From Isoetes taiwanensis (lineage: Eukaryota > Streptophyta > Lycopodiopsida > Isoetales > Isoetaceae), in NCBI GenBank assembly GCA_021234155.1, contig JAJEKV010000226.1, positions 124,001-188,000 of the forward strand: a stretch of 64,000 bases of DNA. The letters are read 5' to 3'. Positions within the stretch are counted from its first letter, which is position 1; every line of letters starts with the position of its first letter. Below the pieces are notes generated by a model, which worked only from the letters and a program-made list of their open reading frames with translations, ran no database searches and was not told the origin of the DNA. The position numbers and the translations under genes were made by a program. Positions 1 through 64,000 of the stretch are shown here, one piece after another.

Positions 1-555
1 TTGGAATTCGAGGAGTCATTTGCATCACCGCCCTTGTGATGTAGCAAGTGGAAATTTCAGACAAATTATAATAACAATTAAAAATGATGATGCAGATTGC
101 TTCGTGGCATGTAGTTTTATTAGACTACAAAGTCTGATGTTTATAGATGAAAGTATGTTCTGTCATTGAGGGCGAACTTTCCTCGGAAGAATATGTAGCA
201 AAGTTTTATTGTTGGAATAAATCCGGAACTAGAGTTCTAAGGAGTGTAGATAATTCAAAAAAAGAAACGTATTTTTTGCTAGTAATCATAAATATAGGAG
301 GATTTTTCATCATAAAGATGCAGAATAGTGGCTATTTTTTTCGGCTCAAAATGCACGCAAGGCTATGGCATCTATGTTGGCTATGGCATTTGTGTTTGTT
401 TCAAAATTCCGGGTGTGGTGCAAAAAGATATCCCACGCGATCTTCTTCGACCAGGACAAATTTCTCCAACGTTTCCCGCCCTCTGCTAGCAATTTCAAGC
501 AACCCTTCGCATCCTTGACTTTGAGAGGATTAATGTGCCCCAAAATGCAACAAAC

Positions 556-731
556 TATGTTTCTATGCTCAATTGTTTCGGCATTGTGAGATTTAGCAAA
601 AAAAGCTATAACCATTTGGTAGTTTGTAAGAGTTCATTAAATTTATGTTTCTATGCTCAATTGTTTCGGCATTGTGAAATTTAGCAAAAAAAGCTATAAC
701 CATTTGGTAGTTTGTAAGAGTTCATTAAATT
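556..731. repeat. 88-bp tandem duplication
   Basis: Two adjacent copies, 556-643 and 644-731, are identical except for one G/A difference. Each begins TATGTTTCTATGCTC and ends with TTCATTAAAT. No coding content is evident. Confidence 0.95.
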
Positions 732-1559
732 TTTCCTGTAAGTTGCTACTATTGATTTTTCCTTTTTATTTCCTTGACCAAGTAGCGCATGTGTTCTAAA
801 GTAGCGTTTAAAGTTTGAGCAAATGCATAAAGACAATGTACCCGGTCGCACAAACCCAGCGCATCTAAAACCAAGGTAGACTATCCGGTAAGACGATATA
901 ACAGAAGCAAGAAGATGCAAGCAGCAAGAAGAGGCAAGAAGAATCAGAAGCAAGAGGAATGAAGCAAGAGGCAGGAAGAAACAACAATCAAAATCAGAAG
1001 CAGGACGATTTGCGCACAACCAACGATTTGCGCAGGCCGATAATTAGTGGCTGCTACTCCCAAAACACCAAGAAATACAGAGAACAGACCAAAACCCTAC
1101 TGAGCCCTTCCAGCTCACAACAATCGGAATCGGCCAGCTTCCCCTCCATCACCAAATCAACTGCAAGGTAACCTAACTAGAAGTTTGCTCGGGCAACTCC
1201 ATCGCGCTTCCTCCTTTCCGGGCCGGTCCGTCGCCTCCATCTTTGCTCTTAGCAGCCCCCGTGAACAAAAAGCCCTGCTATTTTTGACCATGCAAGCCCC
1301 TCATGCCATAACAAGGAAAAAAAAAAAAAAAACCCCTTTTCCCGGCTAACCTACGACCAAAATCATAGGAAAGTGATATTTTGGGGACGTATTAGAACTA
1401 TGTGGTCTATCTTACGGCAAGGACAAGGACATGCATCCCATATATTCAATCCGTTCAAGAAAGCCTTTGGTGCAAATACGAACTATGATAAATCCATTCC
1501 TAAACAAGACTAGAACTTAAACTCGAGCCAACTTTATTTGGTTAGAACTAAAGAAATAT

Positions 1560-1575
1560 CGCGGCGGCCGCCGCG
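1560..1575. repeat. 16-bp perfect GC palindrome
   Basis: CGCGGCGGCCGCCGCG is its own reverse complement and sits in AT-rich DNA about 45 bp upstream of the telo-box. It could be a GC-rich promoter element or simply a CGG-type microsatellite; the sequence alone does not decide. Confidence 0.7.
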
Positions 1576-1618
1576 TAAATTTCTTGTAAAAATAAGTATG
1601 CACAATGTAGGGTTCTTC

Positions 1619-1630
1619 GTTAGGGTTTAG
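1619..1630 (+). promoter_or_regulatory. telo-box upstream of the Cgr1-type gene
   Basis: The motif TTAGGGTTTA lies about 760 bp upstream of the start codon, with a further TAGGGTT 12 bp before it. Telo-boxes (AAACCCTAA on either strand) are established promoter elements of plant ribosome-biogenesis and translation genes, which matches the predicted nucleolar role of the downstream protein. The distance implies a long 5' UTR or a 5' UTR intron: a donor-like AAG/GTGAGG lies near 1690 and an acceptor-like CTTTACAG ends near 2374, just before the start codon. Confidence 0.5.
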
Positions 1631-2382
1631 GAGCTTCGCACACGTCTCAGGTCGGCTTCCTCCGAATCGGAATTTTTTCGTCTCTTGGAAGGTGAGGCTT
1701 ACCTTTCGCATGTATTCTGGAAAACAAGATTCAATTCATGAAATCTTTCTCCACTTTAAATTCTTCTTCTTGTGTAGCTTTTTTTTAATTCTTAAGCCTG
1801 TTTGTTAAATGTTTAGAATGAAACGCACACATAACAGCCAGTAGGTGCGCTTGTTATTGCTTCCTTAGGCTTCTCTTTCATACAGAATTTAAGTGATTTC
1901 AGAAAAATCGTCTACATGGAATTGGATGTGTCCATTACATAATTTACATGTTTTTGCCCTTGCCATGTCATATAATGGAAGAGATCACTGAAAGGTCATG
2001 ACTACATTTAAACACAAATGTCTATTTTGTCTTCTTAGGCTTCCAAGGTTTGCAAGATGATTTGTTGTGCAGTTGTGAGATCTGTTTCTTCATGAATTTA
2101 ACAAAAAGATGCAAAACCACCTGCAGGACCAAAACAGTATTTTTTGTAAATCTGCTGTAACAAGTTGTATCCATTTTTAACATCATCCAAAATACTGCCC
2201 ATATTTGTTGGGGAATATTATTTTCCTTTTTATTGATTATCATTTATGATCTAGGATCCACATGGTTAAGTTCTCATAGAGGTGCACTTAGAGATGGATC
2301 TGCATTTTGTGAAAGATGCGTTAGCAGTCTACACTCAACTTTGCAACTAATTAAACTGCAAAAAAACTTTACAGAAGAGGCA

Positions 2383-2931
2383 ATGGTGGCAGAACGGCGG
2401 CCTATTGATTTTCGGTTCTTAGACGAGGGTCTAGGTGGTGCTCGCAAAAGGAAACGTGAACAAGAGCAGAATGCAGAATCTCAACAAAATGAGAACCTGA
2501 TGGAATTGGAGAACAGAGGTAGCAACAAGCGGCAGGCTTTGACAGAAGTAGGTCTGGATGGAGATCGTCCCGTATATGGTAGACCAACATATGATGGAAT
2601 TATTGCTGGTAAAGTTTCAGGAAGAAAATGGAAGACTGTCAAAACTAGGGCTTCTTCTCTAAAAGTAGGTATCAAGCCTAAGAGTGCTGAAGAGAGAGAA
2701 AAGACTAAACAGGTCAATAAGGCTTTCAAAGAAAGGAAACATGAACTGAAAGAGCAAATTCGGTTGAATAAGATTGAGAAGAGGCAGAGAAAGGAGGATG
2801 CCAAAAAGAGAAAAAAGGAAAATGAGCTGAAATCTGGCCTTAAGATACAGAAGATCACAAATCCCAAGACTTTGAAAAAGATGTCAAAGAAGCAACGCAA
2901 GACATTGAGATTTGTTGATGATAAGTCATAG
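2383..2931 (+). CDS. Cgr1/CCDC86-family nucleolar rRNA-processing protein
   Basis: This 182-residue basic protein matches the Cgr1/CCDC86 family, which acts in the nucleolus in 60S subunit and rRNA processing. The family signature is present: a GRKWKTVKTRASSLK block near residue 85, then a long Lys/Arg/Glu-rich coiled coil (about 100-160), ending with a KKMSKKQRK-type basic tail. An early block resembles a basic nuclear-localisation cluster (RKRKRE). I chose the ATG at 2383 because it is the first in-frame ATG, and an acceptor-like CTTTACAG precedes it by about 10 bp. The open frame extends upstream to 2233 without an ATG and is probably 5' UTR or intron. The length fits small family members (yeast Cgr1 is about 120 residues, animal CCDC86 is longer). 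No frameshift or stop is seen, so it is likely functional. Confidence 0.85.
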   Translation: MVAERRPIDFRFLDEGLGGARKRKREQEQNAESQQNENLMELENRGSNKRQALTEVGLDGDRPVYGRPTYDGIIAGKVSGRKWKTVKTRASSLKVGIKPKSAEEREKTKQVNKAFKERKHELKEQIRLNKIEKRQRKEDAKKRKKENELKSGLKIQKITNPKTLKKMSKKQRKTLRFVDDKS

Positions 2932-3301
2932 GTGATTTCTAAGCCCATGCTATTGGCTTCCATATGCATTCTATTTGTATGGATGATGACCTCACGAGTA
3001 AGCTTCTAACTGGGAAACCATGTATCCCTGATCAGTGTCTTATATGATTAACCAGCTCTCTTTACGCCAGTTTTTGCAATGTGAAAGACTTAAAAACTTC
3101 GTTTCGAGTATATCGTTCATGAAGTGCTACAATATATCTGTTTGATACTTTGATGCATTTAACATCATTTTATGGAGCTCTACAATATAGGAATAAACTT
3201 ATGTTTGATAGTTTAGCTCACATTATACCACCATCTGGATCAACAAGATACCTAAATGCACCGTTATAGAGGTCTAGTAAATTGTTGGACGAGTAAATGT
3301 T

Positions 3302-3413
3302 GCAGAATCCTCTTGTTTCTAATGTGGGAGATTGGATTATGTATCGATAATTTCTTAGCAGAATCCTCTTGTTTCTAATGTGGGAGATTCGATTATGTAC
3401 CTATAATTTCCCA
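3302..3413. repeat. 56-bp tandem duplication
   Basis: Two copies starting at 3302 and 3358 share GCAGAATCCTCTTGTTTC and the rest of a 56-bp unit with a few mismatches. It lies in the 3' flank of the Cgr1-type gene. Confidence 0.9.
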
Positions 3414-4281
3414 TCAATTTATTAACAAGGTAGCGGTAAAAGGCAGATGCACAACATATCTAGGGCTAAATCACACCTGCGCCCGCCCAATAGCCTAAAA
3501 CATGCTGAACCAATAGGATCACGGGATTTTGTGTTCCTGGGCGCCCCCCTTATTACACCAGGGATGCCCAAGACTGAAAAATTCCTGGGCACCCTCGAAA
3601 TTCTTGGGCAACGGATACCTCCGGCCAGGATCATGGGCATCGCCAGATCAGCCTAAAAAGACTCGAAGAAGCCCTAAAAAACCCGAAGGGAAAAAGTTAG
3701 AGTGCTTTACACGAAAATTCATCGTGCTGTGATTGAGGCTGTAGAACTCTAATTGGATTTGTTTGAAAAGACCTCGGACGCTTGAATTGAAGCTGTATCG
3801 ACAAAAATTCATACCAAAACCGCCCTAAAGGGGAAGAAAACTTTCTGAGCTGCATCAAACTCTTGGATTCAACAAGATAATCCTTTTGCAGCCATATAAT
3901 CTTCTGACCAGGTCTTCTGCAGCTAGATCTTCACCTGAAGAGAGCTTCAGTCGAAATTCTTGTTGATTCTGTAAAAATGATGTGGATCGTCTTGGCTGGG
4001 CTATAATGTGATATCAATGGATTGGCGGTCGTAACCTCCCCCCCCCAAGGAAAGAAAATAAGAGGTCTTGGCTGGGCAGTAGTGTGATTTCACCCCTAGA
4101 AGACCAGTGATTTCTTTATTGAATCATCTCTACAATGTAAGTCATATATAAGTCAGCTTATAATTTTTCTTTTTTCGTGTGCCTTCCTAATATTTCCGCA
4201 CCTGTTTATTTGCCACCTGTTTTTGCTTCGTCAAAGATCTTGACACGTAGCAGAGAAGCCGGATCCATAGAAGCTACTGTG
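3414..4281. other. intergenic, no gene seen
   Basis: Short overlapping frames near 3440-3740 have no family features. A CCTGGGCGCCC...CCTGGGCACCC internal repetition is visible near 3535-3600, and a C-rich run (CCCCCCCCC) lies near 4039. Confidence 0.5.
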
Positions 4282-4497
4282 ATGGCCATGGCGGCGAGCA
4301 TCCGAGCATCCAAGTTTCTCAAACTGAGGTCACCATCCAGCGAGGAGCTTAGAAGAAGGCAAGGTGCTTTGCGTTTCTGTTTTCATGCGCTTTCCTCTGT
4401 TTTGGTATCCACTGCCATAGCTTCTTGGTTCATTTTGCTAGTTAACCTGCTGAAGAAATGGATGATCCATCGGGATATTCATCAAGCAATTTTTTAG
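4282..4497 (+). CDS. possible small membrane protein or first exon
   Basis: From the ATG at 4282 (GTGATGGCC context) a 71-codon frame encodes an N-terminal basic amphipathic segment and one hydrophobic stretch, including LSSVLVSTAIASWFILLVN, followed by Lys/Arg. I do not recognise a family. A donor-like GGCAAG/GTGCTT near 4361 suggests the first part could instead be a first coding exon. It lies about 130 bp before a dispersed repeat and may be chance. Confidence 0.25.
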   Translation: MAMAASIRASKFLKLRSPSSEELRRRQGALRFCFHALSSVLVSTAIASWFILLVNLLKKWMIHRDIHQAIF

Positions 4498-4625
4498 ATG
4501 GAGCGCCACTGTTCTTGGAGGTTTTCTTGTTTTCTTTACACATTAAGGTATGTAGAGTGCTAGAACAACTATTCTCTTGCCGTGGACTACTATTTTGTTG
4601 CCAGGACGACTTTTTTATTAGGTTT

Positions 4626-4790
4626 TTTGGGTTGCCCGTAGGGGGCAACCCTCTTGTTGGAGGGTGGAGTGACAGTTTGAAGGCTTGGATTTGTTTTGAG
4701 GATAATATGCCCCAGAATATCCTATGTAAGCGGATGCGATGGGTTGGGCTTTTTTAGGGTTTTCGTGAGGCCCAGTGACAGTTAGACGGT
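4626..4790. repeat. dispersed repeat family D2, copy 1
   Basis: It begins with the hairpin GGGTTGCCCGTAGGGGGCAACCC (arms GGGTTGCC/GGCAACCC). The next block, TCTTGTTGGAGGGTGGAGTGAC, recurs exactly at 45,831-45,985. After the shared head the two copies keep weaker similarity (TTGATTTG, ATAATAT, TTAGGGTTTT). Confidence 0.8.
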
Positions 4791-5039
4791 GAGGATTCGC
4801 CTGCGATGTGCCTGATCCATGGCATATATGCTTCCTTTTCTTTCGTTCCGGCCGATCCATGGCTTTGATCCAAATGTGATGTGTGAGCAGATCGATAAGA
4901 AGATCACTTTCAGGGCAAGTCAGGTGCAAATGTGGAGATGCTTGGTTCGAACTGCATCATATTAATCTTGCTGCAGCGGATCGTCGGCGCCATGACAAAA
5001 AGAAAAGCAGACGACTAAATTAAGCCAAACCGGATCGCG

Positions 5040-5912
5040 ATGGGCTTAAAGTAGCTCTATTTCCGAATCGGCCTCCCCCGTCGAAAAGGCCGTTAAGATT
5101 TACCGTGGCAAGAATTGGGAAAAACAGTATTACGAGGCTCTTGAAGTCAGTGGCAATCTCTATAATATTGTAAGTATTGGTATTGAGCTTTTTCCGGCCA
5201 TGGCAGATATGCACAATTTGCCCTAAAGCCGGTTCAGGAAATGGGTCGTAACGGGGCATTTTGCATGACCAGCTTTTAGTTTATTCAGAGGATCTGATCT
5301 CTTGCTTCAACCGGAAGACCGCTTTGTTGCAATTATCAAGGTATTTTCTTCTGCTTGGTCCGGAATTTGGTTTATGCATGGTATCACTTTCGTGTTTGGT
5401 TTTAAGAAATCAAGGCTTCAAATAATGGGCTTGTCGCATTGACGGTCCAGTGGTTTTATCGCCCTGAGGAAGCCGGGGAACCTTGTCGCCATATCGACGA
5501 ACCAGGGGTGCTTTATAGTCTCCATTTAGACGAAGTACCTGCTCTGTCTTTACTTTAGAAATGCGAGGTCCATTACTTGCCACTGGATATAGAGCTCCCA
5601 GATGCATTAGAACACCCTTGTTATATAGTACGGAGGTTTTATGACTGCAAGAAGAATAAGGTTTGGAATTTAAGAGATTGTTTGGCACATCCAAGCTTAA
5701 GCGGCTCTCAGAGAAAAGAGATAGCAGGGTTGCTTAATAAGACATATTCTTCATTGCCACTTTTCCAACGTTGGGTTTTGGAAGCTGAGCAGGATTCCAG
5801 CTCTAAAGGGAAGGGGATTGTACATTGCCAAAGCTTGAAAGGTTTGTATACAACAAGTTCACCCAAAAAATTAAAGCGCTCAAAAAAATCTGATTCACCT
5901 GTGCCTGATTGA
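5040..5912 (+). pseudogene. BAH-domain gene of the AIPP3 type, interrupted
   Basis: The exons read as a BAH domain most like Arabidopsis AIPP3/BDT1, a reader of H3K27me3 in transcriptional repression. Exon 1 (to about 5168-5182) ends in KQYYEALEVSGNLYNI. Exon 2 (about 5290-5340) gives GSDLLLQPEDRFVAIIK and ends at a donor AAG/GTATTT. Exon 3 (about 5415-5912) starts after an acceptor AATCAAG and holds the hallmark QWFYRPEEA, then DEVPAL, VHYLPLD, HPCYIVRRFYD and KVWNLRDC, and ends in a Lys-rich tail (KKLKRSKKSD). One in-frame TAG at 5556-5558 falls where relatives have the residue before KC(E/V)VH, and a TAA lies in frame just upstream at about 5043. No clear start codon was found. Either the gene is dead or this TAG is a recent or consensus error; the rest of the domain is well preserved, so decay would be young. 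Confidence 0.65.
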
Positions 5913-7402
5913 GTAAACTGCGAGGTGACTCTAGTATCAGGCTGAGAACGGCCATGAAGCCTCGCCTCCAAGGGTGCAGAACCTGTGTATCGTCCCAAAA
6001 CTAAAATAATATGTTGCAACATCCTCGAGCTGATGGTCTCTACCTCAAGAGATAACTTTCAACTAGATGGTAATGATGGAATAGGTTCCATATAATTTGC
6101 TGTTGCAGTAGATATGAGTTTTGTCTCATTAGCAGGTTCAGGTAAAGAAGTAAGATAATGAAATGTAGCAGATTCTGGCACAATAGATATAACAGGTGCG
6201 GGTACACTAGGTAAAGATTTTGGTATAGTGGGTCCTGATACAGTTTGCATAACAATGGAATTTGCTGGAAGATTGGAGGATAACTGAGAAGCTCTCACAG
6301 ATTATCATAGTCTATAAGGTTGACGTTTAAGTAGACTACATCTTCGACAAAAGTCATACTTGTAGAGGCAAATACTAGATCATAACTAGATCATAGCACC
6401 TTCAGGTCTCCATGTTATGATACTATAGTATGCTATGAAAATAACTTTGAGAGCACGATCTAAAAGTTTACCTCTTTGTTGAAATTTTTTGCATCAACAT
6501 GTAAAGAGTCACGTCCTAATATGTAGAACAGTGAGCATCATTTTAAAAGTTGCCATGGTTCAGAATTATATGGTAGCATGTATTTATATAGGTTTGTTCA
6601 TGGCATCTTCTATTTGATTTGTTGTATACCAAAATATGGTATCTTGTTTGTGATAGAGGGTTTACACTCGGGGATTTGATTGGTGTACTGTACTGATCTT
6701 CATCAGAATGTCACTTACCCATTTTATCTGTTGTTTTCTTTGCAGACCGACCATGATTCTTTATGGTATAGACAATATTCACAAGGTATCATTCCGGTTA
6801 TGTGCTCTCTGTCTTCAATTTCACAAGACTCATCATATTCTTTTTGTCAGGTTAATTTGGATATTATAAAAACAAACTCTCTCTGCCGTCTTGGAATGCA
6901 GTAATGCGTGGGGAACAATTTTGCCGAGTAACTGTCCTTTTTGCTAACAAGGTCCTTGTAAGGTTATATTTCAATTTTTCCAAACAAAAAGCTTTTGCTG
7001 TAAAGAAAGTGATAATGAATAAGCATTTCAAGTTGTTGATTAAGCAAGTTCAATGCCTTTGCGCATGCATCAATGGCTCCTCCAAAAGGCAACCCATTGA
7101 TGCGTTAGCGTCTTGTTTATTTTTTCTTTGTTTGTTTAACGGCGCCATAAAGGAGGAATTGTGGATTCTTCAGAAGTATCTCTTTAGAAGAATCAATGTT
7201 AAGGGCAACTAAGCGGTGCTTGGATTTAGAGATGGCACCTCCGTGCTTCTGCTATTTGGCCTACATGAATGATAGAGATGCAATTCTTACGCTTAATCTG
7301 GACAATTATCAATTCACCTGTTGTTATTATAAAAAAGAAGAAGCATTCTAAGTAGAGAAAGAAAAATTGAGCCATCTTTTGGGGGCAAAGTAAAAGCAAT
7401 AT
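5913..7402. other. no confident gene; possible 3' remnants of the BAH locus
   Basis: Frames here are short. A segment at about 6745-6786 has an acceptor TTTCTTTGCAG and a donor CACAAG/GTATCA around a 40-bp open stretch, so a small exon is conceivable. A Pro/Ser/Thr-rich minus frame at 6059-6298 has no recognisable domain. Confidence 0.35.
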
Positions 7403-7575
7403 TTTTGGGTTGCCCCTAGGGGGGCAAACCCTCGTTTATGTGGGTTTTTAGCATATCCTAGGTATATGCTAGAATATACCTAAGATATGCTGGTGACTGC
7501 TAAAAACCTCTTGTTGCCTGTAAATGCCAGGTCGCGAGTGTCGTTGGGCTGAGGTCGGGCAAACCGGGTAACCGG
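7403..7575. repeat. dispersed repeat family D1, copy 1
   Basis: It begins TTTTGGGTTGCCCCTAGG, followed by GGGGCAAACCC, GTTTATGTGGGTTTTTAGCA, several ATATGC/GCATAT words, and ends near GTAACCGG. It is homologous to 11,914-12,077 and 39,741-39,890. The head can fold as a GGTTGCCC/GGGCAAACC hairpin. Confidence 0.8.
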
Positions 7576-8233
7576 TTTCTACCGAATCTGAGAGCCGTTG
7601 ATGGTATAACCAATATCAAGGTTTTCGCAGCATTATCCCCGCATTATCCTCTTTTCGGTGTTCTTGGTATGCACTCTTTTTGCATTTTGCTCGTGAGTGT
7701 TCACATGGAGAATTAAATAGGGTTAGTCCGCTCTCCGCAAAACTCCACCGCGAAGAAGCTTCTCGCCGATCATGGCTCGCCGGGAGGAACAGAGGATGTG
7801 AATATGTTCCCAGAAGAACATGGTTTTGGAACAGGTTTCTTTGTGCTACTAGACGGCTTGCCACCATCCCGACCTCAAATTCCTTTTTCCATACAGTGAA
7901 TCCGTAACTTATTTTGCTACTAAGTTTATTATTATATGATTTTTCTAAAATGTCAAGACGCTCGTGTCGTGGAGTTCTCCAAATTCAGATTGTACATCCG
8001 CCTTTCATTCAAAACTTTACATCAACCCTTTGCTTCTTCTCCAAGAAATTAATCCCAAGCCGCATGGTTGGTTGATTGTTGCGACCTATAATCAACGATG
8101 TTAAAATTTACAGTGTACGCATTGTTGTGGATTTCAAAGTGACATGTATGATTGATAGTATATGGTGAAATATATAGTGGTTGTTATTGCAAAATAAATT
8201 TGGGCATCTGTTTCGAACAAACCCTCGCATAAG

Positions 8234-8632
8234 CTTGGATTTGAAAATCGACAATTACAAAAGATGATGTCCAAAACTTGTAATGGGAAATTCTGGAATT
8301 TAAGATAGGCATTTGGATGTCCAAAACTTGCAACGAGAAATTTTGAAATTGAGTTGGATACAAGACATGCGCATTGTCAGAAGGTATTTTTAGAGTTTCT
8401 TTGTCGTTTATATTCAGATAGAATAGTCTTATATTGGATTTGAAAATCTTACAATTACAACGGATGATGTCCAAAACTTGCAATGAGAAATTTCGAATTA
8501 AAGATATTAGGGTTTGGATGTCCAAAACTTGCAATGAGAAATTCGAATTGAGTGGATACAAGACAAGCACGTTGTTTGTAAGCTATTTTTCAGAGTTTCT
8601 TTGTCTTTTATATTCGGATAGAAAAGCTTTTT
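8234..8632. repeat. 199-bp tandem duplication with nested subrepeats
   Basis: Two units start at 8234/8235 and 8434 (TTGGATTTGAAAATC). Each unit contains two copies of GATGTCCAAAACTTG (8266, 8316, 8466 and 8517), so the structure is a duplicated duplication. Confidence 0.9.
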
Positions 8633-8869
8633 TGATATTTATGGCTAGCTAGGAATGTATCATCACGCCAAATTGTTTAGTATGGCGTAATATGAACTTT
8701 GTATTGTAATATTTCTCATCATGGATCCTTACCGCGGGCAAATGTTTTGCGGGCAATGTTTTGCAGATAGAAAGTATTGTATAATAGAAAATGTGCCAAA
8801 CTCAAACTTATTGGATTTATTTGTCAAATGTTAAAAGTACTTTAAATGCAATAAGCTCAGTGGAGGTGT

Positions 8870-9080
8870 CTTACGAGAGCTTGGAAAGTGTCAAGGTCTA
8901 TCTAAGTTGAAGATGGGTAACAAACATCCGAATGGCAATATTCTGAACAGTTGGGGCATCCGAAAGCAACTTAGAAATGCTAGATTTAGAGGTAAATCAG
9001 CTTATTGGTCATATTCCATCCCGTATAGGCCAAGATCGCCTTTTATTATAGCTAAAGCTCTCCAATAAAAAAGTTAGGTT
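8870..9080 (+). pseudogene. leucine-rich-repeat (receptor kinase type) remnant
   Basis: Two consecutive LRR units are legible in different frames. One reads LGKCQGLSKLKMGNKHPNG and the other EMLDLEVNQLIGHIPSRIG, matching the plant consensus LxxLxLxxNxLxGxIPxxIG. Stops and frame changes surround them, and no signal peptide, membrane segment or kinase domain follows. It is a fragment of a degraded plant LRR gene. Confidence 0.55.
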
Positions 9081-9152
9081 GTTCTATTCGAAGGCGCTTT
9101 GGTTCATAAAGTAACCTTCAAAGAAGCTTAGTATCTCCTTGGCAACATAAAT

Positions 9153-9623
9153 TTAGATGAATACGCTGCTGGCAATAAGACATGATTTTGGAGTTGACAT
9201 TCTATAATTTGACCATGTATCACCCTGCCATGTTCTATTGCATTCAAGCTGCCGCATGCCTTCGTAACACTTGAAAATGTAACGATCCGGATTTATGCTT
9301 TCTTGTTGCATTTTCTCATAGAACCCCAAGGCATGAAGACCGTAATCATCTTTGGAAAAACCCAACAATCTTGTGTTCCATGACACCGATGATTTTTTTT
9401 GCAGATTATCAAATACTTCCTGTGCTTCCTCCAGCATGCCACATTTTGCATACATATCAATGAGTGCATACACTTCTTGGTAAATTGAATACAATTTGAG
9501 AATTGACAAATTTCTTGTTTTATTTTTTTTTACACAGGTTAGCGAAGAGGAAGAGCGCAATGAGCCCACTGATAAAGGTTCGTCTCCTGCTAAGGACGAT
9601 AACTTGGAATGAGAATTATGCAT
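9153..9623 (-). pseudogene. PPR (PLS-class) gene remnant
   Basis: Minus-strand residues include ALIDMYAKCGMLEEAQEVF, SVSWNTRLLGFSKDDYGLHA and FYEKMQQESINPD, which are adjacent pentatricopeptide repeats of the plant PLS type. After YIF the reading frame slips by one base; the next frame continues as KACGSLNAIEHGRVIHGQII, again typical PPR. The upstream part of the open frame (toward 9623) is not PPR-like, so only about one and a half repeats survive. Such proteins normally bind organellar RNA for editing or processing; this copy is clearly broken. Confidence 0.75.
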
Positions 9624-9639
9624 GAGAGAAATTGTCTCA

Positions 9640-10020
9640 AACTAAAACTAAAACAAATAACTTTTTATGTTAAAAGTACTTCAAATGTAGAATGATAATG
9701 TTCTTTACTTCCAAGTAATTTGATTGGGATTGAGTTTTTTATCATTACTCGTGCAATTACTTAAATCATTTTTCCTTTCTTTGTATATATGCATGATGCA
9801 ACCATTGACTCAAACCAGACCAATTTTGCACATATGAACAAAAAAAAAATGATCCAAAATACTAATGTCTAAAAAAAATATTTATTGACGTAACTAGAAA
9901 AATGACAAAAATTGAAAGTAGAATTGCCGCACAGAAACTTGTGATTTAGACACAAATTTGACAATGGTATCATATATGCTCAAAAAAATTGACATATATA
10001 TGTCACAAAAGGATCTAAAT

Positions 10021-10051
<31 letters not shown>

Positions 10052-10252
10052 GGATCTAAAATTTGACAAAATTTTGTTACTCAAACATCACAAAATTTGT
10101 TATACCTATATAACTAAATGTTACAATCATGTTGCAAAATAAAATACACTCGCTATAAGTTGCATAAAAAAGGGATATAAAACATGTTGCAAGAGAGTTA
10201 CAAATATGACGTAAATGATGTCAACGTGGTGTAACAATTTGGTTGCATAGTC
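9640..10252. other. AT-rich intergenic DNA with poly(T) tract
   Basis: No gene is seen. The stretch contains a poly(T) run of about 27 bases near 10,020 and numerous AAATTTGACAAAATTT-like words. It leads into the minisatellite at 10,253. Confidence 0.6.
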
Positions 10253-10555
10253 GAGACTAATATGATAGAAAGTATGACACAATTATTGAATAACATGGAT
10301 AAGCGCTTGATGCAAACATGCCATGCAATTGCTCAAATGTAGTCGTTGAGTCGAGACTAATGTAATAGAAAACATGACGCAATTATTGAATAACTTGGAT
10401 ATAAGCTCGACACAAATATACCATGCCATTGCCACAAATATAGTCATGGTGTTGAGACTAATATGATAGAAAGTATGACGCAATTATTGATATAACTTGG
10501 ATATAAGCTTGACACAAACATGCAATGTAATTGCCACAAATGTAGTCGTTTTGTC
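10253..10555. repeat. ~100-bp minisatellite, three units
   Basis: Units begin with GAGACTAAT at 10,253, 10,353 and 10,454. Each contains ATAGAAA..ATGAC(G/A)CAATTATTGA, a GACACAAA-type block and AAATGTAGTC, with moderate divergence. Confidence 0.9.
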
Positions 10556-11459
10556 ATTTTTGCGTTATGTAGCCATGACACAATACTTGACGCAATGGAT
10601 GACGCCCATGCGACATCAAAGTATATGACTTTTAGCGTCAACCTTGTGACATTTGTTGGGCCTTTGAGAATACGTATAGCGTCACTTTGTTTGACACTAT
10701 ATCCGACGAAAAATACCCTTTTCTGTTGTAGTGAAATTAGGGAGCTTCTAGTACACCATATTTTGAGTCTCTAAATCAAGTTATCCCTATTGGACGAAAT
10801 AATAGACTAGACAAATTGAGACACTTATGTTACACTGCATTCCAATAATACGAGGCAAAATTTGGGGAGTAAACGTAAAGAACTCCCCAAATTTTGCTTG
10901 GCCTTATTGGAGCAAATTGGAGGAAAATTGGATCAAATTGGAGGGAGCAAATTGGTCGAAAAATTGAAGAGTTAACGCACAAGGCTTGGCGTTTCTAATT
11001 GTTGACAGTTCAAGATATGTAGAATCTTTAAAATACAAAGATTTTTTTAGCATTTTTGACATCTTCGATCCCCGACAACGATGGTCTAATTTAAGCTCGC
11101 TTTGAGTTCCGATCTAAAGCCTCGTTTGAGTTCTTTAAAGGTTTTTTTTGGATTTTCTTCCTCTCCATGTCGATGCTGACCTTATGGTTCTCCTTCTATT
11201 AGCAAACTTCAAGTACCTAGTTCCTCCCCCAAAACTATTGCCAAGTAGAAATGGCTATGTAAAGACCGTGTCTTAGCATGGGATGCTATAATGAAAATGT
11301 CAATTGAGCCTTTAGATGGCTCTGCTTCTTTTGGCAAGAACTTTTGCTTTTGCTTCAAAAGGATAATAGTAACATCGGCTCAAAAACACCTAAAATCCCC
11401 ACATCATAACTTCTTTCGGATAATATCTACATTCAAGCCAATCCCAGGTAAAGATGTCA
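10556..11459. other. intergenic, no gene seen
   Basis: No protein or RNA gene is recognisable. A short inverted repeat is visible near 10,855-10,895, where ttccaataatacgaggcaaa-type sequence is mirrored by TTTGC..GGCC.TTATTGGA. Confidence 0.5.
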
Positions 11460-11608
11460 AGATCCTTATTGCTACTAAGGTTTTTCCCAAAACCTTCCGA
11501 GGGGGTTTTTAATCCTCGTAGTAATACGCACGCTTGCTCTCTTTGTACTTGGGTCCCATAGGCCAGTTGGTCTCCGTGGACGATAAAATCATATTCTATT
11601 CTATTCTT
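11460..11608 (+). mobile_element. LINE 3' end fragment with (ATTCT)n tail
   Basis: The sequence CTACTAAGGTTTTTCCC...CCGAGGGGG and the block GGGTCCCATAGGCCAGTTGG, then TCTCCGTGGAC and repeated ATTCT, match the 3' end of the LINE at 46.8-50.85 kb (GGGTCCCATAGCCGATTGG, TCTCCGTGGAC, TTCTATTCTATT). This is a severely 5'-truncated copy of the same family. Confidence 0.75.
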
Positions 11609-11913
11609 TTGAGTAATATCAACATTCAAGCCATTGCTTGAATCAAAAGTTCTCAATTCCAACTCGTTGGGTCGATGATGGAACATTGTCTTAGTAGTGT
11701 TTCAAAGTCCCTTATATGTTAATACCTTTTTAGAGGTTCCAATTGGCCCAAATTTGTACCCAACTTTTAGGAATGAGTATCAAGCCATCAATTCAATTTA
11801 ATTTGATTCAATTCACTTCATTATATGTGTTAATTGATTTTTTTGACAATTTTAAGTCCTCAATCTCTTGGCATACTTCGCTCGGCTCCTGTAATTGTTT
11901 TTCCTTTATCCCC

Positions 11914-12077
11914 TTTTGGGTTGCCTCCTAGGGGGGCAAGCCCTTGTCCATATGGGTTTATAGCATATTTCAGGTATATGCCAGGAATATGCTAATGACT
12001 GCTCCAAACTTGCTATCGGGTGTAAACTGGTGGTGGCCACTATTGTTGGGCAGTCCCTTTGGGAACCGGCTAACCGG
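11914..12077. repeat. dispersed repeat family D1, copy 2
   Basis: It starts TTTTGGGTTGCCTCCTAGG, continues with GGGGCAAGCCC, TATGGGTTTATAGCATATTT, GCTCCAAACTTG and a GTAAACTGG block, and ends near CTAACCGG. Copies 1 and 3 are at 7.4 and 39.7 kb. Confidence 0.8.
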
Positions 12078-13397
12078 TGCTTCTTGCTTGAGCATTTTTC
12101 CAAGTAGGAAGACCAGACTTTGATCAGAAAGTAGCTTTCTAAGATCCGATCCCCCGACACAACCCAACAGTTAAGGTATGCAACCTATAGGGCAAGACGG
12201 TAGAACTTATGAGTTTATAGGATTTGTGAAACGGAATTTCGGACCATAAGCTTGGACGCATTATTTGTCTTTATGTTTTTGCTTGAAAAAAATAACTAAA
12301 TACTTCGTAAAACTATGAATTATGAAGATATGTTTCCTGACCCTGTAAATAACCACATTGGTTATAGGTTTATGGATATGGTCATTAATAAAAAGAAAAA
12401 AAATATTGCAGGAGTCTAATGAGCATACTGCCTGGAGTATTCGCATTTACAGGAGTTCATAAATATACTGCTTTTGAATTTGAAAATCCAAACAATCAGA
12501 TTTTGCAAGAACTATAACGCTACTCCGTGATTTGGCCGAATGTTTAATTTAAAAAAAACTCAACTTTTATTTAAGCAAAGCATATAAATTGCCCTCTCTG
12601 TTTTAATTTCGGAGGAAAAACAATGGCCCATGTTATATGGATGCCAATGTTGACCCTCGGGAATGTTAACAAAAAGGCAATGTTCATTTGTGCAAATATA
12701 AATAAATATTCATTTGAGTGCCTAACAATAAGTAGTGAATCCATTTAATCTTTATCTTAGGTGATTCAATTCTTGTCCGTTTTTAGTGGATATCAATTGT
12801 AGGATGGGCTATAAGCTATTTATTAAAACAACAAGTATCTTATTGTCGTGGGCCTCTTCTATCTAGGCCATTAAAAGCCAACGACCACAAACTAATAAAT
12901 GAGTGATTAAATTATAGCCTCTTATATGTGATTAGTGATATATGCCCGACATTGCTAGCTTTAGTAACGACATGGAAAAATACTTTGTTATCTCATTGAT
13001 TAAAATAGAAAAAAAAATGTCTTGGGTAAAAATTTGTGTGGACAACCAAGACACAAGCAGCGGCGATGGCTGCACACACGCTGCCTAGTACTCCTCGAAT
13101 CCATACTAGGTTCAAAGCATCCATATGAGATGTACTATGCAGGACCAATGATGTTTTACTAAAGCAAAGTTCTTTCACCATGTACATTGCAAACAAAGCA
13201 AAGGAAAGAAGAATGTCCAAATTCCAATTCTTATATCCTTATTTCTTGCTCCTATACAATACATAAGCGATCGAAAGAGACAAACCAGATGCAAAAAATA
13301 AATCAGCATTCAAGTTCAATCTTAAAGAACAATCAAATAAAAAACATGAAAACAAACGTTGAAATAGAAACCATAAAAACACACTTTCGCGTCATCG
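12078..13397. other. intergenic, no gene seen
   Basis: Only short, low-information frames occur. I find no recognisable domain, RNA gene or repeat boundary here. Confidence 0.5.
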
Positions 13398-13429
13398 GAG
13401 GGCAACCCCTCGTGCGCAGCACCTTGTTT
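13398..13429. repeat. dispersed repeat family D3, copy 1
   Basis: A block of about 30 bp, GAGGGCAACCCCTCGTGCGC followed by AGCACCTTGTTT, recurs at 46,651-46,682 with one indel and one change. Its GGGCAACCC word is shared with the D1/D2 hairpin heads. Confidence 0.65.
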
Positions 13430-14880
13430 CTAGATGGCTTTTTGGCTTTTTTCCATCAATTTGTATACTTTTAGGGTTTATGCAAATAGACAACAAAATT
13501 TGCCATTTCCTTTATATCCTGGATTTTTTATTCTTAGGCATTGGGTAATATGAGTTTACCTCTTAGAATATTTTTGGAGTTCACGAGATTGGCTAATAAA
13601 TATGGTAATAATTGGTACTACTAGTTGATAATAGAATTGTAACTAGAGTTAAGGGGATCTCATATGCTTTCTTTCTATGTGTTCTCTGTAGTCTTTATTT
13701 CATTGTTACTTCAAAAGACTAGTAGATTGATTGTTTATACATGCTCAAATAATTAAATATCATACGGTTTTGGTTGTGGCATTTCTCCAAATATACTTCC
13801 TATATCATTGGTAGGCCAGTCAGGGTCTTGACTAGATTTTGTAGTTTTTTTTTTTTTTTTTTTGGATGCAAGATATTTTGATTTTATTAAACCGAAAAAA
13901 AAGGGGTTACAAGACCTTATTGAAGTGGCTCCACAATAGGCCAGATATAAACTTAGAGTACAATGGTCTACCCATTAGTCCAAGACTAAAGATCCCAGGA
14001 CAATTGCCATTCCTTTCAGCTGGAGGAAAGGAAAAGAATTCTGTATGCTTTGAAGTTGAAGCCATTTGAAGCACCCAACCGCAAGAAGCAAGCACATGAA
14101 GAGCACCAAAGCGCAAATATCATCCTACGCGTTAACTAGGCATGGACAAACATACTGCCTGGCTATATTATAAGTAATTCTCCCATTCCATTGCTGTACT
14201 ATGGGATGTATCCACCATCTTCTAGCAAGGCAGCACATCACACACCTGCCCCAGGAGGGGTGTCCACTTACTTTCCAGTGCTTCCTTGCATTTTTCCATG
14301 TGAAATACCATGGATAATCTCCAATATTTAGTGCCAGCATGCCACTTTTGACATCTAGAATAAACTTTCAAGTTTATAGCAGAACCGGTTGACATAAGGT
14401 TCCCAAATGATTATTTCGATTTTTGGTGGGGGAAAGAAAAAGAAAAATTGAAAAATGCCTTGGTTAACCATTGGCATGGTTGTTTGGGGTTTTTTTGGAA
14501 CCATTGGAAATGTTTTTTGTTTTAAACCATTGTTTTAAATTTAGGGTTCTAATTTGGGGTTCTAATTATGCAAATGACCATCGCCCATCAAAACCGTGGT
14601 CGTGATCGCCCATCAAAACCGTGAGCCACAAAACCGCCGACGCTTTTTAAACCGTAGCTACTGTGTTTCGCCCAAGCCAATTTCGCCAAGCCAATTCGAA
14701 AAGCAGCCAATTTCACAAAAAGATCGAGTTTAGCGATGGATCACGATTTGGGTCGTGGTTTCTTTTTGGTAGAAGTTAATTTTGGTTGAGATTTTAAAGC
14801 TTCGACCGCTCGAACAATCCATTTTCGCCCTTTCCTATTCACAAAACACCCATTTTCGCCGTAAGATCGAGTTTCTTTTT
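13430..14880. other. intergenic, no gene seen
   Basis: A poly(T) run of about 19 bases lies near 13,845-13,863. CATCAAAACCGTG-type words repeat near 14,585-14,625. No gene is supported. The distal part may be upstream DNA of the Rep-like locus that begins near 14.9 kb. Confidence 0.5.
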
Positions 14881-14903
14881 CGACATGATCCGAGATCCTC
14901 CAC

Positions 14904-16560
14904 TTGAACCTCGGCTCTACCATGGCCCATGCAACTCCGACACAGCCATCACCTTCGTGTTTGTTCTCGTTTCTTCATATCGAAATCCAAATCGAAATCC
15001 AAACCTTTGTTATTTTCCAAGCACCATTTCTCACATTGAAATCCAAATCCAAATCCAAACTTCGCTCCTTTCCAACTAAGCCTCTAGACACAATGAATTT
15101 TCACAAGAAGCCCGAAAAGTCCGCCAGATGTGCACGAGTTTGTTTAGATGAGGAAGGCAGATTGCTTGAAAGCACCTCACCTAAGCATCGCTAGGGCGTT
15201 GGATGCAAGTTTTTCTTCTTTGCAGCCCCTTATTTCCATAAATCCAAATTTTGTTGAGGAAGAGGAAGAACCCCGATGCACCTTTAGCCCCCGAGAAACC
15301 TTTAATCATTGGGAGGAAGAGGGCAGGCCAAAGAAGGAGATAACTCTTCATGATATGCGAAAAGCTTAGAGCTTAGAAGCAAAGCCATGAAGTTTGCTAG
15401 GTTCTCAGAAGAACGTGAAAGAAAAGCAACGCGCTAAGGAGAAGGAGGAGAAGGGTAAGCTCGTGGATCTAGAAGAAAAGGCTTCTTTGAGGAGAAGCGC
15501 GGCGAAGGCCAAAAGCCAACAAAGCAAAGGGGAAGAAGCCTAGTTCACGTGCTTCTAGTGTCCTTGACTTAAGCGCCACCGTAAGCATTGCAGGTGGCGG
15601 GGACATCCGGGAGGAAATATACTTGAAGGTGTGCGTGTTTCTTGACACCGATTGCATAGCAGTGAATGGTTTCACAGGGGAGCGGGATCGGAGTTGGACC
15701 ATTTGCATCGGCAGGTGTGTTTTCGTGGATGGAGATGACAACCCCTAATTCAGCCAACTCCCCGCCTCAAGCATGCTCGGATTGGGTTGAGCATAACCCC
15801 CCGGCGGAGTAATCATGTGCAAGGCCCTAAAGGACACACGCTTGCATTGTTTCGAATGGCATGCTTGGATATTGCCTTAAGGATATGGGCAAAATGCATT
15901 TTAAGTACTATGCCAAAGGGGTTAGTGCAGAGGAAATGGAGAAAGGCAAGAATAAGTATGCCTTATATGGAGCAGGTGAAATCAAGGATTGTGTCACGCT
16001 AGACAATCGAAACTTGATGCAGCGCGCCAAGCATTTCATATTGTACCATGGAAGAAAGCAAAGAACCCCTAGTTTGTGCTACACCATAGCACGGATGTTA
16101 AGAACCGAAAAGTTTATTCTATCTAGTGCTTGGGTGCTCCCATCCAATCCTCGCACACATTAGCCAAGAGCGAAGTTGAAGCAAAGATGGCGCTTTTGAC
16201 CCTCACACCCACTCGTGCCTCCATCAAAGATGTATGCAGCTGCGTTATCTATGGTCTACCTAGTGACGTTGTTCCCCACGCAGAGTGGGGAAAAGAAGGC
16301 TAAGGGTTTGGGATGATGAGAACGATGCTTAAAAATTAGATGAGCTTGATGGCTCATGCACTCCCCTCTCTAGTCCTGAAAGCAGCAGTGATTCTCTTGA
16401 TGATGGTTATGACACAGAGATTCCAGGAACCTTGCACGTGGAGGACACTGAGTATGAACAAGAGACCCCAGCCTTCTTTCCACCTGAGGATCCCGATTTC
16501 ACTCCCTTCCAAGATTACATCCCCTTAAATTTTAAAGATCATTCTTTATCTATTTCTTAG
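14904..16560 (+). pseudogene. HUH-endonuclease Rep-like gene (possible replitron), decayed
   Basis: The locus reads as one gene spread over several frames. It has a charged N-terminal part (about 15,083-15,540; e.g. NFVEEEEEPRCTFSPRE) and an FLDTDCIAV block at 15,635. Next comes DHLHRQVCF at about 15,697-15,725, whose H-hydrophobe-H arrangement is the HUH metal-binding motif, and then GMLGYCLKDMGKMHF (15,859-15,905), whose YCLK fits the YxxK catalytic tyrosine motif. A helical segment follows (VSAEEMEKGKNKYALYG, NLMQRAKHF), then RMLRTEKFILSSAW, and an acidic Ser/Glu-rich tail ends at a TAG at 16,558-16,560. These three motifs in this order are the core of rolling-circle Rep proteins, including eukaryotic replitrons. 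Stops and at least three frame changes show the copy is dead. A CRESS-virus-derived origin or an unrelated nuclease cannot be excluded. Confidence 0.5.
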
Positions 16561-16638
16561 GCATAGTACGTTTTTTTGAATATGTAGTATTTTCTCTATT
16601 TTTATTATTTTATCATATTATTGACGAATTACTTGTTC

Positions 16639-17034
16639 ATGTGTGTAGGTGCAAACAAGGACATTGATGAACTTAGTAAATCACTCTTTACCCCCTTCAT
16701 AGATGTTGATTCTGATGGCTCGATTGATGAGCAAAAGGAAATTGATAATGCATTAGAGAATGTTTTAGACGTTGAGAATGGCCCATTTTTTGATGCATTG
16801 GAGATGGCGAAGCATGCAGGAAGGAACATCTTAGAGCTGCAAGTTTCATTAAAAAATGTTTATGATATTCTTGAGGAATGCTTCACTGCTATGGACGATG
16901 AACGCGTGAAAGTCTCCACACGTGAGCGGCGCGGTGTTCGTGGTGAGATGAACCGTGTTCGTGCTCTTTTAGTACGAAACCTTAAAGGATTGACTATGCT
17001 CGCTCGAGAGCACCCACAGACCATGGGTGCATAG
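16639..17034 (+). CDS. helical ORF downstream of the Rep-like gene
   Basis: An intact frame of up to 131 residues follows the Rep-like gene after a 78-bp gap. The first in-frame ATG is at 16,639, but an acceptor TTCATGTGTGTAG just before GTGCAAACAAGG suggests the coding exon really begins at 16,649. The protein is acidic in its first half (DIDELSKSLFTPFIDVDSDG) and basic near the end (RERRGVRGEMNRVRALLV), with predicted helices and no known motif. Its position, strand and intactness suggest it is the last exon of the same element or a second gene of it. No function can be assigned. Confidence 0.45.
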   Translation: MCVGANKDIDELSKSLFTPFIDVDSDGSIDEQKEIDNALENVLDVENGPFFDALEMAKHAGRNILELQVSLKNVYDILEECFTAMDDERVKVSTRERRGVRGEMNRVRALLVRNLKGLTMLAREHPQTMGA

Positions 17035-17237
17035 AGTTGTGTCTAGAACATTGTGCTCTTGGTGTTTTGCTATTCAGAGAGTGGCCAACTAAATAAAAGA
17101 TGTTTTGTATGCTTCCATATGACAGCTTTGTATGTCTCCAAATAATTTAAAGCACATACATTTGTGCATGAGCAAATTGCATTTTAAGTTGTCTCTTATG
17201 CTTTATGTTTTATGATTTTCTTATATGAAATTATTTA

Positions 17238-17350
17238 ATTAAAAAAAAAAAAAAAACACCAAAAAAAAAATAAACACACCAAAAAAAATTTTTATACACA
17301 CCAAAAAAAATTTTTACATTAAATTTTTATCTTTTTTTTTTTTTTTTTTC
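17238..17350. repeat. low-complexity A/T tract with ACACACCAAAAAAAA units
   Basis: Poly(A), repeated (ACACC)AAAAAAAA(TTTTT) units and an 18-T run follow the accessory ORF. It may be the 3' end of that element or simple-sequence expansion. Confidence 0.7.
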
Positions 17351-17369
17351 AAAAGTTTGTTTGGGTGTG

Positions 17370-17525
17370 TTATGGCAGTTCTTGTGTTTTCTGTTAGGAA
17401 AAAAATCAAAAAGCACGATGTGTACACCATTATATGAACAGTCTTACTAATGGTTCATATGCTAGACATCGTGTTTTTTGATTTTTTTTTTGCTTCCCAG
17501 CAAAAAAACACAAGATCTGCCATAA
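17370..17525. repeat. 156-bp foldback (MITE-like) inverted repeat
   Basis: The left arm starts TTATGGCAGTTCTTGTGTTTT and contains AAAATCAAAAAGCACGATGT and TATGAAC. The right arm carries the reverse complement (ACATCGTG, TTTTTTGATTTTTTTT, AACACAAGATCTGCCATAA). Nearly the whole element pairs as one imperfect hairpin. I see no convincing target duplication (left flank GGGTGTG, right flank TAACGC). Confidence 0.8.
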
Positions 17526-17928
17526 TAACGCTAGCCCTAGAACAATCTGTCAAGTTCTAGAATGCTTATTAGCATTATACCTTATTAGATTGTTTACCAC
17601 TTCCATCACATTCTTTACTTTGAAGAGTTAGAGTTAGAGTGCATCTACTATTGGAACATTGTAGTGTAAGTCATTGACAACTATTTTGAGCAGCAAAAAG
17701 ATTAGGCTTAAGAAGCAACATATGCTTTATCCTAGGTTCCATCTATAAACAAAAGGAACTAGTACTTACTGCAATCCCGTTACAGCAGTTGTATAACATG
17801 CTCTAGCAGATACGTATATGCATGTGCGCACTCTTGTTTGCAGCAGCTGCATATGATGCTCCATTCTTTGCATTGCTATTATGTATTCGTAGTCTACGAT
17901 TAGGAGCAGTTTACGATTTATAAAAAAA

Positions 17929-20580
17929 AAAAAAATCCAGTCCACACTAGCCTAAGCAGAAGCCTACTAGCCATGACATCTACTGTGGTCAATCCCACAT
18001 GTAGTATTATCAGCCCATACTTGGATAAAAACCCATGATGGCACTTACAATCTTAGGACCGCAAATATTAAATCATTAGCAAACATCAATATTAATAACA
18101 TCTTAGAACGATAATCTTAGAACAGTAGTTCAATTTATAAACCCACTTTATTGGTTTAATACACTACTAAGCAAGCCATTACACAAATAAGCCCGCCTAA
18201 CCCAAGTGGGATAAAGAAGTCTCCTTCCAAAACATTACATCATTCATAATGTATGCTTTATGTGCATCAGTTAATACTAAAACCATATTATTTTCATCGA
18301 GTGGAGATCAACTACATATAACTTAAACTGAATTATTTATTACAATCTTTGTATTCATCTTAGTTTACAAGATACGCTATATGAATAGTTGCAGTTAGAT
18401 ACAAGTCTAATGCAAACTCTCATTAATATAGTATTCAAGATACAACCCTAAGGTCCGTTATTTTCGCATAACACCCCATCGGATATATCCCCAGTGCTTA
18501 TGTTTAGCAGAAAAAGCTTTTACTGTAATAATTCCATTTATTGTGAGCAAGAAGTCTTGTGCTAAAAAGGACAAAGATATTTCAAGAATCGCCCATACTA
18601 CAAAGATAGTATTTTCAAATCCATGAGTATAATTACACATGCCATAGATATCAGCCCCATATTAATCTTTGTTCACGCCATGATTATCAAAGGTAGAAAC
18701 TAAGTATAGATACAAGGCCATAACGTAGGCTCTGGAAGCTACAGCCAGGTTATAAGGAAACCAGGGTAACACCCAAGTATGCTATCAAATAAAGTGGAAT
18801 GCTAATATGCACAAGAATCTGATCACATCCGTTTTCAAAATTTGCAAAGATATTATCATCATGAGTTTGTGATACAACTGCCATAGAAATCTGATACATA
18901 TTAATGTTGCTTCAAGCATTAAAACTCAGAGGCAGAACTATAGTATTAGTTTTAGGCCGATATATAAGGCCCAAGTGGCTATAAGAAAGCCCAGCAAATT
19001 TACTACCATATAGTATAGAAGTAAACAGCATGCAAAAAGATTCCCTGTCATGTTTTTCATGAGATACACAAGTATTATTACAAAAGTCAGTGCATCTTCC
19101 CTTTCATTTCCCTTAGTTGTGGCAGGACCAAAAGAGCTGATTCCATAAGATAATCCACAAGCCAGCGCTCCAATTTTTCTTTAGCCAGATATGAACTTGA
19201 AAGCAAAAAAAGCAACAATAGGAGGAGAAACGGGTACCTGCAGCCAACCAACACAACATTAGCAAAACTATGGTAATGAGTGAGGGGCCAAAAGGTACAT
19301 TAGGTTTCTCAGCTCTTCGCTGATCACCTATTGTGGCCTTTTTGCCCCCAATTTCATATTTAGCTAAATAATTATACCAACAAGATACAAGCATACTTTT
19401 CCACTAAGACTTTCAACTCAATGTATGTAGTACAACAGACTTAGAATCCTTAGTTTATTGTAGACAAAGAGCACTATTATAGAACCCCGGATGCATCGGG
19501 AGGCGGTGATTCAAAGATCGCGATTACACCATTTAGCACATGGCCAAAGTATTTAATCTTATAGTATCCATTTGCTGGAAGACATTCTTAGCATGCAGGA
19601 AAGACATGTAGATCTCATGCAAAGATGGAAAATTAGTCCAGATCAATCAAACCTGAACGTCCTCCAATTCATACTCGAGTCATCCTCAAGGTGATCGGAA
19701 CATTATTCCTGAAGCCGGAGCCACCGCTTGCATGCCCATCCACATTTGATTTGCTCATATATCCTTGCCTGTGAGCTCCAGATCCATTATTATTGACCCA
19801 AGGGCGCTTCGATCCAGTATTCCTTCCTGAATCCATGCCAACTTCCTCAGCTTTATAGATTTCAAGGCAATCACTGAATTCAGTAGCAAGCTAAGCCTCC
19901 TCTAGACGAATTGCTTCATCTGAACTAACAGGGTAGCCGTCTGAATCATAATCCTTATGATATTCGGCCATACACTCCTTGAGATAAACATACTTACGGC
20001 ATTTATTCCCACCCATATCCCCTCAGACTATTTAGGTAAAATGTGCCAAAGATACGCAAGCATGCCCAAGGCTTTAAAGGCCATAGAAAACTAGACCCCT
20101 AAACTGAAGTAATCGTGCCAAATCCGGCCACTATCTTATGTAGAACCATAGGCAAGGTGGCTGTCTAAATACAAGTGTCAGATGAACTAACCTTATACTT
20201 CAGTTTGTGTACCCAGAATAGATCTTTCACACAGTTATCGATCCATTCCAAACACTAGTTCCTAGCCTTGTATTAGAGGATCAACCTCGGCTCGTGCTAA
20301 ACGCCAGTATGGTGCCGGAATATGGTACCCTAAAGCCTGGCAGTGGTAGATAATACCAAGTACACGAAAGTCTCATATTTTCAGCTGCATTTTGATGATC
20401 ATATTAAGCATATAATAAACAATAAGAAAATGGAATAAGTTATATAATGTCGTCAAACAAATAAACTAACATTGGATACTCTAGTCACCATTGTGAGTAT
20501 ACCCCTTAGTCCCAAATACTACAACCATCAGTGATCATGGAGTAATATTTTGCTATTAAACATTTATCAGTTAAGGATAA
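17929..20580 (-). repeat. direct repeat 1 (3' pseudo-LTR candidate)
   Basis: This 2,652-bp sequence is nearly identical to 24,683-27,640 apart from a 318-bp insertion there (310-bp element plus duplicated target) and clustered small differences. It carries a minus-strand 93-codon frame (19,113-19,394) that is also open in the other copy, and a 116-codon small-protein frame (19,669-20,016) with one internal stop here. Differences from repeat 2 fall in short patches separated by hundreds of identical bases. Confidence 0.95.
19669..20016 (-). pseudogene. small acidic ORF in repeat 1, one stop
   Basis: The frame starts ATG at 20,016 with GGNKCRKYVYLKECMAEYHK and continues through DYDSDGYPVSSDEAIRLEEA; a TAG then replaces the Trp codon found in repeat 2. 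Past the stop it runs in one frame through a Gly/Asn-rich part to a TGA at 19,669. In repeat 2 the Trp is intact but a frameshift splits the frame, so the ancestral reading was probably a single protein of about 115 residues. Lying at the 5' side of the core in repeat 2, it could be a 5' exon or leader protein of the element. Confidence 0.4.
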
Positions 20581-20766
20581 ACATAAAAAAAACCTACCTC
20601 CTACCGTAGGGTAGGTGTGGCCCAAATCGAATGGCTGCGTATGTATAGGGAGGGTGGACCCCTACCAACACAGCTGGGGCCCATCCCTTACCCTATTAGA
20701 TACAATACAACCCAAAACTTTGAAACAAAGAACATATGCATGAGGTAAAACATAGCAGATAGTACC
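20581..20766. other. 3' untranslated spacer of the RT gene
   Basis: This is 186 bp between the RT stop codon and direct repeat 1. It contains the local palindrome CTACCGTAGGGTAG-like sequence and a C/G-rich block. It is unique within the window. Confidence 0.5.
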
Positions 20767-22842
20767 TTACGAAGTCGAAGCAATTTGTTCAAGTAGAACA
20801 TATTTGTCGAATCTGAGACCAGGGAAAAGGCTATTACTTATGTAATTAATGACTTTCTTCTCCAAGCCAAGGATATCAAATCCATTGTTGGCAAAGCTTC
20901 TGATCAGTCCTCTAATGTCTGCTGCAGCCTTAATCGGGCATGAATTAACATACATATAAGGCAGCAGCTGGGAAACAATTACGTTTCTGGCCTGCAGGTA
21001 GGGCCTGCAGCTATCAGCATGCACGAACTTTAGTGCTTGAAAGGGCAATATATCCCTTTTGTCATACCTGGTGGTTTTGTAGATCCCAGTGAAATTATTG
21101 ATGATCTCAATGGATAAATTCAAAAAATTAACCTTGTATCCCTGTGGGTTTTCCAGTCCATACCTCGTGTGAAACACTGTTTCTTCCTTAATTCCAAGTT
21201 TGCTCATGTCATAAATGCTGGCGTTTTCACCTGAATCCCCAAGTGTTGCCCTCAAGAATTCTCTAAATATGGGGCTGTTTATGGCCAAAAGGTCATCTAT
21301 ATACCTAAATACGTATTTAAACATAGCAATTTCCTTGTATCTACCATGAGATGCGAGGTTTTTTATAAAGCATACCTCAAACCACGCCAGGTACAAGTTG
21401 CACCAGTTTGGGCTGCATGCGAATCCCATCGGAATGCAGCACACCTGTTGCCAAACTTTGTCACCCATTGCTACAAAGCAGTTGGACAGAAGCCAATGAT
21501 TAGCCTTGACAAAATCATGTCGTTCCATTTTAAACCAGCATTTGCCCTTTGGATCAGTCTTAAACCATTTGATAGTATACCCATTAGGTACCTGTTTAAT
21601 CCATAATTCATTGTTATGGTGTAAACTTTTCTGCCACCTCCAAACAGCATTGATTACCATTTCAATGGCCTTGCAAATGCCCTTATCTGCCAGCAGGGGG
21701 ATATTTTCATAACATCGAGTTATATCTGCCACAAAGATATCATGGATTTTAGGAGGCAGATTAATAACAACATCATACACAGAGTTAATCACCCAGCTCG
21801 TGATAACCTTCCCAGGAATTAAGGTGTGGATATTAGCACTCAACATCTTGGCAATATCAGGCCAATGGACTAGAATGTCATTCAGCCCCGCTGTGATAAT
21901 CTGTGAAATTTCAGTGTAGATGGTGTTGTGGGCGTTGGTGATCCATCTATAGTCGAGCTTGTGTGCCTTAAACACACCAAGTAAGTATGGTAGTTTTTCA
22001 GATTCGAAGCCAATATACCCAATCAGCCCTTGTATATCCTCCTTAATTCTAACTTGGATTTCTTGACGTGGGCTGTGTATGATCAGAAAATCATGGCTAT
22101 TAAGTCTTTGCAGGGCCATGTCCCTAACATGCTTGGGACAGATAAAAGCCGGATTATTGGTGGCTTTGTCAACTCCAGAAATATAGAAGTTAGTGGCAAG
22201 CCATTCAATATTCCTGATAACACTTGAGTCCATTAATGCAAATTTTTTTATACCCTCATTTTTTATGGCAATCTGAATTCTTCCTGTGGCAATATCAGTG
22301 ACTCTCATTGTGAAGGCACTTTTTTCTCCCTCTTCAATATCAGGGTAGGAATATTTATGCGCCTCAAAGAAGAGGTCACAAACCTTTACAATCTCGTCTT
22401 GAAATTCACCCATGACCAACACCCTATCAGGGATATGATTGAGGCCTTTTTTAAGCATGTTTCTAAGCATTTTGTTTCTCACCACTGTCATTTTAGTGGT
22501 GCGAACGTGTCCGATTTTAGGATCAACAAAAGCTGAAATATTGGGATTCATGCAAGGGCAGGGAACATCAGCCTCTTGTGCAAATATGTAGAAAGGTTTA
22601 TAGAAGATATCACAAAGATTTTCACAATACTTCCATCCAAACATGGTATTGCTCATCATTTCCAGTCCAAACTCACCAAAACACTCGCTGGCCACTTTGT
22701 GCAAAATCCTAGGCAGGCAGATTTGGTCTTGCACTTTAGATAAAAAGGTGCAATGTATGATTTTCAGTTTGCATTTAGGTCTCTCATCAACCAAGGACAG
22801 TCTCCCCTGACAATTCTTTGCAATCGTCTTGGACAGCTGCAA
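20767..22842 (-). CDS. reverse transcriptase, Penelope-like/Naiad-like type
   Basis: This open frame of 691 codons has all core RT motifs, counting the TTG at 22,842 as residue 1. DKATNNPAFICPKHV (225-239) matches the DKxxNN block of this RT group. YLLGVFKAHKLDYRW (about 286-300) corresponds to the PxxHK region. Motif A is ADITRCYENIPL, with Asp373; motif B is IPMGFACSPNWCNLYL (470-485); motif C is RYIDDLLAIN, with Asp516 and Asp517. A thumb follows, with YDKRDILPF and RNVIVSQLLPYMYV. The YIDD box together with YDKRD and ISQL-type blocks resembles RTs I know from invertebrate and protist Penelope-like/Naiad relatives, not plant LINE, Copia or Gypsy enzymes. No ATG opens the frame: a TAA precedes TTG, and the acceptor TATATTGCAG sits exactly there, so translation probably enters by splicing from upstream. 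The next ATG lies near residue 62. No endonuclease domain is seen. The catalytic residues are intact. Confidence 0.8.
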   Translation of the reverse strand: MQLSKTIAKNCQGRLSLVDERPKCKLKIIHCTFLSKVQDQICLPRILHKVASECFGEFGLEMMSNTMFGWKYCENLCDIFYKPFYIFAQEADVPCPCMNPNISAFVDPKIGHVRTTKMTVVRNKMLRNMLKKGLNHIPDRVLVMGEFQDEIVKVCDLFFEAHKYSYPDIEEGEKSAFTMRVTDIATGRIQIAIKNEGIKKFALMDSSVIRNIEWLATNFYISGVDKATNNPAFICPKHVRDMALQRLNSHDFLIIHSPRQEIQVRIKEDIQGLIGYIGFESEKLPYLLGVFKAHKLDYRWITNAHNTIYTEISQIITAGLNDILVHWPDIAKMLSANIHTLIPGKVITSWVINSVYDVVINLPPKIHDIFVADITRCYENIPLLADKGICKAIEMVINAVWRWQKSLHHNNELWIKQVPNGYTIKWFKTDPKGKCWFKMERHDFVKANHWLLSNCFVAMGDKVWQQVCCIPMGFACSPNWCNLYLAWFEVCFIKNLASHGRYKEIAMFKYVFRYIDDLLAINSPIFREFLRATLGDSGENASIYDMSKLGIKEETVFHTRYGLENPQGYKVNFLNLSIEIINNFTGIYKTTRYDKRDILPFQALKFVHADSCRPYLQARNVIVSQLLPYMYVNSCPIKAAADIRGLIRSFANNGFDILGLEKKVINYISNSLFPGLRFDKYVLLEQIASTS

Positions 22843-23055
22843 TATAGATACGAATTAAATCTAGCAACCTACAAGAACACGTGAACTTCTGGCTTTACCA
22901 CACCGAATGGTAGTGGATTTAACAATGCCGAGTGGCCTTAGTTCATTATTTTTTAGTGGATTTATCATAAAGACAAACACAATCAATCCAAAGTAGCATA
23001 TTTATCATAAGAAGTACCCAACGAGTGTAAGAGTATTAAATAAGTCAAAACTTAC
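22837..23055 (-). other. candidate 219-nt intron between companion ORF and RT
   Basis: On the minus strand the donor CTCTTG/GTAAGTTTT ends the upstream sequence at 23,056, and the acceptor TATATTGCAG/CTGTCC opens the RT at 22,836. Both are strong plant splice sites, and the intervening DNA is AT-rich with stops in all frames. The acceptor is in phase 0 with the RT. The upstream frame in phase is the one reading CWTTRHNLL, whereas the longer companion frame stops a few codons earlier at a TAA (23,063-23,065). Joining the two proteins would therefore need one more base change, or they are separate. Confidence 0.55.
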
Positions 23056-23062
23056 CAAGAGA

Positions 23063-24554
23063 TTATGCCGTGTAGTCCAGCACAACTCCACCGGAAGCAG
23101 CCTTCTCTCGAGCAGCCATATTTTTATTCTTGGTGACCGAATGTCCAGCAGGGATTTGCGTACCAATGCATTCGATTGATGTACTGTCAGAACCGTCAGG
23201 TATATCAATCACAGGTCTAGTAGTGATTCTTGGAGGCCTTGTAACAGTGCTCAGCCTGCTGCCAGAAGGGCTGGCAGCACTTTTGTTGGCAGATCTGCTT
23301 GTATTGTTGCTAACTGCATAACCAATATCTTTCAGGAATGACACTGGTTTGATGGTCTTCTCGCATATCTCCACCATTTTACATTTGGTCAAGTTCAACT
23401 TCAAGTCTGACCATGGATCAACTGCGAGTCTTGTGGTCATATAGATAAGTATCTCCCGTAGCTCAAGGTATGATATAAATGCCATGATACTAGTCTTCAG
23501 AGGTCCTTTGAGAAAACCCCTAAATGCCACCATCTGTGCAGCAGTAGACATGTTAGGATAAAGAACATCTAAATTGTTCAACATGTACCAAACAGCATGA
23601 TCCAGCCAAGTCATCACAAATGCATTTGATGTAAGGGCAAAGCGTTCTCCACAATCTTTTCAGGTAGAAATCCCCCCTAGAGATGTTAGGGTATGCCATA
23701 TGGCCCTTTTGGCTGACATACATAAATTTGCTCTTGGTGCATGTTTTATCGAAGAAGCGAGTGTCAATATTGCACCTGATCTCCTCTTTCTTCACAAATT
23801 TTTCCATTCTCAAAGCAGCATTGCAGGCAGCGGATACTTGGTCCTTAGTAAGGTCACCTAGTAGTATCCATGTATCTTTGCTAATGGGAGCCAGGGCGCC
23901 AAAATTCTTGGTTCTCCATATCCCTTGATTGCAGATTAGTGCATGGCTTTCCACAAGTCGTTCTGGGATAATAGGGAAGTTTAAGCAGTTGTTCAATGTA
24001 AACTCAAAATCATCCATGCTGCCACTCCCATCAGGATCATTGTTGGCCATAAGATTGGCCTTGTCCTGCTCAGTTAAAAGTAATTCAAAAGGATCATCCT
24101 CATCAGTTGCATTGCAGTACTGTGCTACTGCAGGTTTGTCATTAATGTTATTTGCCTTTTCCAAAGCCTTAAGCCCAACAAAATACTGGCCCTTGCATTT
24201 GTCCTCCTCAGCAGTCCATTGGTAAATCATGCCGGGCAGGTTATTGTACAGATCGTCTATGACTTTGACGATCAAGTCAACGTCACCACCGGCCTTGTTG
24301 ATGACGGGGAATGCTCTAATCCATTGGTTAAAGCCAAGATGCAGGATGGCTGAACACTGATCAGATCCCCTGGCCATTTCCTTCTGCAGTATATATTCAT
24401 GAGCCTTGATATCCTTGATGCAGCATAGCACATTTTGTATAGCATAGCTTGGCACTTCAGATTTGAAGTAACCATACCCGATAGCTGCAAGCTCCTTGTT
24501 CCATACGGGTAGCACTGTTTCAAAGGTTGTTTCTTTTTCCTGTACGCAGTGCAT
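23063..24554 (-). CDS. companion ORF of the RT element, one frameshift
   Basis: A long frame runs from the ATG at 24,554 (MHCVQEKETTF) to a stop at 23,553. It overlaps a second frame that continues to a TAA at 23,063. The natural reading switches at a run of four bases, TTTT on the plus strand at 23,657-23,660: upstream GDFYLK is followed in the other frame by CGERFALTSNAFVMTWLDHA. With that one-base slip the protein would be about 496 residues. It has an acidic patch near the middle (NDPDGSGSMDDFEF), then DTWILLGDLTKDQV, a helical C-terminal half, and a Ser/Thr/Arg-rich stretch (SAASPSGSRLSTVTRPPRI). I recognise no domain: no GIY-YIG, CCHC knuckle, RRM or helicase motif. It is probably the N-terminal part of the element's polyprotein or a separate ORF1. 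The slip could be a sequencing error or decay. An acceptor-like GCGTACAG/G at about 24,545 leaves room for an upstream exon. Confidence 0.55.
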
Positions 24555-24929
24555 AGACAATCAGTACATAGTCATCATAAGTATAAGTCCATTCAGAAAT
24601 GTCAAAAATTGCCTGCTAAAATACTTAATATTTGAGTCCCAGATATTGGTGACCCTCGTAAGACCAGGGAACTGAAATTCCTAAAAAAATCCAGTCCACA
24701 CTAGCCTAAGCAGAAGCCTACTAGCCATGACATCTACTGTGGTCAATCCCACATGTAGTATTATCAGCCCATACTTGGATAAAAACCCATGATGGCACTT
24801 ACAATCTTAGGACCGCAAATATTAAATCATTAGCAAACATCAATATTAATAACATCTTAGAACGATAATCTTAGAACAGTAGTTCAATTTATAAACCCAC
24901 TTTATTGGTTTAATACACTACTAAGCAAG

Positions 24930-25239
24930 CAGTGATGACTTTATCATCCTCTAGCTGCTTCTAAACTATAGAAATGATGGCGAATTTTTTCTATTTTTCC
25001 AACATTTTTATAGAAACGAATTTAGTAGAATTAGATGTTTTACCATAAAATTGAGGTTTTTACTGTAAAATGTTCATTAATTTGGCGAATTTACTATAAT
25101 TGGGATGCAATATTATCAAATTTTGGCGATTTTATATTGTTCTTTAGTGTACGCATCCTAGTAAACCATCGAATTCAGATTTTAAAAATTGGTAAAATAT
25201 AGCAACTTTACGAAGTTTCACACCTTAAAGTCATCACTG
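24930..25239. mobile_element. hAT-type MITE with 8-bp target duplication
   Basis: The 310-bp insertion is bounded by perfect 14-bp terminal inverted repeats, CAGTGATGACTTTA and TAAAGTCATCACTG. The 8-bp direct repeat TAAGCAAG flanks it at 24,922-24,929 and 25,240-25,247. Direct repeat 1 has a single uninterrupted TAAGCAAG at the homologous site, which proves insertion after the repeats were duplicated. An 8-bp duplication and CAG-starting termini are characteristic of the hAT superfamily. It has no coding capacity and is AT-rich inside, so it is non-autonomous. Confidence 0.93.
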
Positions 25240-26712
25240 TAAGCAAGCCATTACACAAATAAGCCCGCCTAACCCAAGTGGGATAAAGAAGTCTCCTTCC
25301 AAAACATTACATCATTCATAATGTATGCTTTATGTGCATCAGTTAATACTAAAACCATATTATTTTCATCGAGTGGAGATCAACTACATATAACTTAAAC
25401 TGAATTATTTATTACAATCTTTGTATTCATCTTAGTTTACAAGATACGCTATATGAATAGTTGCAGTTAGATACAAGTCTAATGCAAACTCTCATTAATA
25501 TAGTATTCAAGATACAACCCTAAGGTCCGTTATTTTCGCATAACACCCCATCGGATATATCCCCAGTGCTTATGTTTAGCAGAAAAAGCTTTTACTGTAA
25601 TAATTCCATTTATTGTGAGCAGTAAGTCTTGTGCTAAAAAGGACAGCATATTTCAGTAATACGCCCATACTACAGCATAGTATTTTACAGTCATGAGTAT
25701 AATTACACATGCCATAGATATCAGCCCCATATTAATGCTGTTCACGCCATGATTATCAAAGGTAGAAACTAAGTATAGATACAAGGCCATAACGTAGGCT
25801 CTGGAAGCTACAGCCAGGTTATAAGGAAACCAGGGTAACACCCAAGTATGCTATCAAATAAAGTGGAATGCTAATATGCACAAGAATACAGTCTGTCACG
25901 TTTTTCAAAATTTGCAGTATATTACTGTCATGAGTTTGTGATACAACTGCCATAGAAATCTGATACATATTAATGTTGCTTCAAGCATTAAAACTCAGAG
26001 GCAGAACTATAGTATTAGTTTTAGGCCGATATATAAGGCCCAAGTGGCTATAAGAAAACCCAGCAAATTTACTACCATATAGTATAGAAGTAAACAGCAT
26101 GCAAAAAGATTCCCTGTCATGTTTTTCATGAGATACACAAGTATTATTACAAAAGTCAGTGCATCTTCCCTTTCATTTCCCTTAGTTGTGGCAGGACCAA
26201 AAGAGCTGATTCCATAAGATAATCCACAAGCCAGCGCTCCAATTTTTCTTTAGCCAGATATGAACTTGAAAGCAAAAAAAGCAACAATAGGAGGAGAAAC
26301 GGGTACCTGCAGCCAACCAACACAACATTAGCAAAACTATGGTAATGAGTGAGGGGCCAAAAGGTACATTAGGTTTCTCAGCTCTTCGCTGAACACCTAT
26401 TGTGGCCTTTTTGCCCCCAATTTCATATTTAGCTAAATAATTATACCAACAAGATACAAGCATACTTTTCCACTAAGACTTTCAACTCAATGTATGTAGT
26501 ACAACAGACTTAGAATCCTTAGTTTATTGTAGACAAAGAGCACTATTATAGAACCCCTGGATGCATCAGAGCAGGATTCAGCATCAGCATTACACCATTT
26601 AGCACATGGCCAAAGTATTTAATCTTATAGTATCCATTTGCTGGAAGACATTCTTAGCATGCAGGAAAGACATGTAGATCTCATGCAAAGATGGAAAATT
26701 AGTCCAGATCAA

Positions 26713-27086
26713 TCAAACCTGAACGTCCTCCAATTCATACTCAGAGTCATCCTCTTGCGTATCAGGAACATTATTCCTGAAGCTGGAGCCAGTCTGTCTA
26801 TGCCCATCCACATTTGATTTGCTCATATATCCTTGCCTGTGAGCTCCAGATCCATTATTATTGACCCAATTATTATTGATCCAAGTATTCCTTCCCGAAT
26901 CCATGCCAACTTCCCTCGACTTTTATAGATTTCAAGGCAATCACTGAATTCAGTAGCAAGCCAAGCCTCCTCTAGACGAATTGCTTCATCTGAACTAACA
27001 GGGTAGCCGTCTGAATCATAATCCTTATGATATTCGGCCATACACTCCTTGAGATAAACATACTTACGGCATTTATTCCCACCCAT
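26713..27086 (-). pseudogene. small acidic ORF in repeat 2, frameshifted
   Basis: This is the counterpart of the repeat-1 frame. It starts ATG with MGGNKCRKYVYLKECMAEYH and keeps Trp in EEAWLATEFSD, but after CLEIYK a small indel shifts the frame. The downstream Gly/Asn/Ser-rich part (from MDSGRNTWINNNWVNNNG) continues in another frame to 26,713. Each copy breaks at a different point. The element may therefore once have encoded a small protein here. Confidence 0.4.
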
Positions 27087-27640
27087 ATCCCTGTACTATT
27101 TAGGTAAAATGTGCCAGCATACAGCAAGCATGCCCAGTGCTTAAAGGCCATAGAAAACTAGACCCCTAAACTGAAGTAATCGTGCCAAATCCGGCCACTA
27201 TCTTATGTAGAACCATAGGCAAGGTGGCTGTCTAAATACAAGTGTCAGACGAACTAACCTTATACTGCAGTTTGTGTACCCAGAATAGATCTTTCACACA
27301 GTTATCGATCCATTCCAAACACTAGTTCCTAGCCTTGTATTAGAGGATCAACCTCTCGTAAACGCCAAGATGGTTTTAATATGGTACCCTAAAGCCCTGG
27401 CAGTGGTAGATAATACCAAGTACACGAAAGTCTCATATTTTCAGCTGCATTTTGATGATCATATTAAGCATATAATAAACAATAAGAAAATGGAATAAGT
27501 TATATAATGTCGTCAAACAAATAAACTAACATTGGATACTCTAGTCACCATTGTGAGTATACCCCTTAGTCCCAAATACTACAACCATCAGTGATCATGG
27601 AGTAATATTTTGCTATTAAACATTTATCAGTTAAGGATAA

Positions 27641-29454
27641 AAAAAAAAAAAAAAAAAAAAAAGTGCCTTCGTATGTTTGTACAGTTCCTAAGGGCATCGT
27701 TCTTGATTTTCATGCAGGTTTATGAACTAATTGATGATGTCGATTTGTCTTCTCGCCTCACTATCAATTTGTGCAACACGTTCTAAGGTTGATAGGCATA
27801 ACATCAAACCTATGTTATTCCACACATAAGGTTACAATAAAAGAATGTCATCCAACTTTGTAATGTTAAATGTATTCCAGCCGAGGACATCTGCATGTCC
27901 TACATTGATACACTCAAGTTGGAAAGTCACACAAAATAAAGTCTACACCCGAGTCCCTCACATGCAAATTAGCGTATCACAAAATGGCTCTTTGCTTACT
28001 ATGTCAGTTTGAGAAATAAGAAATAGTTTTACAAAATGTAGCTCCAAAGAATAATCCTTCTTGAGTTGCATGAGAGTGTTATTTCATTTTTATTTTTTAT
28101 TTTTATTTTCTTCTTTTTAGCACATCCGCCCTATAGGGCCTGCAGCCTTTTCTGCAATTCTAACCTATCCACATATCATCTCCACATTAATAAAACCACA
28201 TCAGCAAAATCTGATGTGTTCTAATATTCTCCATTAGATCTTTAGTTTTGCAGATCTAGGGCCAGAAAAATTAGAAAAGAACCAGAAATTAGCATTATGC
28301 CAAAGGACGTCGCCAAAGCATGCATGCTTGCCTCCCAGTGAGCTTCTATTTCCATTTATTTACTGCGTGCATGGATTGCTCGGTTGTGGTATCAGTAGTA
28401 CTTACTTGTTCCTTGCTTACCATTCATGCGGATGGATCTTCTTCATCTCGATCTCTTCCAAATCTAGCAGATAAGATAGCCATCAATCACATCTGGCCCA
28501 ATGCAAAATTGGATAGCCATCATGTCTGGCCAGTGCAAATTTGAGATTTGATAAAATGGGGCATTGCCATCTATAGAAAACGGTTTCCATGAATCTTCTA
28601 CTCTGCATTTTTTTTTTTTGTTAACAAGCTAGAGTTTCAATGTTTCAAAGAACATAGAGGCTTTGGGAATAGTTTGAAACATGCAAAAAACCTGTAGTCT
28701 CTGATCCCATTGTATTCATCTCGAAAGGTACAAATCCTTTACACATTAGCTATCCATACTAGCCATACAATGTCTTGCTTACTTTTTCTCTCAACTGCTA
28801 ATTGCTAACATCAGAAGCAAAGCATAAACATTAATAATTTTGCTTTGGAAATTCTGTAGGTGCAAAAGAGCTTTATATGTCTGTGCATTTACAGGTAAGG
28901 CCATTCTCAATATCTTATATCTAATGTGATTTTCAATTTCACTAATACAAGACTCCTCAGATACTCACTTCCAAAAGACATCTTATTTTTCTTCTCTCTT
29001 GCTTGTAATTGGTATCTGCAGTTTATTGAATGTTGAGTGCTAATAAAGTATCCTTGTCCAAGTTTCAGTTGCCTCCACATGCATCGCTACAGGCTTTGAA
29101 TAGAATAAAGAGCCTGTTCATGGTTCTTGCTACATGCTTTTCATGGAAATTAGCATCCAAGGTGTGCATATTATGTACGTACCTCTTGACTTCCATGTAA
29201 TCAAGAAAAATGTTGAGATTATGCTGCCATTCTTGTCAAAGCTCACTTCCTCTTCTGTGCCTTGAGACGAATCTGCTATTGCTTGAATAACTCTTGAATA
29301 AATATGCGGCAATTTTATTCTTAGCTATTTTGCTGCCATTGGTGAGCAAGTTTAGGATTCTTGATATCAGTTTGTTTTTCAAATCCCTTTTTTACCTTAA
29401 AATTGTCGCATACTCCACATAAGAAATAAAAGTGAAATAAATGTCGTCATATGT
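27641..29454. other. intergenic; includes one dispersed repeat
   Basis: No gene is supported. A poly(A) run follows the RT element, and family D4 copy 1 lies at 28,114-28,214. The rest is unremarkable AT-rich sequence. Confidence 0.5.
28114..28214. repeat. dispersed repeat family D4, copy 1
   Basis: TTTTTAGCACATCCGCCC, then a GGGCCTGCAGCCTTTTC-like block, CCTATCCAC and CAAAATCTGAT match 59,736-59,823 at roughly 75-80% by eye. Confidence 0.7.
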
Positions 29455-29600
29455 TGTTGGCATGTTGGTAAGGTCATAGACTTGTTGCCAAGAGGTTAGA
29501 GGTTCAAATTCCTCAAAATTCAAGGCGTGCGCCAAGACGTGATTGGGATTTTTAGTCGGGTGTTGGGTGCATGGCATGAGCAGTAGCCCTTAATTTATTG
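29455..29600 (+). mobile_element. tRNA-derived SINE candidate
   Basis: Spaced polymerase III promoter boxes are present: an A-box-like TTGGCATGTTGGTAAGG near 29,456 and a B-box-like GGTTCAAATTCC near 29,502. The distance is about 45 bp, typical of tRNAs and tRNA-derived SINEs. The sequence does not close into a full tRNA cloverleaf, and no anticodon stem is convincing. It is followed by about 90 bp of unrelated body. A decayed tRNA gene is the alternative. Confidence 0.45.
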
Positions 29601-29755
29601 TTTCTTAATATTCTGATAGGTCTTCAGTATTCTGATTCTGATAGGTCATCCTAGCTCAATTTCAGCTTAATATTCTGATAGGTCTTCAGTCATCCTAGCT
29701 CAATTTCAGATTTTAAGCTTGCTTAACCTATCATATTACAGTTTAGACCTATCAT

Positions 29756-30766
29756 GCTTGGTCAACTATGGTCCACTACTCACAATATGCGCTAGAAGGC
29801 ATTCTGGAATTTCCAAAAGTGTGCTTGCGAACTACATGAGCAATGGTCAACTATGGTCCACTACGCACAATGTGCGCCAGAAGGCATTCTGGAATTTCCA
29901 AAAGTGTGCTTGTGAACTGCATGAGCAATTGCATTCCTGATGGCAAAACACTTTAGGTTCTATTAGAATTTAAGCTCATAATTACTATATATTCCTAGCT
30001 AACTGCTTATACTATGATGGGGAAAATAATTCTCCCATTATTCGAGGCTCTTGCTTTCTCCAAAACTAAATATCTAGGCTGTTAGTACTACTAGGAAATG
30101 GCTTGTGCTCGTCAACCAAGATCATTGCTCTGATACTATTGTGACGCCCCTTGCTCATATACGATGCCCCACACATATAGAACTAGAGTTCATCCCTCCT
30201 GTCAGTGCAAGCCCGCTAAGACGGGGAAGAATAGATGTGTTATTCATCCCGTCTCCCTCGTGATCTACCTAGTTGCGGAAGTGTAGCTTAAGCCATCACA
30301 TCACATCATGCTTGGTCAACTATGGTCCACTACTCACAATGTGTGCCAGAAGGCATTCTGGAATTTCCAAATGTGTGCTTGCGAACATTACTTTAGGTTC
30401 TATTAGAATTTAAGCTCATAATTACTATATATTCCTAGCTAACTGCTTATACTATGATGAGGAAAATAATTCTCCCATTATTCGAGGCTCTTGCTTTCTC
30501 CAAAACTAAATATCTAGGCTGTTAGTACTACTAGGAAATGGCCAGTGCTCGATCTTGGTCAACCAAGATCATTGCTCTGATACTATTGTGACGTCCCTTG
30601 CTCATATACGATGCCCCGCACATATAGAACTAGAGTTCATCCCTCCTGTCAGTGCAAGCCCGCTAACACGGGGAAGAATAGATGTGTTATTCATCCCGTC
30701 TCCCTCGTGATCTACATAGTTGCGGAAGTGTATAAACATAAGCTTAAGCCATCACATCACATCAAA
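29756..30766. repeat. ~554-bp tandem duplication carrying LTR/PBS sequence
   Basis: Copies begin at 29,756 and 30,310 with GCTTGGTCAACTATGGTCCA and share about 450 bp, including GACGGGGAAGAATAG-like and CTCCCTCGTGATCTAC blocks. The first copy additionally contains an internal direct repeat of about 88 bp (TGGTCAACTATGGTCCACTA...). Each copy contains GCTCTGATACTAT next to TGTGACG. Confidence 0.9.
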
Positions 30767-31033
30767 TATATAACCACCTCGAATGGTGGGATCACTATAA
30801 CAATATCATATCCTAGCAGATACAACAATAACAACATCAACAAGAGAAAATCCCACCCAGGCTCAGACTCACGGGGATTGACTGATGGCTTGGGATCTCC
30901 AAAAGTCAATGCAGACAAAATTCATGGCAAATGGACTTGGCTGGCATAAGAACATGGCCGTTGGGTAGTCCACTCCATCCGCCCCTCCTGTGCATACTTT
31001 GCAGATAGGCTGAAAAGTATTGGGGATGTGACA
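30587..31033 (-). mobile_element. LTR candidate with adjacent primer-binding site
   Basis: On the minus strand the segment would begin TGTCACATCCCC and end GGGACGTCACA, followed directly by ATAGTATCAGAGCAATG. That last sequence is one mismatch from the initiator-tRNA-Met primer-binding site TGGTATCAGAGC used by many plant LTR retrotransposons. The 447-bp length is plausible. A truncated second LTR/PBS junction lies at about 30,126-30,309 in the upstream duplicate. No gag or pol sequence is legible on the internal side, so this is a remnant. Confidence 0.45.
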
Positions 31034-32606
31034 GTAGCCTGCCAGGTGCATAGTCAGAGGACTACTCCTGGTTTGCATCTCCTCAGTTCTGATGAATGAG
31101 GAGGGGACCACTCCCCTTCAGAAGGTCCATGCCAACCACGGGCAAGCTAGACAGCCACTGCTCGTCTACGACTTGAACTCCACTGAGGCAACGCATCACC
31201 TACGAGGTGTCGAGCCCATACCTTGCCCTTACTCAGTGGCAAGCTATTAGGCCTAGCCCACAATGTTCCACGGTCGTCGTTACACACCAGAGGGATCAAC
31301 TGTAGCTAAATAAGCCTTCCTCGTCAGCCAGTTTAACCCCGCCACCCACAGCCAGGTAGACTCCTATGCACAGGCGGCATTTATTGGATACTAATGAGGC
31401 TATCTAGGAACATCATCTAGATGAAGACTCTGAATCTCTACCCCCCTTTCCCAATACACAAGAGGTGTGCACAGAGCAATACCATATCATCCAATGAACT
31501 GAAATAACATAGTAAAGATCTAATCTATCTACTCTAATCATACATGGTTAGGATCATTCATTAGTAACTATGGTTCTTAGGCTCTAGAGGTCATCTACAG
31601 CTAAGAATAGATGCAAATCCAAGCTGGCATTGCATAACAGATCAACCACATACCGGATCCTTGGCTCGCTGCAAGTCCTTGGAATGCGCCCCACCTTTGT
31701 CGGATGGGCTAAGATCTTTGGAGTCTTGATGATCCACTTGAACATGACTCCCACTGCTGCTAGGAGGCCGGAATTAGTCGGGCACTTGAGCAACGCATGC
31801 TCCTGAGGCGGAATCCAAAAGGGAGGGGCACTTTTAGGATCTCTGTCTCTTTATGCCCACGTTTTAAGGTTAGGGTCTAATGGGCCATATGGCTCATATG
31901 GAGTATTGCCATGTGGCAATATAGAATATATTCAGATATTGCATAACATGTGCAATATAATGGGTTCTGATGGTTGTGCCGCATGGTACGAATCTTTACG
32001 GTCGCCGTGTATACGACATGTACTAGTGACGTGGTAGTATAATATATATATTCATACCATATATTATGCTGGAACATCACAAGATCCAAATTTCAATGGG
32101 CTTCTGGGTCTAAATTCCAACAATATGCATTTGATTTAATAAATGGTTGTCTTTGCCGCAAACGAACCGAAACTGAATAGCACAAGCGATGATGTTGAAA
32201 TAGGTGATAACAAATTTTGAGGCTTCAAAGCTTCTTGTAATATTCATAATATCTTAGGAATGCTCGCATAGGAGTGAGCTAAGCATACGAAATATGAAAC
32301 CCAAAAGAGTATAAAATCTTAGAAAGAATCAAGATCCAGTGTGTGATCTGGGATTTCCAAGACCAGAGGATGCCAACATATGAAATCTAAGAGTAAATAT
32401 TATTCCACATCACTTTTTGCATGTTGTGGCAGCCACGTGCATAGGCTAGAATTCCAAGAATTGTTGAGGGGGGTTAGGCAAGCCTGCTAAAAAAAATGAA
32501 AAATAAGAATAAAAATAATACAATAATAAAATTCTAGCAAAAAGGCACATCAGAGGGTTGTGGTATAGGCAACTAAGAATTTATTAGGCAAAGTATAATA
32601 CATCAT
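31034..32606. other. intergenic, no gene seen
   Basis: The first ~400 bp are GC-richer than their surroundings and may belong to the LTR remnant. The remainder shows only short frames without domain features. Confidence 0.45.
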
Positions 32607-32988
32607 GCACATTGCTGCTGTTACAATTTGTTAAGGAGTGTTTGAGGATTGAGCTGTATCCATTCTTGATGGTTTATTGCCCCTTAATTCAATCTTCGAT
32701 GCTATTTATTTATTTATTATTCTAAATAAAGTGAACTATGGAAATTTCTAATTTAATTTGTACAAGATCATGCTATGATTTTTGTATGATATATCAGGCA
32801 CATTGCTGTTGTTACAATTTGTTTAGTATTGTTTGAGGGTTGAGGTGATCCATTCTTGATGGTTTGTTGCCCCTTAATTCAAGGCTTGATGGTGTTTTTA
32901 TTTATTTATTATTCTAAACAAAGTGTGTGGAAATTTCTAGTATAATTTTTACATGATCATGCTATCATTTCTGTATTTTATAAGTTAT
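32607..32988. repeat. ~191-bp tandem duplication
   Basis: Two diverged copies start at 32,607 and 32,798 with GCACATTGCTG(C/T)TGTTACAAT. Both contain CATTCTTGATGGTTT, TTGCCCCTTAATTCAA and TTATTTATTTATTATTCTAAA. Confidence 0.9.
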
Positions 32989-33081
32989 GAGGAGCATGTT
33001 TAAACTATTAAGAATGCACGCATGCAACAAAGTTGTTAATCTTTCATGAGAAAGGGCTCAAAGCATGAATTCCATTATTTG

Positions 33082-33233
33082 CAAATGCAACACATTGGAG
33101 TGGATTTCTTTCATAATAAAGGACCGGCTTCTTTATCTTGGAGGCATTGGATTCACTCAAATGCAACACATTGGAGTGGATTTCTTTCATAATAAAGGAC
33201 CGGCTTCTTTATCTTGGAGGCATTGGATTCACT
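33082..33233. repeat. 76-bp perfect tandem duplication
   Basis: Units 33,082-33,157 and 33,158-33,233 appear identical (CAAATGCAACACATTGGAGT at the start). The identity implies a recent event or an assembly-level duplication. Confidence 0.95.
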
Positions 33234-33777
33234 GATTATAAACATTTGTATGGTTGGTTAAAGTTGAACTTTTTGGGACCTTAATGAGATAATTCAAAAA
33301 CATATATTACTCGAACGTATATTATGAAACCCAGCATGCTGGTGAAATTTATTGGTAGATAGTGGTGTATGTGATGTTTGCTTTCTAGGAATGCTTGTGA
33401 TGGAAAGCAAATCTCTAAGGCTAGGAGTGCATAGATAAAGACAAATTCATTACCTCAAAAAACACAATATAATATTGCCTCTTTAACGTGGGCAATTTTT
33501 TTATATGGATAGGAGAGAATTGAAAAAACCATAAGAAGTGGAGACAAATTGATTTTGAACTTAACATAAGCATAATCACATGTTGATGCACACATCCATA
33601 GATTTAACCTGTCAAATGCACTAAGATTGTTTACCTGCAAAAGTACGTGTTATAATAGATTAGAGTCTTCCTGTACACATTCGGGTTCATTTTACTGCTA
33701 AACCGGAAACGTAGCAGAAGAGGGGGGAACAAATCTTTAAGATTAAAGTTTTAACCAGTGCACTAGGTTTGCCAATG

Positions 33778-36700
33778 TCAATAGTTGCCCGTAAGAAAGT
33801 AAACTAGTCTTTGAGGGAAATTTGTCAATGCAAAGTTGGTAAGAGAGTGTGGCAGGAAAGCCAACATCATGTACATCGCAGCTGCTATCATAACGAACAG
33901 GTTCAAATAGAACCCAACATAAGGATATAATGTCCATTGTCTCTTCGCAAGGGGTAGTTGCATAAGTACTACACCACTAGTTCCAGTTTCTCTGCAACAA
34001 GAAAACTTGAAATTCAGTAACAAAGTTCTACGAAATGCCCAATTTAGAAAATACCATCTTGACTTTAAAAGTCCTCATTCATTTATCCACCAAATGCTAT
34101 TTTGGCTATTATTCCTACATCAAATCTTAATCTTCTAACTGCAAATACAGTTAGAAGACGCTTCTAACTGTATTTGCTTGTCATACATTTAGAAAAGAAA
34201 CCAGAAAATAAAGACAAATGGGGCTTAAATTCAGACCACGTGGCAATCACATAGTTCTTCACTCATGGTCCAGAATCAGCCAGGCTCTATCTAGAGATTG
34301 CATTAACTCTCAGTCTCAAGCATTGGATCTGCCCGGTAATGTCTACAGTCCGTTGGAAAAATAGCCCTCTGAAGATCAGGTTGGTGGCTCTTATTTATGA
34401 AGCTAGTTGCAGTGATGATTTAAACGACAGATTAAGATGCAGGGTTTTCCTACAAAGCTTGGCAACACTCAACAGCGCTCTTGCTTGCATAGCTGCCCTT
34501 CATTCCTAACCTCGTTTTTATTCTAATGCTTTAGCATTCTTTAATGAGTGCCTGGATATGCATATGTAGCTTGAATACAATATTAAAATATGTAACGCTA
34601 TTAGATACTCAATCTATACTTTTATATAAGCGTGTCTAAAAAGCCTATTTCGATACTAATAATACTTAGAGATCTAAAAGAATATCTAGTTAGCACTATG
34701 TATCGGTTGAGCCAGACAACAATGTGTCATTTCTCATCTATTCTTTTCTGGTTATTAGTTACCAAATTTAATTTCATCTTGTACGTCCAAACTAAGCTTA
34801 ACGTAATTCTCATTGGGGAGGATTATAATAATAATTAGAATAATGCGTTTAGAGAAATCATGAGAATGAAGAGCATCACAAAGCATAGTTTACTGCAGAT
34901 CATAGCTGGTGTTTAGAGAAATCATGAGAATGAAGAGCATCACAAAGCATAGTTTACTGCAGATCATAGCTGGTGATATATGTAATCGCTGGATTGCCTT
35001 TTCAGATTGTTCCAAAACTCAACATTGATCTTTTCCTCAGGTGTGTGCATCATTTAGTCCTATTCAGCAATAGACTTGTACAGAGGGAATTGCTGCAAAC
35101 AATTCACTTGCATAGCTGCGAAAACGTAAATTGGATACTTCTGCAAGTTTAAGGATAGACAAAAGATAAAGGATGGAAAAGTTAAGCTTAAACGCCAGCA
35201 TATATCACAAGGACACAGCTGACCGTGTTTTAAAACAATGCCTTCCCATCTTAATGTTGCAGTATATTTTGCATCAGCAAACAAAGACCTTGGATGACAA
35301 CATATGGTTGAATTAGCAAATTCAGTTCGACCAAGACCATGATCAAACAGGCAATGTACCTTATGGACCTAAATTTTAAAGCATGGGTAAGAAAAGCTTC
35401 ATACCTTTGCTCTACTTCTATCTATTCATGCTGAGATAATATGTTGTTAAAGGCCGTGAAATTCAGGGTCAACGTGAAGTCCTCAACACTGAACGAAATG
35501 GGTTGAATCGCATTAAAGGACAAATGTAAAGACGTCATTACCCTTTGCTAATAAGAAGCCAGCAAACTAACTCAATATTTCAGTTGAGCCAGTACTCCAG
35601 ATTAAGCTGGTCATTTTTTGCAGTATGTCGCTAATTTCCCTTGTAGTTGGATCAGTTTGTTACACCTAAAATATGGTTTAAAAAGATGATCTGTAAGGGG
35701 ATTCGAAATAAACGCAGGTGTCCAACATTTGTCCATTGTCCAAGAAGCTCTGCACATTTCTCTTGAACGTGGGCTTCTGTTGTTGGAAACCAGTGACAAC
35801 CATAGTCTGTTTTCCAGGTTGGCATGTCCTCCATCATGCACTCTCTTTGAAGTATATCCAAAACTTCATAAGAACATGATCAGTTAGAGCTCTTTTGGAT
35901 CAATTTCATTGCCAATCATCATGCAGCTTAACTCAGCCACTCTAACGCAGCACCTGTAGACTTGTTTGCTTGGCTTTGTGCAATTTCAGCTAAGCTTTAT
36001 AGCTTAAGGCGGATGTAGTTAAATGATATGATATCGTTGCACCGGAACGTGTTCCTATGCATCTGGAACGAAACGGAACAGACGGAACATGTATCGGAAC
36101 AGTAACGCAACAAAAACAAATTATTTACTAGTAAAGGTTTATCATCATATATGAGGCAGAAATTGACATAACAGTAGGACTAACAGTCCAATAACAGTCC
36201 AAAACTCATGTACTTCGCCTATTTCTTATGCATTCGCCCAGCTTGCCTTAGTTAATTTCCCTTGTTTCATCTTTTTGGAAAGATGCTCTTTAACTCTCAT
36301 ATCTCTGCCAGCAAAATCTCTATCATCTCTATTAGCAGGATCTTGGTCCAGAAGGTTTGCGTTTTCTGCTGCTGCTTCAGTATCTTCAAATGAAGAAGAT
36401 GATCCTAACTTTTCATGTATTTTCTTGACAATATCTTTAGGAATTACTAAGCAACATCCCTTCTCTTTTTTGTAGCAACTCCAAGCATATGCTCTCTCAA
36501 TCTGGTGAGATTTAAAGTCTGCACCTTCCCACAGTAGTTACACTGCCATTTTCTTTCTCCAGGACCTGTTCAACCTTGGAATTGATCTGAGAAGGAGCCG
36601 GCTTGGGCAAAGAAGAAAGAAAATGAGAAGGAATAAGGCTAGGAAGATTTAGGAAAGATTGAAGGCAAGCTAAATTTGGTCGTTATTGGAAAAAGATCAA

Positions 36701-38979
36701 AAGGGGCCTTTTTAGAAAGAAAATGAGGAGGAATAAGGCACGGATAGGGAGATTTCGGAAAGATCGAAGGCAAGCTAAATTTGGACGTTATTGAAAAAAG
36801 ATCAAAAGGGACCTTTTGGCTAGAAATAAAAAAAATTGATCCAGAAGGGGTCTGATCCGAATGCATGCGTGTTGCGTTACTTTTTCCTGACTTTTCCATT
36901 CCGTTTTGTTCTGATCCGATGTTCCGGTGCAATCACAGGCTTGATGATAGGGAAGGCCACGGGAATGGCATTCGGATGTTGCTCAGATATGCAGAATATC
37001 TAGTGTCTGAAGTATCTAAATGGAAGATCTAGTAACCCGTTTGTATTTCCAATTCGTACACATTGACATGTCCAGTACAATTCATTCCTTCCCAAATTTC
37101 TTTTCTTCCTTCCAGATAATAAGCAATGTGTAGCCATGAAAACTCTCTAAAGGAAGAAAATGAGAGCCAAGTCTTAAAGGTCTTACTTAAGCATTAAGAA
37201 ATGATATACTGTCCAGGGAGAGCTGAAGCGGGAAAATAGTGTAAAGGATGGTGACGTTAATGGTTTTCAAAAGAATAAAACACTAACACAAAGGCACAAG
37301 CAGTCATCTAAAAAGATAAGACATAGCAGCAAGGCTGATATCGAAACTTATTTCAAAGTGAATAAATAACAAAAATGTGTTACTATACCTAGAAAAAGGA
37401 AACTGAGACAATCATGAACTACAAATGTTAATGAAATTAGTCCTGCTTTTCTGACCTGTAATCGATGACGTTATTGGATGGAGTGACAACACCGCTAATG
37501 CCTTCAGATGCACAACGAAACAATGTGAAACCATTTTCCACGGCCCTGAATGAATCACCATAAAATAACAGATGTCCTGTAGCACCCCATGTCTGAGCTG
37601 GTTGAAGCATGATATCCACCCTAAACATCAAAATACACACTTTAGTTCTCCAAATAAACTAGAGATGCTAACATAAAAGTTATAAGATGTTGAAGACTGG
37701 TTGCAATAGTAACTAACCCTTGGATTCCAGATTGCTTCATGAAATCAGGATATTCAAAATCAAAACATATAGCTGCTCCAAGCCGGCCAAAACCTGTTGT
37801 TATGGTTGGCAAGATGGCAGGACCAGCAACAACACCTGGCTCAAAAAATGGCACAGGGTGTGACTTTCTGTACTTAAAGCCGAGGGAGCCATTAGGCAGG
37901 ACCAGAGAAAAAAAATTGTGAACGGAACCTGAGTTATCATCTAGTTTGTAATAAGTGATTCCTATGTAAGGACCTTCCATGTCATTTCCAATTGCCTGCC
38001 TTTGATGCTTCAAATGACCTTCATGTGCTATTGCAGATACCTTTGAAAGCAATTGGTTTTCAGCACTATCTCCCTCAACATACATTGCACCCTCGGACCA
38101 TAGGACAATCCAATCACCTGCAGCGACTCTTTCTGCTGTTTTATTTAACTGATACTCAGAATTTCCATTATCTTCTCCAATGATACAGGAAACAGGTATA
38201 GTAGGTTTTAATGTTTCCAAAATGCCCCTCTGAAAAAAGCTACCAGAGAACAAAACAAGTGTTACCCCACCATAAAGGAGGCATAAAAAACCAACTATCA
38301 AAAATGCCTTCCTTTGAAGACGATGTTGCTTGAATCCATGAGAGCCAAATTGTGTTAGCTTCATGTCTTGCTCTTTAGGGGCTTCTATATAGTAGTCTGG
38401 AGACATTATCTCTGATAAATTCTCATTTTCCTTCAAGCCCATTTCCTGGTCTGCAAGCGCCGCAAACCAGCCCATTAGAAACACAATTCCATATATTCCC
38501 CATATGTTTGAAGTAAGAACAAGTGCTTGAACAGAATGCTGAGTATTTGCTGGATTTGTTACTGCACCGTTAGGCCCAAGTCTGTCAACAAAATACCATA
38601 GCGTTGTCCAGATTGAAGCAAAGACAAATGGCTGTGATAGCCATGCCTTAGGATATCTACTTTTATAGGCCAGGCTGCTGAGAAATGCAACGGATAACAG
38701 TACCCACAAGGCAAAACTGAGAAGAAATACCCTCACCCCTGATGATACTGTGAAGCTCGACATATCTGCAAATCCCACAGTGCTACCAATTGTTTGAATA
38801 CTAATTCCTAGAAAGAGATAGCCTAAACTTCCACACCAATTATGCTCCAAGAGTTTGACAGAATGGAAATATCGTAGGAGAAACAAAGGCTGAAACCATG
38901 CTAAAACCATGATAGACTGAAAGCCACAAAAAATGGTGCAAATCAAAGATGCTAACAGCAGGCATGCTGGCTTCAACAT
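33778..38979 (-). CDS. apolipoprotein N-acyltransferase-like carbon-nitrogen hydrolase
   Basis: Three exons join in phase into a 546-residue protein: 38,979-37,718, 37,620-37,456 and 33,991-33,778 (stop). Splice sites are CCAAGG/GTTAGT, TTTGATGTTTAG/GG, TTACAG/GTCAGA and TTGTTGCAG/AGAAAC. The N-terminal ~240 residues hold about six hydrophobic segments. A nitrilase-type domain follows with a complete Glu-Lys-Cys triad: E296 in WSEGA, K372 in YRKSHPVPF and C405 in GAAICFDFEYPD. The short third exon adds TLYPYVG and a last membrane segment (FVMIAAAMYMMLAFL). This order (membrane bundle, nitrilase domain, C-terminal helix) is that of bacterial Lnt, which N-acylates lipoproteins using a phospholipid donor. 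A plant substrate is not known to me, so only the fold and catalytic type are secure. I took the first in-frame ATG; a GTG lies eight codons upstream, and an acceptor-like TTTTCCAG directly precedes the ATG, so an extra 5' exon is possible. Intron 2 is about 3.46 kb and is filled with repeats. Confidence 0.8.
34141..34177. repeat. perfect 17-bp hairpin in intron
   Basis: GCAAATACAGTTAGAAG, a 3-nt loop (ACG) and CTTCTAACTGTATTTGC form a perfect stem. A partial extra copy (CTTCTAACTG) lies just upstream at 34,132. It lies in the long intron of the acyltransferase-like gene. Confidence 0.85.
34847..34974. repeat. 64-bp perfect tandem duplication
   Basis: Units 34,847-34,910 and 34,911-34,974 begin GTTTAGAGAAATCATGAGAA and appear identical. 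They lie in the large intron. Confidence 0.95.
36230..36560 (-). pseudogene. BED zinc-finger (hAT transposase N-terminus) remnant
   Basis: The minus strand reads RKWQCNYCGKVQTLNLTRL and REHMLGVATKK, the Cys-x2-Cys...His pattern of a BED finger as found at the N-terminus of hAT transposases. After a run of A's the frame slips by one base and continues as KGCCLVIPKDIVKKIHEKLG, then an acidic and Asp/Arg-rich linker. No catalytic hATC region follows. It sits inside the long intron of the acyltransferase-like gene. Confidence 0.6.
36614..36815. repeat. ~100-bp tandem duplication
   Basis: Two copies begin AGAAAGAAAATGAG at 36,614 and 36,714. They share GAAGGCAAGCTAAATTTGG and AAAAAGATCAAAAGGG with small differences. 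Confidence 0.9.
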
Positions 38980-39740
38980 TCTGGAAAAGGTGTAGTTTCT
39001 CACAAGTTCGTACTGATATATGGATTCAAATTAGGTGAATCCGTCGATGATATGAAAAGAGGAAGAAGACGCTCTAACCTGCTAGAATTGGTAACTTGGC
39101 ATGTGGCTAGAATTGGTAACTTGGCATGTGGGCTCCAACAAAGTAGAAGATTGCCCAATGTTTTTTTGCGAGAAAGCAGCTCCGAGGATTCATAGGGTTC
39201 CCAGCAAGGACTAAAATATATTATTTTGGGCCCAGCTGTTCCACTTTTGTCCACCCAATCTCCTCCATCGACATCCCAATAATGGTCTTCCTCGCCAACC
39301 GAGCCCATCCCAATCCTTCGTCAAAAAATTCCTCCAAATATTTGGCCGGATCAACATCCCAAACTGAATTTCTTCTTCAGCACGTGGATGGCAAAGAAAC
39401 GAATGCAAGAAGCAAAGACACAATGATTTGATGGATTACCTAAAGTGATCCACAGAAAAATCAGAGAGGCTTCAGGTAAAGGATCTTCAACAGGGCTCCT
39501 CCAAGTCTGGTGGAGTTCCAATAAAACGAAAATAGAAGCGTCGTGTATCCAGTTGCTATGAACAGGAGCGATTCCGGCCCACTATCTGCACGAATAGCGC
39601 AGGATTGATTCTGGCAGCAGGATTCATTTAGGCAGGAGTCAGTGCAAGATTGATTGCGGCAGCAGCGCAGGATCCATTTAGGCAGTGCGCTTTAGCACAG
39701 GTTGCGTGGTTCAGTGCAGCCTTGATGCCTACCATTGGGT
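38980..39740. other. upstream region of the acyltransferase-like gene
   Basis: A minus-strand frame of about 100 codons (39,000-39,308) starts with an ATG but has no recognisable features; it may be a 5' exon or 5' UTR. A short direct repeat, CTAGAATTGGTAACTTGGCATGTG, occurs twice near 39,082-39,130 (20-bp core each), and GCAGGATT-type words repeat near 39,600-39,680. Confidence 0.4.
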
Positions 39741-39890
39741 TTTTGGGTTGCCCCTAGGGGGCAAACCCTAGTTTATGTGGGTTTATGGCATATCTAAGTA
39801 TATGCCGGCATATGCTTAGGATATGCTGCTCCAAACTAGTTGTTGCCAGTAAACTGGCGGTCAGTCGTGTTGCCGCCCGAACCCCGTTCA
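39741..39890. repeat. dispersed repeat family D1, copy 3
   Basis: It begins TTTTTGGGTTGCCCCTAGG, then GGGCAAACCC, GTTTATGTGGGTTTATGGCA, GCTCCAAACTAG and a GTAAACTGGCGG block, and so matches the copies at 7.4 and 11.9 kb. It stops within about 20-40 bp of the subtilase start codon. Confidence 0.8.
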
Positions 39891-39907
39891 GGACTCTAGC
39901 TTTGGCT

Positions 39908-40090
39908 ATGGCTATGCCGCTTGCCGTGTTGCTCTTCTTTTTGCTTGCAGTCCATGCTAATGACGCCAGCAGAAGCTACATTGTCTATATGGATAAATCT
40001 GCGATGTCTTCTCATTTTGATAGCCACGAGCCTTGGTATGCCTCCACTCTCATTCACAAGCTCTGCAAGAATCTCATTCACAGGCATGCA
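39908..40090 (+). pseudogene. 5' fragment of a plant subtilase (SBT)
   Basis: From the ATG at 39,908 the frame encodes a signal peptide (MAMPLAVLLFFLLAVHA) and the start of the I9 prodomain, SRSYIVYMDKSAMSSHFDSH, then EPWYASTL. That is the highly conserved N-terminus of plant secreted subtilisin-like proteases. Similarity ends after about 55 residues. The remaining open frame to 40,345 lacks the catalytic Asp-His-Ser regions, so the gene is truncated. The open frame also extends upstream into the D1 repeat, but this is unlikely to be coding. Confidence 0.7.
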
Positions 40091-41022
40091 AGAATCGAGT
40101 TTTATATTTTTGGGTTTGTGCAGTATCAATGGGTCTGTTGCTGGCGTGATTGTCTTGCCATTGGGAACTCAGTTTGCATTGCAGGGGGTGTCTTTGAAAT
40201 CCTTGAGATCAGAAATTGCTATTGCGAATGCTGTGGTATGTGGAGAGGCATGACTGGATGCTATGACCTACTTTTTCCCACAAAGGAAATCAAAGGTACA
40301 ATCTTCATGGTGCAGCTGCTTTACTCCATTTCCTCAGTGATTTAAATGAAACACCTTAGGCCAAAATACAAATGGCTATGCTGGATGCTATGGTATGTGG
40401 AGCTTACATGCTTCTGGTCTGCTGGACAAAATATGCTTTCTTCTTGGAAGTATTTACAGAGCACACCGAAGAATAGGACCCTCAAATTCTCCATCATTCT
40501 GTTTATTCCTTCTGTTGCCCTTTCTTCTTTCAAATGCTATCATGAGCAAGGTGGACGATATACGGCAAGTGTCCATCACTACAATCATGAAAATTGTGAA
40601 GGTTAGTAATAAGCCATTATTTCGTGTTTCCATTACATCTTCCATTCTTGCCCATGTGATGTTAATTCTCAGCAAATTTCTTTGTTTATTATTAAAAATA
40701 TATAACTTGGAGCTCCTAAACCCTTCAGAGAGGTTCAGAGAGGCATTGACTGGTCGCAATGTCATGATAAGATTACGGATGAAGAAGTATGATTCTGAAA
40801 AATGTAAAAGCCTACAAAGAGTACTAGTCAAAAACATAAAAATGTGTCATAAAGTATTGTTTAATGTTTATTATTGTTTTTAATGTTTAGGATTGTTTGT
40901 TATTGCACTTTCATATACAATTTCAAATTAATAGTCTTGCTATGTATCTTGTTAGATGCAGCGGAATGAACAAGGGGAGAAGATGAATCGCCTCTTCATC
41001 TTTAAGGGACTGCCATAGCTGC
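40091..41022. other. no gene seen
   Basis: Overlapping frames near 40,340-40,880 on both strands carry no domain signature. A small internal repetition (GGATGCTATG, TGGTATGTGGAG) occurs near 40,230-40,400. Confidence 0.4.
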
Positions 41023-41074
41023 ATAGGTTTAGACATCACATTTGCATCGTGCATATTGTGATGTCTAAACCTAT
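41023..41074. repeat. perfect 18-bp hairpin
   Basis: ATAGGTTTAGACATCACA (41,023-41,040), a 16-nt loop and TGTGATGTCTAAACCTAT (41,057-41,074) form an uninterrupted stem. It is too short for a typical plant miRNA precursor; a small foldback element is likelier. Confidence 0.85.
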
Positions 41075-41459
41075 TTCATTAGCAGTTCATTAGCAGTTGG
41101 GGGAGCGCCTTGGGTTTTATTTGAGCGCCTTGGGTCAGTTTCAGATGGGCAAGAAAAGGTCGGATCTCCTTCCAAAGGAGAGATTCGGCCGACAGAAAAT
41201 GAGTTGTTGATGTTCAGAGTGCGCGGGAGATGAAAGATGAGATCTCTCAAACTCCGACGAGATGTCCATGGATCGCGCTCAGGCTTGACGAATTGGTTCT
41301 CCGTAATACCAATTTGAAAATTCAAAATTCGAGATCAACGCTATCCAAATCCTCGTGGTTAACTATAACCAGATTGCAACCCCCTCGGAGAATAAATTGG
41401 TTTCGTTAGTGGTGAAACCACTAAGGAGCAAATGAGAATTCACTAAGAAGAAACCGCAT

Positions 41460-41852
41460 CGAGCGGTTAGAGCAAGAAACAAGAGAGAGAAATCTGAAAA
41501 TCTCTGGGATCCCCGAGCAGGAAAATGAGGACATAAATGTTGTTCTTAACCACTTCTTCTCGATACCATGCGCCCGCATGAGCCACAGCTTAGACTGAAG
41601 ACGCTTTGGGTAAACCCGGCCTTTAATAACCGTGCCATCTTAGTTAAGTTCAGGAGCAAAGAAGCAAGAGACAAAATTCTATATAATAGAAGTGCACTCA
41701 AAGGAGTAAAGATATGGCTAGATTTGGACCTTACACCAGCGCAATTAGAGAACAGGAAGAAAGAATGGTTGAAAGTTAAAGAGGCAAGAGATGCTGGATT
41801 AGTTGCTTACCTAGATTACTCCGGCAAAGCGGTGGTTACAAAATGCACGTAA
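41460..41852 (+). pseudogene. LINE A ORF1 (RRM-like)
   Basis: One frame gives ERNLKISGIPEQENEDINVV, an RNP2-like beta strand of LINE ORF1 proteins. After a stop (LD*) the next frame continues WVNPAFNNRAILVKFRSKEA and LDLDLTPAQLENRKKEW, the RNP1 strand and the following LTP motif. The frame break lies near 41,565-41,590. ORF1 proteins bind the element RNA as part of the transposition particle. Confidence 0.7.
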
Positions 41853-41871
41853 GAAATGAAAATCAGGGGTC

Positions 41872-44800
41872 TTGAAGGTGAGCATGTGGAATGCATATGG
41901 TTTAAATCAAGCCAAAATTGCAGCCACTTGGGATGTGTGGGAAAAACGTGATTTAGCTGCTTTTGTTGAGACTTGGGAACATCAGGCCCGCCCATTGCCT
42001 GATCTTCCAGGATTTACACTTATATGTAACTCCTGGAACATGAAGAAGAGCATGGTAGGTCGTGGTTATGGAGGCATAGCAGTTTATGGCAGAAATAACA
42101 TATCACATAATGTCTCGATCTTGAAGACGTATATAAACAAGCAATACGGTGGCTCGGGATCCATGATCTCTTTACGTTTTTGTTATTTTGCACCCGACCA
42201 CAGACTCGTACAATGTTCTAGAAATAGATAAGACAGATATTTTCCAGTAATCGCGAAATGACATACTCATGTACAAAGAATGAAGGAGAAGTCATATTAA
42301 TGGGTGATTTCAATGCAAAGGGTGGGGCACAAGCAAGCTAGTACCTTTGAAAATATAGCTGATATGCGTTTACATGAACTAGAAGAACCAAATTTTATGT
42401 TAGATCTTCGCCCACCGGATCTTAAATGCTTGGTGAAATGCTCTTGGGCAAGTGCACAACTGTAATCTGAAAATTTTAAATGGGATCAGCAAATTTGCTC
42501 TTTCAGATGGTTTTACTTGCTTGAATCATTCAGGGGCCAGTGTAGTTGACTTCTTGTTGGCAAGAAATACCGACATGATTCAGGATTTCAGCTTGAGTAG
42601 AAAATTACATGAATCAGATCATGTCCCACTGCTAATGGATATCAATTTTCGAGGAGAGCGGAAACAAGAGAATTCTTCTTTCCAACCCAGGTTGAAAGTA
42701 GACTACTTATATCATGCCAAATACAAGAGGAAAGTTGAGGAATTGATGGCACATATTGATCCAGATGCGGAATTTCATGATCGTATCTCGGTTCTACGAG
42801 AACATGTTTCAAGCAGCCAGCCAAGTCTTTGGTTGGACAAAGAAACATAAACCAGGGAGACCAAACAATGCATGGTGGGATGTAGATTGCCAAAATGCAA
42901 GAAATTCGCTGCCACCAGGATGTATCAGGAAGCCTAAATGGTATAAATCCCTGATTCGTAATAAGAAGCGAATGTTCTATGAAAACAAAAAGGAAGGCTT
43001 GAAAAGACAGCTTAGGAAGTCTCCAAAGACGTTTTGGAAATGCTTGCAAGGCAAAGTTGATACCCCTGAGCTGAATAACGATGATCTCATTGAGTTAGTG
43101 AGAAACATCTATGAAGTAAATGGAGCAGATAAGATGTCTATTGATACCGTGCAGGCGGTTTTGTTCTCCGAAGAAGATGTTCAAGAAACGTTGGCCTCTC
43201 TTGATAACAATAAAGCTCATGACATGGAAGGGATATGTATAGAGCTATTTAAATGGGGCGGACAACAAACCTTGAGAATTCTAACGAATTTGTTGAACTT
43301 GAGTCTCACTTTGGGACTGCCGGATGCATGGAAAATGAAGCAGGTACATGACCCATCTATAAGTCAGGGGGATAAAAGTCAAGTACAAAACTATAGAACC
43401 ATCTTGATTGGTTCCACTTTCACCAAGCTGATTGGCAGCTTATTGGAAGCAAAAATAAGTTCATGGGCTGATGATAATGACAAAAGATCAAAATTTCAAG
43501 CTGGTTTTAGAAGAGACTATAACACATTAGATCATGCTCGACTCTTAGAGTCCCGATTGAACAAGCAAAGAAGGTGTTTTGTTTTATATGCAGCCTTCAT
43601 AGATTTTACTAAAGCATTTGATACCCCGAGGAAGGGACTTGGAGATAGGATGGCTGATATAGGAGTGCCGAGTACTTGAGATCAGCGATTTGCTCGGTTA
43701 TAATGATGAAGTTTTGGTGAAACCGTCTCTCGTGACTCAATAGCTACTGATCAGAATAACATTGGGGTCCATTGAGGCTGCCCCTTGTCTCCAACCCTAT
43801 TCGGAATTTATATTGATGAGCTGGATGAATGGTTTTCGCTCGTGGTCTTTGTTTGGCACACGACTAGGAGCTTTCTTAGTCCAATTGTTACTTTATGATG
43901 ATATAGTACTTCGGCTAATAAACATTGCATTTTGCAAGAGCATCTAAACATCTTTGGAAAGCTTTGTGTTGAAAAACAAATGAAGGTAAACATTGCGTAA
44001 AACCAAGATCATGATCTTTGGGACTAGGAGCGCACTGCAGCTAATCTACAATGGGCGTGTACTTGAAACAGTAAATTGCTTCAAATATTTAGGAATTGAT
44101 TTCGCTTGCAATTATGGATGGAAGGAATGCATTAGAAGAAGAGTGACAGGGAGGAAAAGCTGCTCTATTCTCCATGTTATCCGGGTGCACGAGCTTGTCC
44201 GAAGATCTGAATATGAAGAAGTTTCTCTTTAAGACGCCGGGTCGAACAGTGACTCAGATGGTTCTCCAATATGGGGTCCAAGTACCTCCGAGAGGCTATG
44301 GAAACAGATCGAATCAGTCCAAAAGTTGTTTATATGCGGGAATTGGGCATTAAAAAAACACCATTCCATATCGGATCATGTTGAAACCGGTCTTTTTCCT
44401 CTTGAGATGGAAGCTGCAGATCAAACTATTAATTTTGTAAATAGAATTTTGAATGGACAAGCGGATGATGTGCTCTCATTTCAAGCCTTATGGGTTTGAA
44501 CATCAAGGGTGGTTTTATGGATGTTAAAGCATGGCTTGGCGTGATGGGGGTCCTTGATGAAAACTGGCTCAAGACAAGGAGGCGGCTAGGCTTGTGTTAG
44601 AACAAATGACATTACAAATGGGCTTTGGGAATTGAGAGGCAGCAGATTGAACCACTATGTTGAAAAGGTAAACCCGAGCATACTCGGTGACCATAGCTAT
44701 CTAACAGGGAATTTGCAAAAGAGGATGAGACAAAGGATAGCAAGATACAGAGTGAGCTCTCATCACTTAGAAATAGAAACGGGCAGATGGAGCAAAATTC

Positions 44801-45027
44801 CGTTGGAAGGCAGAATATGTAAACTGTGCAACCAAGGAGCAGTTGAAGATGAGGACCATGTTTTCGCGACATGTCCTGTCTATAGTGATATCAGATTGAG
44901 ATTTGGGTTGTGGATAGACAACTTCAGATCGCTTTTTGACTCTACTATGGATATAAATCAAGTAGGTGTGTATATAAAAGAAATAGAAGATTTTAGATTC
45001 ATTTTGTTGAAAACAGTGAGTTCATAA
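41872..45027 (+). pseudogene. LINE A ORF2: endonuclease, RT, zinc knuckle; broken
   Basis: Endonuclease: KVSMWNAYGL start, ETWEH, GRGYGGIAVY, ILMGDFNAKGG (about 42,295), then SDHVPLLMDI near 42,620. RT: NYRTILIGSTFTKLIGSLLE, FQAGFRRDYNTLDHA, FIDFTKAFDTPRKG (to 43,679), then after frame changes GCPLSPTLFGIYIDEL near 43,780 and LYDDIVL near 43,895. The last is a damaged YADD box with the Ala position lost. FKYLGIDF follows at about 44,075. The C-terminal zinc knuckle RICKLCNQGAVEDEDHVFAT plus C lies near 44,815-44,875. At least five frame interruptions make it inactive. Confidence 0.85.
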
Positions 45028-45097
45028 ATCCTTGTACAATTTTGGCTCTATGGCCTTCAAGGCCCTTACGAGCTTGGAAATATATTATTATTATTAT

Positions 45098-46650
45098 TAT
45101 ATTCAATTTCATTTTTCTACCAAATTCTATGGCTTGTTATGTTAGTCTGTTACATGCTAGATGGAGAAGACATGATATGTGTATTCGAAGTTGGTGCCAG
45201 AGTCTGTTCGTCTGCTTCACCTATGGCCAGGCAGCTCATGCATATTTCAGATGGACATTATGAATCCACTACATACTCACATTCGTTGCATGTTAAAGTT
45301 TGACATCAAGAAGATTACCTTCTTCAATCAAATTTCTCTGCCTACACTCTCTTCTACTGCATTAAGGAACTAAGCTCAATCACGTTCGTCTGTTCTTAAA
45401 TCAAATTCGGCTGCCTACACCTACTGGATTAAGGAATTGGGCTCAATCAAATTCGTCTGGCTACATGCTCAAAAGCGTTGCAGGTAGATTGAACATTATT
45501 TTTCCATGTTTCATGGAGTTATCTAGGGTAGAGAGATGCAACGGGAAACTATTTAAGGAGAAACTAGTTATCCTTGGACACTTGGAAGCTTAAAATAAGA
45601 TTGTAAGTTGATAACCTATTATGTGATGTAATTGAACATGTATTTGCATCTTCAAAAGCTTAAGATAAAGTTTTAAGATGAGAATCCATTATGTGATATA
45701 TGTGAATATGTATTTGCATCCTTTAAGCCATCCTTCACATTAGGGCATCATTACATTTACCAACTGTCTATGTTTTCTACTTTTTTTATCAATCCCTACA
45801 CCATCACCAAGTCCCCAAAGGGGCCAAAATTTTTGAGTTGCCCGTAGGGGGCAACCCTCTTGTTGGAGGGTGGAGTGACATATAGAAGGCCTTGATTTGA
45901 TTTGAATATAATATCCCATAAAATATTCTAAATACACGATTGCGATTGTCTGGGATTAGTTAGGGTTTTTATGACACATTGTGATACTTAGACATCATAG
46001 ATTGTTTGGGATGTCTTTGACGGTAGAGATTGTTTGGGATGATAGCTATGCAATCCCCTTCGGCGATGACAGTGGCATGGGCAAGGGCTGTGGCAGGGGC
46101 GTTTGTAATCGATGGAGGATCACAAGTGGCAGCTCCAGGCCCAAGTGAACGAATGTTTTCCCTTGTTCTACTATGGACATAATTTTCCTTTAAGCAAAGA
46201 TCTTGATTGCAAATTTGCAAACCAATTGGAATAACAAGCTTGATCGAGTATACAGCTGGGGCTGTTGGGACTTGGGATTTCTAGCTTAGATTTAATTATC
46301 TCTGCACAAAATAAAGCCTCTTGAAATTACTAACTGTTCATTAACATAATGTTATTAGAAAACTCATGGCACAGAGAAATAAATATGGTCACTGAAGATA
46401 TAACATACAAGATAACAGAGTCCATATATTATTTGGAATACTGGACTCAATAAGCATTGGGTGCCATCAGTCTACTTTTTTTATTTTTTCAATGTCCATT
46501 TAACATGCATGTTATAACACGATGAGGATCAGAGATTTCTTCAGGCCAATCTTCATAATGTCATGGTATCAAATTGAAGTAACAATTTTGATTGATTGTG
46601 AAAACATGAAATTGAGATATGATTTAAGCCACTTCACCCTCAAGCCATGG
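45098..46650. other. intergenic between LINE copies
   Basis: Apart from repeat D2 copy 2, no gene is supported. AATTCGTCTG/AAATTCGGCTGCCTACA-like words recur near 45,290-45,450. A pair of TTAAGAT/TGAGAA.CCATTATGTGAT blocks near 45,590-45,720 is a weak ~80-bp tandem repeat. Confidence 0.45.
45831..45985. repeat. dispersed repeat family D2, copy 2
   Basis: TTGAGTTGCCCGTAGGGGG, CAACCCTCTTGTTGGAGG and GTGGAGTGACAT match 4,626-4,790. The hairpin head is preserved with one mismatch. Confidence 0.8.
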
Positions 46651-46682
46651 GGGGCAACCCTCCGTGCGCAGCACCTTGTTTT
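46651..46682. repeat. dispersed repeat family D3, copy 2
   Basis: GGGGCAACCCTCCGTGCGC then AGCACCTTGTTT matches 13,398-13,429. It is followed by a T/C-rich run. Confidence 0.65.
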
Positions 46683-46799
46683 TTTTCCCCGTAATTTTTT
46701 TCAAATGTGATGTGAGCATAGACCAGTGGGCTCTTTTGCACCATTGGAAGTGGCGCAACGATTTTCGATGCAAAAATCCATGGTCATTGATCTAGCACA

Positions 46800-47200
46800 A
46801 ATTGCAGAATATGTGCTCAAAAATTGCTCAAACCTGGAGACGCAGGAGCTACAATGTGGTGATGCGCGGCCTGACAGTAGAGGCAGGAGAGCACCTCAAC
46901 AACCGACTCCAGACACAGATCCTGGCCCGGATGATGTTCCATATGCCCGTACACATTGTTAGGGCGAGCTGCCATGGAGCCCAGTGCCCTGACGCCCTAG
47001 GGTGGTCACCTTCACAGTTAGAGACGCGCAAGAGTGAGCATCCATCCTGCGCCAGGGCAGGCAGTTGAGGGAGACCGTCCTGTACGTGGACTGGGATCTG
47101 ACTTCGGCACAATAGGAGGACCACAGATACGAGTTGGAGAAAATCAAGAGTGTCAGGAAACAGGGAGGAGCAGCAGGGCTAGTCCGGGGGAAGGATGTAG
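46800..47200 (+). pseudogene. LINE B ORF1 remnant
   Basis: RRRSYNVVMRGLTVEAGEHL (about 46,835-46,895) and, in another frame, a later LRETVLYVDWDLTSAQ near 47,065-47,110 correspond to the RRM and LTP parts of LINE ORF1. Stops separate them. Confidence 0.55.
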
Positions 47201-47394
47201 ATCTTCCAGCCACTAAACACTAATGTAGGCACCTCGAACCCTCGGGGTCCTTCTGCTGGGACCCCAGTCGCACATCCTGCTCCAATGGCTCCACCTACCA
47301 GTGATGGCACGCCACATGCTGCCTTTACTTCCACCACCATCCCTTGTGCTGCCACCACCAAACCTATAGCTGCAAGTCCTACCAGCAAATATGC

Positions 47395-50300
47395 ATGGTC
47401 TCTTTGAACTGTCGAGGCTTCCCATGGCAGAAGGGAGATAGTCTCAACTTGGTTGCCGTCGATATGGACCTCATCTTCCTCATAGAAGTATGGGAGCATG
47501 CTAGATATAGGACACCCGACTTGCCAGGATACCAGAGCTACTCCGTCTTCAATGAATGCACAGGAAAGCAGGGATACGGAGGGGTCGTCTGCTGCTACCG
47601 GACAGCCTTGGCACAGTCAGTTTCCCTATGCAAGACAGACAAGCACGTGCAGAATTGCAGTGGTAGCCCTCTCTTTTTGGCGGCCTGCTACTTCCCACTC
47701 GCCGAGAGCAACTTCTATCACACCCAACTCGGATGTGGATAGGTTGGAGCCCTATGCCGATCTATACAATGACATACAGCAGCACAAGCAGTGGGGTAGT
47801 GTTATGCTCGTCCGAGACTTCGATGCATGCACTGGCACAGAACAACCCATGAGATTTGACCCTTTGGCATATGATGTGTCACAACTGAGTCCTTCAGAAG
47901 GAGCTTGACCACCGGCATCAACTGATATTCAGATCTCGTGCTATGGAAGGCAGTTATTGTTGCTTTGCAGTACCTTTGAATTTGCAATGGACTAGCACAG
48001 TGGTCGTTCTCTCGCCATCACATTTGCAGGCAGGAGAACCAGGGAGGCGGGTCCAGCATGATGGACTATATACTGGTGACCGAGCAAGACATGCATCTCG
48101 TCAAGCACTTCCGAGAGGGAACGGATGGCAAAGATAAGGAGGTGGACTTAGACCACCTGCCACTCTACTTGTAGCTGGCTTGGCAGGTTATGCAAGCCAT
48201 TTGTATAACACCTCTTCACATGCCCCAGCTTAGACTGGACTATGAGCATGCTCTTACTTACTCCCAGATGCTCATGGAGGACCTGGCAAGCATCTCACAA
48301 TGCTCAACACTGGAGCAAATAGGCGGGCATGCTCATTGACGTCCTCGGGGCTGTTCCAGAAAGATGTTTTGGGAGAAGCCCCCTTCCTCCCCAACCCCCG
48401 GTGAACCTCGGGAGCCACAACCTTCTCGCATAACTAGTGGTTTGATGCTGAGTGCAAGGAATGCAAATGCTGGCACTGCCAAGTCACAGATCCTGCGCTA
48501 TGCCCGGAATACCGCAGTTTCCTTAAGGCTAGAAAGGCCAGGTACATTGCCGCCTATCAACAAGAAATGTTCTTCCTTCTGGAACATCATCCTCGGACCT
48601 TCTGGAGACGAGTGCTCAAGAGGCCAGTGCTGCCCACAGAAAACATCACCCTCGGGCATTGGGGGGCAATATCTACAACAACTCTACAACACGAAGGTGC
48701 AGGCAAAGCATTACCCCTCCGTGCCAGCATCCGGTCCGGAAATCACGAGGCGGAGCTAGTCGGCCGCAGCGGCGTCTAGCCAATGGAAAAGTGCCAGACC
48801 TCGATGGCATGCAGGCGGAGTGATTCAAGTGGGCAGGACCATCCATGGCACCGGTACTAACCGCATGTTCAACAAGGCGTTGTGGGAAGGTTTTATCCCC
48901 ATAGTGGACCACTAGTAGGGTTGTCCCAATCTACAAGGCAGGAGACTCGCACTACAAGGCCAATTACTGGACCATCATGATCAGGTCAGTGTTTGCAAAG
49001 CTCCTTGCCGGGATCCTCGAGCAACAGTTGATAAGATGGGTAGAGGCAATAGAGGTGCGAGCACTCATGCAGGCAGGATTCAGACCGAGGCACTCAACCA
49101 TTGATCACATTTTCATGTTGCGGACTTTGATGGAGGACAGCAGGAATCATCGACAAGATCTGTATTGCTACTTCATAGACTTCGCCAAGGCTTTCGACAC
49201 TATGCCTCGGGGAAGCTGTGGACAAGATTGCAACAGCTAGACATCCACATCCCTGCGAAACTATAAAACGCGGTGTATAAGTTATCTAAGACATGCTCAG
49301 GCCGGATGCAACCAGCAGTCCAACCATTCGAGAGCAGTATCAGGGTTTGCCAGGGATGCCCTCTCTCTCCTATAATGTTTGGCCTATACATCGATCCGTT
49401 GGAGAGATGGCTTGCTGAAAATGGAGGCAATGAGACTCAATTTCTACAACAGATCACTAGGCTGCTGATCTATGCTGATGATGTGGACCTCCTGGCTCAC
49501 ATCAGGCAGATATGCAATGCCATCTCGATGTACTCGACACATTTTGCCAGGCGACTGGCATGCGCATCAACTTGGCCGAGATCAAGGTGGTCCTCATATC
49601 GTCCGCACGCCAACCAAGGGCCCCAACCCTCACTTATCGTGGCCAAAATGTTGAAATGGTATCCACTTACAAATATTTGAAGGTGAAGTTCCCGTCTGCC
49701 ATGAACTGGACAATTCCATCCAGTTGCGAGCCGCAGTAGGTTGGAAGGCACTCTTTGGAATGCAGAACAATAGTCACAAGGCAGAGCTGTATGATTGGGC
49801 TCACCAGTCGCACCTATTCAAGGTACTAGTGGAACCTGTGCCTTTGTATGGGATCGAGGTCTGGGGCCTGGTGGTTTCCCTCGCCACTTGGAATGACTTG
49901 GAGCAGGTGCAGAAAACTTTCTTGGCATGGGCCATGTGGGTAAAGTCCACAGTTCCATACCAGATACTGTTGCAGGGGACAAGTTTCTTGCCTCTTCAGA
50001 GGGGGGCCCTTGACAGACACATCATCTACTTCCAGAAGGTGGTCAGCATGGACGATACTCGCCTCCCTAACCTTGCTTACACTATGGCAATGGGGCCTCA
50101 GCAACTAAAGGCCTGTTGGCAGGAAAAGAGAGCTCAGTGGCTGGCCAGATGGAATGTGCATGAGCACAGGTGCATCGGAGTGCAGACGGAGGCAGATAGC
50201 CACAGCCTTGGACAATACCTTGATATATGCTTCCTCAGCAAGCTATGGGATGCCAGCACCCTTGAACAGGTCAAGAGGCACATTACCAATGCCACATAAA

Positions 50301-50645
50301 CCGAGCGGAGCCGCAATGCTACATCCGCACTCATCTACCCGTGAAAAAGGCGCAGATCCGTTGCCTCTATCTGCACAGGCACATACCATCTCCGGATTGA
50401 GATGAGGAGATAGATTGGGGAGCCGCACCAGAAGAGGCTTTGTCAACCCTGCCAAGTTGGAGCAATGCCACACCCTTCAGAGCTGTCCGGCATATGATGA
50501 CAATCGGGCACGCTATGCTGAGCTGGTTCATCCTGGCCAGCCCCTGCATGAGATGTTGAGCACGGCCTCGGTACAGATGTTGGGATCATACCTTCAAGAG
50601 GTCATGGATCGCCAGGATCAGCTCGGTCCTCAGGCACTTGCCTGA
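47395..50645 (+). pseudogene. LINE B ORF2: endonuclease, RT, knuckle; broken
   Basis: Endonuclease start MVSLNCRGFPW at 47,398, then GKQGYGGVVCCY, VMLVRDFDACTG (a decayed GDFNA motif) near 47,810, and MDYILVTEQD near 48,060. RT: SVFAKLLAGILEQQL, MQAGFRPRHSTIDHIF and CYFIDFAKAFDTMPRG (to 49,215), RVCQGCPLSPIMFGLYIDPL near 49,345, an intact LLIYADDVDLLA near 49,470, and YKYLKVKF near 49,670. The C-terminal region carries PLYGIEVWG near 49,845 and a knuckle-like CHTLQSCPAYDDNRA near 50,470. At least six frame changes are present. Confidence 0.85.
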
Positions 50646-50850
50646 TATATGTATATATTTCTTTCCCCTCATGATAGATGTTTGTACAATTTGAAATCTT
50701 ATTCCTATCACGTTTTTTTCCCCGAAAACCCTTCGAGACTGGTTTTTTTTAATCTGGACAGCAATATGTTTGTTGCGCCTCCTTATTTGGGTCCCATAGC
50801 CGATTGGTCTCCGTGGACTTTATTCTATTCTATTATATTCTATTCTTACA

Positions 50851-53175
50851 GTCTTTATCCAAAGGAATTGGTAAATATTATATGCAAGCAAACTAGATTT
50901 TCAACATGAGGCTAAAAGTTGTGATTTATCTTTGCAGAGGCAATTCTTTCACAGAGTAGGACTGATGTTGTCGCATTTATACTACATGCAGTAACAGTCT
51001 GGAACAATACTTATTTGAGCTCGTTTTCAATAATTTTAACTTTTAAAATGGTAAGGCTTTGATTTTTGTGCCAGAGAATGCCGCATGTAACGCCGCATGC
51101 GGCGTTCCCTCACCCCCTTGTGGCGCTTCTTTCCTTTCTATGTCTGCTCTTGTGGGACTTCCTCTGTATGCTCTTTTCAAAGCTCGAGCGGGAGGGGGGC
51201 CACATAGCATGGCAATGCGCTTGCCCAGTACAAGTGATTTGCTTTAGCCAAACTCTTGTTTAGTATTCGCATTCTTTCTCCATTCTTCAGATTTGTGAAA
51301 CATTTTATTTTTTGTAACGTTTCTTCTTTGGCGTTCTTAGGGCAAGAAGATATTCTCGCCACCTCTGCCGATCCTAAGCTTGGCTGGAGTTTGTGGCATC
51401 CCTAGCAGAGCTGCTGCAAGCATTTGGTTTGTTTTCAGAACTTGAAATGGGAGATGGTTCAGTTCTCTGGCTTCAGGCTCTTGGTTCAAAATGCAATAGA
51501 GCTTCTTGAAGCTTTTGATACATCTAAGCCGCAAAGACTAAATCACATTCTGGCGCTTATTTTTAAGCTTGGGCATCTCAGCAAGCAAATCCGTCTGGAA
51601 ATCTTTTAATCCGTTGCTGGAAGTTTGGGCAAATCCGATGTTGTATTGTAAGCACTGAAACCTTCTCAAGTTTTAAATCTTTTGTAAACATTCATTCCGA
51701 CAGCGTGGCATATATCATTTAGGTTTATTGCACTGGAGCTTAGGAGCAGCCATGCTTGAACCTAGGGGAGGCATTTATGCTATTTTATTCTCCTCTTACT
51801 AGAGATTTTATATTTCATGTTTCTTGCTTCATCTGGGCATATGTGTGCATATGTGTTCGACAGCAGAAATAACAGATTAAAATGGCTTGGGCTCCTCTTT
51901 TTTCTGCTTGACGGATTTGCTTGAATTGTCCATAAATAAGAAAATATGATAATAAAGGACGGATTTTCCTCTGCCCAATCCCATTCTCAGATGCCAAAAT
52001 GCCAAGCGGTCTGGCCCTTCCTACCTGGCTGAGTGCAGATATACTCGCCCACAATTCATATTTTATGCTTCAGGCACAATTCAGATCTTTGCCTTTTGCA
52101 AAGATGAGCATTTCTTTGTGCTTTTATCACTAAATAATAACATTGAAGCAAGATCATGCCAAACAGGTGCCATACTTCATCATACTTGATCCCATGTTTT
52201 CCTTTTGAAACTTAAGTTTATGCTCTAGAAGTTGCCTTATAGGTTGCAAAGGAGGCTTTACTTTATCTTATGTTGAAGGAAATGGAATTTTCTTTTCTAT
52301 GACTATTCTTTCTTCTACGCAATTAACTAAAATACGTCGTTTGATCGACTGTTTTCTTTTCATTTTCAATCTAAATGACAACATTTTAAGATTGCACTTG
52401 GTTTGGTGCTCTTTCTATGATGTCAAGCATGTAACATGTCTGTAAACAAGAATGCAAGCAGGCATAGCATTTGAGATTTTATTAAATTTTATGTGATTTC
52501 CTTAAAAGGATCTTCTGTGTTGTATAGAGTAGAGCACACAGAATATGAGAGCACATAGTATATGAATATGGATGTGAGGTTTCTTCTCCTGTTGCTTTAC
52601 AGATCATTTATAGTGGTAGGGTATACATTCTGAAATTTTATATTGGCAGTGCCCATTTCATGTGAGCTTGGTAGTCAAGACTCATAGACGGTGTTGAGTT
52701 TAGCTCACTGCGGGTTAGACAAATAGTAGCCAATTAAACATGTTGTAGCACATTCAAGTTGTAGAAATATGAGTGCATTTGTGCATTTGTGAAGTTTTGT
52801 TATGGGATTACAATCTTCTTAATTTGACCAACGGATTTGACAGGTTATCGGGCAGATCACGCACAGATCACAGGTAGAGTTTTGCATAGACCACTCCGGT
52901 GCTTTTCAGCAGGAGGGACAATTTTTGCAGATGTCTTGGATGCCCTTGTCCAAGCCCAGCCCATATACTCATCATTCATCATCTGTGCTTCATCTATGAC
53001 TGCTGCTTCATACGGCTTACAATTCATGTTTGCCATTTCTACAGTTAAGCAAGATGAGTTGAAAAAGGTACTTCTCTTCGCTCTTGGCCTGTGTGAAGCT
53101 TGCGGTAAACTCCTTCACTGTTGGCCTTTTCATGACCAAGCATGTGATTTGGTCAATTCAACAGATATTACAAGC
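50851..53175. other. intergenic, no confident gene
   Basis: Frames at 51,424-51,609 and 52,837-53,238 look weakly protein-like (e.g. QNAIELLEAFDTSKPQRLNH), but I recognise no family and no consistent splice structure. GCCGCATG repeats near 51,080-51,100. Confidence 0.4.
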
Positions 53176-53690
53176 CCCCAACACATAACAACCATTGACA
53201 TTAACAACCAATACATAACTACCATTGACATTAATTAACACAACCATTGGGTCCAATACATTTAAATTAAAATCCCCCTTAAACCCCCTCTGGTTTGGGT
53301 GCATATTCACACGGGGTGACTCCGCAACGAGCTGTTGGATAGGCATATTCACCCCCTTCTTCCTTAATCTACACCGCACGAAAGTTCCTCGCTTGTGGGT
53401 ATGCAAGTACAAAATTTGCTATATCAGATAACAAGATTCGCAAAATACTATAAGATTTCAAGCGGAATACTATATGGTGTTGATTTCGTACGTGCCAAAA
53501 TCCAATTATGAGAGCTCTCGCTGCCCTACGTCATCCCCCGTGTGAATATGCACCCAAACCGAAGGGGGTTTAAGGGGGACTTTAATTTAAATGTGTTGGA
53601 CCCAATGGTTGTGTTAATTAATGTCGATGGTAGTTATGTGTTGGTTCTTAATGTCAATGGTTGTTATGTGTTGGTTGTTATGTGTTGGGG
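53176..53690. mobile_element. 515-bp foldback element with long inverted arms
   Basis: The left arm begins CCCCAACACATAACAACC and the right arm ends with its reverse complement GGTTGTTATGTGTTGGGG. The arms extend inward about 135-150 bp, pairing CATTGACATTAA.AACCA, CAACCATTGGGTCCA.ACA and CCCCCTTAAACCCCCT with the right-arm complements. The right arm has an extra TTGGTTGTTATGTG copy. The middle is unrelated and has no ORF of note. No obvious target duplication; it may be a Mutator-like or other non-autonomous foldback. Confidence 0.85.
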
Positions 53691-53745
53691 AATTTAATTT
53701 TTATATGTTGGATATTAATGGTTTGTGTTGCAAAAAAAGTTTTTT

Positions 53746-53760
53746 GGCCCCTTCGGGGCC
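53746..53760. repeat. short GGCCCC-TTCG-GGGCC hairpin
   Basis: A GC stem with a TTCG tetraloop follows a T-run. In a plant nuclear genome this is unlikely to be an intrinsic terminator. It resembles the hairpin-headed repeat families (compare CCCCAAAGGGGCC near 45,812). Confidence 0.6.
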
Positions 53761-54424
53761 TTAGGGACGTCACCCCACCCCCCCCTCCCGATATGACAAA
53801 AATTTTAGAATTCAAACCAGAAAAAAACTAGAATTCATTTGAGGCTTTCATCACCTGTAGCTTTTGAATTTCATCACAATAAAACAAATAGAACATAAGT
53901 AAAAGTTACCATAAAGATAGAGCAGATTGATCCCATTATTCTGAAAGTCATAAAGTTTGCAACACCCATACACAAACATTTTTCAACTGGAATTTAAGAG
54001 CAGCCTTTGGCCTCCATGGATTCTTGTGGTGAGAAACCAAAGTGGAAAACTTTTCTGCTTGTTAGCACAAGGATCTAGAAGCCTTGGAATTTGCTTAATA
54101 ACTGCCTCAAAATCTAAAAATGCATGGTAATTTTTTGCAAGCTTCATTCGGAATGAGCCATAAAACAATATCCAATAGCGCAATCCTGTATTAATCAGCT
54201 GGTCGGATGTGAAAGCCTACCAAACCCGGCATAAAAATTGCTGTTTTAGCATAGATAACTTAACCAAACATATTCATATCATACACTATGAAAAAGATCT
54301 CGGAGAGAGCTTTCCAAAGCAATACAAATCATCTCAAACAGAGCTCTGGATCAAAAGTTATGATAAGAAATGTGTTGCCGGCGGGGAAACTGCACTACAT
54401 GCGCCCTTCAAGCCCTTCATGTGC
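53761..54424. other. no gene seen
   Basis: C-rich run at about 53,777-53,788, otherwise AT-rich sequence. Short frames lack domain features. Confidence 0.45.
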
Positions 54425-54538
54425 CCATTATGCACCACACACACAAAAAGAGGGCTTTTGTTGTGAGCCATTGGTTGTTGACCATTATGCACCACACGCA
54501 CAAAAAAAGGGCTTTTGTTGTGAGCCATTGGTTGTTGA
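54425..54538. repeat. 57-bp tandem duplication
   Basis: Units at 54,425 and 54,482 begin CCATTATGCACCACAC and include GGGCTTTTGTTGTGAGCCAT. Confidence 0.95.
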
Positions 54539-54569
54539 CCATTGAAAAAAAAAAGGCTAAAATCAATGG

Positions 54570-55265
54570 CTCAGAAATGGTGCACTCTAGATGTACGCAT
54601 TAGTACATCCATTTGAATACATCACGAAATCATAGGAAAACCTTAGTGAAAAGCGTACAAAAAACACAAAGAAAACCCCCTGTTATTATGCTACATATTA
54701 AAACTCAGGAAGAATGGGCTTTGAATCTGTGTTTTGATAAAGGTAAGGAACAGGAGTTGGTTTTGCAACACTGTATTGTAGAATCAAGACGACTAAAGCT
54801 CTATATTTCAACAACAATAGAACAAGAAACCTCGGAACTAGGCCCCAAATCTCTAAACTCTTTAAATCTGGATGCAAAACTCCGAACCACATAGAGAACA
54901 AAAAATTACTGCAAATACCTTTCTAAAGAATTCACTTCGTGATACCCTTTCGTCAGAATGCTGGAACATCCACTGCGGCAGCAAGGATCTAGAGGGAAAC
55001 TGGAGTATTGACTTCCACATAAGGACCTAGAGGGAAACGGATACAGGGTTTGATGCATAATATGCAAGTGTTCATGCAAACACATATGCCCTGAAAGACA
55101 ACCACCGTGGATTTTTTTCGCCAATGAAAATCAACAGCTTAAAAAGGGTGCACTCTAGAAATATTATTTAGTATACCTCAATGAATACGATGATGAAATC
55201 ATAGAAAAACCATGTGAAAAATCGTATAAAAATAGAAAAATATCCCCCTGTCATTGTGCTATATA
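54570..55265. repeat. pair of ~120-bp direct repeats
   Basis: Segments 54,575-54,690 and 55,147-55,265 both begin GGTGCACTCTAGA and share ATGAAATCATAG.AAAACC, GTGAAAA.CGTA.AAAA and CCCCCTGT.ATT.TGCTA. The ~450 bp between them contain two AAGGA(C/T)(C)TAGAGGGAAAC-like words and no clear gene. Confidence 0.65.
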
Positions 55266-56904
55266 TTCATGTTGCAGTGCAAATGGCTCTCTGTCGGTTA
55301 TAATGAAGCCCATGAATTCCTAAATTTAGTTATATAATAAGAAAGAATAATATGTATTGACGTAATTAAAGCAAGCCTATGAGATAAGTTTTAAATCAGT
55401 GTGATAACAACCAGTGTGATTCTACTAAAACTTTCAGAATAAAAAAAGTAGGAATGGAAGGTTTAAATGTTTCAGACCTTTTGTTTGCATAGTACAAGTA
55501 TATGGTAGTCTAGGATCCATTGACCATTTATCTGTAGTTGTTTGATTGACATCTGCACAATATGTGGCTCAATTTTAGGGGCACGCAATGTCTTTGATTA
55601 GCTTGTAGTTCGGAATGTTATTTTTGGGACTGAAATTTTTGCAGGTGCTGCCATTGGCTTATACTTGGAAGTTCTTTGGTCTTGTTTGTAGGATATACTA
55701 TAAGGAATTATACCATGAGGCATTAATCGAATGGTCTAGCACTAAATGCTACAGCTTCCATCATGCAAGACTCTATTGATACTTGGATGCATGAGTTGTA
55801 ATTGTTTTTTCCTGATTTTGCTTCATCATCATGATGGGTCATCCCTCTAGAAAATGAAGCTTGGCCTTTATACAATAGGTAATTGCAAGCTTCGTATTAG
55901 TTTGCACAGTGTTATTCCTCTTGGTGATGTTGTGTTCTTGTATATATCCTTCTATCATTTCCTATTTTAAATCTGCCTACCAACAATTCTACAAGGATAA
56001 TTTCTTCAATATATCTGGAGAGGGTTCCCTTCTACGTCCTGAAAACTGGATTTTACATCATTCCTCTTGAAACATTGTCTTTGCATTAGAGCACAGGAAG
56101 TATAGCCCTTGGTGATCCGTTTGTTAGCAAGGATTCTGCTACGCCAAGTAATCTGTCCGAAATATTCTCATAATGAGTTAACATTGCCTAAGTAACTTGT
56201 AATATTAGTCTTGGGGTTGTATTTGAATGCTGAAGTAGTCAAGAGTTTTGAATAATATGACAATTGGTGAAAAATATGAAAATTATATCAATAACAGTAC
56301 AAAGAAGTAAAGAGTACAATATTTTTTTCATTTAGAATATATGGGCATAAATAAAGGCAACTTAATGACAACTAGATCCACGTTCACAAACGAATTTATT
56401 AACTACATTTCACTTGCAAAAGAGGTATTCAGCAAAAGTCACGAGAAAAGAAAATTTCTCAAATGTCCTAACTAAATAATTTTGTAAAAAATTAGTTTAT
56501 GTCTACAACTAAAACTCAATTCAAAATCCTAAAAACTTAAGATTCACTTGCATTCTAAATTAAACCTATATGCAATTTTTATCTTATAGGAGAAACTTGA
56601 TGAGCCGATGCACGCCAATATCACACTATATTCTACAAGCTTAATTCAAAACAACTTGTTGCTCCTCGATTTCTTTCTAATGTAGCATGCATATGTTTCA
56701 CACATGTGGGAGAGATAAAAGCAACATGGAGGCGATAATTGTCAAGCATCATGGAATAACTCCATCTCCATTATTGTCTCCATACGACTTTATACTATTA
56801 TGTTTCATGTAACGCGAGAGTGGACTAAAGGCAAATGCATTTTTCAATGATAATGATATTGTTGACTACCTCGAGCCATGACATTGTCATTACTCGAAAA
56901 CTCA
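55266..56904. other. intergenic, no gene seen
   Basis: AT-rich sequence with no recognisable domain, RNA gene or repeat boundary. Confidence 0.5.
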
Positions 56905-57052
56905 ATGAGCCCCTGTATGAGCTGTTGAACACGGCCTCTGTGGGCTTGTTGGGATCATACCTCCAGGAGGTTATGGATACATGGACAGTATACCAACATC
57001 CCTATTACTGCTAAGGTTTTTCCCTCGAAGACCCTTCGGTAGCTGGTAGATT
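56905..57052 (+). mobile_element. LINE B-family 3' end fragment
   Basis: CCCCTGTATGAGCTGTTGAA, CACGGCCTC and TTGGGATCATACCTCCAGGA match the end of LINE B ORF2 (50,540-50,610). CTGCTAAGGTTTTTCCC then GACCCTTCGGTAG matches the 3' UTR seen at 11,475 and 50,725. It has lost the tail. Confidence 0.75.
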
Positions 57053-57820
57053 GGGCTAGGTTTAGCATGAAACTTGTCGATTAGACCCAAAAAAAATTTG
57101 AACCAACACGTCCATTTTCTTCTCAATAATAGAATGACGATGATGTAAAGTAGCATTTAAGCAGCTTGTTTGCCCCATAACTCGGACATGTTATTATGTG
57201 GAATGGTCTTGGGCAATGAGTGGTAAAATAGAGAGCCTCGTTATGGGCAATGGGCAACTAGCTTTGCCTAAAAGTACTGAAACTACTATAGATGTTGGAT
57301 TGCTGGAACAAATTGCGTCATAGGCGTCACTTAAAATCCATGAGGAGCCAGTAGACGGAGAATGGTCGATCTCATTTTTGTTCTAGAGTGTTAAAATGGA
57401 TACCTGATGTGCCTACTCAGCATCCATTACATAATGCAGAATTGAATGGGATAAGCTATTCTTAATATCCCTATGACCTGTAGAATCCAGTCGCGTTGTG
57501 GAGGCCATTTGCTATTCTAGATAAGAATGATCCAAGAAATCTATTGGAACATAGATTTGCCACGTTACCAAGAGTTAGTTAGGCATTGGAATTGGGGTAA
57601 ACTCAAATCAATGGAAAAAATTCTAATTACGAAAAATGATAAAGCAAGCAAAATTTTCCCTCTCACGTCATTTCGTGCAGCTTTGCCTTTCACGAAATTC
57701 CTGCAGCTTTGCCTCTTACAAAAGTTTGTGCAGTAGTTGAAGGAATAAATGAATTTTAGATTATGCTTCCTTTTGTTTTGTGCGTGCGTGCGTGTGTGTG
57801 TTGTTTTTTTTTTCGAGTAA

Positions 57821-58202
57821 GGTTGCAAAATTGATAGCTGTATCAGGGAAAGATGAGGATGCATGTATCAATGTTCGAAAAGGTGCATCTGAATCACTTG
57901 CAATTTGGTTATGCAACAAAAATGATCATGAAGGGATTGCTAAAGTTGCACAATGCATCCAATTTGAGTCTAAAATGTTGCATCTTGACCAAAGGAGTGT
58001 AAAGGCATCATAATTGTTGGAGTATCCAAAGCTTCAATCATTCTTTGAACCAGCAGTTGAAAATCCAAAGGAGGCAGCTGTCGAGGGTATGCTCCTCAGA
58101 AATCTGAGAGAAGTGAAAAGCTCTAATACGATAGTTCCATCTATGCCCCGATTTGGTTGGACCTCATCGAAACCTAGTGAGGTTTTTTATGGAAACCTAT
58201 AG
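57821..58202 (+). pseudogene. unidentified protein-coding fragment with one stop
   Basis: One continuous frame, interrupted only by a TAA at about 58,011-58,013, reads VAKLIAVSGKDEDACINVRK, GASESLAIWLCNKNDHEG, then after the stop LLEYPKLQSFFEPAVENP and GMLLRNLREVKSSN. The composition and helix pattern look like genuine, possibly HEAT/ARM-like protein. I cannot name the family. The upstream end abuts an acceptor-like T-tract (TTTTTTTTTCGAGTAAG), so it may be an exon of a decayed gene. Confidence 0.4.
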
Positions 58203-58585
58203 TTGGTTATATAATACTACTCTAGATTTTGATAAAACCAATAGAGGTTTCCACTGGCCTCAGTGGACAATAAAATATCATTCTCATTAAACTACTTTAG
58301 GTTTCTGGAGAAACTGTTCTCGGTTTCAATTAATTGGAAACTGGTCCAAGTTTCCTACAAAATTATGGATGTCATGCATGGGTTGTAAGATGTATCATCA
58401 TGCATAACAAAACCCAAAGAGTTACTGTGAACTAGACTACATAAAGGATCAATATGAACTCTCTCACCCTCCATATAAAAGAAGATAGAAGTAGATACCA
58501 CGTCTATCATGCCTCCGAGCATATCTGTAGCACTACTGCATGCTACTAAACCTGCTACTATCTGATCCAAAACTACACGGTCCTC

Positions 58586-59081
58586 TTAAGATATACCATC
58601 CTCAACATCATGATCCTCAATAACATGCTCATGACTATGCTTATCTGCAAGTCTAGACTCTGACTCTCGTCGATGTGTCTCAGCCCCAGATGCTCGCAAT
58701 GCCAACATCAACTGCAACTGATCTACCATCCACTGCTCCTTTCCCTGTGGAAATCCCTGTGCAATCTCAAGAGGTGTCATGGTTCTCTCATTTTTTGCCC
58801 ACTTCTTGTGATTGTGCTCTAGCCCTATACTTGCCTTCTTGCTGACTAGCTAGGTACTCTCTCCTATTACATCTCTCCTGGCCACGTATCCGAGTCCTCA
58901 AGCTCTGCCTCTCCCGAGATGCCTCATCCTCATCATGCATTTGGTGTTTCTTATGAGCACCTTGAGGTCTAGGAACCCATTCCACATCGTGATGGAATGT
59001 CCATTGGTGCACCTGAGCACTCTGTGGCATCATCCCCTCATAGCCCTCTCCACGATCTCGTGTAAGAGTGCATCCCTCATG
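58586..59081 (-). pseudogene. unidentified charged ORF interrupted by an L1 insertion
   Basis: Two minus frames, about 59,084-58,788 and 58,815-58,586, overlap at a homopolymer (TTTTTT on the plus strand near 58,790). They read as one Arg/Glu/Gln-rich protein (DEASRERQSLRTRIRGQ; KEQWMVDQLQLMLALRASG). The L1 at 59,099-59,606 is inserted in its upstream part. It may derive from another transposon. No motif is decisive. Confidence 0.3.
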
Positions 59082-59623
59082 CACACAAAATCACTTGTCC
59101 ACTGTGTAAGCGGCAAGTTGAGAGTATCGAGCACTGCTTTTTTCTATGTGACCAAGTTCAGCCAGTTTGGTCATGGTTACTAGCTCTCTTCCATGTGGTC
59201 TTGACTAGCCAGCAGGTGCTTCTCGCCATTTATCCTTCCACTTGGAGCGACTTTGAAAAACGGGCTTTCCACTTAGCTTCCGGATGGGGTTGTTGTGGTC
59301 TATTTGGAAAAGAAGGGGAATGTGTATCTTCAAAGGCTTATCAATTAGTGTCGACCAACTTCTTCACGAGGCGCAAGACAGATTGGTGAAGGCATACCTA
59401 TGTTCTCAGCTTGCTCCTGAGAAAAAACGTTTGATTTTTGAGGAATATTTGGGTATCTTATCTTATGCATAGACATGTGGCAAAGACTTTTCGGTGGATT
59501 ATCTTTGTCTGCTGAGATTTTATTCCTGTCTCTGCATCTATGTGTGTACTTCTTCTATAATATTGAATAACGGTTTGTCGTCCTTCAAAAAAAAAAAAAA
59601 AAAAAACACACAAAATCACTTGT
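59082..59623 (+). mobile_element. 5'-truncated L1 with perfect 17-bp target duplication
   Basis: The direct repeat CACACAAAATCACTTGT is present at 59,082-59,098 and 59,607-59,623. Between them lies 508 bp ending in a 20-A tail. The insert encodes the C-terminal zinc knuckle of an L1-type ORF2 in slipping frames: CPLCKRQVESIEHCFFLCD, then YPSTWSDFEKRAFHLASGW. Poly(A) tail, 5' truncation and a 17-bp duplication are classic target-primed reverse transcription. Confidence 0.92.
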
Positions 59624-60409
59624 TCTGTGAATGGTATGCAAGGCTGGAATAGACGTAACTAAATGGCATATACTCCATAGTCCATGCCCAGACCCTAGAG
59701 TAAAAGATTCATCGTAAGTACATCGATCGTGTTTTTTTTTAGCACACCAGCCCTACCGGGCCTACAGCCTTTCCTCAAATTATAGCCTATCCACGTGTAA
59801 TTTCCATATCATCAAAATCTGATTTTTTTTTTTTTTTTTGGGGATGGTATCAGTGAGGGGAAGGCCATGTAATTGAAAGGGCTAACGCACTTGCTCGTCA
59901 TCGGCAAACATCCATATCTATGCAACATCAACTTAAACTATGAGATACCATGGAGCAATAAGCAACTAATATGAAACACTACATAATTGAGGACCTATAT
60001 AAATTGGCACACTTATATGTGGGTGACTAGTTGATATGATAACAAATCGCTCTATACAACTAAATAATCAAATAAATAATCAGTATAACAATGTGAATTG
60101 TATTATATTCTTACTTCGGAAGGTAATGGTATAAAGTATGATTATATTTATATGCATTGCAATATACAACAAGCACAAGTCGGAGAACTAGGAATTTTGT
60201 TCACATGACATGAAAATAGCAAGGGATTTCGTTCAAAGCACGTAAATGTTAAGAAAGCAAGTTCTGGCAATGCCTCCATGCCTATCTCTAATATATAATT
60301 GTAATAGGAGGGATAAGGGGCCAGCTTAAATGTTGTTTGTGAACATAAATGTCTATGTTTAGGTTTGTACACGTGGATGCACCAAAAAATCTAAGAAGGT
60401 TGTAGGGTT
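59624..60409. other. intergenic; dispersed repeat and poly(T)
   Basis: It contains repeat D4 copy 2 (59,736-59,823) and a poly(T) run at about 59,823-59,840. No gene is seen. Confidence 0.5.
59736..59823. repeat. dispersed repeat family D4, copy 2
   Basis: TTTTTAGCACACCAGCCC, GGGCCTACAGCCTTTCC, CCTATCCAC and CAAAATCTGAT match 28,114-28,214. Confidence 0.7.
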
Positions 60410-60627
60410 TTCTAGAAACGGCTCTTCTTCTGACCTAGCTTCTTCTAGAAGCGTCCATGACAATTCTAGAAGGATCTTCGATTTTATATAAAAAGGAACA
60501 ATACGGCAGAATACGGCAGTATGCATATTCCAACAATCTCGTCCATGACAATTCTAGAAGGATCTTCGATTTTATATAAAAAGGAACAATACGGCAGAAT
60601 ACGGCAGTATGCATATTTCAACAATCT
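60408..60627 (+). promoter_or_regulatory. duplicated heat-shock-type promoter
   Basis: Four TTCTAGAA cores (60,410, 60,443, 60,464 and 60,552) match the nTTCnnGAAn heat-shock element. Canonical TATA boxes TTTATATAAAAA follow at about 60,484 and 60,571. The segment 60,452-60,539 is tandemly duplicated at 60,540-60,627 (88 bp), so each copy carries one element and one TATA box. A candidate transcribed region follows, with a strong donor CAATCAAG/GTAAGAAG at 60,887, but I cannot identify its product. Confidence 0.5.
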
Positions 60628-63417
60628 GGATCCAAGCGGCGGCATATAGGCGGAAAGCTAGAACCAAATTACCGTTTTGGCCGGATTGAACAAAAGTGTA
60701 ATTAAAAGTAGCATGATCTTGAAGCCTTCGATTTGTGGGCATATCTGCGGAGCAACAGGAGCAAAAAAAAATAAAGAGCCATACTTTTCTTTTGAGGCGA
60801 TCGTTTTCAAACCTCCAAGCCATCGTAACCATTGCAGTCTTCCTTTCTTACGTCCTTGATCCCAGCAAGTTTTGCAGCCCAATCAAGGTAAGAAGCTCCA
60901 CCTTTTTTCTTTTTTTGGTTTTATGGAGGCAGCGCAGAAGCATGGCAGAGGAAGAGTCAGTTCTTCTTTGGCCTTTGGCAATGACGGATCCAAATATCGC
61001 ACATATTTTGTTCAGCTCTGTGGTGCGGTTCTCTGATTCAGGTTCTTAATTCTCATCCATATTTTGTTGCATACATTAGCTTTTCCATCACTTCTTTGCA
61101 GGAGCGTTTTTCCTCTTTGCATGCAGTAGAGCTCAGAGAGTAACAACCAACGGTTATGGAACCTCAAGTAAAAGGGTTTCATCATCTCTTTTCCACAGTC
61201 CAATTTCGAATGTTGTTTGCAAGAAAAACAACTCAAAAAGAGGCCTGGATTTTCGAATCATCTCTGGAGTGGAGATGGCAAGGAGTTTGTTCGGTAACTG
61301 TAAAGGAATGTTTGTCGAAGACCAATAAAATGGCAGAATATTAGGAAGCCGTATATTAGAATCTATGGGGCAACATATTAATCAGGCTTTGGCAGATAAG
61401 TAGCCGAGTGTAAGACATGCCTTTTGAGAGCTATTGACATGCCTTTGAGAGCTATTGAGACAATGTTTCGTTTCAAAGAGAAAAGCAAAATCTGTCGATG
61501 ATGCTGCATCTGCAAGGTTTTTGAGCCTTCTGGGATTCAACTCAAATGGCTAGCTTGCATCTTTGCCAGGGCTTCGTCAACTGAAGGGTGAAATCACGTC
61601 TGCGCCAGCCCAATTACTCAAAGAAACTTCAACTAATCAGATGCAGCAGTAATAGATATGTTGGTAAAGTCAGCCAATGCTAATCCTTTGATTCAAAAAT
61701 AGCAGAACGGCCAGCGCTAATCCACTTCTTTTTATTCAGAAGTAGCGATGTCGGATTAATCGTGTGAATGTTTGGAGCGGCCTGGGTTAATCCACTTCCT
61801 TTGCTTCAAATATAACGCTGATTTGTATGTTGGGATTTTTGGAAAAATGTCTTGAACAAGACTTTCTTAATTTAATTGTGTTAAACGTGATTCGATTCAC
61901 TCCAGAGCATTCAATTTGTAGGAGCAAGGATCTAAGGAGCTTACAACGGCCAGGTCTTCATGCAGCATGGTGCCTGCCAATAATTCCCTAGTCAATATAG
62001 CTTTGAAGTACTAAATGGAGGTATGCATCAAGAACACATGGAAGGTGGGTTGCCTCAAGGCTCTAAGGAAGGTTTGCCTTAGAGAAAGCTAGTCAGCAGA
62101 TGGCGGCACCTGAGGCGGTGAAGTTTTGAGGCAGCGACTATGGCGGAAACCAACTGGGCCCGGTTCCAAGCTTGCCCTAAGAAAGATCGGCGGGTGGCGT
62201 GCCGCCTCAAGCAAATTGTAGATGCGGGGGCCTATCGCGGAGTTCACAAATGTATTATTATCACGCGAATTTTTCATGTCCGGGCTTTAAGGCGGAACTT
62301 GCTAGATTTCATGGTGCACTTTGAAAGCATTTTGTGTAATCTTTTCCCTTAGAGAAAGAAGGTGGATGGTGTTTGAGACTTGGGAATGGTACGTTTTCCA
62401 GGAATTTGAGGAAGGATTAATTGTCTGCCTGGATTGATAGACGAAGTGATAGACGAAGAGGTAAGTAAACATTGTTGTTGGACCAAATTTTAATGGGAGT
62501 AGGGCAAACAGTTAGAAATTAATTTAATCACATTTGCACCTAAGGATATGGCAGGACAACGTGAACGTATTCCTCATGGGAGCTGTGGTCCTGGAATGAA
62601 GAAGCACCTAGCACCTTTTCTTCTGCCATCACATCCTGCGCATCCTGTGATAAATTGTTTCATATGCAAATGTAGCGTTGCTCTTTCTCACATTTGGGAA
62701 CTTGATGTCAGAATCATTATACATCTGTTTACAGAGTTTGGCATTGATATGAGGATTCAAGGTTAGTTTATGATTTACAAATGTCATTCTTAGTACCTAT
62801 CAATAGAATGCCATGCACAATAGTTGTTTACAGACAACAGCTGGTATTGAAGCTGGAGATGTGGCAAAACCACATGTTTTGGCATGTTTCCAGCCACTAT
62901 GATGTTTGAGCCTATAGCAAGGTGCATATCTACCATAAAACGATTCAGGAGAATTACTGGCGTTTTGTTTATGTAACGACTGCCATGGCTATGGCAGCAT
63001 ATGGAGTGCTTCCTATCAGGAGATCAATTGTAGCAGCGAGATAAGGAGGAAATCAGAATAGAATTGATTTATTTGAGGGTGAAGCAGCGGCCAAACTCCC
63101 ATTCGTGCCTATTCACTTAATCCAGAAATCTTTTGTTAAGCATCCCCGTTGCTGAGAAATACTTTGAGAAAGCTTTGTAGTGACTAGGATTAGATAGGCC
63201 TGGGTCTTTTAAGGATTGTATACATTGATAGAGAAATATTCTTATGGATACATTTAAAGCCTTTGGCTACATCATAGAAGCGCTTTGTATCTACATCCGT
63301 TGAGAACTAAAAGAGGCTTGGGTCAAATATTTCTTCAAGGTTTTCTACATTAAGGGATCTGAAGATTTTATTCTAAAAAACGCTCTTTCTCTATATAAAG
63401 TAAGCCATATTTTTCCT
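60628..63417. other. no identified gene; possible transcript from the promoter above
   Basis: Exon-like open stretches occur near 60,735-60,887 and 60,920-61,040, but no family is recognisable. Further on, CTAATCC(A/T)CTTC-like and CCTCAAG-rich segments (61,660-61,800 and 62,040-62,300) look like transposon debris. A frame at 62,548-62,766 has no features. Confidence 0.4.
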
Positions 63418-63467
63418 CTCTTATGAATGTGTATGGTGGGACCTCTTATGAATGTGTATGGTGGGAC
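63418..63467. repeat. 25-bp perfect tandem duplication
   Basis: CTCTTATGAATGTGTATGGT plus GGGAC occurs twice in succession at 63,418 and 63,443. Confidence 0.95.
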
Positions 63468-63649
63468 CAATGCTAATGTAAAAAACAATGTTCACATCTC
63501 CCAAGAAATCAATTGATCACATCCCCCCAACAAAAGTAATACTAACAAACATCATTGCATAAGTAAATCAAAGTGTAAATCATGGTCTTCAATTGTCTAA
63601 TGCATACGTAAACATTGTCCAAAATGAAGGTGTGAATTATGGGTCTCCA

Positions 63650-63880
63650 ATACTATAATGGATGTTACAAAGTGACACATAATGTAGACCAAAAAAGAAA
63701 AAAGAATAAGTGCTAATGGATGTTACTAAGTGACATGCAATATAGCCCCAAAACAATCATTTAGAATACTTTCATGGTAGTCGTACACACTATTTAGACC
63801 AAAGAAGAAAAAAGAATAAGTGGTAATGGATGTTAGGAAGTGACACGTTCTTTCATTGTAGTCGTACACATTATTTGGAG
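63650..63880. repeat. degenerate tandem repeat, three partial units
   Basis: TAATGGATGTTA(C/G)(A/T)AAGTGACA recurs near 63,656, 63,714 and 63,825. AAAAAGAATAAGTG(C/G)TAATGG and GTAGTCGTACACA(C/T)TATTT each occur twice. Confidence 0.85.
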
Positions 63881-64000
63881 TTAAAAAGAATCTTAAGAGA
63901 TTTCTCCTCAAAATATGACAAAAATATGAGAGAACTAAAGGAATGTAAATAATTAGGTAGATTTCTCTTGGAATCTCATAGAACCTTGAGGAATCTGAGG

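Follow-up and report, generated by a model that had tools for sequence, protein, structure and literature searches.

The genome of Isoetes taiwanensis carries, within the 64-kb stretch of DNA analysed here (the window), a reverse transcriptase (RT) gene between two long direct repeats, which raises the question of whether the locus is a mobile element, and of which class, or a host gene lying between duplicated segments. Our analysis indicated that it probably belongs to a large family of retroelements behaving like a Penelope-like element (PLE) that lacks an endonuclease, EN(-), and that it is a copy with a damaged ORF1 and an open RT frame. The first-pass annotation had pointed to a PLE-like element of a vascular plant, apparently without an endonuclease, and this assignment is probably correct given the pseudo-LTRs, the introns and the absence of a detected GIY-YIG domain.

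The element lies on the minus strand between a downstream (3') terminal repeat at 17929-20592 and an upstream (5') terminal repeat at 24683-27652, the latter including a 309-bp secondary insertion (24931-25239) that is foreign to the element and was recognized by its inverted ends AGTGATGACTTTA and a 9-bp duplication. The two direct repeats, about 2.6 kb each, comprised a 248-bp block with 100% identity and a block of about 2.43 kb with 95.6% identity, and started and ended with T7-8 instead of TG..CA. The differences between them occupied 136 columns in 22 clusters, many contrasting CTG-like with CTTTG-like words, and this clustering in the window copy looks like base-calling error. The boundary between the 5' repeat and the internal region (24650-24689, minus strand) consisted of T7, AGGAATTTCAG and a short possible hairpin whose pairing was judged by eye. 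At the other side, the internal region ended with CTACGGTAGGAGGTAGG (20593-20614, minus strand), immediately ahead of the T8 that marks the 3' repeat (20585-20592, minus strand).

Three coding segments, all on the minus strand, were delimited by frames and splice sites. Exon 1 (26719-27086) begins with ATG GGT GGG AAT within the 5' repeat and runs to the donor CAG/GTTTG; in the window copy it was not open throughout, as a 90-aa frame stops short of the donor. The ORF1 exon (23063-24540) was broken in the window copy, where the frames 23553-24560 and 23063-23617 represent a single ORF1 split by a short frame-shifting change, and one open frame of 509-531 aa was present in 7 of the 9 further copies retrieved (the exceptions being L005 and L009). 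An intron, GTAAG..TTGCAG (22837-23055), follows, its donor lying 7 nt past the ORF1 stop codon, and leads to the RT exon (20767-22836), in which a 691-aa frame (20767-22842) with an intact RYIDD motif was found. The donor after ORF1 and the acceptor before RT occupied matching positions in all copies but L009 (9 of 10), where no donor was seen. From the splice-site phases we infer that RT would be made by joining exon 1 of the repeat directly to the RT exon; an ATG at the start of the RT exon of L007 counts against this. The earlier description of the locus, with a 691-codon YIDD frame, near-identical direct repeats of about 2.65 kb without TG/CA ends, an intron and a long companion ORF, was thus confirmed.

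The locus was not unique in the genome, and segmental duplication of the ordinary kind did not account for it. Further copies were sought across the genome, and exact matches numbered 457 for an RT motif and 2352 for a repeat motif, against 0 for each control; a chance frame was excluded by this multiplicity of the RT motif. In-frame stops were absent from 56 of the 64 RT matches scored (64 of 4764 candidates were scored), and dN/dS among RT copies ranged from 0.08 to 0.14 (YN00; 4 of 45 pairs estimable), which showed that purifying selection acts on RT. Complete repeat pairs, with identities of 95.6-99.2%, were present in the window, L001, L002, L005 and L008; head-to-tail copies were found at L009/C1032 and L005/C1058, and 7 unit-length same-strand neighbours occurred among the 100 RT places listed. 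Unoccupied paralogous sites also existed for insertions of the family. By copy number and unoccupied sites, this is a mobile family rather than a duplicated host gene. The available account of the I. taiwanensis genome characterizes it mainly by Gypsy-rich LTR content (PMC8566536, in part), and our results suggested that the plant carries a further large retroelement class.

Candidate cis-acting sequences were also conserved. A 67-nt RNA hairpin was identified in the 3' repeat (19283-19349, minus strand) by folding and covariation, and its counterpart in the 5' repeat (26352-26418, minus strand) by pattern match, with ends set from the offset to the 3' copy. Paired cells amounted to 85.4%, and the covariation score of 0.159 exceeded that of shuffled alignments (0.094; 0 of 500 shuffles reached 0.159) and of slid versions (0.021-0.118). 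Further pair types were not in excess (15 versus 15.4 in shuffles), and the number of doubly changed pairs was matched by 8 of 500 shuffles. Single-sequence folds gave the hairpin for most of the 22 sequences, L026 and L030 differing over the full length. A different pairing, of GUACCU with AGGUAC, which RNAalifold proposed on a longer block, was dropped, since it breaks in one to two sequences, and a known RNA family was rejected for the repeat after an Rfam scan gave three chance-level hits only. In four copies, those of the window, L002, L006 and L007, the hairpin block could also be read as an open frame, but length changes within the hairpins of L008, L024 and L025 speak against a coding role. 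At the internal end next to the 3' repeat, GGAGGTAGG was identical in 9 of 10 full copies, L010 carrying a variant, and was also exact in two gene-less derivatives. Because both derivatives retain the repeat hairpin and the internal ends, these sequences are likely binding signals.

Next to the element, the outer ends of the family adjoined T-runs of 7 to 41 nt in 12 of 12 readable 5' junctions and 12 of 12 readable 3' junctions, while T7+ runs made up 0.43% of plus-strand positions in the window. In the window copy these junction runs measured 24 nt at the 5' side (27639-27662, minus strand; target plus repeat start) and 14 nt at the 3' side (17922-17935, minus strand). Part of each T-run is intrinsic, because the repeat ends bring their own T7-8. 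The 3' ends of L009, L042 and L047 were truncated yet adjoined T-runs, and the 3' repeat of L007 broke off without a T-run at that point. A non-T target duplication was not found in a single comparison with unoccupied paralogous sites, where any target duplication would be masked by the T-run. Measured on scaffolds rather than chromosomes, 7 of 9 fetched copies were separated from the nearest contig end by over 0.9 Mb; L007 (0.13 Mb), L010 (0.25 Mb) and the window copy (about 0.14 Mb from the contig start) were nearer, and tandem TTTAGGG telomeric repeats were absent from the 64-kb window. Dispersed copies in their hundreds are difficult to reconcile with priming at breaks.

This distance from contig ends, awkward for pure break-priming, gives weight to a PLE-like element with a hidden endonuclease, in which T/A-tracts would be nicked by ORF1 acting as a nuclease, either new or diverged; the T-run ends and the conservation of ORF1 with invariant Cys residues (CPYxKCxC..C) agree with it. 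However, Pfam scans of 10 RT and 7 ORF1 members (exon 1 outside the scan; limit E 10, most matches above about 0.1 being dropped by the tool) detected no GIY-YIG, protease, integrase or RNase H and no nuclease family in ORF1, and the sole hit of an ORF1 profile search against PDB was a Copia capsid protein with a non-significant E of 0.37. A nuclease within ORF1 is regarded as rather doubtful. The AlphaFold model of ORF1 (pLDDT 37.3) was unusable and leaves room for a nuclease fold. The absence of integrase, protease and RNase H, and of GIY-YIG in both proteins, agreed with the first-pass annotation. Genomic GIY-YIG genes were rejected as a PLE reference or trans endonuclease: there were 121 matches, and no RT was seen at five fetched loci inspected by eye for ORFs of 110 aa or more. 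A helicase-like ORF stood beside two of these five loci.

The affinities of RT were assessed against TERT, LINE, Gypsy and maturase, a reference set without any PLE RT and with degenerate maturases. The profile comparison gave 30.2 with the plant's own TERT (aligned at motif B'), 19.8 with LINE, 18.9 with Gypsy and 16.1 with maturase, the likeness to TERT being slight in itself (hhalign probability 5%, a single TERT sequence). For motifs A+B+C, RT scored 75 with TERT versus 2 to 27 with eight other references; this block of 49 columns, with hand-placed motifs and a motif B that may be mis-set in Gypsy and maturase, serves only as support for the profile comparison. Judged by sequence, RT appears nearest to the plant's own telomerase among the four families compared, no PLE among them; it was not nearest to LINE, Gypsy or maturase RTs, so that the placement inside LINE or LTR clades named earlier as a refutation was not seen within this set. 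Against the TERT likeness, the NCBIfam group II RT model matched 6 of 10 RT members (best E 0.0032). The AlphaFold model of RT reached a pLDDT of 45.8. An RT lineage that branched off deeply, outside both the PLE and the LTR groups, and came to resemble PLEs by convergence would account for the lack of any PDB profile match to RT, for the weak RVT_1 match (the window-copy score being under the curated cut-off) and for the lack of RT relatives in the viral contigs and plasmids searched. It is nevertheless unlikely, as TERT was nearest among the four families and as pseudo-LTRs, tandem arrays and a coding start in the repeat are PLE traits in the cited portions of PMC3846280 and PMC11167929.

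Mobilisation in trans by an L1-type LINE endonuclease was also considered, and LINE-type elements were indeed present: zf-RVT gave 14280 candidates, of which 150 were scored and all matched, and a LINE-type ORF occurred at three fetched loci. L1-type endonuclease acts at T-rich sites, and L1 insertion is poly(A)-primed. The T-runs here stand at the 3' end on the element's sense strand, the reverse of this polarity, and no non-T duplication appeared in the single unoccupied-site comparison, so that trans mobilisation seems improbable. The earlier suggestion of a host-domesticated copy, considered here as a host gene flanked by segmental duplications and favoured by the open RT frame and by purifying selection between copies, is barely credible in the face of hundreds of copies, repeats around other copies and unoccupied sites.

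For the preferred EN(-) PLE-like element, transcription would begin in the upstream repeat, and exon 1 would be joined in phase 0 to ORF1 or directly to the RT exon, yielding two proteins. Unspliced RNA would serve as template, and introns would persist because of it. RT may elongate A-tract 3' ends present at breaks or nicks, starting on U-runs of the RNA, usually the U7 at the repeat end and sometimes elsewhere. Head-to-tail templates and internal starts could then produce repeat-internal-repeat copies, tandem arrays and T-runs at the outer edges. We tentatively propose, as one possibility, a dispersed LTR-flanked lineage without its own endonuclease, with A-tract priming genome-wide, hairpin RNA recognition common to satellites and an RT mRNA separate from that of ORF1. 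With hundreds of diverse copies, open RT frames, defined cis sequences and a simple T/A-tract target, tract-primed reverse transcription becomes testable, and the family allows asking how telomerase-like EN(-) elements spread away from chromosome ends.

Among known systems, LTR retrotransposons share the long near-identical terminal repeats, whereas the Isoetes element had no TG..CA and no detected protease, integrase or RNase H, and its RT was not Gypsy-like. Foamy viruses express RT from its own spliced mRNA, as the Isoetes element apparently does. Chlamys/Naiad PLEs, which occur in spike mosses, are described with pseudo-LTRs, simple-repeat bias, a CxC motif and no hammerhead, all shared by the Isoetes element; they carry an N-terminal endonuclease, whereas ORF1 gave no N-terminal GIY-YIG match, and the particular link to this clade drawn earlier was not supported, in a comparison that included no Naiad/Chlamys sequence. 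Intron retention in mobile copies is a mark of the PLE class, and Coprina is an EN(-) PLE. Pseudo-LTRs, head-to-tail copies and introns in mobile copies were all found here in the sequence.

A GIY-YIG endonuclease domain marks the EN(+) PLEs, among them Penelope, Neptune and Naiad/Chlamys. Penelope/Poseidon EN(+) PLEs possess a C-terminal GIY-YIG and a hammerhead ribozyme; neither was found here, the hammerhead by an Rfam scan of the window copy (17000-29000, E up to 5). They likewise form tandem or partial-tandem copies with pseudo-LTRs, an AT-rich target and internal RT start (PMC11167929, in part), and their ORF starts inside the pLTR, as in the Isoetes element (PMC3846280, in part). The same source, in the sections concerned, states that PLEs can disperse intron-containing genes and that PLE RTs and telomerase had a common ancestor. 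Pseudo-LTRs, head-to-tail arrays, an exon in the repeat and introns fit EN(-) PLEs, with no PLE RT among the sequences compared. Such elements, including Athena of bdelloids and plant copies, likewise combine a telomerase-like RT with the lack of GIY-YIG, and were reported in Selaginella moellendorffii, Pinus taeda and Picea abies (PMC9033089, in part), so that a plant PLE is not new in itself; what is new here is the dispersed location, the T-run ends, the covarying hairpin, the gene-less derivatives and the exon 1-RT splicing implied by splice-site phases. According to PMC3846280, EN(-) PLEs occur for the most part at chromosome ends and have telomeric repeats added to them, whereas the Isoetes family lies mostly far from contig ends with junctions at T-runs. 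If the dispersed lineage tentatively proposed above is real, it would represent a third lifestyle alongside telomere-bound EN(-) PLEs and EN(+) PLEs.

The RT frame of the window copy (691 aa) was read at 20767-22842 on the minus strand. Direct repeats at 17929-20592 and 24683-27652 flanked this frame and the frames upstream of it. The RT frame between direct repeats, as described in the first-pass annotation, was retained; its long companion ORF proved to be ORF1, broken in this copy. Comparison with other copies showed that the two upstream frames formed a single ORF1, which was one unbroken frame of 509-531 aa in seven of the nine copies fetched besides the window copy. The window repeats were 95.6% identical across about 2.43 kb and 100% across another 248 bp. 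The upstream repeat carried a 309-bp insert (24931-25239), probably a MITE of the Mutator type: its inverted ends were 13 bp long (AGTGATGACTTTA), and 9 bp were duplicated. The 136 differing columns between 18168-20592 and 25240-27652 formed 22 clusters; in many of them, CTG-like words of one copy stood opposite CTTTG-like words of the other. Since these differences looked like systematic base-calling error, ages taken from the assembly may be inflated. Elsewhere in the window, 29751-30764 contained direct repeats, about 85 and 450 bp long, and a fragment at 42756-43679 (plus strand) resembled a LINE-type reverse transcriptase by eye.

Further genomic copies were abundant: searched as an exact pattern, the RT motif WCNLYLAWFE gave 457 matches, and its reversed control none. 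In the RT search of the assembly, 64 of 4764 candidates were scored, and 56 of the 64 had no in-frame stop, with identities from 100 to 52%. Mean column identity was 75% in an alignment of ten RT copies. The dN/dS ratio was 0.08-0.14 by YN00 (four estimable pairs) and 0.04-0.14 by NG86 (six pairs), the remainder of the 45 pairs being saturated. Complete repeat pairs were 99.2%, 98.1%, 97.1% and 95.8% identical at loci L001, L002, L005 and L008, respectively; pairs of the other fetched copies were partial or tandem. L009, on contig C1032, was a head-to-tail copy with a 4.5-kb repeat (95.9%), and L005, on C1058, continued into a second internal region (91%). Among 100 listed places of the 457, seven same-strand neighbours were spaced 6.5-7.7 kb apart (C43, C73, C457, C556, C687 and twice in C907). 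A repeat motif occurred 2352 times and so outnumbered the RT motif about fivefold, a rough ratio as the motifs differ in conservation. Separately, ten RT places with an identical 29-nt motif sequence (nine plus, one minus) lay within 0.4 Mb at C907:41.30-41.70 Mb; this region may have been duplicated recently or may be centromere-like.

The affinity of the RT was then evaluated by profiles. Matches to Pfam RVT_1 were weak in all ten members (1.6e-6 at best; 0.0054 for the window copy, which fell below the cut-off), an NCBIfam group II RT model matched six of ten (best 0.0032), and a PDB profile search with the RT gave no match. Compared with four RT families of the same genome, TERT scored best (30.2, probability 5%), followed by LINE (19.8), Gypsy (18.9) and maturase (16.1); at motif B', 'GDKVWQQVCCIPMGFACSPNWCNLYLAWFE' was aligned with 'GGQFFHQVTGIAQGSVVSSLLCSLYYGYIE'. 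Motifs A, B and C scored 75 with TERT versus 2 to 27 with eight other references, and the five-copy means were 79.8 versus 6.2 to 32.2. With TERT leading in both scores, the RT was not nearest to LINE or Gypsy. The PLE RT is described as telomerase-like in PMC11167929 and PMC3846280. A placement with PLEs is indirect, the references being TERT, LINE, Gypsy and maturase. In the same assembly, 19 of 29 maturase matches fell on C163, a 195-kb contig that is probably mitochondrial. GIY-YIG matches numbered 121 among 150 scored candidates; at L033 and L036, GIY-YIG ORFs lay beside an ORF that resembled a helicase (by eye, Pif1-like) and belonged to a different mobile element, itself a repeated family.

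The repeat contained exon 1 (MGGNKC..., acidic), with a phase-0 donor, CAG|GT. A match to this donor was obtained for five of the ten copies, namely the window copy, L001, L002, L005 and L006; frame ends suggested the same donor in L003, L007, L009 and L010, with L008 ambiguous. The acceptor was in phase 0 for RT in all ten copies and for ORF1 in seven of the eight listed, L008 being the ambiguous exception. Another donor lay 7 nt past the ORF1 stop codon in seven copies; the distance was 6 nt for L008 and 1 nt for L010, and L009 had no such donor. If this donor were used, a stop codon would precede RT, which would also be out of frame in every copy but L008. In the window copy, the RT exon had its first in-frame ATG at codon 62, downstream of conserved residues, and L007 had an ATG at the exon start. 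These frames and splice sites would fit two predicted mRNAs, one joining exon 1 to ORF1 and one joining it to RT.

Among noncoding parts of the repeat, the one conserved best folded into a hairpin of about 67 nt. A profile detected it in each of the loci L001-L010 and, of 20 fetched block loci, in all but L029. Thirteen of the 20 had been preselected by match to the block; of the seven chosen by RT position, six contained it. Part of the hairpin was missing in L016. With the window included, 30 sequences had a match, and 22 of them were aligned (excluded: L004, L011, L013, L014, L016, L017, L020 and L021). In these 22 sequences, paired cells reached 85.4% versus 81.3 shuffled, the covariation score 0.159 versus 0.094 (0/500 shuffles reached it), both-sides-changed cells 28 versus 10.0 (0/500) and doubly changed pairs 8 versus 4.7 (8/500), although related sequences may exceed shuffles even without structure; further pair types showed no excess (15 versus 15.4). 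When the structure was slid, 31-52% of cells were paired, which agreed with a structured hairpin RNA. Downstream of the hairpin, a branch-point-like GCTAA was followed in most sequences by GGCTGCAG, resembling a 3' splice site. It is our guess that the RT recognises the hairpin.

Repeats started with T7-8 and ended with T7, internal boundaries included (window, L001, L002 and L008). All 24 readable outer ends were T-runs of 7 to 41, comprising twelve 5' ends (window, L001, L002, L004, L005, L007, L008, L043, L044, L049, L050, L058) and twelve 3' ends (window, L001, L002, L003, L008, L009, L042, L045, L046, L047, L051, L057); T7+ runs occupied 0.43% of plus-strand positions in the window. The ten loci L042-L051 were picked because their repeat match reached or neared the repeat end, and L048, an internal boundary, was uncounted. 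Also uncounted were the 3' sides of L007 (repeat breaking off with no T-run), L005 (second repeat leading into another internal region), L006 and L010 (unread) and L058, and the 5' ends of L006, L009, L010 and L057. The 3' ends of L009, L042 and L047 were truncated within the repeat, in L009 at an internal TTTTTC, and nonetheless abutted a T-run; therefore at least part of the T-run is target sequence. A search with joined flanks revealed unoccupied paralogues of the window site at C1032 and C919 (77% identity), taken as one comparison because they were nearly identical to each other. The unoccupied site read ...CACATTTATTTATCCACTGTAAACTG... and the occupied one ...CAC-[element]-ATAAATCGTAAACTG..., with no non-T duplication in this comparison. 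A nearer paralogue at C179 also lacked the element, the site itself being lost.

Two loci examined on account of short spacing (L057 and L058) were arrays of units without RT or ORF1, in the order repeat, T8, 0.6-0.85 kb of internal sequence, T7 and repeat. The internal sequence retained the conserved internal end, and the outer ends were T19 in L057 and T18 in L058. These gene-less derivatives would mark the sequences required in cis.

No report of PLEs in Isoetes was found by title or abstract in literature searches combining Isoetes with Penelope or wider terms, and PLEs were not named in passages of two Isoetes genome papers, PMC8566536 among them. Tandem copies with pseudo-LTRs, AT-rich insertion sites and internally started reverse transcription are described for PLEs in PMC11167929. 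According to PMC3846280, the pLTR may contain the ORF start, intron-containing genes are dispersible by PLEs, and EN(-) PLEs are largely confined to chromosome ends. Two observations slightly weaken an EN(-) PLE-like reading: the window copy lay near a contig end, and hairpin pair types showed no excess. Judged by likeness, the window family is probably a variant of EN(-) PLE-like elements; among plants, PMC9033089 lists EN(-) PLEs from Selaginella, Pinus and Picea.
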